Part shown: piece after piece, positions 1 to 64,000 of the stretch
Layout: each line of letters starts with the position of its first letter
How positions within the stretch are numbered: position 1 is the first letter of the stretch
Assembly (NCBI GenBank): GCA_022616435.1
Contig: JAKEET010000154.1
Coordinates: 1-64,000, forward strand
From: Gemmataceae bacterium
GTDB lineage: Bacteria; Planctomycetota; Planctomycetia; Gemmatales; Gemmataceae
Length of the DNA stretch: 64,000 bases
Direction: 5' to 3'
Notes under the pieces: generated by a model
Seen by the model: the letters and a program-made list of their open reading frames with translations, nothing else
The model's database searches: none
Told to the model about the DNA's origin: nothing
Program-made: the position numbers and the translations under genes

Positions 1-456
<456 letters not shown>

Positions 457-467
457 ATTGTTCCCAT

Positions 468-530
468 GCCGCTTGCGGCTTAGCGTTCGCTTCGTTCCGA
501 ACGCGATGCGAGCGCTAAGCCGCAAGCGGC
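468..530. repeat. 18-bp perfect inverted repeat between moxR and DUF58 gene
   Basis: Arms 468-485 and 513-530 are exact reverse complements, with a 27-nt loop. The core GCCGCTTGCGGCTTAGCG recurs in weaker form at 1619-1690, so this is a member of a local repeat family. Its place between two same-strand genes suggests an RNA hairpin that could attenuate or stabilise the transcript; that role is inferred. Confidence 0.8.
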
Positions 531-536
531 GAGTGA

Positions 537-1601
<1,065 letters not shown>

Positions 1602-1920
1602 CGATTCCTCCAAAGATCGCCGCTGGCGGCTTGGCGTGTGCGGCGGCGCTTCACCGCGAACGTTCACGCGAACGCGAAGCCGCAAGCGGCAACAGGCGTC
1701 ATTGTATGGGCAGGTCGGCGGCGGAAAAGTTTGCCAGGACGGACTTTCCACACGGCAAGCTGCGGAGAGACTACCGGGTATGACGATTGAATGAAAGGAT
1801 TCTCACACAGAAATGCCATCAATTCCTGCTCGCCGTTGAGCGCAGCCCGCAGAGCGCGGCCCGCCAAGCTCCCGACGCGCGTGGTGACACGGGCGCGCTC
1901 AACGGCAAGCGACACGCGAC
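1602..1920. other. Gene-free spacer with two inverted repeats
   Basis: No credible coding sequence is seen in this 319-nt spacer. It holds two palindromes. Arms 1619-1637 and 1672-1690 match at 17 of 19 positions and belong to the same family as the repeat at 468-530. Arms 1832-1843 and 1895-1906 match perfectly over 12 bp. The moxR promoter should lie here on the minus strand, but no convincing -35/-10 pair stands out. Confidence 0.6.
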
Positions 1921-3033
1921 TTACCGTTGCCAGATGGGCAACGTCCCCTTGTCCAGTTGCATGATCGTGCAGAACACCGCGGTCGAGTAGACCGGGCCGA
2001 CACTGAAGCCGCCGCCGCCGGACCAGCTGCCGTCGGCGTTCTGCATCTGCACGAGGCGGTCGAACAGGTTCTTGCGGTAGGCGCTCCAGGTGACGCGCTG
2101 GTCGGCCGGCGTCGAGCCGAAGAAGCGCTCCCAGCCGTCGTCGCCGAGGATGTAGACCGACTGGGCGTAGTAGAAATGGGTGTACTCATCGTGCATCGCC
2201 GAGCCGGTGACCGGGATGGCGGTCTGGCAGAAGCGGAACCACTTCTTGACCAGGTCGTCCTTGTACTCGCCGGCGCTGAACAGGCAGGCGATGGCGGCCG
2301 CCGTCAGGGCGGGGCGTTCGCCGCCGACCGGGGCGCCGAAGCCGCCGCGGCCGAGGCTGTAGACCACGCCGCCGCGGGCGGTCGTCGATTTCTTCAGGTA
2401 ATCGTAGCCCTTCTTGACCACGTCCTTGGGGACCGGGATGCCGGCGTTCTTGCAGGCCCGCAGCGCCTGCATCTGGGTGATGGTGACCGAGCCTTCGTCC
2501 TGATCGTGGCCGTCCTTCGCCGACGTGTAGAACCAGCCGCCCTTCGTCGATTGGGCGTTGGCGATGTATTTCACCGCGCGGGTCAGGATGTCCCTGAGCC
2601 GTTCGCGGCGCTCCTTCTCATCTTCTTCGCCGTAGACGCACGCCAGGAACAACGTGCCGAAGCCGTGGCCGTACATGTAGCGGCCGGTCTCGGTCGGGTG
2701 GTCCGGGTTGCCGACGAGGCCGTCGCGGTTGTTGCCCTTCATGCTGCGGGCCATGAGCCAGTCGGCGGCGGCGCGGATGTTCTTGGCGTACTGGCCTTCG
2801 CGCACGGTGCTGCCTTCCATGAGCATCGCCAGCCCGCCGAGGCCGGTCATCGACACCGGGTATTGATCGCCGTTGGCGCCCCAGTGGCCGTCCTTGAACT
2901 GCTGCTTGGCCAGGTATTTCAGGCCTTTCTGCACGGCGCCCCGGTATTTCTCCGGGATTTCGTCGGCCCGCGCGGTCAGCAACGGGAGGGTGGCGATCAC
3001 GGTCAACACGCCGACGGACCACTTCATGCGCAT
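1921..3033 (-). CDS. Secreted prenyltransferase/squalene-oxidase-repeat protein
   Basis: A 370-residue exported protein with a signal peptide (hydrophobic stretch ending TARA, cleavage near residue 23). The mature part shows repeated alpha/alpha-toroid motifs typical of the prenyltransferase and squalene oxidase repeat superfamily: GLKYLAKQQFKDGHWG near the start, ADWLMARSMKGN, AVKYIANAQSTKGGWFYTS, and LVQMQNADGSWSGGGGF near the end. Planctomycetes carry many such secreted copies of unknown substrate, so a role in hopanoid synthesis should not be assumed. The ATG at 3033 was chosen because AGGAG lies 8 nt upstream; the frame is open six codons further. It follows the large propeller gene on the same strand. 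Confidence 0.85.
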   Translation of the reverse strand: MRMKWSVGVLTVIATLPLLTARADEIPEKYRGAVQKGLKYLAKQQFKDGHWGANGDQYPVSMTGLGGLAMLMEGSTVREGQYAKNIRAAADWLMARSMKGNNRDGLVGNPDHPTETGRYMYGHGFGTLFLACVYGEEDEKERRERLRDILTRAVKYIANAQSTKGGWFYTSAKDGHDQDEGSVTITQMQALRACKNAGIPVPKDVVKKGYDYLKKSTTARGGVVYSLGRGGFGAPVGGERPALTAAAIACLFSAGEYKDDLVKKWFRFCQTAIPVTGSAMHDEYTHFYYAQSVYILGDDGWERFFGSTPADQRVTWSAYRKNLFDRLVQMQNADGSWSGGGGFSVGPVYSTAVFCTIMQLDKGTLPIWQR

Positions 3034-3111
3034 GGCAACATCTCCTGTCAACCCATCAAGGGGTCTGGGCCTGGAGGGATGACGTTCTGGAGAGCAAATC
3101 CTAACCGATGA

Positions 3112-6100
3112 TTACTTCTTCTTCGGAAGCGGCGGCGGCGGCTCCGGCGCCGGCGGCGGCGCCGCCGCCGGCAGCACGAGGCGCGGCTGCACCACCCGCA
3201 TGATGCGGATCCCCGGCGCCGGTTGCAGCACTCCGGCCGTTGGCGGCAGTTGACCCGGCGGCGGCCCGGTCATGGTGGTGGCGCCCGGAGGCAACGGCAC
3301 CTTGCGGCCATCGTCGATGTAGTGCTGCACGGTGCCATTGAAGCCGATCAGGTTGATGGTTCCCGCCTTCAAGTCGAGGTTGAAGGCGTCGAAGTAGGGG
3401 TTGCTGTTGGACGGCCGGCTGCCGGAATCGTAGACGAGCTTGCCGTGGGCCTTGTGGAGGCTGGCGCTGGCGGAGACCCAGCGATTGCCCTGGGCGCCGC
3501 CGCCGATGAGCTCGTTGTAGCGCGCCGAGAACAGAATCACGGGCAACAGATCGAATTGCTCCAGCACCATCATCTGGTTGTCGATGCGCTTGCTGGAGTG
3601 CCAGGCCATGTCGCCGGCCTTGAAGTCGACGCCGGACGCGGTCTTGCCGGACTTGCGGTGGAAGGCCGCCATCCAGCCGTTCACCGGCATGCAGCGGACA
3701 CCGTTGTTGAAGTTGTTGAGGAGGATGCCGTTGCCGACCTTGCTGGCGTCGACCGGCTGGTTCAACGCCACATAGAAGCGGTCGCGGTCCGCCACGAGAA
3801 GCGGGTCCTTCAGGTTCTTGAGATCATCGACGGTGATGCGGTACTGGGCCGCGCTGCCGGCCATCAATTCCTTGCCGGTGGCGCTGTCGAGCACGACGAT
3901 CTTGCCCGTGCCGCTGTCGATGACGCCGGTCAACGACGGGTCCTCGCTCGCCAGCACGTGGACCTTGCCCGCGAAGGTCTTGGTCCAGATGTCCTTGGCG
4001 GTGGGAATGTCGTAGAGCCGCAGCGTGACGGCGTCCTTGCCCGGCACGGCGGCCAGAATGCGCCGGCCCATCAGCCGCAGCCGGTTCTGGTACAGCGTGC
4101 CGAAGTCCGGCATGTCGAGCGGCGTGCCGTCGCTGGCGCGGAAGGTGCGGCCGGCGCCCGTCGAGCCGTCGGCGTCGTCTACCAGGAACAAGTAATGATC
4201 ATCTCCGAAGGCGTGCGTCCCCGGCGGAACGTCCATCTTTTTCCAGAGCGTCGTGCCGCGCAGCGGATCGAGGACCACCAGGCCCTTTTGCGAAACCAGC
4301 GCCACATGCGACGCCTGGACCGAGCCGACGCCGCCGATCGGCAGGCGGGTGCGCTGGCCGTTGAACTGGTTCCAGGCAATCATGTCGAGCCGGCCGTCGG
4401 CGTCGGGCAGGACCTGATTGATGACCATTTGCGGGTTGCCCTGCTGAATCTGCTCGGCGAGCGGCTGCTGCCAGAGAATCTTGCCGTCGTTGCCGTCCAG
4501 GCAATACACCTGCGCCCCAACCTGGAAGACGATGAGGTGGCCCTTCACCTGGTAGAAGCGGAAGCGATGGTTGGGGTTGTAGCCGGAGGCGGCGCCCCCC
4601 ACGATGCGGATATTGTTGTTGACCACGCCCTTTTGCTGGTAAAGATACTGGAAGAACTGGAAGTTGATCGGCACGGAGCCCAGCGACGACGACCAGCGCG
4701 TTTCGCCGCTGGTCAGGTCCGCCAGGCGGAGCTGCGGGTTGGCGGCATTGCTGGGGTCGAGGATCAGGCGATGCCGCTTCATGAAGGGGGTAAGCTCCCC
4801 TTCGGGATAGAAACAGAAGCCCTGCAGCGCCGGCGCCGAATGGCCAACCTGCATTTCCTTGACGCCGAGTTTCTCGCTGCCCCACAGCGTCCCCGGCTCG
4901 GCCAGGAACGGCAGGAAGCGCTTGTCGGCCGCCAGCTCGTCCAGGAGCCTCGCGCCGGTCTTGCCGTCGCGCAGCACGTCCTTGGGGAACAGCGCGGCCA
5001 GCTCGCGGTAGTAGGCGGCGGCCTGCTTCATCGATTCGACCGTCCCCTTCTTCTCCTCGAGCAGGGCCAGCACCGCCAGCGCCCGGCCGCCGGAGGCGGC
5101 GTCGCGGGCGAACTCCGCGGTCCGGAGCTGGTGCAAGCTCAGCTCCGCTTCGAGGAAGTCGTTGCGGGCATTGCGCTCGATGATCGATTCGGCCAGCCGA
5201 ATCCTGGCCTCGCGGCCGACCGGGAACGGCACGTCGAACATGCCGACGAAGCTGCGGATGGCGTTCGGGTCGCGCTGGGCCTCGACCGCCTTCCATTCCT
5301 CGACGATCTTCTTCTCGAGCGGATCGCGCTCTTGGGGCGTCGCCTTGGCGAACATCGCCGCCACCCGGCCGCGGAGCCACACGTCCACGGGGATGCGATG
5401 GGTCGGGTCGTCGAGCACGGCGATGCCCCCCTGCTCGCGGTGGATGGGGAGCGAGCCGAACTCGCGATACATCTGGAAGGCATCGACGAGGTTGCCCTGG
5501 TCTTCGCGCCCCTGGCCGACGATGCGGAAGAACCGCGCCTGGCGCTGCTGGTTCTCCTTGGCGTCGTCGGCGACCTTGCAGAGCTCGCGGTACTCATCCA
5601 GGTACTTGGCGCTGGCCATGGTGAAATCGCTTTGCAAAAGCTGCGTCAGCGCTTCGTACAGCGTTCCCTTGGCGCGCTTGGCGAGCGGCGCCGCCGGCCT
5701 GTTGTCGAGGGCGCGTTTCAAGTCGTTCACGGCATTCTGCACCTGGCCGTCGGCGAGATACAGCTCGCCGCGGTTGACGAGCTTTTGCGGGTTCTCCGGA
5801 TCGGTCCGCAGGGCGGCGCTGGCGCCCTCCAGGCGGGACAGGAGCTGCGGATACGCGACGACGTCGCGCGGCGACTGGGCAATCACGGCGCCTTCGTAGA
5901 AGATCAGGTTGCCGAGGGCCGTCCGCGAATCCTTGGCGCGGTTGTGCGCCTTGATCTGGCCGGTGGCGATGTCGACCGCCAGGATCTCGCCCTTTTGCAA
6001 GGGCAGATAGTAGATGTTCTTGCTGGCCACGCCCTGGCCCGACGGCAGCTCGCCGGTCGCTTGATACCAGATCATGTCGCCGTTCTTGTGCAGGTCGAGA

Positions 6101-8334
6101 GCGCGGATCGAGCTGCGGCCGACGATGATCACCTTGCCCTGGTAGACGCCCGCCAGGAACAGGTCGCCGTCCATCTGCCGCTTTTTCCACACCGCCGTGC
6201 CGTCGCGGAGGTTGATGCAGTGGACGGAGCTGGCGTCCGGGGCGGTGAACACGACCTTGCCCTCGACGATCACCGGCGGGGCGGATTTCCAGTTGGCGAC
6301 CGTGGTCGCCCCCCCCATGTTGGCCATCATCCCCGGGGCGACGAAGGCGCGGTTGGGCTGCATCATGCCGGGGAGGTTGACGGTCTGCGGCGCCTGTTCG
6401 CGATACGGATACGCCCAGGCCAGGCTGCGCGAGGTGAGGTCCACGCCCAGCACCTCGCCGGCGTTGGTCGGGCACACCAGCATGCCTTCGCCGTAGGCCA
6501 GGTGGACGGCGTTGGTCCGCCGGCTGGCGTCGTGGGTCACGCGGGATTGCTGCTGCACCATGCCGAGCAACTGGATCGGCTGGACGATGTGCGGCCGGGC
6601 GTCGACGATCTTGTTGGGGTCGATGCAGACCAGCCGCAAGTCGGCATCGCCGCTGTCGCCGTTGTTCTTCTCGTTGAGCGCGTAGAGCTTGCCGCCGATC
6701 GAGATGGGCACGCCCAGGAAATGGCTGCCGTTGAACGGGTCGTCGCGGCGCTGCGGGTCCCCCAGCCGCCATTTGGCCCGGCCGGTCGCCAGGTCGAAGG
6801 CCCACAGGCTGTTTTGCATGACCAGCGGCCGCAGCGGTTCGGAGAGCTGGCTGACCTGGGGGCGGATGAACGGGTTATTGACGTGGAAGACGTTGCCGGG
6901 CGGGGGCACGGCCAGGTCGTCCACCGCATAAACGAAGCGATGGTCGGAGGACAGCGTGCCGACCGTGGTGTTCTCGAACAGGACGCCGCTGAAGCCCGCC
7001 ATGGGGAAGTAGCTGTTGTCGAGCCAGCTGTCGAGCGTGCCGCGGACCTTGCCGTTGCTGAGGACGTTGGCGAGCGTGCCGTCGAACTCCGTGGACTTCC
7101 ACTTGATGTCGCCGGGCTTGCATTGGTAGACCTTGCCGTCGGAGTCGCGCTCTTCTTCATCGTGTAGGTAGACGGCGCGAATGTCGGTGTAGGTGCGATA
7201 GATCAGCAAGCGGTTGGCGGCGATCGGGAAGAACCCCGGCATCACCGGCACGTTGCCGAGGCTGACGATCTTGTTGACGGCCTGGTCGATGCGATTGCGC
7301 GCCGGCGTTTCCTTGTCGATGGTTTCCTTGTCCACCTGGCCCGACTCATCCGGGTCCAGGAGCAGGCGCCGCGTCCACAGGGTGGTGTCGAGCAGGGGCG
7401 GCGTCCCCTTGGCCTGGGCGTTGTTGGTGCGGTCGCCGCGGATCATGGCCCAGTCGTGCGGGCTGAAGGCCTCGGGCCGCGGGATCTCCTCCAGCGCTTG
7501 CTGCAGCTTGGCGATCGTGATCATGTCGTCGCCCATCTGCATGCCGCCGCGCTCGCGCAGCCGCGGCTCGAGCTTGGCCCACACCGCTTCGGAGTTCTTG
7601 ACGTCGCCGGCGCGGCGGAACGCCAGCGCCGCCTTGAACATGGTCAGCTCCGACACCTTGGCCCGCTCCGGCTTGATCTCCAGCAGCCGCTCGAAACGCA
7701 GGGCGGCCATGAAGAACTGGCCGCGATCGAGAAAGTAGGTCGCGAGCAAGTCGTTGGCTTCGATGCCCGCAGTGGTGTGCAGGTAGCGCTGGGCGACCTC
7801 GCCGAGCAGCTTTTGGTCCCCCTTGGCCTTGGCCTCCTCAAGCATCACCCGCGCCTTGGCGCCGAACCGCAGCTCGTACACGTCCAGCCCCTCGTCCGCC
7901 ATCGTGCCGAGCAGGTTGTTGGCCTCGTACTTGACGCTGGTCCAGCGCAGGAACTCCTTGCCGCTCAGGTCCCGGTCGCGGACCTGGACGTAGTAATCCT
8001 CAGCGTTGTCGAGGATCACCTGCAGCGCGGTGACGGCATCGTTCCACTCTTTGCCCTTGATGCAATCGCGGGCCACCTCGATGAACCGGCGATATTCCGA
8101 TTTTTCCACCAGTTTCACGGCGCTGAAGTGCGTCGACACCCCTTCGCCCTCCGGCGTTCCGGGCATGCCCGGCTGCTTCATGCGCCCGCCGAAGGCGGGC
8201 CCCGGCTGGGCGACGATCTGGACCTTGACCTCCGGGACCGCGACCTGGGCCGCCGTGGGACCGCCGCACCAGGCCAGCCCGATCACGCCCACGAGACCCA
8301 CGACGCCGGCCAGCACTGGATGGTTTCGCAACAT
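3112..8334 (-). CDS. Giant secreted PQQ-binding-like beta-propeller protein
   Basis: A 1740-residue protein with an N-terminal signal peptide and repeated blade motifs of the PQQ/BamB type, such as WAFDLATGRAKWRLGD, INLRDGTAVWKK, LDGNDGKILWQQP and LDPLRGTTLWKK. Helical, TPR-like stretches lie before the first propeller (about residues 85-250) and between the two propellers (about 880-1150). The protein ends in a Pro/Ala-rich tail closing with KKK. BamB itself is only about 390 residues, so this is a two-propeller scaffold rather than an assembly factor. The ATG at 8334 was preferred over a TTG two codons earlier because GGGAG sits 7 nt before it. The ligand is unknown. Confidence 0.85.
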   Translation of the reverse strand: MLRNHPVLAGVVGLVGVIGLAWCGGPTAAQVAVPEVKVQIVAQPGPAFGGRMKQPGMPGTPEGEGVSTHFSAVKLVEKSEYRRFIEVARDCIKGKEWNDAVTALQVILDNAEDYYVQVRDRDLSGKEFLRWTSVKYEANNLLGTMADEGLDVYELRFGAKARVMLEEAKAKGDQKLLGEVAQRYLHTTAGIEANDLLATYFLDRGQFFMAALRFERLLEIKPERAKVSELTMFKAALAFRRAGDVKNSEAVWAKLEPRLRERGGMQMGDDMITIAKLQQALEEIPRPEAFSPHDWAMIRGDRTNNAQAKGTPPLLDTTLWTRRLLLDPDESGQVDKETIDKETPARNRIDQAVNKIVSLGNVPVMPGFFPIAANRLLIYRTYTDIRAVYLHDEEERDSDGKVYQCKPGDIKWKSTEFDGTLANVLSNGKVRGTLDSWLDNSYFPMAGFSGVLFENTTVGTLSSDHRFVYAVDDLAVPPPGNVFHVNNPFIRPQVSQLSEPLRPLVMQNSLWAFDLATGRAKWRLGDPQRRDDPFNGSHFLGVPISIGGKLYALNEKNNGDSGDADLRLVCIDPNKIVDARPHIVQPIQLLGMVQQQSRVTHDASRRTNAVHLAYGEGMLVCPTNAGEVLGVDLTSRSLAWAYPYREQAPQTVNLPGMMQPNRAFVAPGMMANMGGATTVANWKSAPPVIVEGKVVFTAPDASSVHCINLRDGTAVWKKRQMDGDLFLAGVYQGKVIIVGRSSIRALDLHKNGDMIWYQATGELPSGQGVASKNIYYLPLQKGEILAVDIATGQIKAHNRAKDSRTALGNLIFYEGAVIAQSPRDVVAYPQLLSRLEGASAALRTDPENPQKLVNRGELYLADGQVQNAVNDLKRALDNRPAAPLAKRAKGTLYEALTQLLQSDFTMASAKYLDEYRELCKVADDAKENQQRQARFFRIVGQGREDQGNLVDAFQMYREFGSLPIHREQGGIAVLDDPTHRIPVDVWLRGRVAAMFAKATPQERDPLEKKIVEEWKAVEAQRDPNAIRSFVGMFDVPFPVGREARIRLAESIIERNARNDFLEAELSLHQLRTAEFARDAASGGRALAVLALLEEKKGTVESMKQAAAYYRELAALFPKDVLRDGKTGARLLDELAADKRFLPFLAEPGTLWGSEKLGVKEMQVGHSAPALQGFCFYPEGELTPFMKRHRLILDPSNAANPQLRLADLTSGETRWSSSLGSVPINFQFFQYLYQQKGVVNNNIRIVGGAASGYNPNHRFRFYQVKGHLIVFQVGAQVYCLDGNDGKILWQQPLAEQIQQGNPQMVINQVLPDADGRLDMIAWNQFNGQRTRLPIGGVGSVQASHVALVSQKGLVVLDPLRGTTLWKKMDVPPGTHAFGDDHYLFLVDDADGSTGAGRTFRASDGTPLDMPDFGTLYQNRLRLMGRRILAAVPGKDAVTLRLYDIPTAKDIWTKTFAGKVHVLASEDPSLTGVIDSGTGKIVVLDSATGKELMAGSAAQYRITVDDLKNLKDPLLVADRDRFYVALNQPVDASKVGNGILLNNFNNGVRCMPVNGWMAAFHRKSGKTASGVDFKAGDMAWHSSKRIDNQMMVLEQFDLLPVILFSARYNELIGGGAQGNRWVSASASLHKAHGKLVYDSGSRPSNSNPYFDAFNLDLKAGTINLIGFNGTVQHYIDDGRKVPLPPGATTMTGPPPGQLPPTAGVLQPAPGIRIMRVVQPRLVLPAAAPPPAPEPPPPLPKKK

Positions 8335-8580
8335 CGGCAAACTCCCGCAAGTCTCGGACGCGTGAACTCACACACAGGCCGCAACGCGCGAACGGAGTTG
8401 ATTGTCGCAGACGCCCCACGATTGGGCAAGGACAAACAAGTTCCGTCTCACGAGCGCAGATTCCCCGCTGGGTGACGAATGACGGGCCGGATGCTAACGA
8501 CTCGACGACGTGGGCGTGGTCTTGGATTTGAACTGGCTGCGGCGCTCGGGCCGGGCGCGTCCGAGTTTCTCGATCAGGAG

Positions 8581-8820
8581 ATGCGCAAGGCGGGTTTGCC
8601 CCGAGCCGTCGGGTTTCATCACATAGATTTCAAAGTCGCCGTCCCGATCACTGGCAGGGCGGCCCGCTCTTCGAGGCAATCCAGCCGGGGTTGATCGCTG
8701 CGGAAGGTGTGACAGTTCCAATACAATCGCTTGAGGTCGAGCAGGCCTTGTGTCATCCTGCGGTGCTGGGCCGGCTGCATGCGCAGCACGCTGTTGATGC
8801 ACTCCACCAGGGTGGAATTC
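8581..8820 (-). pseudogene. Decayed transposase end joined to a TolB-like propeller fragment
   Basis: Two short unrelated gene remnants sit side by side on the minus strand, in different frames. From about 8820 to 8697 the frame reads STLVECINSVLRMQPAQH then LLDLKRLYWN, which resembles the C-terminal end of planctomycete transposases. From about 8652 to 8581 another frame reads DRDGDFEIYVMKPDGSGQTR, the signature of a TolB/PD40 WD40-like repeat. Neither has a start, a full domain or a plausible length. This is the only identifiable content of the 612-nt gap between the propeller gene and the DUF1501 gene. Family assignment is from memory of these motifs. Confidence 0.5.
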
Positions 8821-8946
8821 GATGGGGCGGCGCTCACGGAGTGAAAGGCGACAATACGGCAAACTGAGACACTACCCGATTTCTCTAGGAGCCGGCGGCC
8901 CGATCGCGCATAATATGAACGGCACGATAGCTATTAGGGGGGCGTC

Positions 8947-10281
8947 ATGAAGCGTTTTTGCGACGGCGTCCGGCGACGCGACTTTCTCCGCGTCGGCGCG
9001 GCCAGCGTGTTCGGGTTCAACTGGACGTTGCCGCACGTGCTCCACGCTCAGCAAGCGGCCCAGCGGGCCGGCCGCTCGACGCGCGATGTCTCGCTCATCT
9101 TCCTGTATCTCAAGGGCGGGCTCAGCACCATCGATTCGTGGGACTTGAAGCCCGATGCTCCCGCCGAGTTCCGCGGCGAGTTCCATCCGATCGCGACCAA
9201 TGTCCCCGGCATCCGCATCGGCGAGCACCTGCCGCGCTGCGCCCGGCAGATGGACAAGTTCGCCCTGATTCGTTCGTTCCGCCACCATAATTCCGATCAC
9301 GGCCCGGCCGACCACTACATGCTCACCGGCTATTTCCCGCAGGCCGGCTTCAATCCGAACCTGTCGCCGAACAACCAGCGGCCGGCGCACGGCAGCATCA
9401 TCGCCCGCAAGCTCGGGCCGCGCGGCGGCGTGCCGCCGTACGTGTGCCTGCCGCAGATGCACGCGAGCGCCGGGCCGGCGTACCTGGGCTCGACCGCGGC
9501 GCCGTTCGTCATCGACGCCGACCCGAACGCGCCGAACTTCGTCGTCCCCGATATCGTGCCGCCGCACCTGCTGGCGGCCGAGCGGCTGGAGGCGCGGCGT
9601 GAACTGCTCCGCCAGCTCGACCGCTACCGGCAAGCCGCGGAGGTTCGGGCCAATCGCCAGGCCCGCGCCGTCAGCGATTACCAGCGCGAGGCCTTCAACC
9701 TCATGGTCTCGCCGGCGGCGCGGCGGGCGTTCGACATCCATCAGGAATCCGGCCGGCTGCGCGACGAATACGGCCGCAACACGCTCGGCCAGTCGTGTCT
9801 GATGGCCCGGCGGCTGGTCGAGGCCGGGGTGCGATGCGTGACCATCGATCACAGCAACTGGGATACCCACGACAACAACTTCGCCACGCTCCGTCGCAGC
9901 CTGCTGCCGGCGCTGGACGGCGGCCTGTCCACGCTGTTCCGTGATCTCGCCGACCGCGGCCGGCTCGACACCACGCTGGTCGTCGTCACCGGCGAGTTCG
10001 GCCGCACCCCGCGCATCAACCGCAACGCCGGCCGCGATCACTGGGGCCCGGCGTTCACCGTGGCCCTGGGCGGCGGCGGCATCCGCGGCGGCCGCGCGCT
10101 CGGCGCCTCCGACGCCCGCGCCGAGCGTCCCGCCGGCGACCCGCACGGCCCGGAGAACCTCGCCGCCACCATCTATCATCTGCTCGGCATCAACCCGCGC
10201 GAGGAGTTCTACACGCCCGACGGCCGGCCGGTGCAAATCGTCAACAACGGCCGGATGATCGACGGCTTGCTGCAGGATTGA
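8947..10281 (+). CDS. DUF1501 domain protein with Tat-type leader
   Basis: A 444-residue member of the DUF1501 family, an alkaline-phosphatase/sulfatase-fold group that is greatly expanded in planctomycetes. A twin-arginine-like leader RRRDFLRVG is at residues 9-17. Family landmarks are FLYLKGGLSTIDSWDLKP, the HHNSDHGPADHYMLTGY segment, and the C-terminal TLVVVTGEFGRTPRINRNAGRDHW motif region, where the last part is typical metal-site sequence. In many planctomycetes DUF1501 genes pair with DUF1549/DUF1553 cytochrome-like genes; here none is adjacent. The biochemical activity of the family has not been settled. The ATG at 8947 is the first start and places the leader correctly. Confidence 0.92.
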   Translation: MKRFCDGVRRRDFLRVGAASVFGFNWTLPHVLHAQQAAQRAGRSTRDVSLIFLYLKGGLSTIDSWDLKPDAPAEFRGEFHPIATNVPGIRIGEHLPRCARQMDKFALIRSFRHHNSDHGPADHYMLTGYFPQAGFNPNLSPNNQRPAHGSIIARKLGPRGGVPPYVCLPQMHASAGPAYLGSTAAPFVIDADPNAPNFVVPDIVPPHLLAAERLEARRELLRQLDRYRQAAEVRANRQARAVSDYQREAFNLMVSPAARRAFDIHQESGRLRDEYGRNTLGQSCLMARRLVEAGVRCVTIDHSNWDTHDNNFATLRRSLLPALDGGLSTLFRDLADRGRLDTTLVVVTGEFGRTPRINRNAGRDHWGPAFTVALGGGGIRGGRALGASDARAERPAGDPHGPENLAATIYHLLGINPREEFYTPDGRPVQIVNNGRMIDGLLQD

Positions 10282-10357
10282 TTTTCCAATCTGTCCGGTC
10301 AGGTTGGAAACCTAAGCCACAGTATCGAGGCGGGCTGCTCCGTTGCTGGAGTTCGCC

Positions 10358-10891
10358 ATGAGCGCCGAGGTGAGTTTCAGCGTCAGTTTGCTCATCACGC
10401 TGGCGATGACGTCGGCCGCCGCGTGTTTCCTGTGGCGCTTCGTTGAACCGGCCCTTTCCGACTACGCCGGCAATCGCGCGCGCGGCCGCTGCTGGGCCAT
10501 GGTCTGCTCGGCCTTCATCGTCCTGCTCCCCCTGTTGGTGCTGACCTTCGATCTTGATCCCAGTCCTGCGCATCGCTCGTGGTTATTCGCGGTGGTGGCG
10601 CGGATGCGCTGGCCGCTGCTGTCCATGTTCATTGGGACGCTGATGATCGCCGCGATCGCGCTGTCGCTGCACGTGCCGCGCGAAGCGCCCATGAGCCGGG
10701 CGGAGTTCGACGACCGGAAGCGTCTTCTGAGCAAGGTCGAAACGCTGCGCGCTCGCGAGCTGCTCAGCCGCCTCGAGAGCACGCCGGCGGTCAATCCCAA
10801 GGAGCTCGACGACCTGAATCGGCTGGTGGACAAGATCCAGGAGGTGCGACCCCAGCGCGGCGGCCGCGGCGAGGCGCATTCGGTGAATTGA
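10358..10891 (+). CDS. Small membrane protein of unknown function
   Basis: A 177-residue protein with three predicted membrane segments (about residues 7-25, 46-64 and 85-107) followed by a charged, probably helical C-terminal tail of about 65 residues rich in Arg, Glu and Leu. I do not recognise a family. The layout suggests an inner-membrane anchor with a cytoplasmic coiled-coil-like tail. The ATG at 10358 was chosen because GGAG lies 7 nt upstream; a TTG five codons earlier has no such site. It is followed 45 nt later by another small gene on the same strand, but no shared role can be read from that. Confidence 0.65.
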   Translation: MSAEVSFSVSLLITLAMTSAAACFLWRFVEPALSDYAGNRARGRCWAMVCSAFIVLLPLLVLTFDLDPSPAHRSWLFAVVARMRWPLLSMFIGTLMIAAIALSLHVPREAPMSRAEFDDRKRLLSKVETLRARELLSRLESTPAVNPKELDDLNRLVDKIQEVRPQRGGRGEAHSVN

Positions 10892-10936
10892 GGATTGGGC
10901 CCGGCGCGACTACAATAGGCGCAGAGGTGACAGCAC

Positions 10937-11212
10937 ATGGCAACGATTACGCTTCCCGACGACCAGCTGAAGCAAACCTTGGACGCGTGTGTGCCAGCGC
11001 TGCGCATGTTGGCGACCTATGAACTGGATCCTATGCTCGCGCGCCGCATGCAAGAGATGGGTGAGCGGAAGGAGTTTCTGACGCCCGAGGAACACGCGGA
11101 ACTGCTCGCCCTCGTCCGTTTTTCGCAGCAGCGCACGATCGAGAAGCTCCAAGCAGGTCTGGCGCTAAATCAATTGCGCGCGACGTTCCCGGATTTTGTG
11201 GGGGCCTTGTGA
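10937..11212 (+). CDS. Small protein translationally coupled to an HNH gene
   Basis: A 91-residue, mostly helical acidic protein that overlaps the downstream HNH endonuclease gene by 4 nt (GTGA), a sign of translational coupling. The N-terminus MATITLPDDQLKQTLDAC resembles small antitoxin or regulatory proteins that begin with a short beta strand, but there is no clear DNA-binding motif. Similar small genes ahead of short HNH genes are, as I recall, common in cyanobacteria and planctomycetes. The function is unknown; an accessory or inhibitor of the HNH protein is possible from context only. Confidence 0.65.
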   Translation: MATITLPDDQLKQTLDACVPALRMLATYELDPMLARRMQEMGERKEFLTPEEHAELLALVRFSQQRTIEKLQAGLALNQLRATFPDFVGAL

Positions 11213-11637
11213 GCGTCATCGACGAGTCAACGCGCGACCTCGTCATGCGGCGCGCGAGTTTCCGATGCGAATATTGCCATCTGCCAGTCCAAGGTCAAGT
11301 CGCGGCGTTTCCAATTGATCACATCGAGCCAAGGTCTCGCGGTGGACAAACGGTGTTGGCCAATCTCGCGCTGGCGTGCCCCCATTGCAACGCCCATCAA
11401 TGGGCGCACACGGCGGACTTCGATCCCGAAACAGGTCGAGAGGAGCCGCTGTTCAATCCACGCACCGATGAGTGGAACGAACACTTCGTTTGGTCGAGTG
11501 AGGATTCGTGCATCCTCGTCGGCAAGACTCCCCGCGGTCGCGCGACAATCGCCCGTCTGCAAATGAATCACGCCAACGTCATCGCGGTCCGTCGCTTGCT
11601 GGTCGAACTCGGATTGTTTCCGGAGACGTCCCGATAA
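11209..11637 (+). CDS. HNH endonuclease family protein
   Basis: A 142-residue stand-alone HNH nuclease. The zinc-binding pairs are CEYC at residues 20-23 and CPHC at 57-60; the catalytic segment DHIEP is at 37-41, followed by the conserved SRGG and Asn52. This order matches small HNH proteins related to McrA-like nucleases. The GTG start at 11209 overlaps the stop of the preceding gene. No methyltransferase or restriction partner is nearby, so a role in defence is only a possibility. Confidence 0.88.
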   Translation: MSVIDESTRDLVMRRASFRCEYCHLPVQGQVAAFPIDHIEPRSRGGQTVLANLALACPHCNAHQWAHTADFDPETGREEPLFNPRTDEWNEHFVWSSEDSCILVGKTPRGRATIARLQMNHANVIAVRRLLVELGLFPETSR

Positions 11638-11804
11638 CCCAACCAATCGTCTTGCGCGGCGCGGCCATTGAGGCTATTGACACGGCCCAACACCCCTTCT
11701 AATGTAGGCACACAGCTTGTTGTCTGGCTCGGCCTGTCTCGCCCTCGGCGAGCGGCAACCGCGTTTCTTTCCCCCCAGGATGCCCGGCGGGGGTGGATGG
11801 TCCA

Positions 11805-14800
11805 ATGCACCCGATCTCGTCGCCAGAATGCGCACGCATCGCGCAAGACCTGCAAATCCGCAAAGTGCAAGTCGAAAACATCGTGCAACTGCTCGACGAG
11901 GGCCATACCGTCCCGTTCATCGCCCGCTATCGCCGGGAGCGCACCGCCGGCCTCAAGGAAGACGTGGTGCGCCAGGTCCAGTCCCGCGTCAATTTTCTGC
12001 GCAGCCTGCACGACCGCAAACAGACCATCCTCAAGAGCATCGAGCATCACGGCAAGCTGACCGACGAGCTGCGCCAGGCCATCCAGAGCGCGGACACGAC
12101 GCGGCGGCTCGACGATCTCTATCTCCCCTTCAAACCGAAAAAGCGCGGGCCGGCCGGCCAGGCCCGGGACCGCGGCCTGGAACCGCTGGCCCTGGCGCTG
12201 TGGCACAGCGACCCCGCCGTCGGCAACCTGGAAGAACTGCTGCCGGCGCTGGTCCATCCTGAGAAAGAATTGAAGACCGTGGACGACGTCCGCGCCGGCG
12301 TGGGCCACATCCTCGCCGAGCTGATCGCCGAAAGCGCCGAGATTCGCGCGCCGGTGCGGGCGGCGCTGTGGGAGCTGGGCAAGGTTGCGGCGGCCAAGAG
12401 CGACAAGCTGGGCGAGCATCAAGGGCTCGAATACAAGGATTACTTTCAGTTCTCGGAGTCGGCCCGGCAGATCCCGGCCCACCGGATCCTGGCTCTCAAT
12501 CGCGGCGACAAAGAGGGCGTGCTGAAAATACACCTGGACTATCCGAAGGAGAAGATCCAGGAAATCGCGCTGGAGGCGTTGGCCGAACTGCTGCTGAAGA
12601 AGGCGGGCCAGGCGCCGCCGGCTTCTCCCGCGCCGGCAGCCAAGGAAACGCAGCCCGCTGCTCCGGAGGCGCCCGCCGCAGGGCCCGCCGCAGGGCCCGC
12701 CGAAGCGCCCCCGGCTGCGAGTGAGATGGCCGCGGCGCCCGCGGAGACTCCACCAGTCGCTTCCGACCAAGCCGCCGCGCCGCCCGATGTTCCTGCCGCG
12801 GAACCGGCTGCCCCGGCGCCGGAACTTGCGCCGCCGGAACTTGCCCAGGAAGCTTCCCCTGCCCCTGCCGCGCCCGAACCGGCGCCGCTGGTCGCGACGA
12901 TGGAGCCGACCAAGGCCGCGGCGCTGACGGGCGACCCGCTGGCGCCGTCGTCGGCTTTTCGCACGCCGCATGCGGCGTTTCTGAAAGCGGCGCTGGACGA
13001 CGCGTTGACACGGCTGCTGCTTCCGAGTCTGGAGCGCGAGATTCGCCACGAATTGACCGACGAAGCCGAGGCGCACGCCGTCGCCGTATTCGCTCGCAAC
13101 CTGCGCAGCCTGCTGCTGCAGCCGCCATTGCGCGGCAAGCGCGTGCTCGCCGTCGATCCGGGTTTTCGCGCCGGCTGCAAAGTGGCGGCGCTCGATGAAT
13201 CGGGGAACCTGCTCGGCCATCTGGTGATTCATCCGTTCGCGCCCCCGCAACGCAAGCAGCGCGAGAAGGCCTCTGCCGCGCCCGCCGCGCCGAGTGCGCC
13301 CGCGCCGAATACGCCGCCGGCCGAGGCCGCTACGCAGCCGGCACAGGCGGAAGTGACTTCGGCATCTCCACCGGAGGCGACGACGCCGGACACTGCGACG
13401 CCAGCTGCGGCGACGCCAGCTGCGGCGACGCCGGCTGCGGCGACGCCGGCTGCCACGACGCCGGCAATGTCCGCGCCGGCCCCGGTCGAAGCGACGGCGA
13501 CATTGCCACCGCCCGAATCGCCACCGGTTCCGCCACCGTCTGAGCCGGCGCCGAATGCGGAGACCCCTGCGGCAACCGCAGGGGCACCCGAAGCTCCGGC
13601 CGTCGCCGCGGCGCCCGCGGCGCCCGCGGCGCCCGCGGCGCCCGCGCCGCCCCCCGCGCCGCCGCCCGTGGACAAGAAAGCCGAAGCCAAGAGCCAGCTC
13701 AAGGACCTCATCGCCAACCATCGGCTTGACGTGATCGCCCTGGGCAACGGCAACGGCTGCCGGGAAACGGAAGAGCTGATCGCCGACCTGATCGCCACCG
13801 AAGTGCCCGAACTGTCCTATGTCATTGTCAACGAGGCGGGCGCCAGCGTTTACTCGATCAGCCAGATCGGCCGCGAGGAGTTTCCCGCCTGCGACTCCAC
13901 GCTGCGCAGCGCCATCTCCATCGGCCGGCGCTTGCAAGACCCGCTCAGCGAGCTGGTGAAGATCGACCCGCAGAACATCGGCGTCGGCCTCTATCAGCAC
14001 GACATGAGCCGCAAGGAGCTGCGGGAGTCGCTCGACGGCGTGGTCGAATCCTGCGTCAACCTGGTCGGCGTCGACGTGAACACCGCGACGGTGCCGCTGC
14101 TGCGCCACGTTTCCGGATTGAATCAGATGGCCGCCCGCGAGCTGGTCGATTGGCGCAAGCAGCACGGACCGTACGCCAGCCGGCAGCAACTCGCTCAAGT
14201 CCCCGGCCTCGGACCGCAGCGCTGGGTGCAGGCAGTGGGCTTTCTGAAGATCGCCGGCGCCGCCAATCCGCTCGACCGCACCTGGATTCATCCCGAAAGC
14301 TACGACCTGGCCGAGAAGATCCTGGCCAGCGCCGGCCTTGCCGTGGCCGCGCTCGAGGACGCGGCGGCGCGCGATGACGTCCGCGGCAAGCTGATAGCCC
14401 TGCCGATCGAGGAGCTGGCGCGGACGCTGGGGGCCGCCCCGCCGACGATCTACGAGATGATCGACGCGCTCTTGAACCCGGGCTACGATCCGCGCGACGA
14501 GCTGCCGCCCCCGATTTTCAAGAAGGCCATCCTGCGCCTGGAGGATCTGCAGCCGGGCATGGAGCTGAAAGGAACGGTGCTCAACGTCGTTGATTTCGGC
14601 GCGTTCGTGGACATCGGCCTCAAGGACAGCGGGCTAGTGCATATCAGTCAGCTGGCGAATCGCTACATCAAGAGTCCGTATGAAGTCGTGGCGGTCAACG
14701 ACGTGGTCAACGTCTGGGTGCTGACCGTGGACATGGAGCGGCGCCGGGTGTCGCTGACGATGATCCCGCCGGGGACCGAGCGTCAGCCGCCCGAGCGCAT

Positions 14801-15467
14801 GCGGCGCCGCGACGAAGGCCGGGGGCCGGAGCGGCGGCCGCGCGGCCGGCGGCCGGATCAGGCGCCGCCGGGACAAGAAGGTCAGCCGGCGCCCCAGGGT
14901 GAGCTGGCAGGCGCGCCGGCAGGCGGGCAGGGGCGGCCGCGACCGGGAGGGCCGCCGGGCGAAGGCCGCGGACCGCGGCAGCCGCGCGGCCGGCATCACG
15001 GGCGCCACGGGCGACCGCCGCAACGGCAAGATGCGTCGGCAGGGCAGGGCGGCGGAGCGCCGGCCGAAGGCCGGCCGCCCGCGCGGCCGCCGTTGCCGCC
15101 GCGCAAGCCGCGCCGCGAGCCGCCCAAGCCGAAGCTGACGCAAGCAGCTCTCGAAGGCAAGGTGCCGCTGCGCACGTTCAGCGAATTGAGCGCGCTGTTC
15201 GCCGCCAAGAAAGACAAGGATGCGGCGGCGGTCCCGGCGCCGCCAGCGAGCGCAGCGCCAGGGACCACCGCGCAACCTGTCGCGCAGGCGAATGCCGCGC
15301 AGGCGAATGCCGTGCCGGCCAACGCCACGCCGCCCGTCGAGACGGCCAGTTCGCCGCCGGCATCCCCCGAGACCAGCCTGCCCCCGTCACCCTCCACGGA
15401 CGCCCCCGCGCTGGCGCCCCCCGCGCCCGTCCCGGCGGAGTCCGCCGCGTCGACGGAGAACCCCTGA
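11805..15467 (+). CDS. tex: Tex-family RNA-binding protein with Pro/Ala-rich insertions
   Basis: A 1220-residue Tex protein; the usual length is about 720-790. Known parts are in order: the Tex N-terminal helical region (VPFIARYRRERTAGLKE near residue 40), the YqgF-like domain (VLAVDPGFRAGCKVAALD from 447), the helix-hairpin-helix region (about 769-819), and an S1 domain (about 914-987, GTVLNVVDFGAFVDIGL). The extra length is low-complexity sequence at about 267-386, 483-624 and 990-1220. The second block contains 15-nt tandem repeats encoding ATPAA units; the tail is Arg/Gly/Pro rich, then Ala/Pro rich. Tex binds RNA and affects transcription and stress responses. GTG at 11793 is an alternative start; ATG 11805 has GGTGGA 7 nt upstream. 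Confidence 0.93.
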   Translation: MHPISSPECARIAQDLQIRKVQVENIVQLLDEGHTVPFIARYRRERTAGLKEDVVRQVQSRVNFLRSLHDRKQTILKSIEHHGKLTDELRQAIQSADTTRRLDDLYLPFKPKKRGPAGQARDRGLEPLALALWHSDPAVGNLEELLPALVHPEKELKTVDDVRAGVGHILAELIAESAEIRAPVRAALWELGKVAAAKSDKLGEHQGLEYKDYFQFSESARQIPAHRILALNRGDKEGVLKIHLDYPKEKIQEIALEALAELLLKKAGQAPPASPAPAAKETQPAAPEAPAAGPAAGPAEAPPAASEMAAAPAETPPVASDQAAAPPDVPAAEPAAPAPELAPPELAQEASPAPAAPEPAPLVATMEPTKAAALTGDPLAPSSAFRTPHAAFLKAALDDALTRLLLPSLEREIRHELTDEAEAHAVAVFARNLRSLLLQPPLRGKRVLAVDPGFRAGCKVAALDESGNLLGHLVIHPFAPPQRKQREKASAAPAAPSAPAPNTPPAEAATQPAQAEVTSASPPEATTPDTATPAAATPAAATPAAATPAATTPAMSAPAPVEATATLPPPESPPVPPPSEPAPNAETPAATAGAPEAPAVAAAPAAPAAPAAPAPPPAPPPVDKKAEAKSQLKDLIANHRLDVIALGNGNGCRETEELIADLIATEVPELSYVIVNEAGASVYSISQIGREEFPACDSTLRSAISIGRRLQDPLSELVKIDPQNIGVGLYQHDMSRKELRESLDGVVESCVNLVGVDVNTATVPLLRHVSGLNQMAARELVDWRKQHGPYASRQQLAQVPGLGPQRWVQAVGFLKIAGAANPLDRTWIHPESYDLAEKILASAGLAVAALEDAAARDDVRGKLIALPIEELARTLGAAPPTIYEMIDALLNPGYDPRDELPPPIFKKAILRLEDLQPGMELKGTVLNVVDFGAFVDIGLKDSGLVHISQLANRYIKSPYEVVAVNDVVNVWVLTVDMERRRVSLTMIPPGTERQPPERMRRRDEGRGPERRPRGRRPDQAPPGQEGQPAPQGELAGAPAGGQGRPRPGGPPGEGRGPRQPRGRHHGRHGRPPQRQDASAGQGGGAPAEGRPPARPPLPPRKPRREPPKPKLTQAALEGKVPLRTFSELSALFAAKKDKDAAAVPAPPASAAPGTTAQPVAQANAAQANAVPANATPPVETASSPPASPETSLPPSPSTDAPALAPPAPVPAESAASTENP

Positions 15468-15496
15468 TTCGCGCTCGGGTGGGAGATGCGTCTCCC

Positions 15497-15525
15497 TTGA
15501 CATCGCTTGCTCGGGTCACTAACCT
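15497..15525 (+). promoter_or_regulatory. Candidate promoter of rpsJ
   Basis: TTGACA at 15497-15502 and TAACCT at 15520-15525 are separated by 17 nt. The -35 box is perfect and the -10 box is weak. A perfect 6-bp hairpin (GGGAGA...TCTCCC, 15481-15496) lies directly upstream and may end the tex transcript. The predicted start site leaves a leader of roughly 30 nt before rpsJ. Confidence 0.45.
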
Positions 15526-15563
15526 AATCGTTTCGACTTTCCCGGTTCTTGCAGGAGAATCCC

Positions 15564-15899
15564 TTGTCCGCCGGCATGAGCGAACGCATCCGCATCCGCA
15601 TGGAGGCGTTTGATCACGAAGTGCTCGACCGCACCGCCCACGAGATCGTGGACACCGCGCAGCGGACCGGGGCGATCGTCCACGGTCCGATTCCGCTGCC
15701 CACGCGCATCGAGCGCTACACGGTGCTGCGCAGCCCGCATATCGACCGCAAGAGCCGCGAGCAGTTCGAGATCAGGACCCATAAACGGCTCGTCGATATC
15801 CTGCAGCCGACGGGCAAAACGATCGAGGCGTTGAACAAGGGCTTGAGCTTGCCGCCGGGCGTGGACATCAAGATCCGCGTCCTGTCCGGCAATGCTTAG
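15564..15899 (+). CDS. rpsJ: 30S ribosomal protein S10
   Basis: S10 is a head protein of the small subunit and, as NusE, part of the antitermination complex. The sequence matches S10 throughout: [20 protein letters not shown], the [19 protein letters not shown] loop and [14 protein letters not shown]. The TTG at 15564 is preferred because AGGAG lies 6 nt before it, giving 111 residues; the next ATG at 15576 gives 107 residues, closer to the usual 102-105, but has no Shine-Dalgarno site at a workable distance. S10 opens the ribosomal cluster, but here it is followed by a terminator-like hairpin and not by rplC. Confidence 0.95.
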
Positions 15900-15926
15900 A
15901 ATCGCCGACCAAGGACCCAGGCCGTT

Positions 15927-15950
15927 ACCCAGGTAGCGACCTGGGTTTTC
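15927..15950 (+). terminator. Terminator-like hairpin after rpsJ
   Basis: ACCCAGGT and ACCTGGGT form a perfect 8-bp stem (15927-15934 with 15939-15946), a 4-nt loop, then TTTTCT. This looks like a short intrinsic terminator or attenuator. About 20 nt downstream is TATACT (15968-15973), which could serve as a -10 box for a new transcript starting before rplD, though no good -35 box accompanies it. Confidence 0.6.
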
Positions 15951-16040
15951 TGTTGGCTATCGGTTTCTATACTAGACAGAACCCGCCGGCAGGCACGGGC
16001 TGCGACGGAGTTCTCGCCTGATAGTAGAAAGGTCGTCATC

Positions 16041-16703
16041 GTGGCCGCTGAAACGAGTCTGTTGAACCTGGCCGTCTACGATGCCGACGGCCAAACCGTC
16101 GGGGCGGTCGAAGTCGATCCGGCGGAGCTGGGCGGCAAGATCAACCGCCAGCTCTTGCACGAGGTGGTGCTGATGCACCGGGCCAACCAGCGGGCCGGCA
16201 CGCATTCGACCCTGCGGCGCGGCGAGGTCGCCGGCAGCACCCGCAAGCTGTTTCGCCAGAAGGGGACCGGCAACGCCCGCGTCGGCACGCGTCGCTCCAA
16301 CAAGCGCCGCGGCGGCGGCACCGCCAAGGGCCCCAAGCCGCGCGACTACGGATACCAGCTGCCCAAGCAAGCCGTCCGCGCCGCCGCGCGCATGGCCCTC
16401 TTGAGCAAGCTGCAAGACAACGAAACCGTCATCGTCGACTCGTTCAAGTTTCCGGAGATCAAGACCAGGCTGATGGCCCAGGTGCTCAAGAACCTCAAGA
16501 TCGACGGCCTCACGTGCGTCGTCGGCCTGGGCAAGAGCGACATCGACGACAAGCAGACCGTGTATCTTTCGGGCCGCAACATCCGCGGCCTGGACATCAC
16601 GCCGGCCGCGCAGCTCAATGCCTACACGGTGCTGCGCCCGAAACGGCTGCTGCTGACCAAGGCAGCGCTCACGGAGCTGTGCAAGTCGGCCAAGTGGAAA
16701 TAG
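16041..16703 (+). CDS. rplD: 50S ribosomal protein L4
   Basis: L4 binds 23S rRNA and lines the exit tunnel; in enterobacteria it also represses its own operon. The 220-residue sequence carries the conserved loop GSTRKLFRQKGTGNARVGTR and GTAKGPKPRDYGY, and the C-terminal globular part NIRGLDITPAAQLNAYTVL. It starts at GTG 16041 with AAAGG about 8 nt upstream. In most bacteria rplC sits immediately before rplD; here the 141 nt upstream are too short and hold no L3 sequence. Confidence 0.95.
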   Translation: MAAETSLLNLAVYDADGQTVGAVEVDPAELGGKINRQLLHEVVLMHRANQRAGTHSTLRRGEVAGSTRKLFRQKGTGNARVGTRRSNKRRGGGTAKGPKPRDYGYQLPKQAVRAAARMALLSKLQDNETVIVDSFKFPEIKTRLMAQVLKNLKIDGLTCVVGLGKSDIDDKQTVYLSGRNIRGLDITPAAQLNAYTVLRPKRLLLTKAALTELCKSAKWK

Positions 16704-16710
16704 AACCGGC

Positions 16711-16743
16711 AGACTGCCGAAGTCTTCAAGACTTCGGCAGTCT
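16711..16743. repeat. Palindrome between rplD and rplW
   Basis: AGACTGCCGAAGT (16711-16723) pairs perfectly with ACTTCGGCAGTCT (16731-16743) around a 7-nt centre that is itself largely palindromic. It begins 8 nt after the rplD stop and ends just ahead of the rplW ribosome-binding region. A related hairpin with the core CCGAAGTCG lies at 18929-18959. Confidence 0.8.
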
Positions 16744-16759
16744 TGGAGACGTGACGACC

Positions 16760-17080
16760 ATGGCCGCGACCAAGACCCGCAACTACGGCCCCAAGCTGGC
16801 GCCGCACCAGATCATCCTCGGGCCGCTGGTGACCGAGAAGGGCACGCACCAGTCCACGCACAAGAACCACAACGCCTACGCCTTTCAGGTGAATCTCTGG
16901 GCGACCAAGCCGGAGATCAAGAAGGCGGTCGAGGAGCTGTTCAGCGTGCGCGTCAAGGGGGTGCGGACGCAACTGCGGCTGGGCAAGAAACGCCGCTACC
17001 GCTTCCGCTACGGCAAGCTGTCGAACTGGAAGAAGGCCATCGTCAAACTGCATCCGGATGACAAGATCGAGTTCTTTTAG
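16760..17080 (+). CDS. rplW: 50S ribosomal protein L23
   Basis: L23 sits at the tunnel exit and docks trigger factor and SRP. The 106-residue product has the L23 core ILGPLVTEKGTHQSTHKNHN, AYAFQVNLWATKPEIKKAVE and VRTQLRLGKKRRYRFRYGK. The ATG at 16760 is the first start after the spacer palindrome; GGAG lies 11 nt upstream, a slightly long spacing. The frame remains open upstream into rplD, but that sequence is an antisense-like shadow. Confidence 0.94.
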   Translation: MAATKTRNYGPKLAPHQIILGPLVTEKGTHQSTHKNHNAYAFQVNLWATKPEIKKAVEELFSVRVKGVRTQLRLGKKRRYRFRYGKLSNWKKAIVKLHPDDKIEFF

Positions 17081-17086
17081 TGGATG

Positions 17087-17179
17087 ATGTGTGGCCGGGG
17101 CTGATCTTCGAAGCCCCGGCGACTCGTCACACGATTGGCTGGCAGCCGGGGCTTCGAAGACTCAGCCCCGGCCACACAT
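17087..17179. repeat. Large imperfect palindrome between rplW and rplB
   Basis: Arms 17087-17120 and 17145-17179 are complementary over 34 bp with one bulged base; the loop is 24 nt. The arm contains nested GTGGCCGGGGCTGA and CTTCGAAGCCCCGG modules. Related modules occur at 25742-25779 and 53070-53152, so it belongs to a family. It fills almost all of the spacer. Confidence 0.85.
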
Positions 17180-17207
17180 GGGCTTGGGGCTTGAAGGGAT
17201 ACGGATC

Positions 17208-18065
17208 ATGGGGATTCGCTACTACAAACCGACGACTCCGGGGCGGCGCGGCGCATCGGTCAGCGATTTCGCCGACTGCACGTACCCGCTGGACAACCGT
17301 CCTGAGAAGTCGCTGGTCGTGCCGCGCCGCAAAACGGGGGGCCGCAATCATCACGGCGTGGTGACCTCGCGCTTCCGCGGCGGCGGCCACAAGAAAATGT
17401 ACCGCATCATCGACTTCCGCCGCCGCAAGGAGAACGTGTGGGCGACTGTCGAATCGATCGAGTACGATCCCAACCGCAGCGCCCGCATTGCCCTCTTGAA
17501 ATACGAAGACGGCGACAAGGCCTACATCCTGTCGCCGGACGGCCTCAAAGCCGGCGATCGCGTGATCAGCGGCGCCGACGCCGAGCCGAAGCCGGGCAAC
17601 TGCATGCCGCTGCGCAAGATTCCCCTGGGCATGTCGATCCACAACCTGGAGCTGCAGCCGGGCCGCGGCGGCCAGATCGGCCGCAGCGCCGGCGCCGGCG
17701 CCGTGCTCACCGCCCGCGACGGCGACTGGGCCCAGGTGTCGCTGCCGTCGGGCGAGATGCGCCGCGTCCACATCGACTGCCGGGCGACCATCGGCGTGAT
17801 CAGCAATGCCGATCACATGAACATCGCGCTGGGCAAGGCCGGCCGCAAGCGCTGGATGGGCCGCAAGCCGCACAACCGCGGCACGTCGCAAAACCCGGTC
17901 AGCCACCCGATGGGCGGCGGCGAAGGCCGGACCGCCGGCGGCCGGCATCCGTGCGGGCCCACGGGGGTGCTGGCCAAGGGAGGCAAGACCCGCAAGAAGC
18001 GGAAGCCGTCGAACAAGGCGATCATTCGCCGCCGCCGGCCCGGTCCGCACTACGTCCAGAGTTAA
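17208..18065 (+). CDS. rplB: 50S ribosomal protein L2
   Basis: L2 is essential for peptidyl-transferase-centre assembly. The 285-residue sequence matches throughout: [19 protein letters not shown], the [20 protein letters not shown] segment and [20 protein letters not shown]. The conserved C-terminal loop reads [14 protein letters not shown], where the common bacterial form is NPVDHPHGGGEGR; the His of HP is kept while two neighbours differ. The ATG at 17208 follows AAGGGA by about 9 nt. The frame is open further upstream through the palindrome, which is not coding. A strong terminator-like hairpin begins 2 nt after the stop. Confidence 0.96.
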
Positions 18066-18066
18066 G

Positions 18067-18104
18067 CCCCAAGGCGAGCGCAGCGAGCCTTGGGGTTGTT
18101 TTTT
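18067..18104 (+). terminator. Intrinsic terminator after rplB
   Basis: CCCCAAGGC (18067-18075) pairs perfectly with GCCTTGGGG (18087-18095), followed by TTGTTTTTT. The loop GAGCGCAGCGA also appears in the palindrome at 21649-21677, so the hairpin belongs to a repeat family as well as resembling a rho-independent terminator. Its location within the S10 operon is unusual. Confidence 0.7.
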
Positions 18105-18163
18105 GGGGTGGCCGATATCGTTGCCCCTTGTAGAATTCCTGCTCCGAAATTGCGAGGCGTGGC

Positions 18164-18463
18164 ATGAGCCGATCGCTCAAAAAAGGCCCGTATGTCGATG
18201 AAAGGCTGCTGAAGAAAGTGGAGCGGCAGCAGCGCGGCAACCGCGAGCCGATCAAGACCTGGTCGCGCGATTGCACCGTGGTGCCGGATTTCATCGGCTG
18301 CACCTTCCTGGTGCACAATGGCCGGCAGTTCATGAAACTGTTCGTGACCGAGGACATGGTCGGGCACAAGCTGGGCGAATTCGCCCCGACCCGCCTGTTC
18401 CGCGGCCACTCCGGCGGCCGCGCCAAGGCCGCCGCGGCGGGCGCAGCGCCGCCTGCCAAGTGA
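18164..18463 (+). CDS. rpsS: 30S ribosomal protein S19
   Basis: S19 sits in the head of the small subunit and contacts S13. The 99-residue product begins [20 protein letters not shown] and contains [36 protein letters not shown] and [15 protein letters not shown], all typical. The tail is extended by an Ala/Pro-rich stretch ([11 protein letters not shown]). It is separated from rplB by the terminator-like hairpin, and is followed 34 nt later by the interrupted initiator tRNA gene and not by rplV. Confidence 0.95.
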
Positions 18464-18497
18464 TACTCCGCGACGAACATCGCGGTGGATGATGGAT

Positions 18498-18914
18498 CCC
18501 GGGGTGGAGCAGTGGTAGCTCGCCAGGCTCGAACCCGAGATTGACCCATGGACACCAAGCGTGTTCATTGCTACGCAAGTCAGATCTACCTGGTGGAATC
18601 TGACAAGCGGCAGCGCAAGCCTCGATCCGCCAGCTATCGAGACGCTTGGGAGTTGATCTCCGAATGGGCTGCACGGGTGGAAACGCTCGTGTGACACCTG
18701 TCAAAGTCGGGAAAGCCTCCGGCGGTGGTAATCCCGAGCCAAGCTCCAGGAAGGCCTGGAGAAGGTGTAGAGACTTGACGGCAGGCGCCTTCGCAGCCGG
18801 CAATGGCTGCATGGCGAAGGGAAAGTCCAGACCACAAACCGGCCTGGCCGGGCAGCGAAAGCTGTGGTGGTATGCATAACCTGGAGGTCGCAGGTTCAAA
18901 TCCTGCCCCCGGAA
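18498..18914 (+). tRNA. Initiator tRNA-Met (CAU), split by a group I intron
   Basis: The exons are 18498-18529 and 18875-18914 (72 nt spliced). The cloverleaf is complete: acceptor CCCGGGG with CCCCGGA, leaving the C1-A72 mismatch that marks bacterial initiator tRNAs; D-stem GAGC/GCTC; anticodon stem CCAGG/CCTGG with loop CTCATAA; T-stem GCAGG/CCTGC with loop TTCAAAT. The discriminator is A914 and CCA is not encoded. The intron falls between U33 and C34. The gene lies between rpsS and rplV on their strand, so it may be co-transcribed with ribosomal proteins and need both intron splicing and tRNA end processing from that mRNA. Confidence 0.92.
18530..18874 (+). ncRNA. Group I intron (IC3-like) in the initiator tRNA gene
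   Basis: This 345-nt intron lies between tRNA positions 33 and 34 and ends in G, as group I introns require. Core elements are visible: P-like AATCCCGAGCCAAG (18730-18743), P5 CTCCAGG/CCTGGAG (18744-18750 with 18755-18761), the R element AGAGACTTGACGG (18769-18781), P7 GACTT/AAGTC (18772-18776 with 18823-18827), P8 CCTTCGC/GCGAAGG (18788-18794 with 18814-18820), and a GAAA-tetraloop hairpin (18853-18864). The core resembles cyanobacterial tRNA-Leu introns. P1 is less clear: CUCG/CGAG across the splice site would put U33 opposite A, not the usual G. No homing-endonuclease gene is present. Confidence 0.88.
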
Positions 18915-18928
18915 CTTCAAGGGACCCC

Positions 18929-18959
18929 GACTCCCGAAGTCGCCACGACTTCGGGAGTC
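18929..18959. repeat. 14-bp perfect hairpin between the tRNA and rplV
   Basis: GACTCCCGAAGTCG (18929-18942) pairs exactly with CGACTTCGGGAGTC (18946-18959) around a 3-nt loop. It starts 15 nt after the mature tRNA 3' end. The core is shared with the rplD-rplW palindrome. It could define the tRNA 3' trailer or protect the downstream mRNA end. Confidence 0.8.
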
Positions 18960-18986
18960 TTGATTGAGGAAATCATTGAGGAAGTC

Positions 18987-19340
18987 ATGGAGTATCGCGC
19001 CAAGCACCGGTTCGCGGACATGTCGGCCCGCAAGGTCCGGCCGTTCGCGACGCTGATCCGCGGCCGCGCGGCGGACGAGGCGCTGGAGTTGTTGCGCTTC
19101 TATCCGAACAAGGCGGCGCGGCTCCTGGAGGACGTGTTGAAGAGCGCGCTGGGCAACGCCGAGGACCGCGGCGCCCGTGACGTCGATGAGCTGGTGGTCA
19201 CGGAATCGCGCGTGGACGGCGGGCCCATGATGAAGCGGATCATGCCGCGGGCGCGCGGGTCGGCGTATCCGATCAAGCGCCGCTATGCCCACGTGATCAT
19301 TGCCGTCTCCGACTTGGCGGAAGAAGAAGCGGAGACCTAA
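18987..19340 (+). CDS. rplV: 50S ribosomal protein L22
   Basis: L22 lines the exit tunnel. The 117-residue product has MEYRAKHRFADMSARKVRP, LLRFYPNKAARLLEDVLKSA and the beta-hairpin ESRVDGGPMMKRIMPRARGS. The ATG at 18987 is used because GAGGA lies 6 nt upstream; the frame is open to 18864 but that part is tRNA exon and hairpin. The tail ends acidic (DLAEEEAET). Confidence 0.95.
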   Translation: MEYRAKHRFADMSARKVRPFATLIRGRAADEALELLRFYPNKAARLLEDVLKSALGNAEDRGARDVDELVVTESRVDGGPMMKRIMPRARGSAYPIKRRYAHVIIAVSDLAEEEAET

Positions 19341-19361
19341 CGGCTTGATATGGCAACGGTT

Positions 19362-19405
19362 TAGCCGTGACGCGTCGCGGAAAGCTCCGCGACGCCTCGC
19401 GGCTA
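19362..19405. repeat. Imperfect palindrome between rplV and rpsC
   Basis: Arms 19362-19381 and 19386-19405 match at 18 of 20 positions, with an AAGC loop. The innermost 8 bp (GTCGCGGA/TCCGCGAC) are perfect. Confidence 0.7.
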
Positions 19406-19433
19406 TTGATTTTCAGGCGAAGGATGAGCGTTT

Positions 19434-20150
19434 ATGGGCCAAAAAGTTCGCCCCATCGGCTTTCGCACCGGCATCATGCTTCCCTGGGGGAGCAACTGGT
19501 TCGCCGGCAAGCAAGACTTCGCCGAGTTGCTCGTCGAGGACGACAGGGTCCGCACGTTCATCAAGAAGCGCTTCGAGAAGCCGGGGCAGCGCTCGGGCAT
19601 CTCGAAGGTCCGGATCGAGCGGACGCGCGAGAAGGTCGTGGTGTTCATTCACTCGGCCCGCGTCGGCATGATCATCGGCAAGAAGGGCCAGGAAGTGGAC
19701 AAGCTGACGAAGGAGCTGGAGGACCTGACTCATCGCCATATCGAAGTGAAGACGGTGGAGATCAATCATCCCGAAGTGGACGCCCAGCTCGTGGCGGAAG
19801 ACATCGCCGAGCAGCTGGAGAAGCGGCAGAGCTTTCGCCGCACGATGAAGCGGACGATGGACCAGACGATGGAGGCGGGCGCCCGGGGCGTGCGCGTGCA
19901 GCTGGCGGGGCGGCTGGGCGGCTCGGAGATGGCCCGCAACGAGAAGGCGATGCTCGGCAGCATCCCGCTGTCCACCTTGCGGGCGAAGATCGACTACGGG
20001 TTTGCCGAAGCCAAGACGGCCCAGGGCCACATCGGCATCAAGGTGTGGATCAACAACGGAGACTTCTTGGACTCCGAGGAGGGCGGCGATGCCGCAAATG
20101 CCCAAGCGAGTAAAGTTCAGAAAAAGCCAGCGGGGAAAGGTAAAAGGTAA
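19434..20150 (+). CDS. rpsC: 30S ribosomal protein S3
   Basis: S3 forms part of the mRNA entry site. The 238-residue sequence starts MGQKVRPIGFRTGI, has the KH-domain loop IIGKKG at residues 80-85, and the C-terminal motif GARGVRVQLAGRLGGSEMAR. It ends in a Lys-rich tail (KVQKKPAGKGKR) whose coding sequence overlaps the first 62 nt of rplP in another frame. The ATG at 19434 is followed by the invariant Gly-Gln-Lys. Confidence 0.96.
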   Translation: MGQKVRPIGFRTGIMLPWGSNWFAGKQDFAELLVEDDRVRTFIKKRFEKPGQRSGISKVRIERTREKVVVFIHSARVGMIIGKKGQEVDKLTKELEDLTHRHIEVKTVEINHPEVDAQLVAEDIAEQLEKRQSFRRTMKRTMDQTMEAGARGVRVQLAGRLGGSEMARNEKAMLGSIPLSTLRAKIDYGFAEAKTAQGHIGIKVWINNGDFLDSEEGGDAANAQASKVQKKPAGKGKR

Positions 20151-20508
20151 GGCCAGCCGCGGCAACGCCGTCGCCTTCGGCGAGTTCGGCCTGCAGTCGC
20201 TGGACGGCGGCTGGCTGAGCGCCGAGGCCATCGAGGCGGGCCGGGTCACCGCCTCGCACGCCATGCGCGGCGAAGGCCGGCTGTACATCCGCGTGTTCCC
20301 GCACAAGTCGGTGACCGCGATCCCCGCCGAGACGCGCATGGGCAAGGGCAAGGGCGAGCCGGAGTACTGGGCCGCGGTCGTCAAGCCCGGCATGATGCTG
20401 TTTGAAGTGGCCGGCATCCCCGAAGCGGCCGCCCGCGATGTGCTGGCCCTGGTCAACTACAAGATGCCGTTCCGGTGCCGCTTTGTGCCGCGGCGCCCGA
20501 GCTTCTAG
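20089..20508 (+). CDS. rplP: 50S ribosomal protein L16
   Basis: L16 binds near the A site of the large subunit. The 139-residue product shows MPKRVKFRKSQRGKVKGKAS, the AFGEFGLQSLDGGWLSAEAI segment, RLYIRVFPHKSVTAIPAETR and MGKGKGEPEYWAAVVKPG. The start at 20089 is preceded by AGGAGG at 6 nt; a second ATG three codons later is the more usual L16 start. The first 62 nt overlap the 3' end of rpsC in another frame, so the two genes are probably translationally coupled. Confidence 0.95.
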   Translation: MPQMPKRVKFRKSQRGKVKGKASRGNAVAFGEFGLQSLDGGWLSAEAIEAGRVTASHAMRGEGRLYIRVFPHKSVTAIPAETRMGKGKGEPEYWAAVVKPGMMLFEVAGIPEAAARDVLALVNYKMPFRCRFVPRRPSF

Positions 20509-20581
20509 AGCCGCTCGCGGCCTGGCGTTCGAGTCGTTCCGACAGCGACGGCAAGCGGCGAATGACGATGGGTGAGTGCCG

Positions 20582-20839
20582 ATGAAAGCCGCCGATTACC
20601 GCCAGATGAGCGACGAGCAGCTCGAGCTGTCGCTCAAAGAGGTCGTGAAGAACCTGTTCCACTTGCGCTTTCAGTCCGCCACCGATCGCCTGGAGACCCC
20701 CAGCGAGATCAACAAGGCGAAGCGCGAAGTGGCCCGGATTCGCACGGTGATTCGCGAGCGCCAGCTGGGTGTGCGCGGCCAGAAGCCCACCGTCCAGCCC
20801 GCCGCCGCTCAGCCCGCCGTTCCGCAAGGAGCCAAGTGA
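20582..20839 (+). CDS. rpmC: 50S ribosomal protein L29
   Basis: L29 is a small helical protein at the tunnel exit next to L23. The 85-residue sequence contains [38 protein letters not shown] and [17 protein letters not shown]. It is longer than the usual 60-70 residues because of a Pro/Ala/Gln-rich tail ([14 protein letters not shown]). The ATG at 20582 has GGTGAG about 6 nt upstream and is preferred over GTG 20576. Its stop overlaps the rpsQ start (TGATG). Confidence 0.93.
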
Positions 20840-21174
20840 TGATCGAAACGAAGGAAGCTCCCGCTTCGCGCGGTCAGCGCCGCGTGGTCGTCGGCATCGT
20901 CACCAGCGACAAGATGAACAAGACGCGCCGCGTCGAGATTCCGCGGCTGGTCAAGCACGCTCGCTACGGCAAGTACATTCGCCGCCGGACCATCTGCAAG
21001 GTTCACGACGAGAACAACGAATCGCACGCCGGCGACACGGTCGAGATCATGGAGACGCGGCCGTTGTCGAAGACCAAGAACTGGCGGCTGCTGCGCGTCG
21101 TGACCAAGGCGCCGCAAGCGCCCTCGGTGGCGGAACCTGAAATCCCGGGGGCCAGGAAAGCCCAGCCGGCCTAG
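20839..21174 (+). CDS. rpsQ: 30S ribosomal protein S17
   Basis: S17 is an early-binding OB-fold protein of the small subunit. The 111-residue product has [40 protein letters not shown] and [20 protein letters not shown], all typical. A tail of about 20 residues rich in Pro and Ala extends beyond the normal end. The ATG overlaps the rpmC stop and has AGGAG 8 nt upstream. Confidence 0.95.
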
Positions 21175-21194
21175 CCGGGCCTAGCCGGCCTGGA

Positions 21195-21249
21195 TGTGGG
21201 GACGAGTTTCCACTTGTCCCTCGCGGCAAGTTGGAAACGTGCCGCCACA
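21195..21249. repeat. Composite hairpin spacer between rpsQ and rplN
   Basis: TGTGGGGACGAGTTTCCACTTG and CAAGTTGGAAACGTGCCGCC... form an imperfect stem; the two arms look like halves of two related elements, one with GTGGGGAC and one with GTGGCGGCA ends. The mirror-image arrangement occurs at 22033-22088 between rplX and rplE. Confidence 0.6.
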
Positions 21250-21266
21250 GCGGAAGTGAGACTGCA

Positions 21267-21638
21267 ATGATTCAGATGTATACCTACCTGGACGTGGCCG
21301 ACAACACCGGCGCCAAGGAATGCATGTGCATCAAGGTGCTGGGCGGCACCAAGCGCCGTTACGCCGGCATCGGCGACGTCATCATCGCCAGCGTCAAGAA
21401 GGCGATCCCCGGCGGCGACGTCAAGCCGGGCGACGTGGTCAAGGCCGTGGTGGTTCGCGTGAAGAAGACGACGCGCCGCGACGACGGCAGCTACGTCCGG
21501 TTCGATCGCAACGCCCTGGTCATCCTGAACAAGGAAGACGACAACCCGAAGGGAACGCGGATCTTCGGCGCCGTGGCCCGCGAGCTGCGCGATCGCGGCT
21601 TCTTGAAGATCGTCAGCCTCGCCGCCGAAGTGGTTTGA
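21267..21638 (+). CDS. rplN: 50S ribosomal protein L14
   Basis: L14 sits at the subunit interface and contacts 16S rRNA. The 123-residue product matches the expected length and has [60 protein letters not shown] and [20 protein letters not shown]. The ATG at 21267 fits the normal N-terminus MIQ; the frame is open 12 codons upstream into the hairpin spacer. Confidence 0.96.
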
Positions 21639-21648
21639 CATCGGCAAG

Positions 21649-21677
21649 CCCCGGGATGAGCGCAGCGATTCCCGGGG
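21649..21677. repeat. Hairpin between rplN and rplX
   Basis: CCCCGGGA (21649-21656) pairs with TCCCGGGG (21670-21677) around a 13-nt loop containing GAGCGCAGCGA. The same loop sequence is found in the terminator-like hairpin after rplB (18067-18104), although the stems differ. Confidence 0.75.
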
Positions 21678-21694
21678 GTGGAAAGATAACCGCC

Positions 21695-22030
21695 ATGCAC
21701 ATTCGCAAAGACGACACCGTGCAAGTCATCACCGGCGACGACGCTCCCGCCACCGGCCGCGTCCTCCGCGTCTTGCCGGACGCGGGCAAGGTCGTCGTCG
21801 AGGGAATCAACCGCGTCTACCGGCACATGCGGCCCAGCCGCCGCAACCAGCAGGGCGGCCGCTTGTCCAAGGAGATGCCGATCAACGCCTCCAACGTACT
21901 GTTGTTTTGCGCCAACTGCCGCAAGGGCGTGCGCATCGGCAAGCGCGAAGGCCCCGAAGGCCGCAAGGAGCGTTTCTGCAAGGCGTGCGGCAACGGCCTG
22001 GGCTTCGTGGGCAAGGCAAAGAAAAAATGA
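21695..22030 (+). CDS. rplX: 50S ribosomal protein L24
   Basis: L24 initiates large-subunit assembly. The 111-residue product has MHIRKDDTVQVITGDD, the KOW-type segment GRVLRVLPDAGKVVVEGINR and KEMPINASNVLLFC. Four cysteines (72, 75, 95, 98) form a zinc-ribbon-like C-terminus, a known variant of bacterial L24. The ATG at 21695 fits the conserved N-terminus; the upstream open frame is spacer. Confidence 0.95.
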   Translation: MHIRKDDTVQVITGDDAPATGRVLRVLPDAGKVVVEGINRVYRHMRPSRRNQQGGRLSKEMPINASNVLLFCANCRKGVRIGKREGPEGRKERFCKACGNGLGFVGKAKKK

Positions 22031-22032
22031 GT

Positions 22033-22088
22033 TGTGGCGGCAAGTCGGCAACTTGCCGCTCGGGACCAGTTGGAAACTTGTCCCCACA
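22033..22088. repeat. Composite hairpin spacer between rplX and rplE
   Basis: TGTGGCGGCAAGT at the left and AACTTGTCCCCACA at the right form an imperfect stem with internal AACTTG/CAGTTGG pairing. It begins 2 nt after the rplX stop and is the reverse arrangement of the element at 21195-21249. Confidence 0.6.
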
Positions 22089-22149
22089 TGCGACCTGACG
22101 AGATTGGGCGTCGGCAATGTCCAATCGCTATGAGTGATCGAGGTGGGCC

Positions 22150-22692
22150 ATGGCCCGGTTGATGGATCGTTACAAGAAAGAGATTCTGCCGAGGTTGGCG
22201 GAAAAGCTCGGGCGCACCAATCCGCACAGCCTGCCGCGCTTGCAAAAGATCGTCGTGAACATGGGCGTCGGCAAGGCGCTGCAAGACAAGAATCGCATGC
22301 AGCAGGCGGCCGAGCAGTTGACGCAGATCGTCGGCCAGCGCGCCCAGGTCACCAAGGCGAAGGTCGCCATCAGCGGCTTCCGCCTGCGCGAGGGGAACGA
22401 GATCGGTTGCCGGGTGACGCTGCGCGGCCGGCGCATGTACGAGTTCCTCGATCGGTTGATCAGTGTCGCCCTGCCGCGTATTCGCGACTTCCGCGGCGTG
22501 AACCCCAAGAGCTTCGACGGCAACGGCAACTACAGCCTGGGCCTGGTCGAGCAGCTGGTGTTCCCGGAAATTGACCCCGACAAGGTGACGTTCACGCAGG
22601 GCATGGACGTCACCTTCGTCACGAGCACCCGCAACGACGACGAGGCCCGCGAACTGCTGCGGCAGTTCGGCATGCCGTTCCGGGAAGCGTGA
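22150..22692 (+). CDS. rplE: 50S ribosomal protein L5
   Basis: L5 binds 5S rRNA in the central protuberance. The 180-residue sequence has [60 protein letters not shown] and the C-terminal [20 protein letters not shown]. The length is normal. The ATG at 22150 has GAGGTG about 6 nt upstream. Confidence 0.96.
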
Positions 22693-22733
22693 AACCAACG
22701 GCCGTCCCACCGGCGTCAACACACGAGAAGCCA

Positions 22734-22970
22734 ATGTCCACGCTTGCGAAGTTTGTCGAGTACCAGAAACAGCTCAAGCTGCTGGAGGACAACAAGAAGG
22801 ACCCGGCCAAGACCAAGCTGCGGCCGCGCGACAGGATCCGCATCCGCAAGCGCTGCCGGCTGTGCGGCCGGGCCCGCGCCGTCTATCGCAAGTTCGGCAT
22901 CTGCCGCATTTGCTTCCGCGACATGGCCACCAAGGGGCTGATCCCGGGGGTCAAGAAGGCGAGCTGGTGA
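22734..22970 (+). CDS. rpsN: 30S ribosomal protein S14
   Basis: A zinc-type S14 with CRLC at 41-44 and CRIC at 57-60, followed by the conserved [18 protein letters not shown] end. At 78 residues it is longer than the usual 61-residue zinc form because of an N-terminal segment, [18 protein letters not shown]. The ATG at 22734 is preferred; a GTG at 22689 would overlap the rplE stop by 4 nt but lacks a ribosome-binding site. Confidence 0.93.
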
Positions 22971-22989
22971 ATGGTGGTTGGTGGTTCGT

Positions 22990-23020
22990 GGTTGGTGGTT
23001 GATGCCTCGAACCACCAACC
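22990..23020. repeat. Hairpin between rpsN and rpsH
   Basis: GGTTGGTGGTT (22990-23000) pairs perfectly with AACCACCAACC (23010-23020) around a 9-nt loop. The surrounding spacer is built of GGTGGTT-type short repeats on the left and ACCACC-type repeats on the right. Confidence 0.75.
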
Positions 23021-23049
23021 GCTACCCACCAGCCACGGAGTGAAACGAC

Positions 23050-23496
23050 ATGATGACCGATCCGATTGCCGACATGCTGACGCGGATTCGCAACGGCAAC
23101 CGCAATGAAACGCCGGCCGTGGACATGCCCTGGACCGTGCTCAAGCAACAGATCGCTCAGGTGCTCAAGGAGGAGGGCTTCATCATCGAGCATCAGGTCG
23201 GCGCCATGGCGCTCAACGAGCAGGGGCAGCGGACCTTTCAAGCGCCGGCGGACGACAAGGAGCCCAAGAAGATCCTGCGCATTTTCCTCAAGTACGGTCC
23301 GGAAGGCGAGCGCGTGATCCGCCATCTGGAGCGGGCCAGCCGGCCGGGGTTGAGGATCTATCGCAGCTACAAGGACCTGAAGCCCGTGCTGGAAGGCCTG
23401 GGCATCGCCATCCTGAGCACGAACCGCGGCGTCATCAGCGACCGCCAAGCCCGTGCCCAGCGCGTCGGCGGCGAGCTGCTGTGCCAGATTTGGTAG
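23050..23496 (+). CDS. rpsH: 30S ribosomal protein S8
   Basis: S8 binds the central domain of 16S rRNA and in E. coli represses the spc operon. The 148-residue product has MTDPIADMLTRIRNGNRN, QVLKEEGFIIEHQ, SRPGLRIYRSYKDLKPVLEG and GIAILSTNRGVISDRQAR. A 15-20 residue insertion around ALNEQGQRTFQAPADDKEPK makes it longer than the usual 130. Two adjacent ATGs (23050, 23053) are possible starts. Confidence 0.95.
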   Translation: MMTDPIADMLTRIRNGNRNETPAVDMPWTVLKQQIAQVLKEEGFIIEHQVGAMALNEQGQRTFQAPADDKEPKKILRIFLKYGPEGERVIRHLERASRPGLRIYRSYKDLKPVLEGLGIAILSTNRGVISDRQARAQRVGGELLCQIW

Positions 23497-23534
23497 TTGG
23501 CGGCTCAGGCTTGGCGTGTTGGGAGAGAACGACA

Positions 23535-24086
23535 ATGTCTCGTATCGGCAAACAACCGGTGGTGGTCCCGGCCGGCGTCAAGGTCCAGGTCGCCGACGGC
23601 AAGGTCCGCGTCGAAGGCCCCAAGGGGAAGCTGGAGTTCGCCCCCCATCCGGCCATGACCGTCCAGCTCCACGACGGCGGCAAGACGTTGAAGGTGACCC
23701 GGCCCGACGACCATCGCTCCAACCGCGCCCTGCACGGCCTGACCCGCTCCTTGATTCACAACATGGTGGAAGGCGTCACCAAGGGCTACGAAAAGCGCTT
23801 GAAGATCGAAGGCGTCGGCTACCAGGCCGCACTCGACAAGAAAGCGGTGGTGCTGACGGTCGGCTACGCCAACAAGATCCGCATGATGCCGCCCGACGGC
23901 GTCACGGCCGAGGTCCCCGATCCGACCACCATCGTGATCAAGGGCGCCGACAAGCAGAAGGTCGGCCAGTTCGCCGCCGAGCTGCGCTCGAAGCGCAAGC
24001 CGGAGCCTTACAAGGGCAAGGGAGTGCGTTACGAAAACGAAGTGGTGCGCCGCAAGGAAGGCAAGTCCTTCACGAGCGGTGGGTAG
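23535..24086 (+). CDS. rplF: 50S ribosomal protein L6
   Basis: L6 lies near the factor-binding stalk base. The 183-residue product has MSRIGKQPVVVPAGVKVQV, RALHGLTRSLIHNMVEGV, EKRLKIEGVGYQAALDKK and the C-terminal PEPYKGKGVRYENEVVRRKE. GGGAG lies upstream of the ATG at 23535. The length is normal. Confidence 0.96.
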   Translation: MSRIGKQPVVVPAGVKVQVADGKVRVEGPKGKLEFAPHPAMTVQLHDGGKTLKVTRPDDHRSNRALHGLTRSLIHNMVEGVTKGYEKRLKIEGVGYQAALDKKAVVLTVGYANKIRMMPPDGVTAEVPDPTTIVIKGADKQKVGQFAAELRSKRKPEPYKGKGVRYENEVVRRKEGKSFTSGG

Positions 24087-24137
24087 TCATTAGTCACTGG
24101 TTATTCGTCACTGGTCTAATGACGAAGGACGATTTCG

Positions 24138-24506
24138 ATGGACGCACAAAAACTCAAGCATCGGCGGCAACTGCGGCGGCGGCGGCACGTGCGCCGTCAG
24201 ATCGTCGGCACGCCGGAGCGGCCGCGGCTGACGGTGTTCCGCAGCTCGAAGCACATTTACGCGCAGTTGATCGATGACCTGGAAGGGGTGACGCTGGCCG
24301 CCGCCAGCAGCCGGGCCACGGAAGCCAAGACCGACAAGGTGTACGGCGGCAACATCAAGGCCGCCGAGGTGATTGGCATGAAGATCGCCGAGGCCGCCAA
24401 GGCCAAGGGGATCACCAAGGTCGCGTTCGACCGCGGCCATTATCGTTATCACGGCCGGGTGAAGGCCCTGGCCGACGCCGCCCGCAAAGGCGGCTTGCAG
24501 TTTTGA
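24138..24506 (+). CDS. rplR: 50S ribosomal protein L18
   Basis: L18 binds 5S rRNA with L5. The 122-residue sequence has a basic N-terminus ([18 protein letters not shown]), then [20 protein letters not shown] and the C-terminal [20 protein letters not shown]. It is preceded by a short imperfect palindrome (TCATTAG at 24087 with CTAATGA at 24116) that encloses a direct repeat of GTCACTGGT. AAGGA lies about 9 nt before the ATG. Confidence 0.95.
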
Positions 24507-24581
24507 ACATCAGCGCGTGCTTGCGTTGAGCGCGCTCCGGACACCGACAGCGCCGCCTCGCCAGTGCGACAGGAGCATGAC

Positions 24582-25079
24582 ATGGCACGAGAGCGCGAAA
24601 CGCGCCAGGACGGACTGGAAGAGCGGGTGGTGAAGATTCGCCGCTGCGCCGCCGTGGTCAAGGGCGGTCGCCGCTTCAGCTTCAACGCCCTGGTCGTGGT
24701 CGGCGACAAGCACGGCCGGGCGGCCTACGGCTACGGCAAGGCCAACGAGGTCCCCCCCGCGGTGGAGAAGGCCGCCAAGGACGCCCAGGAACGGATGAAG
24801 CGCCAGCCCAAGGTGTCGCTGCGCGGCGCCACCATCCCGCATCGCATCGTCGGCAAGTACGGCAGCAGCAAGGTCGTGCTGGTGCCGGCCGGCCCGGGCA
24901 CCGGCGTCAAGGCCGGCCCCGGCGTCCGCGACGTGCTCGAATGCGTCGGCATCCACAACATCCTGACCAAGGTGCATGGCAGCACCAACCCGCTCAACCT
25001 GGTAAAGGCCACCATCGAGGGCCTGTTGAAGCTGCGAACCCGCGAGGAAGTCGCGGCGTTGCGAGGCGTTACGTTGTGA
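24582..25079 (+). CDS. rpsE: 30S ribosomal protein S5
   Basis: S5 contributes to decoding fidelity. The 165-residue product has EERVVKIRRCAAVVKGGRRF, SFNALVVVGDKHGRAAYGYG, KANEVPPAVEKA and VLVPAGPGTGVKAGPGVRDV. The ATG at 24582 is preceded by AGGAG at 7 nt; a GTG 18 nt earlier is less likely. The usual next gene, rpmD (L30), is absent: the 109-nt spacer to rplO is filled by a palindrome. Confidence 0.95.
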   Translation: MARERETRQDGLEERVVKIRRCAAVVKGGRRFSFNALVVVGDKHGRAAYGYGKANEVPPAVEKAAKDAQERMKRQPKVSLRGATIPHRIVGKYGSSKVVLVPAGPGTGVKAGPGVRDVLECVGIHNILTKVHGSTNPLNLVKATIEGLLKLRTREEVAALRGVTL

Positions 25080-25168
25080 TTTTCGATTGTTGATTTTCGA
25101 TTTTCGATTACAGACCCAGAGGTGCGAGCGCTGCCTCAATCAAAGATCGAAAATCAAAAATCGAAAAT
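25079..25168. repeat. AT-rich palindrome between rpsE and rplO
   Basis: Arms 25079-25101 and 25146-25168 match at 22 of 23 positions and consist of ATTTTCGATT-type short repeats. This AT-rich element contrasts sharply with the GC-rich genes around it. A second member lies between rplO and secY at 25694-25814, and single-arm versions near 53960-53995. Confidence 0.85.
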
Positions 25169-25188
25169 GGAATCGATCGAGAAGCACT

Positions 25189-25695
25189 ATGGACCTGACC
25201 AACATCCACCACGGCGTCACGCGCCGCACCCGTAAGAAGCGCGTCGGCCGCGGTCCCGGCAGCGGCCACGGCAAGACCTCGAGCCGCGGCGCCAAGGGTC
25301 AGTGGGCCAGCGCCGGCGCCAAGAAGCCGCGCTGGACCTACGAAGGCGGCCAGATGCCCTTGTTCCGCCGCATCCCCAAGCGCGGCTTCAGCCACGAAAC
25401 CTGGGACAAGAAATACCACGTGGTCAACGTCGGCGACCTCAACGACTACTTCGCCGACGGGGCCGTGATCGGCCCGGACGAGCTGGCCAAGACGGGCCTG
25501 GCTCGCGGCCCGGCCGACGGCGTCCGCATCCTTGGCGACGGCGAATTGACGAAAAAGCTGACTGTCCGGGCCCACGGCTTCACGAAGTCGGCCGTCGAGA
25601 AAATCACGGCCAAGGGCGGCACGACCGAAGTCATCCCGCCTCCGAAGAAGCCGGTGCGCAACAAGATGAAACCGCGGCAAGCCGCCAAGACGTGA
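25189..25695 (+). CDS. rplO: 50S ribosomal protein L15
   Basis: L15 is a late-assembly protein of the large subunit. The 168-residue product has the Gly/Arg-rich start RVGRGPGSGHGKTSSRGAKG, then YEGGQMPLFRRIPKRGF, and the C-terminal domain VRILGDGELTKKLTVRAHGF and SAVEKITAKGGTTEVI. The ATG at 25189 precedes MDLTNIHHG, a normal start. A Lys/Pro-rich tail of about 18 residues closes it. Confidence 0.95.
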   Translation: MDLTNIHHGVTRRTRKKRVGRGPGSGHGKTSSRGAKGQWASAGAKKPRWTYEGGQMPLFRRIPKRGFSHETWDKKYHVVNVGDLNDYFADGAVIGPDELAKTGLARGPADGVRILGDGELTKKLTVRAHGFTKSAVEKITAKGGTTEVIPPPKKPVRNKMKPRQAAKT

Positions 25696-25814
25696 TTTTC
25701 GATTCTTGACTTTCGATTTTCGATTGCGTGCGATGCTGTGCGTGGCCGGGGCTGAGTGTTTCGAAGCCCCAGCTGCCACGACAATCAACAATCGAAAATC
25801 ACGAATCGAAAATC
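25694..25814. repeat. Nested palindrome between rplO and secY
   Basis: Outer arms 25694-25726 and 25782-25814 match at 29 of 33 positions and are of the same ATTTTCGATT type as the rpsE-rplO element. Inside them (25742-25779) lies a second palindrome, GTGGCCGGGGCT ... AGCCCC ... GCCAC, of the family found at 17087-17179. One repeat therefore appears to have landed within another. Confidence 0.8.
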
Positions 25815-25880
25815 CATTGACCTTGCCTTTTTTTTCTATCCATCTTACTGTTGCGTTATTCTCAAGCGAGGAACGCACTC

Positions 25881-27281
25881 ATGGCTTCGGCCTCCGCATT
25901 GCTCAAGTCCGGTCTCAGCAGCCTGGGGCAGAGCCGCCTCGTCACCATCTTCAAGATCAAAGAGCTGCGCCAGAAGATCCTGATCACCATCCTCTTCCTG
26001 GCGATCTATCGCATCGGCTTCCACGTCCCGCTGCCGATGATCAACCAGTTCGAAATGGCCCGCGCCCTGCGCGGCTCGGATGAAGGCCTCCTCGGCCTGA
26101 TCACCATGTTCTCCGGCGGCAGCCTCAGCCAGAGCACCATCTTCGGCCTGGGCATCATGCCGTATATTTCGGCGTCGATCATCTTCCAACTCCTGGCCAG
26201 CGTCTATCCGCCGCTCGAAAAGCTGCAGAAGGAAGGCGAGGCCGGGCGCAAAAAGATCAACGAGTACACCCGCTACGCCACGGTCCTCATATGCTTCATC
26301 CAGGCCGCGTTCTGGGTGGCGCACATTTCGCGCCCCAAACCGGACGGCCTGGGCCTGGCGTACGAGCAGTACAACACCATCGGCTATTTCCTGTCGTCGG
26401 TCATCACCATGACGGTGGGCACGATCTTCCTGATGTGGATCGGCGAGCAGATCGACGAGTACGGCATCGGCAACGGCATCAGCCTGATCATCATGGCCGG
26501 CATCGTCGCCCGCATCCCGGAGGCCACCGGCAGCCTGATCTTCGAGCGCGGCCAGTTGAAGGCGTCGATCTTCACCCTGGGCGGCAGCGGCACCGGCGGC
26601 GACGTGGGGCTTGAGAAACTCATCGTGCTGATACTGTTGTTCGTCGGCGTCGTCGTGGCGGTCATCGCCATCACCAAGGGCCAGCGCCGCATTCCCACGC
26701 AGTCGGCCAAGCACGTCCGCGGCCGCCGCGTCTACGGCGGCACCCGCCAGTTCCTGCCGTTGCGCGTCAACCAGGCCGGCGTCATGCCGGTGATCTTCGC
26801 CAGCAGCCTCCTGTTGATCCCGATGTTCGTGTTCAAGTGGTTGGCCCAGGTGTTCGAGTCGCGCTGGGCCAACGACCTCGCCGCCGCCTTCGAGCGGCAA
26901 GGCTACCTGTACAACATCTCCTACATCGTCCTCATCTACTTCTTCTGCTACTTCTGGACGGCCATCACGTTCAACCCCAAGGACATGGCCAATAACTTGA
27001 AGGATTACGGCAGCTTCATCCCCGGCTACCGGCCCGGCAAACGCACCGCCGACTATCTCGAAAAGGTCATCATGCGGATCACCTACGTCGGCGCCGCGTT
27101 CCTGGCGGTGGTCGCGATCATCCCCAGCCTGATCTCCTCCGCCCTGGAAGTGAACTACACGGTCGCCAGCTTCTACGGCGGCACCGGCCTCTTGATCGTC
27201 ATCAGCGTGGCCCTCGACCTCGTGCAAAAGATCAACAGCCACCTGGTGATGCGCAACTACCCCGGCTTGACGGAGGATTGA
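25881..27281 (+). CDS. secY: Preprotein translocase subunit SecY
   Basis: SecY is the channel of the Sec translocon in the cytoplasmic membrane. The 466-residue protein has about ten membrane segments, beginning ILITILFLAIYRIGFHVPLP, and the conserved LGIMPYISASIIFQLL, QRRIPTQ and GVMPVIFASSLLLIP segments. The plug-region FSGGSLSQSTIFGLG is normal. The ATG at 25881 is preferred over a TTG ten codons earlier; GAGGA lies about 10 nt upstream. A 104-nt unit starting inside its last codons is duplicated in the spacer to adk. Confidence 0.96.
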   Translation: MASASALLKSGLSSLGQSRLVTIFKIKELRQKILITILFLAIYRIGFHVPLPMINQFEMARALRGSDEGLLGLITMFSGGSLSQSTIFGLGIMPYISASIIFQLLASVYPPLEKLQKEGEAGRKKINEYTRYATVLICFIQAAFWVAHISRPKPDGLGLAYEQYNTIGYFLSSVITMTVGTIFLMWIGEQIDEYGIGNGISLIIMAGIVARIPEATGSLIFERGQLKASIFTLGGSGTGGDVGLEKLIVLILLFVGVVVAVIAITKGQRRIPTQSAKHVRGRRVYGGTRQFLPLRVNQAGVMPVIFASSLLLIPMFVFKWLAQVFESRWANDLAAAFERQGYLYNISYIVLIYFFCYFWTAITFNPKDMANNLKDYGSFIPGYRPGKRTADYLEKVIMRITYVGAAFLAVVAIIPSLISSALEVNYTVASFYGGTGLLIVISVALDLVQKINSHLVMRNYPGLTED

Positions 27282-27458
27282 GCGCTGCACCAACCCGACG
27301 CGTCAGCGAGGGGTACGGCAAGATCCCTCGCTGACGCGTCGGGCTGGTGCAGCTGAATCGATCCATATAGACTCCCGAGGATTGAGCGCTGCACCAACCC
27401 GGCGCGTCAGCGAGGGGCACGGCAACAACCCCTCGCTGACGCGTCGGGCTGGTGCAGC
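27273..27458. repeat. Tandem duplication of a palindrome with the end of secY
   Basis: Two units start at 27273 and 27377 with the same GAGGATTGAGCGCTGCACCA sequence; the first copy contains the secY stop codon. Each unit holds a long palindrome: arms 27284-27312 with 27325-27353 (28 of 29), and 27388-27417 with 27429-27458 (28 of 30). The arm core GACGCGTCAGCGAGGG belongs to a repeat family I associate with Gemmataceae genomes. Confidence 0.85.
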
Positions 27459-27473
27459 GGCCCCCGATGCAAC

Positions 27474-28139
27474 ATGCGTTTGATCTTCACCGGCCCTCCC
27501 GGCAGCGGCAAAGGGACGCAAGCGAAACTTCTCAGCCAGCGTCTGGGCTTGGTCCATTTCTCCACCGGCGACATCATCCGCGACGCCATCGCCCACGGCA
27601 CTCCGGAAGGCCGCCGCGCCCAGGCGTACGTCCATGCCGGCCAGTTGGTTCCCGACGACGTCGTTAACGACATCGTCAACTCACGCCTCCGCGCCCCGGA
27701 CCGGCCTGCCCGGTTCATCATGGACGGCTATCCGCGCAGCCTCGGCCAGGCCGAATCGTTTGACGCGCTGCTCAAGGAATTGAACCTGCCCCTGGACGCC
27801 GTGCTGTTCTTGAACGTGGATGACGGGCCGCTCATCGACCGGCTCAGTGCCCGCTGGACCTGCCCGAATCCCACCTGCAAGGCCACCTACAACACGCTGT
27901 CCAAGCCGCCGCGCCGGCCCGGCGTCTGCGACGAGTGCGGCACGGCGCTCGTCCAGCGCGACGACGATCGGCCCGCAACCATCCGCCGGCGGCTCAAGGT
28001 GTTCCACGAAGGCAACGACGAGCTCATGGCCCACTACCGCCGCCAGGGCCTGGTCATCGACGTTCCGGGCGCCGGCGACATCGAGACGATCTACCAGAAC
28101 ATTGTCTCGGCACTTCCGCGGCCCTCGCCAAACCCATAA
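27474..28139 (+). CDS. adk: Adenylate kinase
   Basis: Adenylate kinase interconverts ATP, AMP and ADP in the cytoplasm. The P-loop GPPGSGKGT is at 7-15, the AMP-binding STGDIIR at 30-36 and the DGYPR motif at 84-88 (DGFPR is more common). The LID has four cysteines at 130, 135, 152 and 155, so it is probably a zinc-binding long-form enzyme, although the first pair is spaced C-x4-C and not C-x2-C. The 221-residue length fits. Position between secY and map is the ancestral order. Confidence 0.95.
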   Translation: MRLIFTGPPGSGKGTQAKLLSQRLGLVHFSTGDIIRDAIAHGTPEGRRAQAYVHAGQLVPDDVVNDIVNSRLRAPDRPARFIMDGYPRSLGQAESFDALLKELNLPLDAVLFLNVDDGPLIDRLSARWTCPNPTCKATYNTLSKPPRRPGVCDECGTALVQRDDDRPATIRRRLKVFHEGNDELMAHYRRQGLVIDVPGAGDIETIYQNIVSALPRPSPNP

Positions 28140-28159
28140 ACTATGGATTCGTGCCATCC

Positions 28160-29032
28160 GTGAGCTTATTCCAAGGCATCCGATCCGTGCTACGAACGCT
28201 ATTCCAACGTGCGCCGGAGTTGAAGTCGCCGCGAGAGCTGTCGCTGATGCGCGAGGCCGGCAAGGTTGTGGCCGAGGCGCTGCGCACTTGCCGGGAGATG
28301 GCCCGGCCGGGCGTTCGCACCCTCGACGTCAACCGGGCGGTCGAAGCCATCTACGCCAAGTACGGCGCCATGCCGCTGTTCAAGGGCTACCAGATCGAAG
28401 GGATCAAGGCCCCGTTCCCCGCGGTCACGTGCATCTCGCTCAATGAACAGGTGGTGCACGGCATTCCCGGCCAGCGCGAAATCCGCGACGGCGACCTCGT
28501 CAAGATCGACACCGCCTGCAAGCTCAACGGCTGGTGCGCCGACGCCGCCGTCACCATCATGGTCGGCGAGGTCCGCCCCGAGCGCCGCCGCCTGGTCGAG
28601 GTCGCCCAGCAGGTCCTGCAGATCGCCATCACCGAGCTGCCGCGACGCCGCTGGTGGTCGGAGATCGCCGGCATGATGCAGCGCCACGCCGAAACCTCCG
28701 GCTACAGCGTCGTCGAGCAGTACGTCGGCCACGGCATCGGCCGCATCATGCACGAGTTCCCGCAGGTGCCCAACTACTGCGGCCGCGACATGAAAAAGCA
28801 CGACTTCCGCATCGAGCCCGGCATCGTGCTGGCAGTGGAGCCGATGCTCAACATGGGCCGCAAGGACACGCGCGTGCTGGGCGATCACTGGACGGTGGTC
28901 ACCAAGGACGGCATGCCCAGCGCCCACGTCGAGCACACGCTGGCCCTGACCGAGCAGGGCGTCGAGATCATCACGCGCGATCCGGATACGAACGAAACCC
29001 CCGTGCCGCTGATCACGGAGTCCAAACCATGA
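28160..29032 (+). CDS. map: Methionine aminopeptidase, type I
   Basis: This enzyme removes the initiator Met from nascent proteins. Using GTG 28160 (290 residues), the metal ligands are Asp117, Asp128, His191, Glu227 and Glu258, in the motifs VKIDTACKLNGWCADAA, VGHGIGRIMHE, LAVEPM and SAHVEHTL. It also has LKSPRELSLMREAGKVVAEA near the N-terminus. The start is uncertain: no good ribosome-binding site is visible, and GTG 28151 is equally possible. The stop overlaps the next gene (ATGA). The usual infA-rpmJ-rpsM continuation is not found here. Confidence 0.93.
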   Translation: MSLFQGIRSVLRTLFQRAPELKSPRELSLMREAGKVVAEALRTCREMARPGVRTLDVNRAVEAIYAKYGAMPLFKGYQIEGIKAPFPAVTCISLNEQVVHGIPGQREIRDGDLVKIDTACKLNGWCADAAVTIMVGEVRPERRRLVEVAQQVLQIAITELPRRRWWSEIAGMMQRHAETSGYSVVEQYVGHGIGRIMHEFPQVPNYCGRDMKKHDFRIEPGIVLAVEPMLNMGRKDTRVLGDHWTVVTKDGMPSAHVEHTLALTEQGVEIITRDPDTNETPVPLITESKP

Positions 29033-30816
29033 AACCCCCTCACCCCCAGCCCCTCTCCCCCTGTTCGATGGGGAGAGGGGTGTTAAGGAAACTCCCGCCA
29101 CCGCAACCCCTTTCCCTCCGTTCGATGGGGCGAGGGGAGGTTCTCCTTCTCGTGGGGATGCTCATGAGCCCCGCCGTTGCCCGCGCCGACGCCGCCACGA
29201 CCGTCAAGGCCCGCCGGTTCGTCGAGTCGTACACCGCCAAGGTCCGGCCGCTCGAGATCGCGGTCAACCGCGCCTGGTGGGACGCGAACATCACCGGCAA
29301 GGACGAGGACTTCAAGCGCAAGGAACAAGCCCAGAACAAGATCGACGCGCTCCTGTCCGACAAGGCGATGTTCGCCGAGGCCAGGGCGCTCAAGGAATCC
29401 GGCGCGATCGACGATCCGATCGCGAAGCGCGCCATCGACGTGATCTACCTGGCCATGCTGGAAAAGCAGCTCGACAGCGAGCTGCTGCAAAAGATGACGG
29501 CGCTGTCGAACGCCGTCGAGAAGAAATTCAGCACCTATCGGGCCCGGGTCGGCGACGACGAGCTCACCGACGCCGACGTGCGCAAGACCCTCAAGACCTC
29601 GACGCTGTCCGAGCGCCGCCGGGAAGTGTGGGAGGCGAGCAAGCGCGTCGGCGCCGTCGTCGAGCCGGAGCTGTTGCAGCTCGTGGCGCTGCGCAACCAG
29701 GCGGCCACGACGCTGGGCTTTCCGAACTATCACGCCATGATGCTCCACCTGAACGAGCAGAACGGCGCCGACCTGATCAAGCTGTTCGACCAGCTCGACG
29801 ATTTGACGCGCGAGCCGTTCCGCCAGGCCAAGGCCGAGATCGACGTCGAACTGGCCAAGGCGTGCAACGTCAAGGTCGGCGACCTGATGCCCTGGCACTA
29901 TCACGACCCGTTCTTCCAGGAAGTGCCGGCGGTGTTCAAGGCGGACCTCGACAAGATCTACGCGACCCAGGACCTGGTCGCGCTGTGCCGCGATTTCTAC
30001 CGCGGCGTCAATCTCCCCATCGACCTGGTGATCGAGCGCTCGAACAACGACTTCGCGCCGCGGCAAGGGAAGAACCCGCACGCCTTCTGCACCGACATCA
30101 CCCGCGACGGCACGGACGTCCGCGTGCTGGCCAACATCGTCAACAACGAGTACTGGATGGCGACGATGCTGCACGAGTTCGGCCACTCCGTCTACAGCAG
30201 CATCAACATCCCCGCCAGGCTGCCCTACGTCTTGCGCAGCGAGGCCCACATCCTGACCACCGAAGGCGTGGCCATGATGTTCGAGAAGCTCTCCAAGCGC
30301 CGCGCCTGGCTGGAAGCCATGGGCGTCAAGGTCGATGACCCCCAGGCGTTCGACGAAACCAGCGCCAAGATGCTGCGCTACCGGCTCCTGATCTTCTCGC
30401 GCTGGTGCCAGGTGATGCTGCGCTTCGAGAAAGGGATGTACGAGAACCCGCGGCAAGACTTGAACAAGCTGTGGTGGGACATGGTCGAAAAGTACCAGCT
30501 CCTGCGCCGCCCGCCCGGCCGCAACGCCCCCGACTACGGCAGCAAGATCCACGTCATCGTCGCCCCGGTGTACTACCACAACTACATGATGGGCGAGCTG
30601 TTCGCGTCGCAACTGCACCACGCGATCGCCCGCGAGGTCTACAAGGGGGCCGATCCGAGCACCGTCATCTACGCCGGCAACAAGGCGATCGGCGCGTTCA
30701 TGCAACAGCGCGTCTTCGATCCGGGCCGCACGCTGCCGTGGAACGAGTTGACGCGGCACGCCACCGGCGCGCCCCTGAGCGCCGAGGCGTTCGCCAAGGA
30801 GTTCCGCGCGAAATGA
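29029..30816 (+). CDS. Secreted M2-type metallopeptidase
   Basis: A 595-residue zinc peptidase of the peptidyl-dipeptidase A-like (M2) group. The zinc motif is HEFGH at residues 382-386, with a probable third ligand Glu412 in HILTTEGVAMMFE. Conserved segments include RPLEIAVNRAWWDANITGKD, WHYHDPFFQE and YYHNYMMGELFASQLHHAIA. A signal peptide (EVLLLVGMLMSPAVARA) lies unusually far in, at about residues 36-54, because two palindromic repeats encode the first 35 residues. The ATG at 29029 overlaps the map stop and has GGAG 8 nt upstream; a start at the second repeat (MGRGEV, residue 33) would give a normal signal peptide. Confidence 0.85.
   Translation: MKPPHPQPLSPCSMGRGVLRKLPPPQPLSLRSMGRGEVLLLVGMLMSPAVARADAATTVKARRFVESYTAKVRPLEIAVNRAWWDANITGKDEDFKRKEQAQNKIDALLSDKAMFAEARALKESGAIDDPIAKRAIDVIYLAMLEKQLDSELLQKMTALSNAVEKKFSTYRARVGDDELTDADVRKTLKTSTLSERRREVWEASKRVGAVVEPELLQLVALRNQAATTLGFPNYHAMMLHLNEQNGADLIKLFDQLDDLTREPFRQAKAEIDVELAKACNVKVGDLMPWHYHDPFFQEVPAVFKADLDKIYATQDLVALCRDFYRGVNLPIDLVIERSNNDFAPRQGKNPHAFCTDITRDGTDVRVLANIVNNEYWMATMLHEFGHSVYSSINIPARLPYVLRSEAHILTTEGVAMMFEKLSKRRAWLEAMGVKVDDPQAFDETSAKMLRYRLLIFSRWCQVMLRFEKGMYENPRQDLNKLWWDMVEKYQLLRRPPGRNAPDYGSKIHVIVAPVYYHNYMMGELFASQLHHAIAREVYKGADPSTVIYAGNKAIGAFMQQRVFDPGRTLPWNELTRHATGAPLSAEAFAKEFRAK
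29050..29137. repeat. Two hairpin repeats inside the 5' end of the peptidase gene
   Basis: CCCCTCTCCCC (29050-29060) pairs perfectly with GGGGAGAGGGG (29070-29080) around TGTTCGA-containing loop sequence. A diverged second copy lies at 29107-29137 with the same TTCGATGGGG centre. They are read in frame as two PQPLS...SMGRGE-like peptides. Confidence 0.8.
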
Positions 30817-30852
30817 CGCGTGTGGCTTGCCGTTTCGCGTTCGCCGGCCGCG

Positions 30853-31461
30853 TCACGTCGGCCGTTTCATCTCGAACAAGTCGCTGGTCCGGCAAAACCA
30901 GTCGCCGCCGAGCCGCGCGATCGTCCGCAGCGTGCGCGGATCAATCCGGCCGGACGAGTCGAGAATCTGGTCATCGACGTGCATGGCCACGATCTCGCCG
31001 ATCACCAGGTTGGCCGAGATCGGGCCGTTGCCGACCGGCACAATCTGCCGGACCATCCCCTCCATGTGGATCGGCGATTCCGCGACCCGCGGCGGCTTGA
31101 CCTTGGTCGCGGGCAGCGTGTGCAGCCCGGTCAGGTCGATCTCGCTGTCCCCGTAAGGAATCTCCTTCGACGACAGGTTGATCTGCTCCGCCAGCGGCTC
31201 GACCGCCGCGTTCAGCACGAACTCGCCGTTGGCTTCCAGGTTGCGCAGCGTGTCCTTCTTCGTGCCGTCGCGGCGCAAGGTCGGCGAGAACACGACCACC
31301 GGCGGATTGGCGCCGAAGGCGTTGAAGAAGCTGAAGGGCGCCAGATTGACGCGGCCCTGCGGATCGAGCGTGGTCACCCAGGCGATCGGCCGCGGCGTGA
31401 CGATGCCGACGAGGAGATGATAGATGTCGAGAACCGGCGTGCGCGCGACGTCGAGGTACAC
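30853..31461 (-). CDS. Flavin reductase-like FMN-binding protein
   Basis: A 202-residue protein of the flavin reductase-like split-barrel family. It contains GIVTPRPIAWVTTLDPQGRV, NLAPFSFFNAFGANPPVVVF and KDTLRNLEANGEFVLNA, all typical for FMN-binding members; RPIAWV-type members often lack a described substrate. It is the last gene of the phenylalanine/tyrosine catabolic run on this strand, so it may act on a product or cofactor of that pathway; that link is contextual. It starts at GTG 31461 with GGAGG 11 nt upstream. Confidence 0.85.
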   Translation of the reverse strand: MYLDVARTPVLDIYHLLVGIVTPRPIAWVTTLDPQGRVNLAPFSFFNAFGANPPVVVFSPTLRRDGTKKDTLRNLEANGEFVLNAAVEPLAEQINLSSKEIPYGDSEIDLTGLHTLPATKVKPPRVAESPIHMEGMVRQIVPVGNGPISANLVIGEIVAMHVDDQILDSSGRIDPRTLRTIARLGGDWFCRTSDLFEMKRPT

Positions 31462-31497
31462 GGTGATTACATCCTCCGCGTAATCCCGCGCCGCGAT

Positions 31498-31590
31498 GAG
31501 TGGCGTGCGGCTTGCCGTTTAGCGCTCGCCGAACCCCTCGCGATTGCGAACGGATCGTGCGAGCGCGAAACGGCAAGCCGCACGCCACTC
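31498..31590. repeat. 31-bp palindrome between hmgA and the flavin reductase gene
   Basis: Arms 31498-31528 and 31560-31590 are complementary at 30 of 31 positions with a 31-nt loop. The inner sequence GCGGCTTGCCGTTTAGCG is related to the repeat at 468-530. Confidence 0.85.
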
Positions 31591-31612
31591 GCCGCGGCGC
31601 GATGGCAGGCCA

Positions 31613-32782
31613 TTACTCCATCCAGCTGTACGGATACTGCGGATCGTCCAGCTCGAGCGCCTGCCGCGTGAGGCGCAGCGGCTTCACCGTGTCCACCATC
31701 ACCGCCAGTTCATCAGTGCGGGTCACGGCGCGGCTGGCGACGATCGTGCCGGGATGCGGGCCGTGCGGGATGCCGCGCGGGTGCAGGGTGATCGACGCCT
31801 CATCGACGCCCTTGCGGCTGCCGAACCGGCCGCGCACGTAGTAGAGCACCTCGTCGGCCTGGACGTTGGAATGCGCGTAGGGAACCTTGATGGCCTCGGG
31901 ATGCGTGTCGAGCAGGCGCGGCGCGAACGTGCACACCACGAACCCGGGCGCGTCAAACGTCTGGTGGATCGGCGGCGGCTGATGAATCGTACCCGTGATC
32001 GGCTCGAAATCGTCGGCGTTGAACGTGTACGGGTAGACCATGCCGTCCCAGCCGACCACGTCGAATGGATGGGACGCGAGGATGTAGCGCGTCAAGCGCT
32101 GGCCGTCCTTGATCAGCACCGGCGTGTCCTCCTCGCGGTCGATGGTTTCGAGATCGCGCGGCCCGTGCAGATCGCGCTCGCAGTAGGGCGCGCCCAGGCG
32201 GATCTGGCCGTCGGGATTGAGATAGCGCGCCGGAACGCTGATGTTGCCGGTTGCTTCGATGATCAGCAAGTCGGGCTGCACGCCGGCGTCGAACTCGAGC
32301 CGGTACGTCGTGCAGTGGGGAATGACGATGTAGTCAAATGACCGGAACGGCAGCGGGCCGTACACGGTGTGCAGAGCGCCGCGGCCCTTGTGGACGAAAA
32401 TCACTTCATCGGCCGATGCGTTGCGGTACAACTCCGCTTGTGGCTTCGCCGGCCGGCATCGCGCGAGAATCACGTCGTCATTGGCCAAGAGCGGCACGCG
32501 CCCGGTGATCGGATCGCCGGCCGCCTTCAAATTGCCGGTCGTGAAATGATGGTGCCGCAGCGCCGGCTCATCCACGGTCTCCAGGGGCGATGTCCGGGCA
32601 GCCTCGATCTTGCGGACGCGCGTCGGCGGCCGCAGGTGATAACAGATGCTGTAGGCCCGGCCGAAACCCGCGGTCGTGACGACTTCCTCGTAATAGATCC
32701 CCTCGCCGCGATAGCCCGGTTCGTGGCGGTGGGCGATATGCCGCTTGGGTGGAAGGGATCCGCGTTTGAGATAGGGAGGCAT
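31613..32782 (-). CDS. hmgA: Homogentisate 1,2-dioxygenase
   Basis: This iron enzyme opens the ring of homogentisate to maleylacetoacetate. The 389-residue sequence fits the family: YEEVVTTAGFGRAYSICYHL, ADEVIFVHKGRGALHTVYGP, DYIVIPHCTTYRLEF, HPFDVVGWDGMVYPYTFNA and the cupin-like C-terminal HSNVQADEVLYYVRGRFGSR with GIPHGPHPG. It lies between a fumarylacetoacetase-family gene and a flavin reductase gene, in a run that also holds phhA and hppD, which confirms the pathway. The ATG at 32782 has GGGAATG upstream. Confidence 0.93.
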   Translation of the reverse strand: MPPYLKRGSLPPKRHIAHRHEPGYRGEGIYYEEVVTTAGFGRAYSICYHLRPPTRVRKIEAARTSPLETVDEPALRHHHFTTGNLKAAGDPITGRVPLLANDDVILARCRPAKPQAELYRNASADEVIFVHKGRGALHTVYGPLPFRSFDYIVIPHCTTYRLEFDAGVQPDLLIIEATGNISVPARYLNPDGQIRLGAPYCERDLHGPRDLETIDREEDTPVLIKDGQRLTRYILASHPFDVVGWDGMVYPYTFNADDFEPITGTIHQPPPIHQTFDAPGFVVCTFAPRLLDTHPEAIKVPYAHSNVQADEVLYYVRGRFGSRKGVDEASITLHPRGIPHGPHPGTIVASRAVTRTDELAVMVDTVKPLRLTRQALELDDPQYPYSWME

Positions 32783-32819
32783 AGTTCATTCCCATCGTTA
32801 ACGGTGCAGCCGGGAGTCA

Positions 32820-32849
32820 TTTAGCCGGCGAGCAAGCTCGCCGGCTAAA
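32820..32849. repeat. 14-bp perfect hairpin between the FAH-family gene and hmgA
   Basis: TTTAGCCGGCGAGC (32820-32833) pairs exactly with GCTCGCCGGCTAAA (32836-32849) around a 2-nt centre. The TAG stop of the upstream gene (32845-32847) lies inside the palindrome. Confidence 0.85.
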
Positions 32850-33576
32850 TGATCCGCGGCGGCGCCGGATGTTCCACCACGCGGTTCCGCAGCGTCCCCA
32901 GCCGCTCGATCGTCAATTCCACCACATCGCCCGGCTTCAGCCAGCCGCCGGCCGAGTCCGGCGTCAACTCCAGGATGCAGCCGGTGCCGACGGTGCCGGA
33001 GCCGAGCACATCGCCGGGCCGCAGCTTGACGTCGCGGCTGGCGTGGGCGAGCAACTGCGGCCAGGTCCAGTGCATGGTCCCCGCGTTGCCATGCGACAGC
33101 TCTTTGCCGTTCACCTTCGCCGTCATGTCGAGATGCAGCCGGCCGTCGCGGTACTTGTCGCGCAGCTCGTCGATGGTGACCAGCTCCGGCCCCAGCGACG
33201 TGGCGAAGTCCTTGCCCTTGCTCGGGCCCAGGCCGACCGCCATTTCGACGCGCTGCAGATCGCGGGCGCTCCAATCATTCATGATGGTGAAGCCGGCGAC
33301 AACATCCAGGGCGCGATCGTCCGCCGGCAGGTCGCGGCACTCCCGGCCGATCACGCAGGCCAGCTCCAATTCGTAATCCAGCGCCTGGCTCCCTTGCGGC
33401 GCCGCGACCGGATCGTCGTGGCCGATGACGCCGGCCGGATTGGAGAAGTAAAAGACAGGGACTTCATACCACTGCGGCACCATGTCCAGCCCACGCTGCC
33501 GCCGGCACGTTTTCACGTGCTGCTCGAAAGCGTAGAAGTCGCGAATGCTGGCGATCGGCGGCAATGGCAATCGCAT
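32845..33576 (-). CDS. Fumarylacetoacetate hydrolase family protein
   Basis: A 243-residue FAH-family protein. Conserved parts are ALDYELELACVIGRECRDLP, the DWSARDLQRVEMAVGLGPSKG segment and GDVLGSGTVGTG. In this operon it most likely carries out the last step of tyrosine breakdown, splitting fumarylacetoacetate to fumarate and acetoacetate, although related family members act on other acylpyruvates. The ATG at 33576 has GGAGG 5 nt upstream; the upstream open frame is a palindrome. Confidence 0.9.
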   Translation of the reverse strand: MRLPLPPIASIRDFYAFEQHVKTCRRQRGLDMVPQWYEVPVFYFSNPAGVIGHDDPVAAPQGSQALDYELELACVIGRECRDLPADDRALDVVAGFTIMNDWSARDLQRVEMAVGLGPSKGKDFATSLGPELVTIDELRDKYRDGRLHLDMTAKVNGKELSHGNAGTMHWTWPQLLAHASRDVKLRPGDVLGSGTVGTGCILELTPDSAGGWLKPGDVVELTIERLGTLRNRVVEHPAPPRII

Positions 33577-33594
33577 GTCGCCTCCAAAGAGAAT

Positions 33595-33682
33595 GAACCA
33601 CAGAGACACAGAGGCACAGAGAAGCGATGCCAGAGCTTCGAGACACTGATTTTTTCTCTGTGTCTCTGTGCCTCTGTGGTTC
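33595..33682. repeat. CACAGAG-type palindrome between hppD and the FAH-family gene
   Basis: Left arm from 33595 (GAACCACAGAGACACAGAGG) and right arm ending at 33682 (CCTCTGTGGTTC) form a stem of about 28 bp with two mismatches, both in the short internal repeats of CAGAGACA and CAGAGGCA. The loop is roughly 30 nt. Confidence 0.8.
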
Positions 33683-33690
33683 AAACCTTC

Positions 33691-34791
33691 TCACAACGTC
33701 CCCCGCCGCGCCTGCTCCCGTTCAATCGCTTCGAATAGCGCCTTGAAGTTCCCCTTGCCGAAGCTGCGCGAGCCGTGCCGCTGGATCACTTCGAAGAACA
33801 ACGTCGGCCGATCTTCCACCGGCTTGGTGAAAATCTGCAGCAGATAGCCCTCGTCGTCGCGATCGACCAGGATGCCCAGCTCGGCCAGGTCGTGCAGGTC
33901 CTCGTCGATCTTGCCGACGCGTGTCGGCAGCAGCTCGTAATACGTCTCGGGGACGCGCAGGAACGATACGTCATTGGCCCGCATCGCCCGCACCGTCTGC
34001 ACGATGTCGCCGGTCGCCATGGCGATGTGCTGCACGCCGGGGCCGCCGTAGAACTGCAAGTACTCGTCGATCTGCGAGCGGCGCTTGGCCTTGGCCGGCT
34101 CGTTGATCGGGAACTTGATCCGGCCGCTGCCGTTCTGCACCACCTTCGACATCAGGGCCGAGTATTCGGTGCTGATGTCCTTGTCGTCGAAATGGACGAG
34201 CTGCTTGAAGCCGAGCACGTGCTCGTACCAGCGCACCCACTCGTCCATCTTGCCTTCTTCAACGTTGGCGACGATGTGATCGATCGCCTTGAGCCCGACC
34301 GAATGGAAGGTGCTCGGGCTGTAGCGGTCCGGATCGAGCTTCTTGAAGCCCGGTGCGAACACGCCCTGGTAGCGGTCGCGATTGATGAACGTGTGCGTCG
34401 TGTCGCCGTACGCGCGAATAGCCGCGTATTCATAGATGCCGTGCTCGTCCTCGAGTTTCGTGGGCGGCGTGACGCCGATGGCGCCGTGACCGGTCGCGTG
34501 CTGAAATGCGGCGGCGACGTCGTCCACTTCCAGCGCGACGTCCTTGACGCCGTCGCCGTGGAACATCAGCCGCATGTTGTCGGGGTCGTTGGCCCGCAAC
34601 GACGACGCCAGCACGAACGTGATCTCGCCTTGCCGCAGCACGTAGCCGGCTTCGTGCTTGACGCCCGTCTCCAGGCCCGCATAGGCGACCACGTCGAAGC
34701 CGAACGCATTCCGATAGAAATACGCCGATTGCTTGGCGTTGCCGACGAAGAAACGCACATGATCGATGCGGCGAAGGGGAATGTCACTCAT
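33691..34791 (-). CDS. hppD: 4-hydroxyphenylpyruvate dioxygenase
   Basis: This Fe(II) enzyme converts 4-hydroxyphenylpyruvate to homogentisate. The 366-residue product has the two-domain vicinal-oxygen-chelate layout. The iron ligands are His172 (AIDHIVANV), His255 (GVQHIAMAT) and Glu334 (LFFEVIQRHG), and the C-terminal lid motif GSRSFGKGNFKALFEAIE is intact. It follows phhA and precedes the FAH-family and hmgA genes, so three steps of the phenylalanine-tyrosine route are adjacent. Confidence 0.96.
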   Translation of the reverse strand: MSDIPLRRIDHVRFFVGNAKQSAYFYRNAFGFDVVAYAGLETGVKHEAGYVLRQGEITFVLASSLRANDPDNMRLMFHGDGVKDVALEVDDVAAAFQHATGHGAIGVTPPTKLEDEHGIYEYAAIRAYGDTTHTFINRDRYQGVFAPGFKKLDPDRYSPSTFHSVGLKAIDHIVANVEEGKMDEWVRWYEHVLGFKQLVHFDDKDISTEYSALMSKVVQNGSGRIKFPINEPAKAKRRSQIDEYLQFYGGPGVQHIAMATGDIVQTVRAMRANDVSFLRVPETYYELLPTRVGKIDEDLHDLAELGILVDRDDEGYLLQIFTKPVEDRPTLFFEVIQRHGSRSFGKGNFKALFEAIEREQARRGTL

Positions 34792-34819
34792 CGGACCTGC
34801 TCGATCTCAAAGGCAGAAT

Positions 34820-34911
34820 CACGAAAACACGAAAGTACGAAAGCACGAAATCATGATCCCCGTTGGTCTAGCGGCGTTTTCGTGCTTTCGTCCTTTCGTG
34901 CTTTCGTGATT
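34820..34911. repeat. CACGAAAG-type palindrome between phhA and hppD
   Basis: Left arm 34820-34853 and right arm 34877-34911 pair over about 34 nt with few mismatches. Both arms are built of short repeats, ACGAAAGCACGAAA on the left and TTTCGTGCTTTCGT on the right. Confidence 0.8.
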
Positions 34912-34925
34912 GCTTGATCTTCTCG

Positions 34926-35822
34926 TCAGGCAACCGCAATACCGAAGCGCCGCACCAGCGCCTCCAGCTCGCGCCGCAAGAACGGCAGCGACGGCGCGAT
35001 GAACAGGTGGTCCTGCATCCGTGACGGATCGTAATCGGTCGCGATCACCACGTCCGTCACGAACGGCTCGCGTTTCACCTCGGCGGACTGCAGCGAATAC
35101 GGAATCTCTCCCGTCGAGGAGAGGATGCCGGCCCCGAACACCTTGATCGCGTCCCCTTCTGCGATCAAGCCGAACTCGATGCTGAACCAGCTGAACCGCT
35201 TCAAGGCGAGCACCTGCTCGCCGTGCGTCGTCGTCGCCACCGCCTTGCCGATCAGCGTGAGCAGCTCGGCGTAATCGCGGTTCATGAGCGGCGGCACGTG
35301 GCCGAGGCAATCGTGGATCATGTCCGGCTCGGGCGTGAACTCCGGGTGCGAGCCGTGGCGGATGAACTGCGTGACCGGGAAGCCGCGGTCGCCGATGTAT
35401 TCGTAGAAGGTGCGGTACGGCAGGGCTCCTTCGGCGGGGACCAGGTGCATGTCGGTTTCGCGCCGCAGCCGATCGCTCAGGTGGCGAAGCTGCGGAATCT
35501 CGTCGCGCGTGATCGCGAGCTCGCGCTTCGCTTGCAGATACAGTTGGCTGGCGTGCTTGATGTGCAGCTCGTCCAGCTTCGGGCTCACCTCGCGCCAGAT
35601 GCGGGTTTCCTCGGCATTGTACTGGATGATCGGCGGACCAAGCCCCTCCAGCCGGTGCTTGCGGCACAGGGCAAACAACTCCTGGCGGCGGCGGATGTAG
35701 CCCTGGTCGCCCAGGCCCGGATGGCCCGGCTCCAGCTCCAGCTTCGTCGCATCCGGCGGCGTCACCATCGCCGCCGGGTCGATGGGGTTGCCATACTCGA
35801 TCAAGGTCTCGGCTGCTTTCAT
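34926..35822 (-). CDS. phhA: Phenylalanine 4-monooxygenase
   Basis: This pterin-dependent iron enzyme turns phenylalanine into tyrosine. The 298-residue sequence is of the bacterial monomeric type. Iron ligands are His170 and His175 in IHDCLGHVP and Glu216 in SWFSIEFGL; the pterin/substrate loop TPEPDMIHDCLGHVPPLMNR and FGAGILSSTGEI are normal. It heads the catabolic operon. No pterin-4a-carbinolamine dehydratase gene (phhB) is visible nearby. Confidence 0.95.
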   Translation of the reverse strand: MKAAETLIEYGNPIDPAAMVTPPDATKLELEPGHPGLGDQGYIRRRQELFALCRKHRLEGLGPPIIQYNAEETRIWREVSPKLDELHIKHASQLYLQAKRELAITRDEIPQLRHLSDRLRRETDMHLVPAEGALPYRTFYEYIGDRGFPVTQFIRHGSHPEFTPEPDMIHDCLGHVPPLMNRDYAELLTLIGKAVATTTHGEQVLALKRFSWFSIEFGLIAEGDAIKVFGAGILSSTGEIPYSLQSAEVKREPFVTDVVIATDYDPSRMQDHLFIAPSLPFLRRELEALVRRFGIAVA

Positions 35823-36000
35823 GTCGTTGCCTCAAGCACCCCGATGCACCCTCCTGGAGTCATTTTATCCGCGCCGATGGGTGGGGCGTAAGTTCAACCC
35901 GACTTCGGAGGTATGCGCCAGCTGCGCTCGAGCGAGAAGTGATAAGCATCCGGGACGGCGAGGCTATACAACCATTCATATGGTGGCGTCCGAACATTTT

Positions 36001-36029
36001 TTGACATTCCTGCGGAACAAACGCACAAT
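36001..36029 (+). promoter_or_regulatory. Candidate promoter of the kinase gene
   Basis: TTGACA at 36001-36006 and CACAAT at 36024-36029 are 17 nt apart. The -35 box is perfect and the -10 box matches four of six bases. The expected transcript would begin about 43 nt before the kinase start codon. Confidence 0.5.
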
Positions 36030-36078
36030 AACACTGAGTCATTCCCCGCGGCGACGAGGGTCGGAGAAACCTCGCACC

Positions 36079-37479
36079 ATGCCCGTCGAGACCAAAGCAC
36101 CGGACACGCAGAGCATCGGTCCGTATGACTTGCTCAGCAAGATCGCGGAAGGCGGCATGGGCACCGTCTACCGCGGCCGCAACCGCATTACCGGCGAAGC
36201 GGTGGCGATCAAGGTGGTGCCGAAGCATCTCCTGACCAACCTCGTCTTTCTGAAACGCTTCGAGCAGGAATACACCACCGCCAAGGCGCTCGATCATCCC
36301 AATATCGTCAAGGCCCTCGACTTCGGCCGAGAGGGGGAGACGCCTTACCTCGTCCTGGAATTTGTCGAAGGGGAATCGCTGGGCCAACGGCTCGACCGGG
36401 TGCAGCGCCTGAGCGAGCGCGACGCCATCGGCATCATCAGCCAGGTGGCCCAGGGACTCCACAAGGCCCACAAAGCCGGGCTGATCCATCGCGACGTGAA
36501 GCCCGACAACATCCTGATCACTAGCGACGGCCAGGTGAAGCTGACCGACCTGGGCCTGGTGAAGGAGCTGGAAGCCGACCAGAACCTGACCCGCACCGGC
36601 CGCGGCCTGGGCACGCCGCACTACATGGCCCCCGAGCAATTCCGCAACGCCAAGAACGCCGACGTCCGTTGCGACATCTACTCGCTGGCCGCGACCATGT
36701 ATCACATGGTGACCGGCGAGCTGCCGTTCAAGTCGCTCAGCCCGCTCGACGCCTGGATGAAGAAGATTCACAACGAGCTGCCGGCGCCGCGGCAAATCCT
36801 GCCGGCCCTGTCCGAACGCATGGATTGGGCGATCCGCCGGTCGATGCACTCCGACCCCAATCAGCGGGCCGCGACGTGCCGCGAGTTTGTCGAGGACCTC
36901 ACCGGGCAGAGCACGCGGCGGATCTCGGCCACCAGCACCGGCGGCATCCCCATCGAAGACTTGTGGTACATGGTCTACAAGGACGAGGACGCCGTCATCC
37001 ACACGGTGAAAGGCAGCACCGAAGGCATTCGCCGCTCGTTGACCCAGGGGCTGCTCGGCGACGCGTCCAACATCCGGGTGTCGCGCTCCAAGGAAGGGCC
37101 GTTCGAAACACTGCAGGATCGTCCGGAGTTTCGCGACATTGCCATGGAGCTGATCGACCTGCCGAACCAGATCACGGCCAAGCTGCCGACCCCGCCGCCG
37201 CTGCCGAGGCCCGCCTCGACGCCGACGTCGGCGCCGGTCATGCCGATGAGCATGCCGATGCCAACGCCGCCGTCCGGGTCGGTCGATTCGTTCATCATCC
37301 CCGCCCTGCCGTCGGCCGTCCCCGCCGATCCCGCCTGGACGCCGCACATCCCACTGGAGCGCACCCGGCGCACGTCGGAGTGGGTCAAGTGGGTGGCGAT
37401 GATCCTGCTGGCGATGGCCGCCGGCGTGGCGGCGTTCTTCCTGATGCCGTGGGTGCTTAGTTTGCGGCTGTTCTGGTGA
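36079..37479 (+). CDS. Membrane-anchored Ser/Thr protein kinase
   Basis: A 466-residue PASTA-less Hanks-type kinase. The glycine loop EGGMGTVY is at 24-31, Lys45 in VAIKV, the catalytic loop HRDVKPDN at 137-144, DLG (in place of DFG) at 157-159 and the APE motif at 184-186. Activation-segment residues TRTGRGLGTPHYMAPEQF are normal. After the kinase comes a GYF_2-like module (LWYMVYKDEDAV, about residue 295-365), a Pro/Met-rich linker, and a single C-terminal membrane helix (about 435-460). The signal sensed is unknown. Its end overlaps the convergent STAS gene by 23 nt. Confidence 0.92.
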   Translation: MPVETKAPDTQSIGPYDLLSKIAEGGMGTVYRGRNRITGEAVAIKVVPKHLLTNLVFLKRFEQEYTTAKALDHPNIVKALDFGREGETPYLVLEFVEGESLGQRLDRVQRLSERDAIGIISQVAQGLHKAHKAGLIHRDVKPDNILITSDGQVKLTDLGLVKELEADQNLTRTGRGLGTPHYMAPEQFRNAKNADVRCDIYSLAATMYHMVTGELPFKSLSPLDAWMKKIHNELPAPRQILPALSERMDWAIRRSMHSDPNQRAATCREFVEDLTGQSTRRISATSTGGIPIEDLWYMVYKDEDAVIHTVKGSTEGIRRSLTQGLLGDASNIRVSRSKEGPFETLQDRPEFRDIAMELIDLPNQITAKLPTPPPLPRPASTPTSAPVMPMSMPMPTPPSGSVDSFIIPALPSAVPADPAWTPHIPLERTRRTSEWVKWVAMILLAMAAGVAAFFLMPWVLSLRLFW

Positions 37480-37822
37480 TGCCTTTCGTCGGCAACTTCC
37501 GCCGCACGTCGATCAGCCGATCCAGGCGCGTGATCCGCAGGATTTCATCGGCGAAGTCGTTGACATTGCGCAGGCTGAACTGGCCGCCGGCGGCCTTGAC
37601 CCGGCGGTTCATGACGACGATCTTGCCGAGGCCGGCGCCGGTGACGTATTCGACTCGATCAAGGTCCAGGTCCAACCGGCCGCCGGCATTTTCCTGGACA
37701 AGCCGGTCCAGCTCCGGTCCAATGTCTTGGATCACGCGGCAATCGAACCCTTTCGCTGTCAAGCGAATGACAGTGCGATCGGGATCATCGTTGACGACAA
37801 AGGCAGGACGGGCGCACAACAT
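37457..37822 (-). CDS. STAS-domain protein (anti-sigma-factor antagonist-like)
   Basis: A 121-residue single STAS domain: strand RTVIRLTAKGFDCRVIQDI, then LDLDLDRVEYVTGAGLGKIV at 51-70 and NVNDFADEILRITRLDRLID. In SpoIIAA-like antagonists the loop reads DSSGLG with a phosphorylated Ser; here it is TGAGLG, so the acceptor is Ala63 and Thr61 is two residues earlier. It may therefore not be switched in the usual way. The ATG at 37822 has GGAG 8 nt upstream. An RsbW-like ATPase gene lies 2.6 kb away. Confidence 0.85.
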   Translation of the reverse strand: MLCARPAFVVNDDPDRTVIRLTAKGFDCRVIQDIGPELDRLVQENAGGRLDLDLDRVEYVTGAGLGKIVVMNRRVKAAGGQFSLRNVNDFADEILRITRLDRLIDVRRKLPTKGITRTAAN

Positions 37823-37937
37823 CTCTCTTCTCCGCGGCAAAGGGGAATGAACTAGATACGCCCGCGTTCCGAAGTGCGGACGATATAGGTAAGAGACTCC
37901 ATTCTAACCGCGCTTGGGCGGCGGTCAAGGCAAAACT

Positions 37938-37963
37938 GTGGCGATTGTGGCGATTGTGGCGAT
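37938..37963. repeat. Triple 9-bp tandem repeat
   Basis: GTGGCGATT is repeated at 37938, 37947 and 37956 (last copy one base short) in the 260-nt spacer between the STAS and sigma-factor genes. The spacer holds no other recognisable feature. Confidence 0.7.
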
Positions 37964-38082
37964 CTTGCGGGAGACTGCTAGGGTGGGTGAAGCCTTCGGA
38001 ACCGAGTGCATGCCGAGTTTCCCACTCCCGCCTCGTACCGGCTTCGCCCGTGGGCTTTCTGGACAACGTTCCATCGATTGCG

Positions 38083-39618
38083 CTACTTGACTTCGTTCGC
38101 GTCCGTGAACCCCTCCAGCCGCTGGCTGCGGAGCGGCTGGCGCAGCTTCAAGAGGCTGCGAGCTTCGATTTGACGGATGCGCTCGCGGGTGATGCCGTAG
38201 CAGCGGGCCACCTCGTCGAGCGTGCGGGCCTTGCCGTCCTTGAGGCCGAAGCGCAGCTCGATCACTTCGCGTTCGCGCTGTGTGAGGGAACGCAGCACCT
38301 CGCCGATGCGCTCGCGGAGCAGGAGTTGATCCGCGTTTTCGCCCGGGTTGTCGGCGCTGGTGTCGTTGATGGCTTCCTCGAGCGGCCGTTCGGCGTCGTC
38401 GCCCATCGGTTCTTGCAAGCTGAGCGGGTGTCGGGCCACGGCGCGCAGAGCCTTCGCTTCGGCGACCGAGGTGCCGAGCTTCTTCGCGAGCAGTTCGAGC
38501 GTCGGCTCGCGGCCGGAGGCGGCAAACAGCTCGCCGCGGACGCGGTCCATGGCCGCCAGCATGCTGACCTGGTGGCAGGGGACGCGGACGGTGCGGGCGT
38601 GATCGGCGAGGGCGCGCTGGATGCCCTGGCGAATCCACCAGGTGGCGTAGGTGCCGAACTTGAAGCCCAGCCGATGTTCGAACTTGTCGACGGCGCGCAT
38701 CAGGCCGCGGTTGCCTTCCTGGATCAGGTCGGCGAACGCCAGGCCGCGGCCGCGGTACTTCTTGGCGATCGACACCACCAGCCGCAAGTTCGCCTCGGCC
38801 AGCTCCATGCGCGCTTGCTTGTAGGCCTTTTGCCGGCGGCGGATGACGCCGAGCAGGCTGGTGAGTTCCTCGGGGGTGGTCTGGCTTTCGACGATGCGGT
38901 GGCGCAGCGTCTTGGCGCCGCGGGTGCGCTGCTCGCGGTCGTGCAGCGAGCGGCCGCCGGCCGTGACGCGCTGGACCAAGGCGTCGAAGATGTCGCCCAG
39001 GGCGTGCAGGTCGTTGGCCATGGTGTCGAGGAACTCGGTGCGCGGCGAGAGTTCCTCGACCAGATCGATGGCTTTGCGGAGCTGCCGGCCCAGCACCCGG
39101 CGGATGCGGGCTCGGCCCAGGGCCGACTTGGTCCGTTGCATGCCCCGGAACTGGCTGCTCGACGCCACGAGAATCTTGCGGAGGTTGCGCAGATGGTTCG
39201 GCAGCCGGCGGACGATCTCGTCCTTGCTGCGGCCCCAGCTGGTCACCACGTCGATCACCGGATCAATGGGCAGGCCGTCTTCGTGGACGCGGCGGAACAA
39301 CTCGGCGACGCGGCGGAGCGTGAACCAGTTGAAGAGCACCGCGCGGCGGTAGCGGGTGCGCGCGGTTTCAAGACGCTCGGCCAGGGCAAGCTCCTTCGGC
39401 CGGCTCAACAGCGGAATGGCGCCCATCTGCTTCAGATACAGCCCCAGGGCGTCGTCGGCGCCGCCGGCATACGCGGCAGGACCCTCGTCGGCTGCGTGCC
39501 ACGCGTCGTGGTCGCCGTCGCGGTGGCCCGGCAACTCCGAACCGGTGTCCCAGCCCGTCGACCGCGCTTGCGCCTCCATTTGCCAACCGGCATTTTTCTT
39601 CGGCCGAATCATGAGCAT
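38083..39618 (-). CDS. rpoD: Principal-type sigma factor (RpoD/SigA family)
   Basis: A 511-residue sigma-70 family protein. Region 1.2 is [16 protein letters not shown], region 2 is [38 protein letters not shown] and [20 protein letters not shown]; region 3 follows, and region 4 ends with [20 protein letters not shown]. There is no acidic region 1.1, but a roughly 150-residue non-conserved insert lies between regions 1.2 and 2.1. It could be the housekeeping sigma or a close paralogue; a planctomycete may have several. The ATG at 39618 has AGGAA 5 nt upstream. The TATAAT-containing promoter is at 39773-39803. Confidence 0.9.
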
Positions 39619-39772
39619 CCAATTCCTAATGGAATCCAAGACGAACGAGACGGGAAACCCAAACGAACGGCAGAGGCCGAACGCGGCAAAGCCCGAGCGG
39701 TACAGACCCGACGGTCAGGCTGGGGGGACTGACTCAAGCTAGTTCATCAAGGAACGGTTTCTGGCCTCTCCT

Positions 39773-39803
39773 ATTATAGGCGACGCGAACGGCGGTTTGG
39801 CAA
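39773..39803 (-). promoter_or_regulatory. Candidate promoter of the sigma-factor gene
   Basis: On the minus strand TTGCCA (39798-39803) precedes a perfect TATAAT (39773-39778) with 19-nt spacing, a little long. It would give a leader of about 148 nt before the sigma-factor start. The 441-nt divergent spacer 39619-40059 holds this and the next promoter, and nothing else that I can recognise. Confidence 0.45.
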
Positions 39804-39977
39804 GTGGCGACAGATTATTTGATTCAAAGCGCACCACCGAAAGGAGTTGTGCTGATTGGACACTTGGTATGGGAGAGACGGTCCAAAGGGCTATCCGAAA
39901 CGTGTCTGAACGAATGGTCACGCGCAACCCCAACCGCGTTGGTTGAAAGGCGATGCGTCCTCATCGACGTGGCCGGC

Positions 39978-40007
39978 TTGTTCGCCACACCCTAGATTAG
40001 GTATGAT
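39978..40007 (+). promoter_or_regulatory. Candidate promoter of the RsbW-like gene
   Basis: TTGTTC (39978-39983) and TATGAT (40002-40007) are 18 nt apart. The expected start site is about 45 nt before the ATG at 40060, which argues against the earlier in-frame ATG at 40003. Confidence 0.4.
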
Positions 40008-40059
40008 GCCCCAACATGGCGCTTTGCTTTGGGCAAGGCATGGATGCGTTACCCCAAAG

Positions 40060-40527
40060 ATGGCGGAATCGGTCATGGATCGTCCCGGCTTGGATTGTCC
40101 CACCTTCACGTTGACGCTGCCGAGCGACCCACGGGTGCTGACGGTGGCGCGCAGTTTCGTCGAAGCGGTTTGTCAGGCTTTCGAGCTGGATCGGGCCCTG
40201 CGCCATGCCCTGGTGCTGGCCACCGGCGAAGCGGTCAGCAACATCATTCGCCACGCCCATCGCGGCGTTGCCAGCGCCGAATTGACGATGCACCTCCAGG
40301 TCGCCGCCGAGCAAGTCGTGCTGACGTTTCTGGACGAGGGCGAGCCGTTCGACATCGCCCTGGTGCCGCAGTTGCCGCCGGGCGAGCTGCGCATCGGCGG
40401 CCGCGGCGTGTATCTGCTGCGGACGCTCATGGACGATGTGTCGTGTCAACCGCGCGGCAGCCGCGGCAACGTGCTGCGCCTGGTGAAGCGCCGCGCGTCC
40501 ACGGCGACGCAGCGCGACGCCTGTTGA
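40060..40527 (+). CDS. RsbW-like anti-sigma/serine kinase ATPase
   Basis: A 155-residue GHKL-type ATPase of the anti-sigma regulatory family. The N-box is GEAVSNIIRHAH at 56-67 (Asn61), the G1 box DEGEPFD at 92-98 and the G2 box GGRGVYLLRTLMDDV at 113-127. RsbW/SpoIIAB proteins bind a sigma factor and phosphorylate a STAS antagonist. A STAS gene and a sigma-factor gene lie just upstream, which suggests but does not prove a partner-switching set. The start is uncertain: 40060 or 40075. Confidence 0.88.
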   Translation: MAESVMDRPGLDCPTFTLTLPSDPRVLTVARSFVEAVCQAFELDRALRHALVLATGEAVSNIIRHAHRGVASAELTMHLQVAAEQVVLTFLDEGEPFDIALVPQLPPGELRIGGRGVYLLRTLMDDVSCQPRGSRGNVLRLVKRRASTATQRDAC

Positions 40528-40970
40528 CGAGCAAATCGGCATCAGCGCGCCTTTGGGAGAAAGTCTGCCGCGCGATCGGCACGGCTGCCGTCGTCCGCCT
40601 AAGCAGTGTCGCCCCTGAGTTTGCACTATCGCGCCTTGCGCATCACTTCCATGCAGGTTCCCCGTTCCGTGAAGCAGGCGCGGTAGGCGCGACAGGCGCA
40701 CAAGTCACGCAGACCGAACAAATTGCCCAGCCTGTCGGGGGTTTCTCTTGAATGTCACGCTGCCCGGCGACGATAAACCCCATGGATTTCGGGAGTGGCG
40801 GGTTTCCCGGCGACCGACCCGCCTCGTTGTTCGGCAAGGAACAGCATATCCCACAGCCCCAAGTTGCTTGCGGCCCAGTTGCCTTCTGGCGACCGGACGG
40901 CTTATGATGAACCTGCGGGCCCCCAACCGTTCCCTCAAACGGCGGGCGCTCGCAGGGGAGAGAGACCCTG
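40528..40970. other. Gene-free spacer
   Basis: No coding sequence with recognisable features is seen in this 443-nt stretch. The open frames in it show no conserved motif and no ribosome-binding site. A candidate promoter for the following small gene lies at 40879-40908. Confidence 0.5.
40879..40908 (+). promoter_or_regulatory. Candidate promoter of the FlgM-like gene
   Basis: TTGCCT (40879-40884) and TATGAT (40903-40908) are 18 nt apart. The start site would lie about 55 nt before the ATG at 40971. Confidence 0.4.
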
Positions 40971-41252
40971 ATGCAGCACCAAGGTCCGAACGGCATGGGA
41001 GGGCCCCTGCGCGGGACTTCCGTGTGGTGGCACGGCCGCACCGACAAGTCCGAGCCGTGCGTGGCAGTGGCGATCGAGCCCGCACCGCCGGAATCCCAAC
41101 CGCCGGACTCCCAACCCCCGGAATTGGCCGCGGGGATTCGCCTGGAGCTGGTGGAACGGGTCCGCCGCGAGATCGCGGCCGGCGACTACGATACGCCGGC
41201 GCGGTGGGAGGCCGCGCTCGACCGGCTTCTGGATCGATTGAACCGTGAGTGA
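40971..41252 (+). CDS. Small FlgM-like anti-sigma protein (tentative)
   Basis: A 93-residue protein with a Gly/Pro-rich first half and a charged helical second half, IRLELVERVRREIAAGDYDT followed by PARWEAALDRLLDRLNRE. The second half looks like the C-terminal sigma-binding part of FlgM-type anti-sigma factors, where Arg-rich helices and a GxY(D/K) turn are usual. No flagellar genes are in the window, so the target could be another sigma factor. The ATG at 40971 has AGGGGAGAG about 8 nt upstream. The family call is tentative. Confidence 0.55.
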   Translation: MQHQGPNGMGGPLRGTSVWWHGRTDKSEPCVAVAIEPAPPESQPPDSQPPELAAGIRLELVERVRREIAAGDYDTPARWEAALDRLLDRLNRE

Positions 41253-41428
41253 CCACACGCGGCGACGAACCAGCGGCCCGGCGGCAACGTCGGGCCGCGA
41301 TTGTTTCGCCGCCTTGTCGAGCGGCGGTGCCGGCGGGCTGCGGTTCGGGCGCGGCTGCGGTTTTCGATGCTCGACAGAGCGGCTAAGATACCATCGGTCC
41401 CCACTCACAGCGCCGAGAGGAGTTGCCC

Positions 41429-41914
41429 GTGTTGCCGGCCGTCGCAGTGTCGCAGAGTCCGGAAGAGAAATTTCGCGAATACCTGATGAGCCGGCCGAAG
41501 CAGCAGCGCTTCACCGGCCAGCAGCGCGACATGGTGCGTTACATCTTCCAGAAGCACAATCACTTCGACGCGGACCAGCTGATCGACGAGATGAAGAAGG
41601 ACGGCTACGACGTGAGCCGGGCCACGGTGTACCGCACGCTCAAGAAGCTGGTGGACGCGGGCCTGTTGCGGAAGCTCGACATCGGGCCGCGCAAGTACTT
41701 CGAGCACGACTACGGCTACCCGCAGCACGAGCACCTGTACTGCGTCATCTGCCACAAGATGATCGAGTTCCAGCACCCCGGCCTGGAAGGGATCATGCGC
41801 AACGTCTGCCAGCAGCACAATTTCCTGGAGCAGGGCCACAGCTTCATCATCCGCGGCACCTGCGCGGAGTGCAACCGGGCCAAGATGACCAAACGGCGGC
41901 TGGATTTGGTGTAG
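41429..41914 (+). CDS. Fur-family transcriptional regulator
   Basis: A 161-residue Fur-family repressor. The winged helix has SRATVYRTLKKL at 63-74; the dimerisation domain has HEHLYCVICHKMIEF with CVIC at 105-108 and CAEC at 145-148, a structural zinc pair of sites. The order matches Fur, Zur or PerR; the metal cannot be assigned by eye. The GTG at 41429 has GAGAGGAG 6 nt upstream. The DUF3990 gene begins 12 nt after its stop, so the two may share a transcript. Confidence 0.92.
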   Translation: MLPAVAVSQSPEEKFREYLMSRPKQQRFTGQQRDMVRYIFQKHNHFDADQLIDEMKKDGYDVSRATVYRTLKKLVDAGLLRKLDIGPRKYFEHDYGYPQHEHLYCVICHKMIEFQHPGLEGIMRNVCQQHNFLEQGHSFIIRGTCAECNRAKMTKRRLDLV

Positions 41915-41926
41915 CATGGAGGCGGT

Positions 41927-42466
41927 ATGGCGATCGCGCCTAAGGGATTCGCGCTGCCCGCGTGGACCAATTCGCACTTGACATTGTTCCATGGGACCAT
42001 CCAGCAATACGCCGCGCAGATTGTTCAAAAAGGCGTCCATGTCCAAGCTGGGAGGCGCTACACCGATTTCGGTCAAGGGTTTTACACAACCACGGTGGAA
42101 CGGCAGGCCCGCGCCTGGGCCTGGCAGCTATCGCAAAGGCCGATCAACAAGAAACGTGGAGCAGGCGGTCATCCGGCGGTAATCGCGTTCGACGTTGACC
42201 GCGACCTCCTGTCGAGGCTGGAATGTGTTTGGTTCGTCCGCGGGGCCTTTGATGCGGTTGATTATTGGAGGTTGGTCCATCACTGCCGGCGCGGACGAGC
42301 GGGTCACGCTCGTACGTCCGGCCAGATATGGTATGATGTTGCCATAGGTCCAGTGGCGGCATCTTGGAGGATGCGCCTGGCGCTACACGATTCGGATCAA
42401 GTGAGTATTCACACCTTCAACGGTGCGACGCTATTGGACAACGGCAATCCTCGGGTGATCCCATGA
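41927..42466 (+). CDS. DUF3990 (ADP-ribosyltransferase-like) protein
   Basis: A 179-residue protein with the DUF3990 signature: LFHGT at 20-24, then DFGQGFYTTTVERQARAWAW at 47-66 and VIAFDVDRDLL. DUF3990 is related to the ADP-ribosyltransferase fold, with the FHGT and FYTT motifs near the NAD-binding site. Members are often part of toxin-antitoxin-like pairs. It ends with an ATGA overlap with the next gene, which supports a two-gene module. GGAGG lies 4 nt before the ATG. Confidence 0.78.
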   Translation: MAIAPKGFALPAWTNSHLTLFHGTIQQYAAQIVQKGVHVQAGRRYTDFGQGFYTTTVERQARAWAWQLSQRPINKKRGAGGHPAVIAFDVDRDLLSRLECVWFVRGAFDAVDYWRLVHHCRRGRAGHARTSGQIWYDVAIGPVAASWRMRLALHDSDQVSIHTFNGATLLDNGNPRVIP

Positions 42467-42726
42467 TTGGACAGTTGGAGAAAGACAGCTTTTGGCAGGT
42501 TGTTGAAGAATGTTTGGTTGAATTCCATCAACTTCCGCGGCCTGATGCCGATGCGCAACGCAACGATCTCCGCGCACACATCGAATCACCCCCCACGGGA
42601 ATGTCCAGCGACGTCTTCTACCACTCGGAGCCATTTGACGTTGCGTGCGATATCGCCGGCCGGCACCTCGATCTTCGGCGCTTTCGCAAGCGGTATGATG
42701 CCATCCTGAACCGCCATGGGTGGTAG
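42463..42726 (+). CDS. Small partner gene of the DUF3990 protein
   Basis: An 87-residue protein whose start overlaps the stop of the DUF3990 gene by 4 nt. It begins MIGQLEKDSFWQVVEECLVE and ends RRFRKRYDAILNRHGW; the sequence is acidic in the first half and basic at the end. I do not recognise a family. Its tight coupling to an ADP-ribosyltransferase-like gene suggests an antitoxin or immunity role, which is inference from context only. Confidence 0.6.
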   Translation: MIGQLEKDSFWQVVEECLVEFHQLPRPDADAQRNDLRAHIESPPTGMSSDVFYHSEPFDVACDIAGRHLDLRRFRKRYDAILNRHGW

Positions 42727-42757
42727 GCGCTGGACTTGGGCGCCAACGGCTAGATCG

Positions 42758-44218
42758 CTAGATTCGCGCCGGCACCTCGAAACCCTTCCGATACTCCCGC
42801 GTCAGCAGCCGGTCCGCTTCCGAGTCGTTCACCAACCTCTCCGTGCGCGGATCGACGGTCAAACGCCGGCCGACGATCAGGTTGGTGCGGTCGAGCGGCA
42901 CCATGTTGGTGCGCAGGTGCTCTTCGGTGCGGGCCAGGGTTTCGTTGCTTTCGGGGTCCTCGCTGTAGACGCCCGGCCGCGGCTGGAACGGCGTCGGCCG
43001 GCCCAGGCGATAGCTGATGTTGGCCAAATGGCACAACGCGCTCGACAGGTGGCCTTCAAGGATGTCGGCCTTCAGGTCGTCGCGGCGCCGCGAGCGCACG
43101 GCGCGAATGAAGTTGCCGAAGTGATCGCCGCCGCCGGAGAAGCGGCGGATGACCTCGCCGTCGGGACGCATGGCCAAGGCCGTGCTGTACGACGTGAACA
43201 CCAGGACGCCTTCGGTGCAATGGAAGACGTTGCCGACCGTGGCGCCGCGGTAGTTCGGCGTGGGCAGGCCGCGGACTTCGAAGATGAGCTTGGCTTCGCC
43301 GTAGTCGAAGCTGCAAATCTGGGTGTTGGCGGTCTCGCCGTCGTCGGTGTAGCCGAAGCGGCCGCCGGCGCTGATCGACGCGCGGGCAAGCTCGTTTTGG
43401 CCCAGGCCCCAGCGGGCCACGTCCATCTGATGGATGCCCTGGTTGCCGAGGTCGCCGTTGCCGTAGTCCCAGATCCAGTGCCAATCATAATGAAGGCGCT
43501 GGCGGGTCAACGGGCGACGCGGCGCCGGCCCGCACCAGATGTCGTAGTCGATCGTGTTCGGAATCGGCTGCGCGCCGGCCACCCGGCCAATCGAATTGCG
43601 GCGCTTGTAGCACAGGCCCCGCGCCACCTGGATGCGGCCCAGCTTGCCGCTCTTGAGGAATTCGATGGCGTCGATCGAGCCTTGCTGGCTGCGGATCTGC
43701 GTGCCGGTCTGGCAGATGCGGTTGTAGCGCCGGGCCGCTTCGACCATGCGGCGGCCTTCGGACACGTTGTGGCTGACCGGCTTCTCGACGTACACGTCCT
43801 TGCCGGCCTGCATCGCCCAGATCGCGGCCAGGGCGTGCCAGTGGTTCGGCGTGGCGATGCTGACGGCGTGAATGTTCCGATTGTCCATGATGCGCCGCAG
43901 GTCCTGGACCACCTCCGGCTCAAAGCCCTGCGCCCTGGCCGCCCTCTGCACGGCCGAGCCGACGACGGCGGTATCGACATCGCAAATATGGCTGACGACG
44001 CAGTTGTGCCGGCCCGCATAGCCGGAGACGTGGCTCTGTCCCTGGCCGCGGACGCCGATGCAGGCGATGTTGAGGCGCTCGTTGGCGTTGCCATTGTTCT
44101 CCTGCGCGGCAGCGGTCTGGGCGGCCTCGGCGGGCGTTGACTCGACCGCGGCGGCGGCCAGGATGGCGCCGAGCCCGGCGGAGGACTGCAGAAAATCACG
44201 GCGGGACAGGACGTTCAT
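42758..44218 (-). CDS. Gfo/Idh/MocA oxidoreductase with Tat-type leader
   Basis: A 486-residue secreted oxidoreductase. The leader SRRDFLQSS is at residues 5-13. The NAD(P)-binding region is RLNIACIGVRGQGQSHVSG and the family motif GKDVYVEKPVSHN follows IATPNHWHALAAIWAMQAG. Planctomycetes have many such exported copies, thought to act on sugars or sugar acids from polysaccharide breakdown; the substrate is unknown. The ATG at 44218 has AGGAG 8 nt upstream. A second, shorter member is at 58799-60037. Confidence 0.92.
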   Translation of the reverse strand: MNVLSRRDFLQSSAGLGAILAAAAVESTPAEAAQTAAAQENNGNANERLNIACIGVRGQGQSHVSGYAGRHNCVVSHICDVDTAVVGSAVQRAARAQGFEPEVVQDLRRIMDNRNIHAVSIATPNHWHALAAIWAMQAGKDVYVEKPVSHNVSEGRRMVEAARRYNRICQTGTQIRSQQGSIDAIEFLKSGKLGRIQVARGLCYKRRNSIGRVAGAQPIPNTIDYDIWCGPAPRRPLTRQRLHYDWHWIWDYGNGDLGNQGIHQMDVARWGLGQNELARASISAGGRFGYTDDGETANTQICSFDYGEAKLIFEVRGLPTPNYRGATVGNVFHCTEGVLVFTSYSTALAMRPDGEVIRRFSGGGDHFGNFIRAVRSRRRDDLKADILEGHLSSALCHLANISYRLGRPTPFQPRPGVYSEDPESNETLARTEEHLRTNMVPLDRTNLIVGRRLTVDPRTERLVNDSEADRLLTREYRKGFEVPARI

Positions 44219-44303
44219 GCCACGGCTCCTTGGGTTGGGGTTGCCGTCCATTGTCGCGGGGAGCGGCGCCCCCGTCAATGCGCTGGTTTCGAGATTCGCA
44301 CGC

Positions 44304-45290
44304 TCAATCGCCGCCGAGCATGCGTCCCAATCCGCCCAGCACCGAGCCTTCTTCCTTGCCGCCCGTCGAGGCGCCGACGATGCGTTCGGCCAGGCGCGAG
44401 AACGGCAGGCTCTGCAGCCAGACGCGGCCCGGGCCGGTCAGCGTGGCCAGGAACAGGCCTTCGCCGCCGAAGAACATCGACTTGAGATTGCCGGCCCTCT
44501 GGATGTCGTAGTCCACGTCCGGCGTGAACGCGACCAGGCAGCCGGTGTCCACGCGGAGGGTTTCGCCTTCTTCCAGATCGCGCTGGATGATGCAGCCGCA
44601 GGCGTGGACGAAGGCCATGCCGTCGCCTTCGAGCCGCTGCAGGATGAAGCCTTCGCCGCCGAACAGGCCGGCGCCCAGCTTCTTCTGGAAGGCGATGCCG
44701 ATCTTGGTCCCCAGGGCGGCGCACAGGAAGGCGTCCTTCTGGCAGATCAGCTCGCCGCCCAGGTCCATCATGTTCATGGGGATGATCTTGCCGGGATACG
44801 GCGCCCCGAAGGCGACGCGGCGTTTGCCGTCGCCGTTGTTGGTGAAGTGCGTCATGAAGATCGATTCGCCGGTCAGCACGCGCTTGCCGGCGCCCCAGAG
44901 CTTCTTGAAGAATCCCTGATTGGGCTCCGAGCCGTCGCCCATCTTGGCCTCGAAGCCGATGCCGTCTTCCATGTACGTCATGGCGCCGGCCTCGGCGACA
45001 ACCGTCTCGTCCGGGTCCAGCTCGACTTCGACGAGCTGCAGGTCGTCGCCAAAAATCTCGTAGTCGATCTCGTGGCACAGCTCCGGTTTCCGCCGGGCCA
45101 GCGGCGGCGGGCCGCCGCGCCTCGCGGCCGGCGCCTCGTCGGCGATGCGCTGGGGCGCTTCCAATTGCACCGCGGTGGGCGGCGGCACCGTGACCACCGC
45201 CTGGCAGGCCGGGCAGCGGACCTTCTTGCCGACAAGCTCCTCGCGGACCTGCAACGACTTGCCGCACTCGCAGGAAATGGTGAAGGGCAT
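44304..45290 (-). CDS. AIM24/TIGR00266 family protein with zinc-ribbon-like N-terminus
   Basis: A 328-residue protein. The first 30 residues hold cysteines at 7, 9, 26 and 29 ([15 protein letters not shown]), a small zinc-ribbon-like module. After a Pro/Ala linker comes the TIGR00266/AIM24 beta-helix: [40 protein letters not shown] and [22 protein letters not shown]24 homologues are linked to membrane organisation in mitochondria but the bacterial role is unknown. It follows fabF on the same strand, 80 nt away. GGAG lies 8 nt before the ATG at 45290. Confidence 0.88.
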
Positions 45291-45373
45291 GGATGTGCTC
45301 CGCGATGATCCTATTGTTTCTTGATCCTGGCGCCGACATCTGCGGGCAAGACGCCGATGGCGAAGCCTTGGGC

Positions 45374-46630
45374 TCACACCGCCCCGACCGCCAGGCACGC
45401 GTTGTGGCCGCCGAAGCCGAAGCTGTTGGAGATGGCGCGGCGGACGCGCTGCTGGCGGGCGACCTTGGGGACATAGTCGAGATCGCAGGCGGCGGTGGGA
45501 TCGGCGGGGTTGATGTCGGGATTGTCGAGATTGATGGTCGGATGAATCACGCCGTGCTTGATGGTCAGCACCGTGGCGATCAGCTCGACGCCGCCGGAGG
45601 CGCCGAGCAAATGGCCGATCATGCTCTTGGTGCTGCTGACGGCCAGCTTGTAGGCGTGGCCGCCGAAGACGGCCTTGATGGCGCGGGTCTCGGCGGCGTC
45701 GCCCAGCTCGGTGCTGGTGCCGTGGGCGTTGATGTATTCGACGTCGCCGGGATTGAGACGCGCATCCTTGAGGGCGTTGGCCATGGCGCGGGCGGCGCCC
45801 TTGCCTTCGGGGTGCGGCGCGGTGATGTTGTAGCCGTCGGACGAGCAGCCTGCCCCGAGAAGCTCGCAGTAGATCGGCGCGCCGCGGCGCTTGGCGTGCT
45901 CGTACTCTTCGATGATCACGACCCCCGCGCCTTCGGAGAGGACGAAGCCGTCGCGATCCCTGTCGAACGGCCGGCTGGCGGCCTGGGGATTGTCGTTGCG
46001 CAGCGACAGGGCGCGGGCGGAGATGAAGCCGCCCAGGCCCATGTTGACGATGGCGGCCTCGCTGCCGCCGGTGATCATCACGTCGGCCTCGTCGCGCTGC
46101 AGGCAGCGGAGCGCGTCGGCGACGGCGTTGGCGGCCGAGGCGCAGGCGGTGGAGACCGCGGTGCTGGGGCCGCACAGGCCGTAATGGATGGAGACGTTGC
46201 CGGCGGCGGCGTTGGGCATCATCTTGGGGATGACGAACGGGCTGATGCCGCGCGGACCGCCGCCCTTGAGGAACTTTTCGTGCTGCTCTTCGTACTCGGT
46301 GAGGCCGCCGATGCCGCTGCCGATGATGACGCCGGCGCGAAAGGGGTCGAGCTTGCTGAAGTCGATGCGGCAATCGTTCACGGCCTCGATGGCGGCGACC
46401 ATGGCGAACTGCGCGAACCGATCCATGCGCCGCGCCGTCTTGGAATCAAAGTGCTTGTCGGCGTCCCATTTGACTTCGCCGCCGAATCTCACTTTGAAGG
46501 CGCTGGCGTCCAACTGCTCGATCAAGGTGATGCCGCTACGGCCGGCGAGCAGTGCTTCCCAGTAGGTTTTCGTGTCCGTTCCGAGCGGGCCGACGGTCCC
46601 GAGGCCCGTGACAACGACGCGCCGCGTCAT
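45374..46630 (-). CDS. fabF: 3-oxoacyl-[acyl-carrier-protein] synthase II
   Basis: FabF extends acyl-ACP by two carbons using malonyl-ACP. The 418-residue product has the catalytic Cys163 ([10 protein letters not shown]), His303 ([11 protein letters not shown]) and His340 ([14 protein letters not shown]), all intact, and starts [17 protein letters not shown]. Its ATG overlaps the acpP stop by 4 nt. It is the last gene of the rpmF-plsX-fabD-acpP-fabF run; fabG, which usually sits between fabD and acpP, is absent. Confidence 0.96.
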
Positions 46631-46878
46631 TTCTTCTCCAGCTCCTTCATGATGTAATCAATCGCTTCGCCCACGGTCTTGATCTTCTCGGCTTCCTCGT
46701 CGGGGATGGTGATTTCGAATTCTTCTTCGAGTTCCATCACCAGCTCGACGATGTCGAGGGAGTCGGCGCCGATGTCCTCGGTGAAGGAGGTGCTGTCCGT
46801 CACTTGTTCCTTGTTGACGCCCAGATTATCGCAGACGATCTGGATCACCTTTTCCTTGATCTCATCACGACTCTTCAC
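46627..46878 (-). CDS. acpP: Acyl carrier protein
   Basis: The acyl carrier of fatty-acid synthesis. The 83-residue acidic protein has the DSLD motif with the phosphopantetheine-carrying Ser40 in [20 protein letters not shown]. It starts at GTG 46878 with GGGAGG 7 nt upstream. Its stop overlaps the fabF start. A holo-ACP synthase gene is not in the window. Confidence 0.97.
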
Positions 46879-46907
46879 GACGGATCCTCCCTTGGAGACG
46901 GTTGGCC

Positions 46908-46952
46908 AACGCCTTGCCTGTCAACGCTTTGCCTGTCAACGCCCTGCCTGTC
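46908..46952. repeat. Three 15-bp tandem repeats between fabD and acpP
   Basis: AACGCCTTGCCTGTC, AACGCTTTGCCTGTC and AACGCCCTGCCTGTC follow each other at 46908-46922, 46923-46937 and 46938-46952. They lie in the 313-nt gap 46879-47191, where a fabG gene is often found; no gene or other feature is visible in that gap. Confidence 0.8.
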
Positions 46953-47191
46953 GACGACAAAGGAATTGCCCGGCACGGGTCCCCGGCAACGGCCTCTGAG
47001 CGGAACGGGAACTGCCCATGGAATCAAGACTTATGTACCACAACCGGCCGGACCGCGGCAAGGCGGAATCCCCCAGCCTGCCGGCTCTCGGCCATGAAGA
47101 GACACAATAGTGGGAATAGGGGGTCATGAAAAGAGGCGCTCACAAGAATGGGGGACCCACGCACCTTTCATTCTATCAAGAAAGCCGGACG

Positions 47192-48097
47192 CTAGGCGGC
47201 CACATTCTCGCAGGCGATCTTCCGATCCACGCGCTTCAACAACCCGGCCAGGACCCGCCCCGGGCCGATCTCATAGAACTGCGTCACGCCCGCTTGCAGC
47301 AGGTTCCGCATCGTCTGCTCCCAGAGCACCGGCTGCAGCACTTGCCGCACCAGCAGGCCGCGAATCTCCTCCGGATCGGTGTGCGGCCGGGCGTCGACGT
47401 TCGACCACACCGCGAGCCGCGGCGCCTGCATGCGGCACTGGGCAAGCGCGGCGGCAAGTGTTTCGTCGGCGGGTTTCATGATCTCCGTGTGAAAGGCGCC
47501 CGCGACCGCGAGGCGGATCGTCTTCATGGCGCCCGCTGCCGGCGCGAGCCGCTCCACTTCGTCGCAACCCGCCCTTGTTCCGGACACGACGATGTTGTTC
47601 GGGCACAGCAGATTGGCGACCCGCACCATGCCGCCGGCGCTCGCCTTCGCGCACAGCGCCTCGACCTGATCCGGCGTCAGCCCGAGCACGCTCACCATGG
47701 CGCTGGGGGTCGCGTCGGCGGCCGCCTGCATCGCCTGGCCGCGCTGATGCACCAGCCGCAGGCCGTCCGCAAAGCTCAGGGCGCCGGCGAAGGCCAGCGC
47801 GGTGTATTCCCCCAGGCTCAGCCCGGCCGCGGCGACGACCTCCGCCTCGACCGCCGGCTTGGCGCGCAGGCTCTCCAGCGCCGCCAGGCTGGCGACGTAG
47901 ATCGCCGGCTGGCTGATCACCGTGCTGTTGAGCTTGTCGGCGGGGCCGTTGACGCAGACATCGAGCAGGTCGTAGCCGAGGATCTGGGCGGCGTCATCGA
48001 ACAAGCGGCGGGCCGCCGGCAGAGCGGCGCACAGATCCCTGGCCATGCCGACCGTTTGCGCGCCCTGGCCGGGGAAGAGGAAAGCAGTTTGCGGCAT
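47192..48097 (-). CDS. fabD: Malonyl CoA-acyl carrier protein transacylase
   Basis: FabD moves malonyl from CoA to ACP. The 301-residue product has the GQGAQ oxyanion motif at 10-14, the nucleophile Ser94 in GLSLGEYTA and the catalytic His203 in AFHTEIM. The ATG at 48097 (MPQTAFLFPGQGAQ) is the family start and has AAGG about 9 nt upstream; the longer frame is hairpin spacer. Confidence 0.95.
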   Translation of the reverse strand: MPQTAFLFPGQGAQTVGMARDLCAALPAARRLFDDAAQILGYDLLDVCVNGPADKLNSTVISQPAIYVASLAALESLRAKPAVEAEVVAAAGLSLGEYTALAFAGALSFADGLRLVHQRGQAMQAAADATPSAMVSVLGLTPDQVEALCAKASAGGMVRVANLLCPNNIVVSGTRAGCDEVERLAPAAGAMKTIRLAVAGAFHTEIMKPADETLAAALAQCRMQAPRLAVWSNVDARPHTDPEEIRGLLVRQVLQPVLWEQTMRNLLQAGVTQFYEIGPGRVLAGLLKRVDRKIACENVAA

Positions 48098-48115
48098 GGG
48101 GAACAACCTTGTTGA

Positions 48116-48138
48116 GCCCCGGTTCGAAGAACCGGGGC
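48116..48138. repeat. Hairpin between plsX and fabD
   Basis: GCCCCGGTTC (48116-48125) pairs perfectly with GAACCGGGGC (48129-48138) around a 3-nt loop. The same CCCCGGTT hairpin type occurs ahead of the dGTPase gene at 50417-50437. Confidence 0.8.
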
Positions 48139-48218
48139 GGACCTGTCCTTGGTGAATGGAATGCGTCACCCGTGTTTGCGGGACGCCCCGGCGGGACGGC
48201 CCGGCGGGGCGGCCCGAA

Positions 48219-49241
48219 TCACTCCTCGCTCGCCATCGTCGGGTTCGAGGCGATGTCGTTGACGATCAGCTCGTTGAGCTTGGCTTCGATGTACTTGGCG
48301 GCGACGCCGAGCGCGTTGCCGATGGCGCGTTCGCCCGAGCTGCCGTGGCAGATGATGCAGATGCCGTCGATGCCCAAGAGGGGCGCCCCGCCGGTTTCGT
48401 GGTAGTCGTAGCGCTTGATCAAGTTCTGCAAGGCGAGCTGGCCGAGCGGTTTTTCGTTTTGCAGGGTCGCCATCAGCTCCTTGCCGGTCATCTTCATCAC
48501 GAACTCGAAGACTCCTTCGGAAAGCTTCAGCACCACGTTGCCGACGAAGCCGTCGGTCACGATGACGTCGCACACCCCCTTGTTGATGTCGCGGCCCTCG
48601 ACGTTGCCGACGAAGTCGCCGCGGTGCTGGCTGTGGTTGAACAGCGCGTGCGTCTCCTTGGCGAGGTCGTGCCCCTTCGCTTCCTCGGAACCGATGTTGA
48701 GCAGGCCGATCTTGGGCTGATCGCACTTGAGGATGTACTTGGCGAAGATCGAGCCCATGATGCCGTACTGAAACAAATGCTCGGCCTTGGGATTGACGTT
48801 GGCGCCCACGTCGAGCAGCACGCACGGGCCCTTGAGCGTCGGCAAGATGGCGGCGATGCCGGGACGGCGCACGTTCTTGAGAAACAGCTTCAGGCGAAAG
48901 CCGCCGGCGACCATGGCGCCGGTGTTCCCGGCGGACACGATGGCCTCCACCTTGTGCTCGGCCAGCAGCTGCCAGCAACGGCTGATGGAATTGTCGGGCT
49001 TCTTTCGCAGGGCGACGACCGGCGATTCCTCCATGCCCACGACCTGGGTGCAATGAAAGATTTCGAGCCGGTCGCGGGCCTGGGCGCCGGCGGGAGCGCC
49101 GGCCAGGAGCGGCTCCACCTTGGTCTGGTCGCCGACCAGGACGATGCGCAGCTCGGAATGCGCTTGCACGGCGTTGACGGCGCCGGCGACAATCGGACCG
49201 GGAGCGAGGTCGCCGCCCATGGCGTCCAGCGCGATCCGCAT
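48219..49241 (-). CDS. plsX: Phosphate acyltransferase PlsX
   Basis: PlsX makes acyl-phosphate from acyl-ACP for phospholipid synthesis. The 340-residue product starts MRIALDAMGGDLAPGPIVAG and has AIVSAGNTGAMVAGG, LLDVGANVNPKAEHLFQYGI, VTDGFVGNVVLKLSEG and ETGGAPLLGIDG, all typical. It lies 3 nt after rpmF and before fabD, the common bacterial order. Confidence 0.96.
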   Translation of the reverse strand: MRIALDAMGGDLAPGPIVAGAVNAVQAHSELRIVLVGDQTKVEPLLAGAPAGAQARDRLEIFHCTQVVGMEESPVVALRKKPDNSISRCWQLLAEHKVEAIVSAGNTGAMVAGGFRLKLFLKNVRRPGIAAILPTLKGPCVLLDVGANVNPKAEHLFQYGIMGSIFAKYILKCDQPKIGLLNIGSEEAKGHDLAKETHALFNHSQHRGDFVGNVEGRDINKGVCDVIVTDGFVGNVVLKLSEGVFEFVMKMTGKELMATLQNEKPLGQLALQNLIKRYDYHETGGAPLLGIDGICIICHGSSGERAIGNALGVAAKYIEAKLNELIVNDIASNPTMASEE

Positions 49242-49244
49242 GGG

Positions 49245-49433
49245 TTACTTCTCCTCTTCGGCCGGCGCCACCACTTCGCGGCCCTGGTAATAGCCGCACT
49301 CGGTGCACAGGCGATGCGGCAGCACCGGCTGCTTGCATTGCGGGCAGTACTGCACTTGCACGGGCTTGATGTGCAGATGGCTGCGCCTCTTGCCCTGGCG
49401 GGCGTGGGAAGTTCGTCGCTTGGGAACGGCCAT
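49245..49433 (-). CDS. rpmF: 50S ribosomal protein L32
   Basis: L32 is a small zinc-type large-subunit protein. The 62-residue product starts MAVPKRRTSHARQGKRRSHL and has CPQC-like pairs at Cys30/Cys33 and Cys43/Cys46. It opens the fatty-acid operon, linking ribosome and membrane synthesis as in many bacteria. The ATG at 49433 is the normal family start. Confidence 0.96.
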   Translation of the reverse strand: MAVPKRRTSHARQGKRRSHLHIKPVQVQYCPQCKQPVLPHRLCTECGYYQGREVVAPAEEEK

Positions 49434-49472
49434 CGGTTCACTCGCTTGAAGGATCGGCGTCAAGGAACGTCT

Positions 49473-49501
49473 ATTCTCAGGCCCGCCCGCAGCTTCGTCA
49501 A
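49473..49501 (-). promoter_or_regulatory. Candidate promoter of the rpmF-plsX-fab operon
   Basis: On the minus strand TTGACG (49496-49501) and GAGAAT (49473-49478) are separated by 17 nt. Five and four bases match the consensus boxes. The start site would be about 30-35 nt before rpmF. Confidence 0.45.
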
Positions 49502-49558
49502 CGAAACCGCGTGGCCTTGGTGGCCCCGACCACCGCAGTCATTCTATAAATAAGTTGG

Positions 49559-49591
49559 ATGTAGGTCCCGCCCGGCAGGCGGGACCTACAT
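49559..49591. repeat. 14-bp perfect hairpin ahead of the HIT gene
   Basis: ATGTAGGTCCCGCC (49559-49572) and GGCGGGACCTACAT (49578-49591) are exact complements around a 5-nt loop. The end of the right arm lies 22 nt before the HIT start codon. Confidence 0.85.
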
Positions 49592-49613
49592 GTCGATCCA
49601 CGGGATGTCGATC

Positions 49614-50114
49614 ATGGATCAACTCTGGGCGCCGTGGCGGTTGGCCTACGTCGCCGCGGCCAAGCCGCCGGCGGACGGCGATCCGTGCTTCATCTGCCGC
49701 GGCGTCGCCGACACCCGCGACCGCGATCATCACATCGCGCTGCGCACCGCGCACAGCGTCGTCGTCCTCAATCGCTTCCCCTACAACAATGGCCATTTGC
49801 TGGTCGCTCCCACGGCTCACGTCGGCAACCTGCACGATTTGACCGCCGAGCAAATCCTCGACACCCAGCGAACGCTCGCGCGAATGCTGCGGGTTGTGGA
49901 CGGCCTGATGCATCCCGAAGGTTACAATATCGGCTTGAACCTGGGCCGGGCGGCGGGCGCCGGCTTGCCGGGCCACGTCCACTGGCACATCGTGCCGCGC
50001 TGGAACGGCGACACCAACTTCATGACGGTCCTGAGCGATGTCCGGGTCATCGCCCAGGCGCTCGACGCGCTGTACGACGCGCTGGTGGAGGCGCTGCAGC
50101 GTTCCGTTTATTGA
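49614..50114 (+). CDS. HIT-family nucleotide hydrolase/transferase
   Basis: A 166-residue histidine-triad protein. The HxHxH core is HVHWHIVPRW at 121-130; CFIC at 25-28 is a likely zinc pair, and VVLNRFPYNNGHLLVAPTAH is typical of the AP4A phosphorylase-like branch of HIT proteins. The substrate is probably a dinucleoside polyphosphate or nucleotide conjugate. The start at 49614 (MDQLWAPWRLAYV) fits family members; two ATGs lie up to eight codons earlier. Confidence 0.88.
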   Translation: MDQLWAPWRLAYVAAAKPPADGDPCFICRGVADTRDRDHHIALRTAHSVVVLNRFPYNNGHLLVAPTAHVGNLHDLTAEQILDTQRTLARMLRVVDGLMHPEGYNIGLNLGRAAGAGLPGHVHWHIVPRWNGDTNFMTVLSDVRVIAQALDALYDALVEALQRSVY

Positions 50115-50141
50115 CGATCAGGTTGCCCAAGCGCGTGTGTT

Positions 50142-50309
50142 GGGTGGCATGGGTGGCATGGGTGGCATGCTTTCGCGGCTCCCACGCGACGCGAAGATCT
50201 TCTGGATCACCACCGCGAAAGCATGCGGGTATCGCCGGGGACAGCATGCTTTCGCCGTGATCGTCCAGATAATCCACGTGTAGCGAGGGATCGGCGAAAG
50301 CATGCCACC
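50142..50309. repeat. Diverged long palindrome with four alternating 12-mers
   Basis: GGGTGGCAT is repeated three times at 50142-50168. From 50161 to 50309 there is a long inverted repeat whose ends (16 bp) match perfectly. The 12-mer GCATGCTTTCGC occurs at 50165 and 50244, and its complement at 50215 and 50294, so spacings are 50, 29 and 50 nt. The intervening sequence is also weakly palindromic. Together with the next repeats it fills the 358-nt gene-free gap 50115-50472. Confidence 0.8.
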
Positions 50310-50345
50310 CTCCAACATCGCGCCCGAACAATCTGACGGTCAATA

Positions 50346-50437
50346 GCCCCGGTTCGCGGATCCGGGGCGGGCCGGCGCTTCTCGTGGGATCGTCGTTCCG
50401 CGAGGGATTCTGTCCACCCCGGTTCTTCGAACCGGGG
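50346..50437. repeat. Two CCCCGG-type hairpins ahead of the dGTPase gene
   Basis: GCCCCGG with CCGGGGC at about 50346-50368, and CCCCGGTT with AACCGGGG at 50417-50437. Both belong to the hairpin type seen at 48116-48138. Confidence 0.65.
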
Positions 50438-50472
50438 CTAAACATCGGTCGAAACATCGGTCGGAGAACGTC

Positions 50473-51675
50473 TTGTCCGCCGACAACCTGTTCCAGCCCC
50501 CCGACGCCCTGGAGCGCGAGGACGCGACCCTCGCCCCATACGCCATGCGGACGCGCGACAGCCGCGGCCGCCGGCATCCGGAGGCGCCGCATCCCTATCG
50601 AGGACTTTATCAGCGCGACCGCGATCGCATCGTCCACAGCACCGCGTTTCGGCGGCTCATGCACAAGACGCAAGTCCTGGTCAGCCAAACGAACGACCAT
50701 CATCGCACCCGGCTGACCCATACCCTGGAAGTCACGCAGATCAGCCGCACCATCGCCCGCCAGCTGGGCCTCAACGAGGACTTGACCGAGGCGATCGCCC
50801 TGTTGCACGACCTGGGCCATCCCGCCTTCGGCCACGCCGGCGAGGAAGCCCTCGACGAGTGCATGGCCGGCCACCAGGGCTTCGAGCACAACCGCCATGC
50901 GCTGCGCATCGTGCAGACGCTGGAGTACCGTTACGCCGGCTTCCCCGGCTTGAACCTGTCGTGGGAAGTGCTGGAAGCCCAGGCCATGCACAGCAAACGC
51001 CGCGACGACCCTGAAATCAAGGTGTTCCTGACCCCCCCATCCCCCCCTTCGCAAGGGGGGGCACCGGGGGGGTGGCAGCCCCTTCTGGAAGCGCAAATCG
51101 TCGATGCCGCCGACAGCCTCGCCTACAACGCCCACGACGTGGACGACGCCCTCAGCGTCGGCTTGATTCCCATCGCGGACCTCGACGCGGTGCCGTTCTG
51201 GAAGGAAGCGGTCGAACGTTCCCGCGCGAAGTATCCCAATCTCGGGCCACGGCAATTCCAAGCGACGATCATCCGGGCGCTCATCGATTGGCAGGTCACC
51301 GATCTACTGGAGCACACGCGCCGCAACCTGCGCGAGCACCGCGTCGGCGCCGTCGCCCACGTCCGGCGCTGTCCGCAAGGCCTGGTCGGTTTGAGTCCCG
51401 AGGTGGTGCGCTTGAAGGCAGGCCTCGAGGATTTCTTGCGCGAACGCGTGTACCGGCATTACCGCGTCATGAGGATGGCCGCCAAGGGCCGGCGCATCTT
51501 GCACGCGCTGTTTCATGAGTTCTTGCGGCTTCCCGACCAGCTCCCGGAGCGCTACCGGGAGTTATTGACGGTCGAGGCGCCGCAGCGGATCGTGTGCGAC
51601 TACCTGGCCGGCATGACCGATCGATTCGCGCAGGACGAATTCTTGAGACTGTTCCAACCCTATACGCTTGTGTAG
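50473..51675 (+). CDS. dgt: Deoxyguanosinetriphosphate triphosphohydrolase-like protein
   Basis: A 400-residue HD-domain dNTPase. Family motifs are YRGLYQRDRDRIVHSTAFRR, LMHKTQVLV, RTRLTHTLEVTQISRTIARQ and the HD pair in LLHDLGHPAFGHAGE (112-113), with VDAADSLAYNAHDVDDAL later. Such enzymes hydrolyse dNTPs to deoxynucleosides and triphosphate. At about residues 187-201 the peptide TPPSPPSQGGAPGGW is encoded by a palindromic repeat and interrupts a normally continuous stretch. It starts at TTG 50473 with GGAG 7 nt upstream. Confidence 0.92.
   Translation: MSADNLFQPPDALEREDATLAPYAMRTRDSRGRRHPEAPHPYRGLYQRDRDRIVHSTAFRRLMHKTQVLVSQTNDHHRTRLTHTLEVTQISRTIARQLGLNEDLTEAIALLHDLGHPAFGHAGEEALDECMAGHQGFEHNRHALRIVQTLEYRYAGFPGLNLSWEVLEAQAMHSKRRDDPEIKVFLTPPSPPSQGGAPGGWQPLLEAQIVDAADSLAYNAHDVDDALSVGLIPIADLDAVPFWKEAVERSRAKYPNLGPRQFQATIIRALIDWQVTDLLEHTRRNLREHRVGAVAHVRRCPQGLVGLSPEVVRLKAGLEDFLRERVYRHYRVMRMAAKGRRILHALFHEFLRLPDQLPERYRELLTVEAPQRIVCDYLAGMTDRFAQDEFLRLFQPYTLV
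51030..51076. repeat. Poly-C/poly-G palindrome inside the dGTPase gene
   Basis: ACCCCCCCATCCCCCCC... pairs with ...AAGGGGGGGCACCGGGGGGG around a TTCGC centre. It is read in frame without a stop and codes for a Pro/Gly-rich insert. Confidence 0.8.
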
Positions 51676-51938
51676 AATACGGAACGGACACAGGGATACG
51701 GAGCCGAAACGAACGCTGCATGAAGGGTGACCCGCCAACCTGACCTGGGACAGATGGAACATCTATCCTGCGGTCATCTACGTTGGAAGGTGCAGCTCGA
51801 CCGCGATCGGAAGCGGCGCGGTGCGTCGTCCATATCGTCATCGTCGGCCACGTCGTCCCAGGCAACTGAAGTCGCTGGTTACCGCTCCCGCCGCCCTCAC
51901 CGGCCGTGGCGCCCCGCTGATTCCCACGGAGGCTTGTC

Positions 51939-53060
51939 GTGAGTCAAAAGACGCTGAGAGACTGGTTTTCCGAGAGCATGGGAACCTTCGTCGGCTCCAC
52001 CAGCAACATCCTGATGTGGGTCGTCCGGGTTGCGTTTCTCGCCTTGATGCTGGGCCTGGCCGCCCAGGCCATGGTGGTCCTCGAGTTCCGCGTGCCACAA
52101 GCGTACCTCAGCGCGATCCTGATCAGTGCGGTGGGCATCGCGATCTTGCTGGGCGACCTGCTGATCCGCAACAAGGAGATCACGACGATTTCCGCGATCT
52201 TCTTCGGCCTGTTGATGGGCTTCCTGCTCGGCCAGCTGATGGGCGCCGCCGTGCAGCCATTTGTCGACGGCTATCTGACCCCGGATCCCTTCGACCGCGG
52301 CTGGGCGAATCTGCGGGCGCTGGTCTACGTCGTGATCACTCTCGTTTGCTGCTACATCTCCGTGTCGGTGCTGGTCCAAACCAAGGACGACTTCCGGTTC
52401 ATCATCCCCTACGTCGAGTTTTCCAAGCAGCTCAAGGGGGCCAAACCGCTGGTTCTCGACACCAGTGTCATCATCGACGGACGAATTGCCGATATCTGTG
52501 ATACGGGGATTCTCGACACCAAGCTGATCGTGCCCCGGTTCGTGCTGCAGGAGTTGCAGGGAATTGCCGACAGCAGCGACAAGATCAAGCGGAATCGCGG
52601 CCGGCGCGGGTTGGATGTGCTCAAGAAGATGCAGAACAACCCGAAAGTCGAGCTGCAGATGCACGAAGGGAACCTGGCGGAGCTGCGCGACGTGCACAAG
52701 GTGGACGAGCGGCTGGTCGTGCTGGCCAAAGTCCTGAGCGGCCGGGTCGTCACCAATGACTTCAACCTGAACAAGATTGCACAGCTGCAGGGGGTCGAGG
52801 TCATCAACCTGAACGAGCTGGCCAACGCCCTCAAACTGGTGGCCCTTCCCGGTGAGAACTTGTCGGTCCGGATCGTGAAGCAGGGCGACCAGATGGGCCA
52901 GGGCGTCGGCTACCTCGACGACGGCACCATGGTGGTGGTGGAGCAAGGACGTTCGCTGATCGGACAGGACGTCGCCATCACGGTCACCAGCGTGTTGCAA
53001 ACGCCGGCCGGCCGGATGATCTTCGGCAAGGTGGAACGGATGCCCGCTGCCGTGTCGTGA
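51939..53060 (+). CDS. PIN/TRAM-domain membrane protein
   Basis: A 373-residue protein with about four N-terminal membrane segments (residues 20-145), a PIN nuclease domain starting LVLDTSVIIDGRIADICDTG with later VVTNDFNLNKIAQLQGVEVI, and a C-terminal TRAM domain (GVGYLDDGTMVVVEQ...QDVAITVTSVLQT). This architecture matches YacL-like proteins of Gram-positive bacteria and planctomycetes. It may act as a membrane-bound RNase; direct activity is little studied. The GTG at 51939 has GGAGG about 7 nt upstream. Confidence 0.9.
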   Translation: MSQKTLRDWFSESMGTFVGSTSNILMWVVRVAFLALMLGLAAQAMVVLEFRVPQAYLSAILISAVGIAILLGDLLIRNKEITTISAIFFGLLMGFLLGQLMGAAVQPFVDGYLTPDPFDRGWANLRALVYVVITLVCCYISVSVLVQTKDDFRFIIPYVEFSKQLKGAKPLVLDTSVIIDGRIADICDTGILDTKLIVPRFVLQELQGIADSSDKIKRNRGRRGLDVLKKMQNNPKVELQMHEGNLAELRDVHKVDERLVVLAKVLSGRVVTNDFNLNKIAQLQGVEVINLNELANALKLVALPGENLSVRIVKQGDQMGQGVGYLDDGTMVVVEQGRSLIGQDVAITVTSVLQTPAGRMIFGKVERMPAAVS

Positions 53061-53152
53061 GCATGCGCACCGGGGCTTCGAAGACTCAGCCCCGGCCATG
53101 CGTGTCGTGACCCATTGTCACTGGCGCCGGGGCTTTCAAGACTCAGCCCCGG
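53051..53152. repeat. Duplicated gene end plus hairpin after the PIN/TRAM gene
   Basis: CGTGTCGTGA occurs at 53051-53060 (including the stop of the PIN/TRAM gene) and again at 53101-53110. Each copy is followed by a hairpin of the type CCGGGGCT...AGCCCCGG (53070-53095 and 53127-53152). A unit of about 50 nt was therefore duplicated together with the end of the gene. Confidence 0.8.
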
Positions 53153-53181
53153 CCACGTGGTCGTCATTCGTGGAGTAGGGA

Positions 53182-53955
53182 GTGGCTCAGCGCTGGAAGG
53201 CGCCCGTGCTGGTCGTGCTGGCCGCTGCCCTGGCCATCGCGCCCCCGCCGCGCGCTCAATCCCCCGTCAACAATCCGCCGGTCGGCGCCGCGAATCCAGC
53301 CGGCTCGACGCCCGCCGCCAATCCCGGACCGACCAGCGACCTCGAATTCGTGGAGCGCGTCCTGGTCGCGCGCCGCGACTATCAAAAGGCCCTCGAGACC
53401 CTGCGGCTGCACTACATTCAGGCGGGGGACCTGGAACGCGTCAAGTGGGCGGAAGAGGAGCTGCGGCAGTATCAACGGGTCCCCAAGTACGCCTACCGGC
53501 TGGAGCTGGACGTGCCGCCGCCGACGCTGACGGGGAACGTCAACGTCGTGGATGCCAACAAGCTGTTCACGCGGGCGCTGCAGTACAAGGACAAGGGCTG
53601 GGGCACCGATTACATCGACAACCAGCGCCGCGCCGAGATCCTGTTCCAGGAGCTGCTGACCAAGTACCCGCAGAGCGACAAGATCTCCGACGCGGCGTTC
53701 ATGCTGGGCGACATTTACGAGAGCAAGGCCTACAAGCACTACCGGCGGGCCGCCCAGTACTACGAGCGTTGTTTCCAGTGGAACCCGCGGACGCAGATGG
53801 AGGCCCGCCTCCGCGCCGCCCGCATCTATGACCGGCACCTCAACGAGCGCGGCCGGGCCATCGAGCTCTACCGCGACATCACCACGCACGAAACCGACAC
53901 CCGCCGCCTCCAGGAAGCGAGCCGGCGGCTGACGGATCTGAGCGGGGGCAAGTAG
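53182..53955 (+). CDS. Exported TPR-like protein of unknown function
   Basis: A 257-residue protein with an N-terminal signal sequence (KAPVLVVLAAALAIAPPPRA), a Pro/Asn-rich linker and helical repeats of TPR type, for example RRAEILFQELLTKYPQSDKI, ISDAAFMLGDIYESKAYKHY and AAQYYERCFQWNPRTQMEAR. The pattern is similar to outer-membrane assembly lipoproteins such as BamD, but no lipobox Cys is present. It starts at GTG 53182 with GGAG 6 nt upstream. Function unknown. Confidence 0.78.
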   Translation: MAQRWKAPVLVVLAAALAIAPPPRAQSPVNNPPVGAANPAGSTPAANPGPTSDLEFVERVLVARRDYQKALETLRLHYIQAGDLERVKWAEEELRQYQRVPKYAYRLELDVPPPTLTGNVNVVDANKLFTRALQYKDKGWGTDYIDNQRRAEILFQELLTKYPQSDKISDAAFMLGDIYESKAYKHYRRAAQYYERCFQWNPRTQMEARLRAARIYDRHLNERGRAIELYRDITTHETDTRRLQEASRRLTDLSGGK

Positions 53956-54027
53956 CGTTCGCGATTGTCGATTCTTGATTTTCGATTCTTGATTGCGAGG
54001 CGGCAGGGAAACGCTTCGGACTCCGGT

Positions 54028-54708
54028 TCACCTGGATCGTTTGCCGTTCTTTCGCCCGCCATGGAGCCGCGGCTTGAGTTCCTCGTCAACCCATGCCATG
54101 AACTCACGGCCCAGCGTAGCCTGATCCATGGTGGCGGCCTTTTCAATCCAGGGCTCGAGCTCGGTCGTCGCCAAGAACGGAAAAACGCTGCTCTGCTCGG
54201 AAACCTTGTACGAACCGTCCGTCTGCCGCAAATAAGCCAGCAGCTGGTTTGATTTGAAGCGCCACACTTCGGGAACCTTCAACGCAGCATAGATCTTCAT
54301 CCGCTTGATGACGCTTCGCGAAATGTCGACTTCGAGCGCCAAATCGGGCGGCGGATCGACCCCCAGGTCCAACCGCTTCTTCTGCCGCATGTGCTTTTCA
54401 TGGGCGAACCAGTAGCAATTGTCCGGCTCCAACCCCTTCTTCTGCAACCTGCGTTTCATCGTCGTCGAACCGCCGCTCTGGAAAGGCTGATGCAAGACAA
54501 TCGCCAGCAAGTCGATCAAGCGGCCAATGACGCCGCTCACCCACTCGTGTTCGAAGGACATCGTCATGATTTCCAACCGTCCGTTGTCGTAAGTGAAACG
54601 AATCGGCCGGTCGCCAGCCTGCTTCAGCAACCGCTCATAATCGGCCCACCCAACGTCTTCCAGGTAGGCATACGAGAGAGTTCTAACCGGCAGTTGCAAG
54701 GTCTCCAT
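54028..54708 (-). CDS. Uma2 family endonuclease-like protein
   Basis: A 226-residue Uma2 (DUF820) protein with the PD-(D/E)XK-like core: RFTYDNGRLEIMTMSFEHEW early, CYWFAHEKHMRQKKRLDLGV, then PPDLALEVDISRSVIKRMKI, where the catalytic D...EV residues lie, and VPEVWRFKSNQLLAYL. Uma2 genes are highly expanded in cyanobacteria and planctomycetes; the targets are unknown. The ATG at 54708 has GGAGG 6 nt upstream. It lies 11 nt after the DUF6807 gene on the same strand. Confidence 0.88.
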   Translation of the reverse strand: METLQLPVRTLSYAYLEDVGWADYERLLKQAGDRPIRFTYDNGRLEIMTMSFEHEWVSGVIGRLIDLLAIVLHQPFQSGGSTTMKRRLQKKGLEPDNCYWFAHEKHMRQKKRLDLGVDPPPDLALEVDISRSVIKRMKIYAALKVPEVWRFKSNQLLAYLRQTDGSYKVSEQSSVFPFLATTELEPWIEKAATMDQATLGREFMAWVDEELKPRLHGGRKNGKRSR

Positions 54709-54719
54709 CAGTCGCCTCC

Positions 54720-56051
54720 TCATTTCACAACCGTCTTCGGCGCCTTGACAAATGCATCATACAGCTCCCGCGCCTTCTCCGGCGTCACTTCGCCGTTCTG
54801 CAGCCACAGCCGGTAGTTCACCACCAGCGGCGTCTGCTCCGTCAGCGTGTACTCGAAATAGCCGCCGAAGCGGCCGTAGTCGCGCTCGCTGAAGCGCGTC
54901 TCCTTCGGGTTCTTCGGATGATTCAGGTAGCAGCAGGTGTAGCGCTGATCGGCGAGCACGAAGCTCATCGCGTACCACGGCAGATCGACCATCGACTTGT
55001 CCTGCGGCCAGTTGCGGGTGGCGCCCGGCGCGCCCTTGCCGTCGGGATGCACGTAGTAGGTTTGCTTCGCGGTCTTGTCGGCCACGTCGTTGGAGGCGCG
55101 GAACTGGAAGCCGGCGTGCTGCGGGTCGCCGTCGAGCTTGACGGGGCCGCCGGTCGTCTTCAGCCGGCTGGCGAACTCGATGAGCGTTCCCTTGGTAAAG
55201 TGGTACGCGGTCAACTCGCGCTCCTCGACGGCGAAGCGCTCCTTCTTCGCGCCGTGCCAGCCGATCTGCACGCGATGCCGACCGAGCACCGCGCCGGCTT
55301 CCTTGCCGAGCGTTTTCTCGTGGGCCACGTGCGCGTCCCCCGTGCAGTGCCAGGTGTCGGCCTTGTTCTTCAGGCCGTCGCCGTACGTGCACTTGTTGAA
55401 GCCGAACATGATGCCGCGGTGATGCGGGAAGAGCAACTTGCGCGACTCGCCGGGCTTCAGGTCGCTGTGGCCGCCGTTCGTGACGAGGCGCTTGCCGGAC
55501 GGATCGTACAGATGATGGAACACTTTGTAGGTGCGGTCGCGGGCCTCCTTCGACGAGTCGTCGAACGCCGCCCCCATGTAGCGCAGCACGGGAGCCCGCT
55601 TGGCGCCGCTGAGGACGTCGTGGATCAGCTCCGGCGTCTCCTTGTTCTTGCCCACGTCCATCCACCAAAAGCCGGTGGTGTCGGGGGCGTTGTCCTCTTT
55701 GAAGAGCTTGGCGGTGAAGGTGAGCGACTCGCCCTTGTTGAGATAGCCCAGGATGAAGTGCAGATCGCGGCGGACCAGGTTCGCGGCGCTCGGGGCGATG
55801 TGTTCGGTGCCGAGGCCGGGCGCGGTGAGCTGGCCGGGCAGGCCTTCCTTGCCGTGCACGACGACGGCGTGCCGGAAGCCGGCCAGGGCCTTGGGCAAGC
55901 TGAGTGGGATGCAGACGGGGACATTCTTCAGGTCGGATTCCGAGGCGACGGTCACCGTCACCTTGTGTTCCTGCGCCGCCAAGGGCGCGCACCACACCAT
56001 GGCCAGCACCACCATGGCCAGCACCGCGCCCGTGATCATCGATCGATTCAT
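54720..56051 (-). CDS. Exported PmoA-like (DUF6807) protein
   Basis: A 443-residue secreted protein with a signal peptide (GAVLAMVVLAMVWCAPLAA). It has the family motifs APVLRYMGAAFDDSSKEA, VFHHLYDPSGKRLVTNGGHS, PHHRGIMFGFNKCTYGDG and WPQDKSMVDLPWYAMSFVL. The family is called methane oxygenase PmoA in some databases, but these planctomycete proteins are unrelated to methane oxidation as far as can be judged and are probably carbohydrate-related. The ATG at 56051 has GAGGTG 5 nt upstream. Confidence 0.87.
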   Translation of the reverse strand: MNRSMITGAVLAMVVLAMVWCAPLAAQEHKVTVTVASESDLKNVPVCIPLSLPKALAGFRHAVVVHGKEGLPGQLTAPGLGTEHIAPSAANLVRRDLHFILGYLNKGESLTFTAKLFKEDNAPDTTGFWWMDVGKNKETPELIHDVLSGAKRAPVLRYMGAAFDDSSKEARDRTYKVFHHLYDPSGKRLVTNGGHSDLKPGESRKLLFPHHRGIMFGFNKCTYGDGLKNKADTWHCTGDAHVAHEKTLGKEAGAVLGRHRVQIGWHGAKKERFAVEERELTAYHFTKGTLIEFASRLKTTGGPVKLDGDPQHAGFQFRASNDVADKTAKQTYYVHPDGKGAPGATRNWPQDKSMVDLPWYAMSFVLADQRYTCCYLNHPKNPKETRFSERDYGRFGGYFEYTLTEQTPLVVNYRLWLQNGEVTPEKARELYDAFVKAPKTVVK

Positions 56052-56165
56052 GGATGCACCTCGAAAGAAGAAGAGGCGAACTTCGGCCCCGCCCGCGTCC
56101 ACTATCCTGTGCGGGCTGGGTGACGGCGTCAAGCGGCTTTTGGTGGGCGAAGCCTAGCTCGCATT

Positions 56166-56243
56166 TCGTAGGCGAAACGGCTCGCGTCACTGCCTCCGGA
56201 ACGAAGCGAGCCGGTTGAACGAAGCGAGCCGCTTCGTCTACGA
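56166..56243. repeat. Palindrome ahead of the Ntn-hydrolase gene
   Basis: Arms 56166-56185 and 56224-56243 match at 18 of 20 positions, both exceptions being G-T type. The interior includes a direct repeat of GAACGAAGCGAGCCG. Confidence 0.7.
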
Positions 56244-56269
56244 GTTACAATGGAGTTAAGGATCAATTC

Positions 56270-57262
56270 ATGCTTCCCTGGATCGAACGCCCCACGCTTG
56301 CCATCGATCTGGCGCTGCCGCCGGAAGGGCGCTATGCCCACATCCCGCCCGAAGCGGTGAGCGCGGGCAAGACGCTGCTGACGGCCATCATGCGCGAAAT
56401 CCCCGCGTCGGCGAAACTGCTGGCCGACCTGGTCCGCCTGCGCACCGCCAACCGCTTCCACGCCGAAATCGTCGGCCTGGCGCGGCACGTCGGCGTCGAC
56501 TGGCGCGACATCATGCTCGCCAACATCAGCTATGACTTGCTGCTCAGCTCGCTGGGCTGTTCCACGGTGGCGTTGCCGACGCCGCGCGGCCCGGTCCTGG
56601 CGCGCAACATGGATTGGTGGCCCGAAGACCTGCTCGCCCGGGCCAGTTACCTCGTTCAATGCCGGCGCGGCAACGACGTCCTGTTCACCAACGCCGGCTG
56701 GCCTGGCTCCGTGGGCATCGTGTCGGGCCTGTCGCCGCGCGGCTTCGCGCTGGTGCTCAACGCCGCGCTCAGTCCCGATCCGCCGTCGAAGCTCGGCTAC
56801 CCGGTGCTGTTGCACCTGCGCCGCGTGCTGGAAGACGCCGGCGGCTTCGAAGAAGCCGTGCGCATGGCGACGGATACGCACCTCGCCGTGGGTGGGCTGA
56901 TCACGGTGGTCGGCGTGGACAATGCCCAGCGGGTCGTCATCGAGCGCACGCCCAGGCGCCACGCGCTGCGCTGGCCGAAGGGAGACGAGCCGCTGGTGGC
57001 GACCAATGATTATCGGCTGCTGGCCAGGACCGAAAGCCGCGATGAGCTGGAGACGTGCCGGACGACGTGCGCGCGCTACGACGCTTGCCGCGAGTTCTTC
57101 GCCGGCCATGCGGCCGACCGCGACGTGGACGACCATGAGCTTCTCTACCGGCTCAGCGATCCGCGGGTGATCCAGACGATCACGGCGCAGCACGTGATTT
57201 TTCGGCCGCGGGAGCGGTCGGCGCGGCTGCTCGTGCCGCGGCGGCTGGTGGAACAAACCTGA
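56270..57262 (+). CDS. Ntn-hydrolase of the C45/acid-amidase type
   Basis: A 330-residue protein related to linear-amide C-N hydrolases (N-acylethanolamine acid amidase and C45 acyltransferases). The likely autoprocessed nucleophile is Cys97 in SSLGCSTVALPTPRGPVLAR, followed by ARNMDWWP at 111-118 and ALVLNAALSPDPPSK. In this family the chain is cut before the Cys to expose it; the first 96 residues would then be the alpha chain. The substrate is unknown, probably an acyl amide. The ATG at 56270 has AAGGA 8 nt upstream. A piece of its 3' end recurs at 58095-58137. Confidence 0.75.
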   Translation: MLPWIERPTLAIDLALPPEGRYAHIPPEAVSAGKTLLTAIMREIPASAKLLADLVRLRTANRFHAEIVGLARHVGVDWRDIMLANISYDLLLSSLGCSTVALPTPRGPVLARNMDWWPEDLLARASYLVQCRRGNDVLFTNAGWPGSVGIVSGLSPRGFALVLNAALSPDPPSKLGYPVLLHLRRVLEDAGGFEEAVRMATDTHLAVGGLITVVGVDNAQRVVIERTPRRHALRWPKGDEPLVATNDYRLLARTESRDELETCRTTCARYDACREFFAGHAADRDVDDHELLYRLSDPRVIQTITAQHVIFRPRERSARLLVPRRLVEQT

Positions 57263-57276
57263 GGACCAAGGGGCGG

Positions 57277-58017
57277 TTACGGTATTCGCAGCAGCCGGCA
57301 CGTTTCCTGGTAACTAGCCTCAAGGTCGAGCGTGATCGACAGCTCTTCCGTGAGCCAAATGGGAAGTTGAGGCAGCGGTTTGCCGACAGCCAAGGGATGG
57401 GCCCATATGGCGACCTTGGGAACGTGCCCCAGCGTCCGCCCGCGGCACGTGACGGCATAGATCGCCGGCGGGTTCCGCGAGAAGGCGGGGTCGGACCGGC
57501 GAATCATGTCCAAGAGGTCCGTGTATAGATTGAAGTTTCGCGAGGTGATCAGGTCGACGATCGACACGCTCACGCCCTCTTGCAAGAGGGCGCTGCACTT
57601 GGCGACGAAGGCGCGGCGATTCTCCGGACAATCCTTGTTGCTGGGGCTGACGATTTCAACGGCCGCCACGAGACGGCGCGCGTGCACGTCGTCGTAGACC
57701 CGGACCTCGTATTCGTCTTGGTCGGGAAGCTCGGTGTCGAACTCCAAGGTCGGCAGCGGCGGCGCCGCGACGGCCGTGGCCGCCCCAGCACCGCCGGCCG
57801 CATTCTGATCCGGCGCCGGCTGGCTTTCTCCATTGCGCTTGAAGGTCGCGACGTCGATTTCCACTTCGGCGCCGCGATGGACGCGCGGCGCGGCGACGTA
57901 GCCTTCCGGCAACGCCGGGAACAGTTGTTGCACGATGACGGCAGGCCACAAGCCGTGGACTTCTTCCCATGACGCGACTTTGCTGACCGGGGGTTCAAAG
58001 TGATCGCGGAGCGGCAT
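57277..58017 (-). CDS. DUF4058 family protein
   Basis: A 246-residue DUF4058 protein. It starts MPLRDHFEPPVSKVASWEEV and has HGLWPAVIVQQLFPALPEGY, RLVAAVEIVSPSNKDCPENR and LLQEGVSVSIVDLITSRNFN, all family landmarks. A Gly/Ala-rich stretch (AAGGAGAATAVAAPP) is inserted near residue 73-88. The motif EIVSPSNK resembles the catalytic strand of PD-(D/E)XK nucleases, and a nuclease-like fold is possible. Function unknown. A second copy is at 62166-62897 on the other strand. Confidence 0.88.
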   Translation of the reverse strand: MPLRDHFEPPVSKVASWEEVHGLWPAVIVQQLFPALPEGYVAAPRVHRGAEVEIDVATFKRNGESQPAPDQNAAGGAGAATAVAAPPLPTLEFDTELPDQDEYEVRVYDDVHARRLVAAVEIVSPSNKDCPENRRAFVAKCSALLQEGVSVSIVDLITSRNFNLYTDLLDMIRRSDPAFSRNPPAIYAVTCRGRTLGHVPKVAIWAHPLAVGKPLPQLPIWLTEELSITLDLEASYQETCRLLRIP

Positions 58018-58094
58018 TTGGCAATCTCCTTGCTGTGATTATAGTTGACGATTGCCACGGCAGGTGATTCAAGATGAGGGACAGCGCCGTCCGC

Positions 58095-58137
58095 CCGCGG
58101 GAGCGGTCGGCGCGGCGGTCCGTGCCGCGGCCGGTGG
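58095..58137 (+). repeat. Duplicated fragment of the Ntn-hydrolase gene end
   Basis: 58095-58137 repeats 57206-57250, the coding end of the Ntn-hydrolase gene: the first 22 nt (CCGCGGGAGCGGTCGG...) are identical and most of the rest matches. The DUF4058 gene lies between the two copies, so they bracket it as direct repeats. Confidence 0.7.
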
Positions 58138-58239
58138 CGCGCGAAATCGGGGAACGTCATGCTTGCGTTGATGTCCATGACTGGTTTATGATTGCCGGAG
58201 GACCGGTTTCGGCCGCCGTCGAATCGGAGGAGTGAAGTC

Positions 58240-58482
58240 ATGAACATCAAGCTCATCGATATTACTCAGATCAATGGACCGATCGACATTCCGGAACCCC
58301 GAGACTTGACACCGGAAGAAGAAGCGGCGATCATCGCACGGTACAAGGCGGAGAGGGACCCGGAGCAGATGGAAGCCGAGTACAAGGAGCTTCTCGAGCA
58401 GTTTCACCGCGGCGAACTAGTTGATGCGACCGAGTTGCTGCGCGAGATTCGCGCGGGCACTCCAGCAAGGAAACCGTCATGA
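58240..58482 (+). CDS. Small antitoxin-like protein
   Basis: An 80-residue acidic protein starting MNIKLIDITQINGPIDIPEP. A helical Glu/Lys-rich centre (EEEAAIIARYKAERDPEQME) and LLREIRAG end follow. It overlaps the next gene by 4 nt (ATGA). The size, charge and coupling fit the antitoxin position of a type II toxin-antitoxin module, but no known DNA-binding fold is evident. GGAGG lies upstream of the ATG at 58240. Confidence 0.6.
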   Translation: MNIKLIDITQINGPIDIPEPRDLTPEEEAAIIARYKAERDPEQMEAEYKELLEQFHRGELVDATELLREIRAGTPARKPS

Positions 58483-58790
58483 CCACTGGCAATGGTCAGC
58501 GCGCCCGATTCAGTGTCTCCTACTCAGGAAAAATCGTCAAAGTCATCCAAGAGCTGCGATTCGAAGCATTTCTCAAGGGACAACAATCCAGGTTTGACGC
58601 GGCCTGGGATGCCATCATGGAGCGCCTGCAAGCAGATCCCTGGGCTTTCGGCGAGGTCATTCAGCCATATCCCCATCTGAAAATGAAAGAGCATGTAGGC
58701 TCGGTCCATCCCATTACGGTCGTTTTTGGGATTCACGAAGAACTACCGATGGTCGTGATCTCGAAGGTCCATTTCGCCATCTTCTCATGA
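58479..58790 (+). CDS. Small toxin-like protein, possibly RelE/ParE-like
   Basis: A 103-residue basic protein: FSVSYSGKIVKVIQELRFEA at the start, DAIMERLQADPWAFGEVIQ in the middle and PITVVFGIHEELPMVVISKV at the end. The pattern of an N-terminal strand and helix pair followed by C-terminal strands, ending in a 'V(V/I)ISKV' strand, is like RelE/ParE-type toxins, although the match is weak. It is coupled to the preceding acidic protein. A related fragment, FNVVYSGKVKDKLKAV, lies at 60427-60486. Confidence 0.55.
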   Translation: MTTGNGQRARFSVSYSGKIVKVIQELRFEAFLKGQQSRFDAAWDAIMERLQADPWAFGEVIQPYPHLKMKEHVGSVHPITVVFGIHEELPMVVISKVHFAIFS

Positions 58791-58798
58791 GGTCCGCA

Positions 58799-60037
58799 AT
58801 GTCCAAACTAAACGTTTCCCGCCGCCGCTTCCTCACCACCACCGCCGCCGCCTCCGCCCTCGCCCTCCCCGCCTCGGCCAAGGCCGCGGGCGCCAACGAG
58901 CGCCTCAACATCGGCCTCATCGGCACCGGCGGCCGTTGCCGGCACCTGATGCAGGCGCTCGCCAAGGTTCCCAACACGCGCATGATGGCCCTGTGCGACG
59001 TGTACGAGCCGCACCTGCAGCAGGCTCAGAAACTCGCCGCGCCCAACGCGGCAACCTATCGCGATTATCACGAGCTGCTGCGCAACAAGGATGTTCACGC
59101 CGTGCTCATCGCCTCGCCGGATCACTGGCACGTGCCGATGACCATCGACGCCATGGCCGCCGGCAAGGATGTCTATGTCGAGAAGCCGCTGACCCACAAG
59201 ATGGAGGAAGGCCGCCGCATCCTCGACGCCCAAGCCAAGCACCGGAAGATCGTACAGATCGGCACGCAGCAGCGCAGCATGCCGCACATCATCCGCGCCA
59301 GGGAGCTGGTCGCCGCCGGCCGGCTCGGCACGGTCCACAAGGTCCATCTCACCTGGAACCGCAACAGCGACCGCGTTCGCCGCGGGCCGCAGAACGTCGA
59401 TCCCAAGCGGCTCGACTGGAAGCGCTTCCTCGGCAACGCCCCCGAACAGCCCTTCGACGATTACCGCTTCCGCAACTGGCGCTGGTTCTGGGATTTCGGC
59501 AACGGCATCCTCACCGACCTGATGGTCCACTGGATCGACGTGGCCCACTGGATCCTGAACCTGCAGACGCCGGTCCGCGCCGTCAGCATGGGCGGCTTCA
59601 ACACCGCCATGGGTGTCTGGCAAACGCCGGACACGATCCAGACGCTGCTGACGTATCGCAAGAACGAACGAGACGACCCCAACCGTGAGATCCAGGTCTA
59701 CTTCGAAGGCACGTTCTGCAACGCCTATCGCGGCGCGATGATCACGTTCATGGGGAGCGAGGCGACGTTGTACATTGACCGCGGCCGCTTCGAGCTGATC
59801 CCCGAGCCGCGCTTCAAGCAGAAACCGGAGGAGATGATCCTCGGCACCGGCACGCGCGGCCGCGATTTCTACGAGCGCCCCGACGGCGAACTCTTGCACC
59901 TGCAGAACTGGGTCGATGCGATCCGCAACAACCGTCAGCCGAGCGCCCCGATCGAAGCCGGCGTGACCGCGGCGGCAGCGGCGCACCTGGGCAACGAGGC
60001 GTATCGGCAGAACCGGGTGGCGGTGGGGAAGGGATGA
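58799..60037 (+). CDS. Gfo/Idh/MocA oxidoreductase with Tat-type leader
   Basis: A 412-residue exported oxidoreductase. The leader SRRRFLTTTAAASALALPA is near the N-terminus, the dinucleotide-binding region is RLNIGLIGTGGRCRHLMQAL, and GKDVYVEKPLTHKMEEG carries the catalytic-region EKP motif. HWIDVAHWILNLQTP follows later. The substrate is unknown. The ATG at 58799 has GAGG 6 nt upstream; an ATG at 58787 overlaps the stop of the previous gene. It is a shorter relative of the protein at 42758-44218. Confidence 0.92.
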   Translation: MSKLNVSRRRFLTTTAAASALALPASAKAAGANERLNIGLIGTGGRCRHLMQALAKVPNTRMMALCDVYEPHLQQAQKLAAPNAATYRDYHELLRNKDVHAVLIASPDHWHVPMTIDAMAAGKDVYVEKPLTHKMEEGRRILDAQAKHRKIVQIGTQQRSMPHIIRARELVAAGRLGTVHKVHLTWNRNSDRVRRGPQNVDPKRLDWKRFLGNAPEQPFDDYRFRNWRWFWDFGNGILTDLMVHWIDVAHWILNLQTPVRAVSMGGFNTAMGVWQTPDTIQTLLTYRKNERDDPNREIQVYFEGTFCNAYRGAMITFMGSEATLYIDRGRFELIPEPRFKQKPEEMILGTGTRGRDFYERPDGELLHLQNWVDAIRNNRQPSAPIEAGVTAAAAAHLGNEAYRQNRVAVGKG

Positions 60038-60112
60038 GGGCAGGTCTCTCTGACCGGTTTGACGAAACGCGCGGCGCCGTGGAGAATACGAGCGCAGCGA
60101 TGGACAACGGTT

Positions 60113-60313
60113 ATGCACCAGATTCGCATTCCTGAAAAGCACTGGGGAGAAGTCTGGCGAACGCTGGTCGCTTCGGGACCGATTTCTCGGGTCAGCGAAC
60201 AACCGGTTTACGTCATTAGCGACCGGCAACTCCGACTTCTTCGGCGGAAAAAGCTCCCCTTCGAATTGCTTGGGCCGCCGAACGGCGACTCCAAGGGCCC
60301 TCGCCATGGCTAG
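60113..60313 (+). CDS. Small hypothetical protein
   Basis: A 66-residue protein, MHQIRIPEKHWGEVWRTLVA then PVYVISDRQLRLLRRKKLPF. I do not recognise it. Its stop overlaps the start of the next short frame by 8 nt, a coupled arrangement. The ribosome-binding site is weak, so the start could differ. Confidence 0.45.
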   Translation: MHQIRIPEKHWGEVWRTLVASGPISRVSEQPVYVISDRQLRLLRRKKLPFELLGPPNGDSKGPRHG

Positions 60314-60446
60314 GCGTGCGCGACGATATGATTTCTATCTGCCCCTCGCGTCCAACGACGGACAAGCTGTTCCGAACGCGTACTTTGACGAGGTCGAGCG
60401 CTCGCTCTTGCGACGGTTCGGCGGGATTACGTCGCAACAGCTTTGA
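60306..60446 (+). pseudogene. Truncated small gene coupled to the preceding one
   Basis: The 46-codon frame MARRARRYDFYLPLASNDGQ ... YFDEVERSLLRRFGGITSQQ ends abruptly. Planctomycete and cyanobacterial proteins beginning with RYDFYLPLxxNDG and reaching RFGG(I/L)T are, as I recall, about 100-130 residues long, so the downstream part seems lost. It is followed directly by a reverse-oriented fragment of another small gene. Confidence 0.45.
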
Positions 60447-60486
60447 GCTTGTCCTTGACTTTGCCTGAGTAGACGACATTGAACTC
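60427..60486 (-). pseudogene. Fragment similar to the toxin-like gene at 58479
   Basis: On the minus strand the frame reads EFNVVYSGKVKDKLKAVAT and stops. It resembles FSVSYSGKIVKVIQELRF at the start of the gene at 58479-58790. No start or remaining domain is present. It overlaps the end of the truncated frame at 60306-60446 on the other strand. Confidence 0.35.
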
Positions 60487-60650
60487 GGCGACCAAGGCAA
60501 AGACGGTGACGCACCATCGGGCCAGCGCACTGGCCGCGACCGCGGCGCGGCCGCGACATCGTCCTGGCGTCCCGATCGTTCCCGCTGTAAAATGCGGGAG
60601 CTTCGCCATCAATTCCTGCGCACCGCGCCGACGCCCGAGGATGTCACCCC

Positions 60651-61997
60651 ATGGACCCCAGCGCTGCCGCCAGTGAAGCTCCCGCCAAGGACCCGTACAT
60701 GCCGCGCCTGCACCGGCTCGGCGACCTGGTGGTGCCGTCGGCGCCGCAAGACATCGCCTCGGCCGGACTGGAGGAAGGCGCGCTCACCGAGCTGACCTTG
60801 CGGCTGGCCTACGGCGCGACCCGCTTCTCCACCCACTGGGTCGCCCAGCAGCTCCGCCTGTCGATCCCGGTCGTCGATGAAGCGCTGCGGCAACTGGCCA
60901 TCGAGGGGCTCGTCGAGGAACTCTGGCAATCCGGCAAGACCAGCTCCCAGTATCGGATCACGCCCAGCGGCCGCGAGCTGGCGGCGCGGCTCCTGGAAGT
61001 ATGCGCCTACGTCGGCCCGGCGCCCGTGCGTCTGGAGTCGTATGCGGGCATGCTGCGCTGGCAATTCACCAACACGCCGCCCGTGCTGCCGGAGCACGTG
61101 ACGGCCGCCCTGTCGCCGATGGTCCTGTCGCCCAAGACGGCGCAACTGGCGGGCCTGGCGATTTCCTCGGGCCGCAGCCTGTTCGTGTACGGGCCGTCGG
61201 GCAACGGCAAGAGCAGCCTCGGCCGCCACATCCACGCCGCCCTGCAGGGCGACTACTGGATCCCGTACTGCCTGAGCATCGGCAAGTCGGTGATCCGCAT
61301 CTATGACGAGCAATGCCACCAGCGCGTGGACATCGGCGGCGACCGCGTCAACACCATCGACCAGCGCTGGGTGCGCATCCGCCGGCCGCTGATCATCGTC
61401 GGCGGCGAGTTGACGCTGGAAATGCTCGACCTGATCTACAGCCCGGCGCTGCGCTACTACGAAGCCCCGCCCCACCTCAAGGCCAACGGCGGCGTGTTCC
61501 TGGTCGATGACTTTGGCCGCGAGCGCGTCTCGCCCGATCAACTGCTCAATCGCTTCATCACGCCCATGGAGCACCAGCTCGACTACTTCACGCTCTCCAC
61601 CGGCCAGAAGATCCAGTTGCCCTTGCGGCACGTGCTCATCATCGCCACCAACCTGAGCCCGGAATCGGTCACGGACCCCGCCTTCCTGCGGCGCATGGGC
61701 TACCGGCTCTACCTCGGCGCTCCCACGCCGGAACAGTACGCCCGGATCTTCGGCCTGTACGCCCAGCGCGTGGGGACGAGCATCGAACCCGAGGTGATCG
61801 GCGGGCTGCTGGAGCGTTACAAAGCCCAGAATCGCGAGCTGCGCGCCTGCGAGCCGCGCGACCTGATCGATCGCGCCATCGACATCTGCCGCTTCCACAA
61901 CCGGCCGCTGGAGCTGTCGAGCAAGGTGATGGACCTGGCGTGGATCGGGTATTTCGGCGAATCGGCGCGGCGGGTGCAGGACGCGGCGGTGTCGTAG
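60651..61997 (+). CDS. AAA ATPase with winged-helix-like N-terminus
   Basis: A 448-residue protein. Residues 50-115 look like a winged helix (STHWVAQQLRLSIPVVDEAL, then LWQSGKTSSQYRITPSGREL). The ATPase has Walker A GPSGNGKS at 181-188 and Walker B VFLVDD at 282-287, with sensor-like IIATNLSPESV. C-terminal helices follow. It is annotated in some planctomycete genomes as an ATPase with chaperone activity; the actual role is not known. The ATG at 60651 has GAGGATG upstream. Confidence 0.82.
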   Translation: MDPSAAASEAPAKDPYMPRLHRLGDLVVPSAPQDIASAGLEEGALTELTLRLAYGATRFSTHWVAQQLRLSIPVVDEALRQLAIEGLVEELWQSGKTSSQYRITPSGRELAARLLEVCAYVGPAPVRLESYAGMLRWQFTNTPPVLPEHVTAALSPMVLSPKTAQLAGLAISSGRSLFVYGPSGNGKSSLGRHIHAALQGDYWIPYCLSIGKSVIRIYDEQCHQRVDIGGDRVNTIDQRWVRIRRPLIIVGGELTLEMLDLIYSPALRYYEAPPHLKANGGVFLVDDFGRERVSPDQLLNRFITPMEHQLDYFTLSTGQKIQLPLRHVLIIATNLSPESVTDPAFLRRMGYRLYLGAPTPEQYARIFGLYAQRVGTSIEPEVIGGLLERYKAQNRELRACEPRDLIDRAIDICRFHNRPLELSSKVMDLAWIGYFGESARRVQDAAVS

Positions 61998-62165
61998 CTG
62001 CTTTGGTCGGCTCGGCGATAGCGCACTTGGCCATCATGTGCATCATCTGTATCACCGGGCAAATCCCTTCCGAGAACCGCGCTATTCGGCTACACTGCGG
62101 CATGGTAACGATGCCGCGGTTCGCGCGGACATGGAGCCGGGGCAAACCTTCGTCAGGAATAGCGC

Positions 62166-62897
62166 ATGCCACTGCTCGATCATTTTCACCCGCCCCTCAA
62201 CCGTGAACGCCACTGGGAAGGCTTCCACAGCCTCTGGACCAGCGAGCTCGTGCGGCAGTTGAACCGTTCCGTGTTGCCGTCGGATTACGTCGCGGAACCG
62301 ACAATCAAGATCGGCGTCGAAGTCGAAGTGGACGTGGCCACGTTAGAAGAAGGGAAGCGATCGTCCGTCGACAGCAACGGCGGCGTGATGACCGAAGTAT
62401 ACGCCCCGCCGAAGCCGGCCTTGTCCTTCCCCGTCGATTTCGCCGGGCTGCAAACCTTCGAGATCAAGGTTCAAAAAGAAGAGGGTGGCTTGCGCTTGGT
62501 CGCCGCCATCGAGCTGGTCAGCCCGGGCAACAAGGATCGGCCGGCGACGCGGCAGGCGTTTGTTCGCAAATGCGCCACGTACCTGCAAGAAGGAATCTCG
62601 GTCATCATCGTGGACATCGTCACCGAACGATCCGCGAATCTGCACGCCGACTTGATGGAGGCCCTCAACGCGTCGGTCAAGAATCCGGTCGATCAACCGC
62701 GACAGTTGTATGGTGTGGCATACCGATCGCTGATCGGCAGAGACGAGGCTCGGGTGGATGCATGGCCCCAAGCGCTGGCCTTGGGCAAGCCGTTGCCGAC
62801 GCTGCCGTTGTGGCTCGATGTCGATCTCGCCGTGCCGGTCGATCTCGACGAAGCCTATCGCGCGTCATGCGCGACATTGCGGATTCCCAATCACTAA
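62166..62897 (+). CDS. DUF4058 family protein
   Basis: A 243-residue DUF4058 protein starting MPLLDHFHPPLNRERHWEGF, with HSLWTSELVRQLNRSVLPSD, RLVAAIELVSPGNKDRPATR and LQEGISVIIVDIVTERSANL. It parallels the copy at 57277-58017 along the full length but is clearly diverged, so this is not a recent duplication. It lies 52 nt before the sigma-54 activator gene on the same strand. Function unknown. Confidence 0.9.
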   Translation: MPLLDHFHPPLNRERHWEGFHSLWTSELVRQLNRSVLPSDYVAEPTIKIGVEVEVDVATLEEGKRSSVDSNGGVMTEVYAPPKPALSFPVDFAGLQTFEIKVQKEEGGLRLVAAIELVSPGNKDRPATRQAFVRKCATYLQEGISVIIVDIVTERSANLHADLMEALNASVKNPVDQPRQLYGVAYRSLIGRDEARVDAWPQALALGKPLPTLPLWLDVDLAVPVDLDEAYRASCATLRIPNH

Positions 62898-62949
62898 TCG
62901 CCATGCGCACCCCAACCACCGGCGCACATCTTCGAGCGGAGCCCCGCCC

Positions 62950-63900
62950 ATGAACGTCGAGTCCGTCGCGCTCGACTTGTTAGCGATCCTGGTCAGCGAA
63001 CGCGCGGAGCTGCTGGCCCGCGTCGCCGAGCTGGAACAGCGCGGCCGGCAAGAGGTCGATTACCTGCGCGCCGAAATCAAGGGCGAACGCAACCTGCGGA
63101 CCTTGACCGGCGACAGCCCGGCCATGCGGCGCGCGCGGCAGGCGATCGGGCAAGTGGCGGCCACCGACAGCACCGTCCTCATCCTGGGCGAAACCGGGAC
63201 CGGCAAGGAGCTGGTGGCCCGGGCGATCCATCAGCTCAGCCCGCGCCGCGAACGGCTGCTGGTCAGCGTGAATTGCGCCGCCCTGACGCCGACGCTGCTC
63301 TTGAGCGAGCTGTTCGGCCACGAGGCCGGGGCTTTCACGGGGGCCAGCAAGCGCCGCGTCGGCCGGTTCGAGCTGGCCGATCGGGGCACGTTGTTTCTCG
63401 ACGAGATCGCGGAGATTCCGCCGGAAACGCAGGTGCTGCTGCTCCGCGTCTTGCAGGAGCGCAGCTTCGAGCGGGTCGGCGGCAACCAGTCCATCGCGGT
63501 CGACGTGCGGGTGATCGCCGCCACGCACCAGGATTTGCCGGCGCTCGTGCAGGCGGGTCGATTTCGCGCCGACCTCTACTACCGCCTCAACGTCTTCCCC
63601 ATCGCCGTGCCGGCGTTGCGCGACCGGCCGGACGACATCCCCGACCTGGCGCGGCACTTCGTGCACCAGTTCAATCGGCGCATGAACAAGCAAGTGCAAG
63701 CGGTCGCGCCGGCCGCGCTCGTGCGGATGAGGCGCTACCCCTGGCCGGGCAACGTTCGCGAGCTGGAGAACATCGTGGAGCGGGCGATGATCGCGGCGAC
63801 CGGTCCGAATGCCCGGTCGAGGCGATCTACAGCGACAGCGAGGTGCCGGCGCCATGGCAATCGTTCATCGCCCTCAACGCCGAGCGCTCGGCGGCCTTGA
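62950..63900 (+). CDS. Sigma-54 activator, frameshifted or lacking its DNA-binding domain
   Basis: A 316-residue NtrC-type AAA+ protein. Residues 1-45 form a coiled-coil-like start with no receiver domain. The ATPase has Walker A GETGTGKE at 80-87, the sigma-54 contact loop GAFTGA at 127-132, Walker B GTLFLDEI at 146-153 and WPGNVREL at 265-272. After about residue 286 the frame turns into a low-complexity Arg/Ser run and no Fis-type helix-turn-helix follows. The other forward frame from 63805 reads CPVEAIYSDSEVPAPWQSFI and stays open to 63974, which suggests a one-base frameshift. The GGAG 8 nt upstream supports the ATG at 62950. Confidence 0.8.
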   Translation: MNVESVALDLLAILVSERAELLARVAELEQRGRQEVDYLRAEIKGERNLRTLTGDSPAMRRARQAIGQVAATDSTVLILGETGTGKELVARAIHQLSPRRERLLVSVNCAALTPTLLLSELFGHEAGAFTGASKRRVGRFELADRGTLFLDEIAEIPPETQVLLLRVLQERSFERVGGNQSIAVDVRVIAATHQDLPALVQAGRFRADLYYRLNVFPIAVPALRDRPDDIPDLARHFVHQFNRRMNKQVQAVAPAALVRMRRYPWPGNVRELENIVERAMIAATGPNARSRRSTATARCRRHGNRSSPSTPSARRP

Positions 63901-64000
63901 AGGGCGCCGGCGGCCACATCAGCGAGCGGCAGGCAGCGCTCGAAGGACCGGGCTGCGGCAAGCGAACGCGCTAATGATGGTAGCCGCTCATTTGCCCTTC

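What the first reader, a model, noticed from the sequence alone, without database searches (positions are those of the whole stretch)
11805..15467. Tex protein enlarged by three Pro/Ala-rich blocks
The normal Tex domains are all present, but about 490 residues of low-complexity sequence are added at 267-386, 483-624 and 990-1220. Two blocks lie inside the protein, one within the YqgF-like domain. The C-terminal tail has an Arg/Gly-rich part like RNA-binding, phase-separating proteins. Codon-level 15-nt tandem repeats suggest growth by slippage.
Basis: partly seen in the sequence, partly recalled or inferred. Interest (0 to 1): 0.55.

Follow-up and report, generated by a model that had tools for sequence, protein, structure and literature searches.

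The report
Bulked-up Tex with conserved tail motif
A common bacterial RNA-binding transcription helper (Tex) has, in one class of planctomycete bacteria, grown long floppy acidic loops at several places and a floppy tail that hides one short, strongly conserved segment, which suggests a regulated tail rather than mere filler.

Summary
11805-15467 encodes a complete 1220-aa Tex protein with two disordered Pro/Ala-rich blocks inside it (one between beta-3 and alpha-A of the YqgF domain) and a 230-aa tail. The reading needs changing in four ways. (1) Enlargement is a trait of class Planctomycetia, not of this gene. Similar blocks sit at six different surface loops, with about 30 parsimony changes in a 170-sequence tree. 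(2) The blocks have a common character although their sequences do not align: 95 of 101 internal inserts are net acidic, while the tail stretch before the motif is basic in 87 of 88. Eleven other Pro/Ala-rich blocks in the same genome are neutral or basic. (3) The tail is not all low complexity. It holds a 29-aa motif (KPKLTQAALEGKVPLRTFSELSALFAAKK, residues 1108-1136), found in 117 of 148 Planctomycetia genomes and only in Tex in this genome. AlphaFold2 orders it (pLDDT 82-89) in a disordered tail. (4) An Arg/Gly tail is not special, since E. coli Tex has one. Slippage fits short arrays only. Best explanation: Tex with an RNA-binding tail pinned by a docking motif and tuned by acidic arms. 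Condensation is possible but untested.

The parts
11805..15467 (+). tex CDS, 1220 aa plus stop
   Evidence: structure 60, 69
11832..12044 (+). Tex_N domain (residues 10-80)
   Evidence: Pfam PF09371
12234..12557 (+). Tex central region (144-251)
   Evidence: Pfam PF22706
12603..12962 (+). Insert 1 (about 267-386), Ala/Pro/Glu-rich, net charge -11, predicted disordered
13251..13676 (+). Insert 2 (about 483-624) between beta-3 and alpha-A of the YqgF RNase H-like domain, Ala/Pro/Thr-rich, net charge -6, predicted disordered
13665..13937 (+). Second part of the YqgF domain (621-711)
   Evidence: Pfam PF16921
14055..14495 (+). Helix-hairpin-helix domains HHH_3 (751-814) and HHH_9 (821-897)
14550..14762 (+). 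S1 RNA-binding domain (916-986)
14769..15125 (+). Tail part 1 (989-1107), Arg/Gly/Pro-rich, net charge +14, mostly predicted disordered
15126..15212 (+). Conserved 29-aa Planctomycetia Tex motif (1108-1136), predicted ordered (helices 1113-1116 and 1125-1141)
15213..15464 (+). Tail part 2 (1137-1220), Ala/Pro-rich, net charge -6
12671..12710 (+). 12-nt tandem array x3.3 in insert 1
13377..13465 (+). 15-nt tandem array x5.9 in insert 2
13606..13660 (+). 9-nt tandem array x6.1 in insert 2
15281..15330 (+). 15-nt tandem array x3.3 in tail part 2

Best explanation
This is an ordinary, probably working Tex core (RNA-binding relative of Spt6) that carries a Planctomycetia-type disordered apparatus. 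Shown by sequence or prediction: the core is intact; acidic Pro/Ala/Glu-rich loops extrude from surface loops; after the S1 domain comes a basic Arg/Gly-rich linker, then a conserved 29-residue motif, then an acidic Pro/Ala tail. Inferred: the basic linker adds RNA affinity beside S1. The motif folds against a surface, most likely the Tex core itself, and so pins the tail. The acidic loops and end compete with RNA for the basic linker and S1 face, which makes RNA release or partner choice tunable. The loops lengthen and shorten freely, partly by slippage and repeat insertion, because only their charge, solubility and length are selected.
For: Intact core; VIA-align Z 38.9 to 3bzc over 631 residues at rmsd 3.3. 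Motif: 95 of 126 tails of 15 aa or more score over 10 bits, against a best score of 5.1 in 2520 shuffled tails, though the model was built from 94 of these tails, picked by pattern. An alignment of 43 of the motifs hits 117 of 148 Planctomycetia genomes, in 108 of them in the very open frame that holds Tex_N. It has one hit at E <= 10 in the window's own genome. Selection: over 147 related pairs, ungapped identity is 0.70 at the motif and 0.17-0.30 just beside it; pN/pS is 0.33 against 0.28 for the core. Two separate AlphaFold2 models order the motif after a disordered linker: window block means 87, 89 and 82 for residues 1111-1140, and L189 block means 88, 90 and 79 for 791-816. The non-helical residues between its two helices also score high, which suggests packing on something. 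Charge: 95 of 101 inserts net negative, linker 87 of 88 net positive, end 57 of 60 net negative; acidic on average at all six insert sites. Eleven other Pro/Ala-rich blocks of the genome have net charge per residue from -0.02 to +0.19.
Against: Coordinates and PAE were not available, so no docking site is shown. Core residues that track the motif (R767, W827, S942) also stay in some motif-less relatives, so they may only mark the clade. The window's own insert 2 is only mildly acidic (-6 in 142). Six of 101 inserts are not acidic. Sequences are related, so these counts are not independent events. Some Planctomycetia Tex proteins have neither inserts nor motif (30 of 138 Tex_N frames lack the motif in the same frame; several of these are cut or frame-shifted). 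No RNA binding, condensation or expression data exist for any of these proteins here.
Confidence: 0.42

Rival explanations
1. The conserved motif is a linear motif for another protein (RNA polymerase, sigma factor or ribosome) rather than a latch on the Tex core; the RG linker and loops are spacers that give reach.
For: It sits in a long flexible tail at varying distance from both S1 and the C-terminus (0 to 143 residues from the end). E. coli YhgF was reported to bind sigma-70 (PMC13298495, passages seen). Tails of other Planctomycetota classes also concentrate hydrophobic residues in their last 22 aa (n=24, Wilcoxon P 2e-5), and 10 of 24 carry a short [FLM][GASD][DEQ][LF][LKFA] end (null mean 0.02 to 0.2).
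Against: AlphaFold2 orders the motif within a single chain, with no partner given. No other protein of the genome shares the motif, and no partner could be sought with these tools.
Confidence: 0.33
2. The internal inserts are tolerated filler: slippage and repeat insertion in GC-rich DNA lengthen permissive loops, with no function beyond not harming folding.
For: Codon-identical short arrays; lengths from under 30 to 381 aa and unalignable sequence; a relative (L160) carries LARRASEG-like repeats in insert 1; related Tex without inserts exist.
Against: Tex stands out in its genome (421 Pro/Ala-rich residues, next 200, 557 gene calls), whereas filler by mutation should hit many genes. Acidic sign in 95 of 101 inserts at six sites, unlike other Pro/Ala-rich blocks of the same genome. 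Does not apply to the conserved motif.
Confidence: 0.3
3. The protein is a condensate-forming scaffold, like Bacteroides Rho with its disordered region.
For: Opposite-charge disordered blocks, RG-rich linker and RNA-binding S1 are the kind of parts described for RNA-driven condensation of BtRho (PMC13269538, abstract and introduction read).
Against: Composition alone does not show condensation; inserts are poor in aromatic residues (F, Y and W together about 0.6% of insert residues); RG tails are ordinary in Tex.
Confidence: 0.18
4. The blocks are an assembly or frame error.
For: GC-rich repeats are error-prone; three other genomes show the motif in another frame than the core.
Against: Frame-consistent blocks at the same sites in independent genomes of the same clade (L151, L153, L155/L043, L158, L160, L101), and the downstream motif is in frame.
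Confidence: 0.02

Closest known systems
Tex (P. aeruginosa PA5201, PDB 3bzc/2oce; E. coli YhgF)
   Same: All core domains in order; RG-rich disordered tail after S1, ending in E. coli with a short hydrophobic stretch (NSAMMDALAAAMGKKR)
   Different: About 450 aa longer; two internal acidic disordered loops; 29-aa motif placed inside, not at the end of, a 230-aa tail
Spt6 (eukaryotic elongation factor)
   Same: Core fold (Foldseek and VIA hits) plus long disordered arms (the latter recalled)
   Different: No SH2 family matched in Pfam; no sequence relation of the disordered parts was looked for
Bacteroides thetaiotaomicron Rho with its intrinsically disordered insert (PMC13269538)
   Same: Conserved bacterial RNA-binding transcription factor that gained a long disordered region holding short conserved motifs
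   Different: Different protein; the BtRho region has K/E-rich and prion-like (N/Q) parts, not Pro/Ala/Glu and RG; BtRho condensation is shown by experiment, here nothing is

Membership tests
Tex family | Tex_N and Tex central region | tested here: met
   90 and 86.8 bits, both over cut-off 32 and 27
Tex family | YqgF RNase H-like domain | tested here: met
   PF16921 143.5 bits in two stretches, split by insert 2; strands and helices of the fold modelled at high pLDDT
Tex family | Helix-hairpin-helix and S1 domains | tested here: met
   HHH_3 74.6, HHH_9 49.8, S1 66.3 bits, over cut-offs
Tex family | Overall Tex fold | tested here: met
   3bzc Z 38.9, rmsd 3.3, 631 aligned
Tex family | Nucleic acid binding and effect on transcription | not testable with these tools
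   needs protein
Spt6 | Tandem SH2 domain | tested here: not met
   no SH2 family at E <= 0.001 in Pfam scan; a remote SH2-like fold is not excluded
Condensate-forming transcription factors (BtRho type) | Long disordered region with conserved short motif | tested here: met
Condensate-forming transcription factors (BtRho type) | RNA-dependent condensation in vitro and in vivo | not testable with these tools
   no experiment possible

The most novel reading that the evidence does not exclude
Planctomycetia have turned Tex into a self-regulated RNA-binding machine. A class-specific 29-residue latch holds a basic RNA-binding tail on the core, and recurrently regained acidic arms, placed at any of six loops, act as RNA mimics that set the switch. 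This would be a bacterial parallel to the disordered regulatory arms of Spt6, evolved many times over in one class.
Probability: 0.22. Interest if true: 0.72.

Novelty: new variant of a known kind. Interest (0 to 1): 0.5.

Why it matters
Tex is widespread in bacteria, yet its molecular job is unclear. A short motif kept across a whole class inside an otherwise drifting tail gives a concrete handle: delete 29 residues and see what fails. The repeated gain of acidic disordered loops at different places of one protein, with charge kept and sequence lost, is a natural test case for selection on bulk properties of disordered regions in bacteria.

Tried and rejected
Genome-wide habit: tested by sampling 841,540 bases of the own genome (window plus 60 contig stretches). 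12 of 557 gene calls have a Pro/Ala-rich stretch, and Tex leads by far (a first sample gave 7 of 347). My gene filter (GC3 over GC2) is biased against Pro/Ala-rich genes. A rescue step added two ORFs to the larger sample and none to the first. Of the other 11, six were scanned in Pfam: two are kinases, one has a HEAT repeat, three have no family.

Docking site of the motif: I looked for core residues that go with the motif. Only R767, W827 and S942 stood out clearly (L142 and L409 less so), and motif-less relatives L191, L202 and L206 keep W827, so I assign no site. Model coordinates are not in the Python box.

Linkage to ribosomal genes: tex sits beside rpsJ only in L043/L155 (same contig), L101 and L160 of 179 loci, so this is local gene order, not a functional link.

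NCBIfam gave only partial matches below cut-off among the 25 rows shown, nearly all S1-type, with two ComEA-type rows. Slippage as the main driver: supported for arrays only. Intein, intron or frame error: no sign; the blocks read through in frame in independent genomes of the clade. Absence of SH2 in Pfam does not exclude a remote fold.

Print: searches listed no paper on planctomycete Tex or on this motif in the held open-access library (titles, abstracts' beginnings and some passages seen); the 2008 Tex structure paper is not held.

Full report
What is there. The frame 11805-15467 (+) encodes a 1220-aa protein. AlphaFold2 with a 51-sequence alignment of own-window and locus proteins models the core mostly above pLDDT 90 and the two blocks and most of the tail below 50. 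VIA-align gives Z 38.9 to 3bzc over 631 residues at rmsd 3.3, then the other Tex entries and SPT6 structures. Insert 2 lies between strand 469-475 (with short helix 486-490) and helix 624-639, the beta-3 to alpha-A loop of the RNase H-like fold. Insert 1 lies between helix 248-266 and the long helix 390-437.

How common it is. Tex_N was found in 53 of 59 relatives and 134 of 148 Planctomycetia genomes. Of 138 Tex frames in that class sample, 98 are at least 900 aa and 87 at least 1000, median 1068 (these are stop-to-stop frames, so somewhat too long). That the class is Planctomycetia is read from the names of such records and from recalled taxonomy. I extracted 180 Tex sequences including the window, with some duplicates and contig-cut ones, and mapped them on normal-size Tex. 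Inserts occur near reference positions 128-145, 188-197, 234-275, 343-358, 395 and 576-588 (Cohnella Tex numbering). In a tree of 170 distinct sequences these sites need 2, 6, 4, 7, 9 and 2 parsimony changes. Two sites are different loops of the same YqgF domain. Insert borders depend on the alignment, and adjacent sites (343/355) may be one.

Not a genome habit. In 841,540 bases of the own genome, 12 of 557 gene calls have a Pro/Ala-rich stretch. Tex has 421 such residues, the next protein 200.

Charge. Of 101 internal inserts of 40 aa or more, 95 are net negative (mean -0.108 per residue). The tail before the motif is net positive in 87 of 88, and after it net negative in 57 of 60. All six sites are acidic on average. 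Eleven other Pro/Ala-rich blocks of the same genome range from -0.02 to +0.19. In the window the figures are insert 1 -11, insert 2 -6, RG linker +14, motif +4 and end -6. The counts are not independent, because sequences share ancestry.

The motif. By eye, nearly all full-length Planctomycetia tails share one segment. A 29-column model built from 94 pattern-picked tails scores over 10 bits in 95 of 126 tails of 15 aa or more; the best of 2520 shuffled tails scores 5.1 (84 distinct motifs of full length). The model's seeds are among the tails, so the independent test is the genome scan: 117 of 148 genomes at E <= 0.01, against Tex_N in 134 of 148. In 108 genomes the motif is in the same frame as Tex_N. 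Of the 11 other rows, some are contig splits and three were shown to be frame changes in the tail; the extra rows in G005 and G046, with E 0.002-0.009, look like chance. The own genome has one hit at E <= 10, Tex itself. Of 24 tails of 40 aa or more from other classes, none scores over 10 bits. Within family f4, Tex proteins without the motif exist (for example L191, L202, L206). Purifying selection: identity 0.70 in the motif against 0.17-0.30 beside it over 147 pairs, pN/pS 0.33 against core 0.28, with synonymous changes near saturation. Two AlphaFold2 models order it after a disordered linker.

An older, wider ending? E. coli Tex ends RGGGNERPQNNRPAAKPRGREAQPAGNSAMMDALAAAMGKKR. In 24 tails from other Planctomycetota classes, hydrophobic residues gather in the last 22 positions (Wilcoxon P 2.4e-5), and 10 of 24 carry a short pattern such as LGDLL or FADFF (shuffle means 0.02 and 0.2; the pattern was written after seeing the tails). 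The Planctomycetia motif may be an extended form of this ending; that is inference.

Slippage. Four arrays show same-codon excess (P 0.0014, 0.0014, 0.0034, 0.043), but they were chosen as repeats. Whole blocks at lags 3-6 give 2 of 12 tests below 0.05. Slippage is a contributor, not the whole story.

Mechanism. Shown or predicted: intact core, disordered acidic loops, basic linker, ordered conserved motif. Inferred: the linker helps RNA binding, the motif docks (core more likely than partner, because it is ordered in single-chain models), and acidic parts compete with RNA. E. coli YhgF is reported to bind sigma-70 (PMC13298495, passages) and PA5201 to bind a promoter and repress it (PMC13340108, passages), so a polymerase-side partner remains open. 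BtRho shows that short motifs in a disordered region can control a bacterial transcription factor (PMC13269538, abstract and introduction).

Verdict. A real and well-described variant of a known protein. The length itself is ordinary for the class; the conserved motif and the kept charge pattern are the parts worth following.

Noticed in passing
L160 (insert 1 of its Tex): Insert 1 holds LLTLARRASEG-like units repeated about three times, which looks like an interspersed DNA repeat read in frame.
   Followed up: no
L156, L157, L163 (G003, G009, G025): Second, normal-size Tex copies (722-729 aa) beside an enlarged one in the same family; they group with non-class Tex in the tree, which suggests gene transfer.
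   Followed up: partly
L311, L312, L313: In three genomes a frame change in the RG-rich tail puts the conserved motif in another frame than the core; assembly error or true loss cannot be told apart.
   Followed up: partly
window 15549-16703: rpsJ follows tex, and what reads by eye as the uL4 gene starts 142 nt after it, so no room is left for rplC in the usual S10 order (uL4 label recalled, not tested).
   Followed up: no
window 11568-14291 (-): A 907-aa antisense ORF covers tex; most likely a GC-rich shadow ORF.
   Followed up: no
L227-L230 (family f38, another class): Tex proteins of a distant Planctomycetota family carry long acidic inserts near reference position 128-145, and three of the four end in NPFADFFK-like stretches.
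   Followed up: partly
L173 and L184 (G013, G049): Planctomycetia Tex with strongly weakened motif (24.9 and 13.7 bits) missed by the genome scan.
   Followed up: no

What the first reader, a model, noticed from the sequence alone, without database searches (positions are those of the whole stretch)
18498..18914. Initiator tRNA-Met interrupted by a 345-nt group I intron
The exons 18498-18529 and 18875-18914 fold into a perfect initiator tRNA with a C1-A72 mismatch and CAU anticodon. The break lies between U33 and C34, and the intervening sequence has P, P5, R, P7, P8 and S elements like those of cyanobacterial tRNA-Leu introns. All start-codon recognition would depend on this splicing unless another initiator gene exists. 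Such introns are known in some cyanobacterial tRNA genes; one in a planctomycete S10 operon seems little described, and I cannot verify novelty.
Basis: partly seen in the sequence, partly recalled or inferred. Interest (0 to 1): 0.9.

Follow-up and report, generated by a model that had tools for sequence, protein, structure and literature searches.

The report
Group I intron in initiator tRNA
In a planctomycete bacterium, the only start-codon tRNA gene found is interrupted by a self-splicing-type RNA intron that has lost its mobility enzyme; this is a new example of an element first described in cyanobacteria, and related copies turn up here across many bacterial phyla.

Summary
Removing 18530-18874 (345 nt) gives a complete initiator tRNA-Met(CAU), with C1:A72 and A11:U24. 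Intronless planctomycete relatives carry the same exons, contiguous and identical, at the same place between rpsS and rplV. The insert is a group I intron. It matches Rfam Intron_gpI (E 4.5e-8, though below Rfam's gathering score). A 33-sequence alignment supports its P2-P9 core, with 97.7% of cells paired and 35 of 51 pairs changed on both sides. It is not a tRNA-Leu intron. It belongs to the tRNA-fMet lineage whose mobile members encode the PD-(D/E)XK homing endonuclease I-Ssp6803I. A Gemmataceae relative (677 nt) keeps that enzyme intact. The window copy has lost the catalytic part and keeps a 48-codon C-terminal remnant, so it is probably no longer mobile on its own. No second initiator gene was found in the 79%-complete genome, nor in 50 other genomes with the same insertion, so translation start probably depends on splicing. 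Such introns have been known since 1994 in cyanobacteria. A scan found 101 here, from about fifteen phyla. This is a new member of a known kind.

The parts
18498..18529 (+). 5' exon of initiator tRNA-Met, positions 1-33, ends in U33
   Evidence: identical and uninterrupted in relatives
18530..18874 (+). group I intron, 345 nt, ends in omega-G
18526..18529 (+). P1 exon strand GGCU, U33 at the splice site
   Evidence: sequence; pairs with 18667-18670; GGGC of the guide invariant in 33 introns
18664..18670 (+). internal guide: AUG (18664-18666, P10 with anticodon CAU) then GGCU (18667-18670, P1)
   Evidence: sequence plus invariance; the pairing itself is inferred
18548..18694 (+). 48-codon ORF: MDTK start fused to the C-terminal end of an I-Ssp6803I-like PD-(D/E)XK homing endonuclease; catalytic part deleted
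18672..18691 (+). P2 hairpin
   Evidence: 7 of 7 pairs with changes on both sides
18697..18785 (+). P3 (18697-18702 with 18780-18785), P4-P6 between
18772..18827 (+). P7 (18772-18776 with 18823-18827), guanosine-binding helix by homology
   Evidence: 100% paired in 33 sequences, one covarying pair
18786..18816 (+). P8 (18786-18791 with 18811-18816)
18832..18870 (+). P9 region: closing helix 18832-18835 with 18867-18870, two inner hairpins
18875..18914 (+). 3' exon of initiator tRNA-Met, positions 34-73 (CCA not encoded)
18164..18463 (+). rpsS (S19), upstream neighbour
   Evidence: Pfam PF00203 E 1e-34
18987..19340 (+). rplV (L22), downstream neighbour
   Evidence: Pfam PF00237 E 1e-32

Best explanation
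An initiator tRNA-Met gene that has long sat between rpsS and rplV in these planctomycetes was invaded, at the U33|C34 bond of its anticodon loop, by a group I intron of the tRNA-fMet/I-Ssp6803I lineage. The intron should fold in the precursor, pair its guide GGCU with the 5' exon GGCU (U33 with G), be cut at U33 by a guanosine bound in P7, and ligate U33 to C34 after omega-G. This would release a 72-nt tRNA to which CCA is added. The element once encoded a PD-(D/E)XK homing endonuclease that spread it into empty tRNA-fMet genes. In this copy the catalytic part is deleted, so it is a fixed, splicing-only resident. As no second initiator was found, splicing is probably essential for translation initiation here. 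Shown by sequence: exons, boundaries, empty sites, core structure, endonuclease remnant, single copy in the assembly. Inferred: splicing itself, P1/P10 pairing, essentiality, past mobility.
For: Spliced exons give a full tRNA-Met. Relatives have the uninterrupted identical gene between rpsS and rplV. RF00028 E 4.5e-8, the only match in the genome. Core helices: 97.7% of cells paired, 35 of 51 pairs changed on both sides, covariation 0.457 against 0.159 in shuffles and at most 0.091 when slid. Nearest introns all lie in tRNA-fMet at the same bond. L138 encodes an intact I-Ssp6803I homologue (2ost, E 1e-62; PDDEXK_5, E 1e-48), and the window ORF matches 2ost 110-149 at E 8.4e-10. One initiator match in the own genome; none intact in 50 other intron-bearing genomes.
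Against: The score is below Rfam's gathering threshold, and no transcript or splicing assay is available. The genome is 79% complete, so a second initiator could lie in the missing part; by my count about one in eight class genomes with a match has two or more. P1 and P10 rest on a short guide with two G-U pairs and could not be tested by covariation, because the exon never varies among fMet introns.
Confidence: 0.93

Rival explanations
1. The interrupted gene is a dead copy: the intron no longer splices and another initiator gene in the unassembled fifth of the genome does the work.
For: Genome only 79% complete; some relatives have two initiators; the endonuclease is already broken.
Against: Every position invariant among 33 introns is kept; both exons are unmutated relative to intact genes; 0 of 50 genomes with this insertion hold an intact initiator.
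Confidence: 0.04
2. A real group I intron, but not self-sufficient in the cell: it needs a host protein to splice, or splicing is used as a control on initiation. (A variant of the best explanation, not exclusive of it.)
For: Its P1 is weak and closed over an insert of about 137 nt between U33 and the guide; some group I introns need protein helpers (review PMC3984707).
Against: Compact, complete core; tRNA-fMet introns of this lineage are described as self-splicing (title of Biniszkiewicz 1994, cited). No sign of a control element was found, but none was searched for in depth.
Confidence: 0.15
3. The split is an assembly join or an attachment-site half left by an integrated element, not an intron.
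For: tRNA genes are common integration sites; 23 viral contigs hold only the 3' half of an initiator.
Against: Both halves are present on one strand, and 345 nt with a covarying group I core and the correct U...G ends lie between them; the same arrangement is in two other genomes at the same locus, L103/G211 and L138.
Confidence: 0.01

Closest known systems
tRNA-fMet group I intron of Synechocystis sp. PCC 6803 with I-Ssp6803I (655 nt; PMC1995217; Biniszkiewicz 1994, Bonocora and Shub 2001 as cited there and in PMC8450103)
   Same: Same host tRNA, anticodon region, related endonuclease gene; the sister intron L138 encodes an intact homologue of I-Ssp6803I (E 1e-62)
   Different: Planctomycete host; 345 nt; endonuclease catalytic part deleted; gene lies inside the S10 operon
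Gemmataceae intron L138 (677 nt, JAKEHV010000165.1) and Planctomycetota intron L103 (356 nt, JACPZP010000046.1)
   Same: Identical exons, same S10 locus, 75-78% identical introns
   Different: L138 keeps the whole endonuclease; L103 has a similar deletion with different end points
Planctomycete tRNA-Ile2(CAU) introns at U33|C34 (L069-L072, L265)
   Same: Same bond relative to the CAU anticodon, similar core and 3' end
   Different: Separate clade (100/96); different exon and guide; no endonuclease remnant seen by eye
Cyanobacterial-type tRNA-Leu(UAA) introns
   Same: Group I intron in an anticodon loop; general core
   Different: Different bond and tRNA; two local Leu(UAA) introns (L068, L263) fall outside the window's group

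Membership tests
Group I intron | Conserved catalytic core P3-P8 with P7 | tested here: met
   RF00028 E 4.5e-8, 37.7 bits, full model 1-253 (below the 50-bit curator cut-off); covariation
Group I intron | U before the 5' splice site pairing with a guide G, and a terminal G in the intron | tested here: met
   U18529, G18667, G18874 by sequence; guide GGGC invariant in 33 introns; pairing inferred
Group I intron | Guanosine-started self-splicing | not testable with these tools
   needs RNA
[quoted passage not shown]
   exact bond of the Synechocystis intron not checked
tRNA-fMet intron lineage (I-Ssp6803I type) | Descends with the other tRNA-fMet introns | tested here: met
   100/98 with L185, L261, L138, L103
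Mobile intron with active I-Ssp6803I-type endonuclease | Complete PD-(D/E)XK endonuclease gene | tested here: not met
   only C-terminal residues 110-149 remain; not filed as a mobile intron
Bacterial initiator tRNA | CAU anticodon, C1:A72 mismatch, A11:U24 | tested here: met
   sequence
Bacterial initiator tRNA | Three G-C pairs 29-31 with 39-41 | tested here: inconclusive
   A29-U41 here, G-C at 30 and 31; relatives with CATAACCT share this, so it is a clade variant of a usual, not universal, feature

The most novel reading that the evidence does not exclude
The 48-residue endonuclease remnant is not debris but a kept peptide. Ten partly deleted introns, from several phyla, keep the last 29-47 residues and none keeps only the front. 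In the window the start codon is back in frame with the tail, and over 27 codons it differs from the intact relative by 5 silent and 1 replacing codon. It could bind the tRNA gene or the intron and act, for example, as a repressor or splicing helper.
Probability: 0.06. Interest if true: 0.55.

Novelty: new member of a known kind. Interest (0 to 1): 0.35.

Why it matters
It shows that a cell can entrust what looks like its only start-codon tRNA to a self-splicing-type RNA, far outside cyanobacteria. The scan found the same insertion in about fifteen phyla, with no backup initiator in any of 50 genomes tested, so many 'missing' initiator tRNAs in annotations are probably interrupted ones. The set also holds intact, partly deleted and endonuclease-free introns at one site, a ready-made series for the life cycle of homing introns.

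Tried and rejected
Default ARAGORN and the Rfam gathering cut-off find nothing, the first because introns are not sought, the second because the score is below the cut-off. I thought the intron might have moved in from the local tRNA-Ile2(CAU) introns, which share the bond and 3' end; the tree puts them in a separate clade. I thought the kept endonuclease tail might double as RNA hairpins; three hairpins visible in the window are not kept in relatives (58.6% paired, against up to 42.3% when slid, and 97.7% for the core), so this is rejected for those hairpins. I took the 23 viral hits for possible intron carriers; my search found no 5' half in any, so they are more likely attachment sites.

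Full report
What is there. Bases 18498-18529 and 18875-18914 are the two halves of an initiator tRNA. Joined, they are called tRNA-Met(CAT) by ARAGORN with every stem formed. The features that mark a bacterial initiator are present: C1 opposite A72, A11:U24, and G-C at 30-40 and 31-39. The third G-C pair (29-41) is A-U here, as in planctomycete relatives whose initiators read CATAACCT. The 345 bases between the halves start after U33 and end in G.

Proof of the boundaries. Relatives in the same family and order carry the identical 33-base and 40-base halves without anything between them. In 14 intronless relatives the intact gene lies between rpsS and rplV, as in the window (Pfam S19 upstream, L22 downstream). 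So the intron entered a tRNA gene that was already inside the S10 cluster. The exact boundary follows from comparison with these empty sites, up to one ambiguous C that the group I rule resolves.

It is a group I intron. Rfam's Intron_gpI matches 18650-18830 end to end with E 4.5e-8, and nothing else in the 6.4-Mb genome does. The score, 37.7 bits, is below the curators' 50, so I tested the structure independently. I aligned 33 tRNA-fMet introns from the tail of the endonuclease gene to the intron end and counted a P2-P9 structure that I wrote out by hand. 97.7% of cells pair, 35 of 51 pairs show changes on both sides, and the covariation score is 0.457 against 0.159 in shuffles and at most 0.091 for slid versions. 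P7, the guanosine-binding helix, is paired in all 33, with its one variable pair changing on both sides. The guide is AUG-GGCU at 18664-18670: GGCU pairs with the 5' exon GGCU with U33 opposite G at the cut, and AUG can pair with the anticodon CAU as P10. Because the exon never varies, P1 and P10 are inferred.

Which lineage. They come from Cyanobacteriota, Nitrospirota, Omnitrophota, Bacteroidota, Rhodothermota, Chloroflexota, Planctomycetota, Chlamydiota, Armatimonadota, Elusimicrobiota, Methylomirabilota, Pseudomonadota, Thermodesulfobacteriota, Actinomycetota, Melainabacteria and Patescibacteria-type lineages (names; many are metagenome bins, so single assignments may err). In a tree of 106 cores the window groups with three planctomycete tRNA-fMet introns (L103, L138, L261) and a Chloroflexi one (100/98). 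The planctomycete tRNA-Ile2 introns form a separate clade (100/96), and the two local tRNA-Leu(UAA) introns fall elsewhere (the bootstrap had not fully settled). Other planctomycete tRNA-fMet introns (L162, L201) also fall elsewhere, so the lineage probably entered planctomycetes more than once.

The endonuclease. The 677-nt sister L138 encodes a 149-residue homologue of I-Ssp6803I (2ost, E 1e-62; Pfam PDDEXK_5, E 1e-48). The window ORF 18548-18694, MDTKRVHCYASQIYLVESDKRQRKPRSASYRDAWELISEWAARVETLV, matches only residues 110-149 (E 8.4e-10); the catalytic part is gone. L103 (356 nt) lost nearly the same part, but with other end points, which suggests separate deletions. Ten partly deleted introns all keep the tail. 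Part of the reason is plain: the last codons overlap the guide and P2. For the rest I tested three hairpins and found them not conserved. In the 27 tail codons the window differs from L138 by 5 silent and 1 replacing codon, while L103 differs from L138 by 6 and 5. The simplest reading is that the window's deletion is recent.

Is splicing needed for life here? Only one initiator-like 3' half exists in the own assembly. The assembly is 79% complete, so this is not proof. But in 50 other genomes with an interrupted initiator none has an intact one by the same pattern, and in the class sample second initiators are uncommon (about one genome in eight by my count). The dependence is therefore likely.

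Novelty. Group I introns in tRNA-fMet are published for cyanobacteria (Synechocystis and Gloeobacter; Scytonema and Dermocarpa; I-Ssp6803I). tRNAscan-SE 2.0 reports 36 genomes whose fMet or Ile2 gene is missed because of such introns (PMC8450103). I found no paper on planctomycete ones in the open library, which misses most subscription journals. So this is a new member of a known kind. What may be little described is the breadth, the absence of backup initiators, and the decay series.

Noticed in passing
L033:1366-1785 and 1812-3001 (own genome, contig C160 about 8860-10500): An array of tRNA-like halves with inserts looks like a set of YrlA-type Y RNAs (RF02553; 68.1, 38.9 and 23 bits, all below the gathering score of 69) just upstream of a TROVE/Ro60-like protein.
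   Followed up: partly
L037 (own genome, contig C19:46983-49016): Dense array of 14 ARAGORN-called tRNA genes at a contig end, several with low tRNA scores; perhaps phage- or plasmid-borne.
   Followed up: no
L226, L233-L254 (planctomycete family f3): Most sampled genomes of this family have a group I intron; most of those read lie in tRNA-Ile2(CAU) after CAU, the site I recall for Azoarcus.
   Followed up: partly
L230, L247; L225, L228, L229, L232, L239: Group I introns in what look like tRNA-Asn(GUU) and tRNA-Lys(UUU) genes of planctomycetes; the other five seem to lie in 23S rRNA genes.
   Followed up: no
L049-L064 and window 18164-19340: Initiator tRNA gene embedded in the S10 cluster between rpsS and rplV, conserved across several planctomycete families.
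   Followed up: yes
L053-L064, matches: Planctomycete initiators with CATAACCT have A29-U41 in place of the first of the three G-C pairs.
   Followed up: no
window 18928-18958: Perfect 14-bp inverted repeat (GACTCCCGAAGTCG...CGACTTCGGGAGTC) between the tRNA and rplV, not seen in the 13 relatives compared; terminator or processing hairpin unknown.
   Followed up: partly
L202-L224: 23 viral contigs hold an initiator tRNA 3' half from C34 on, with no 5' half found; likely attachment sites of phages that integrate in tRNA-fMet.
   Followed up: partly
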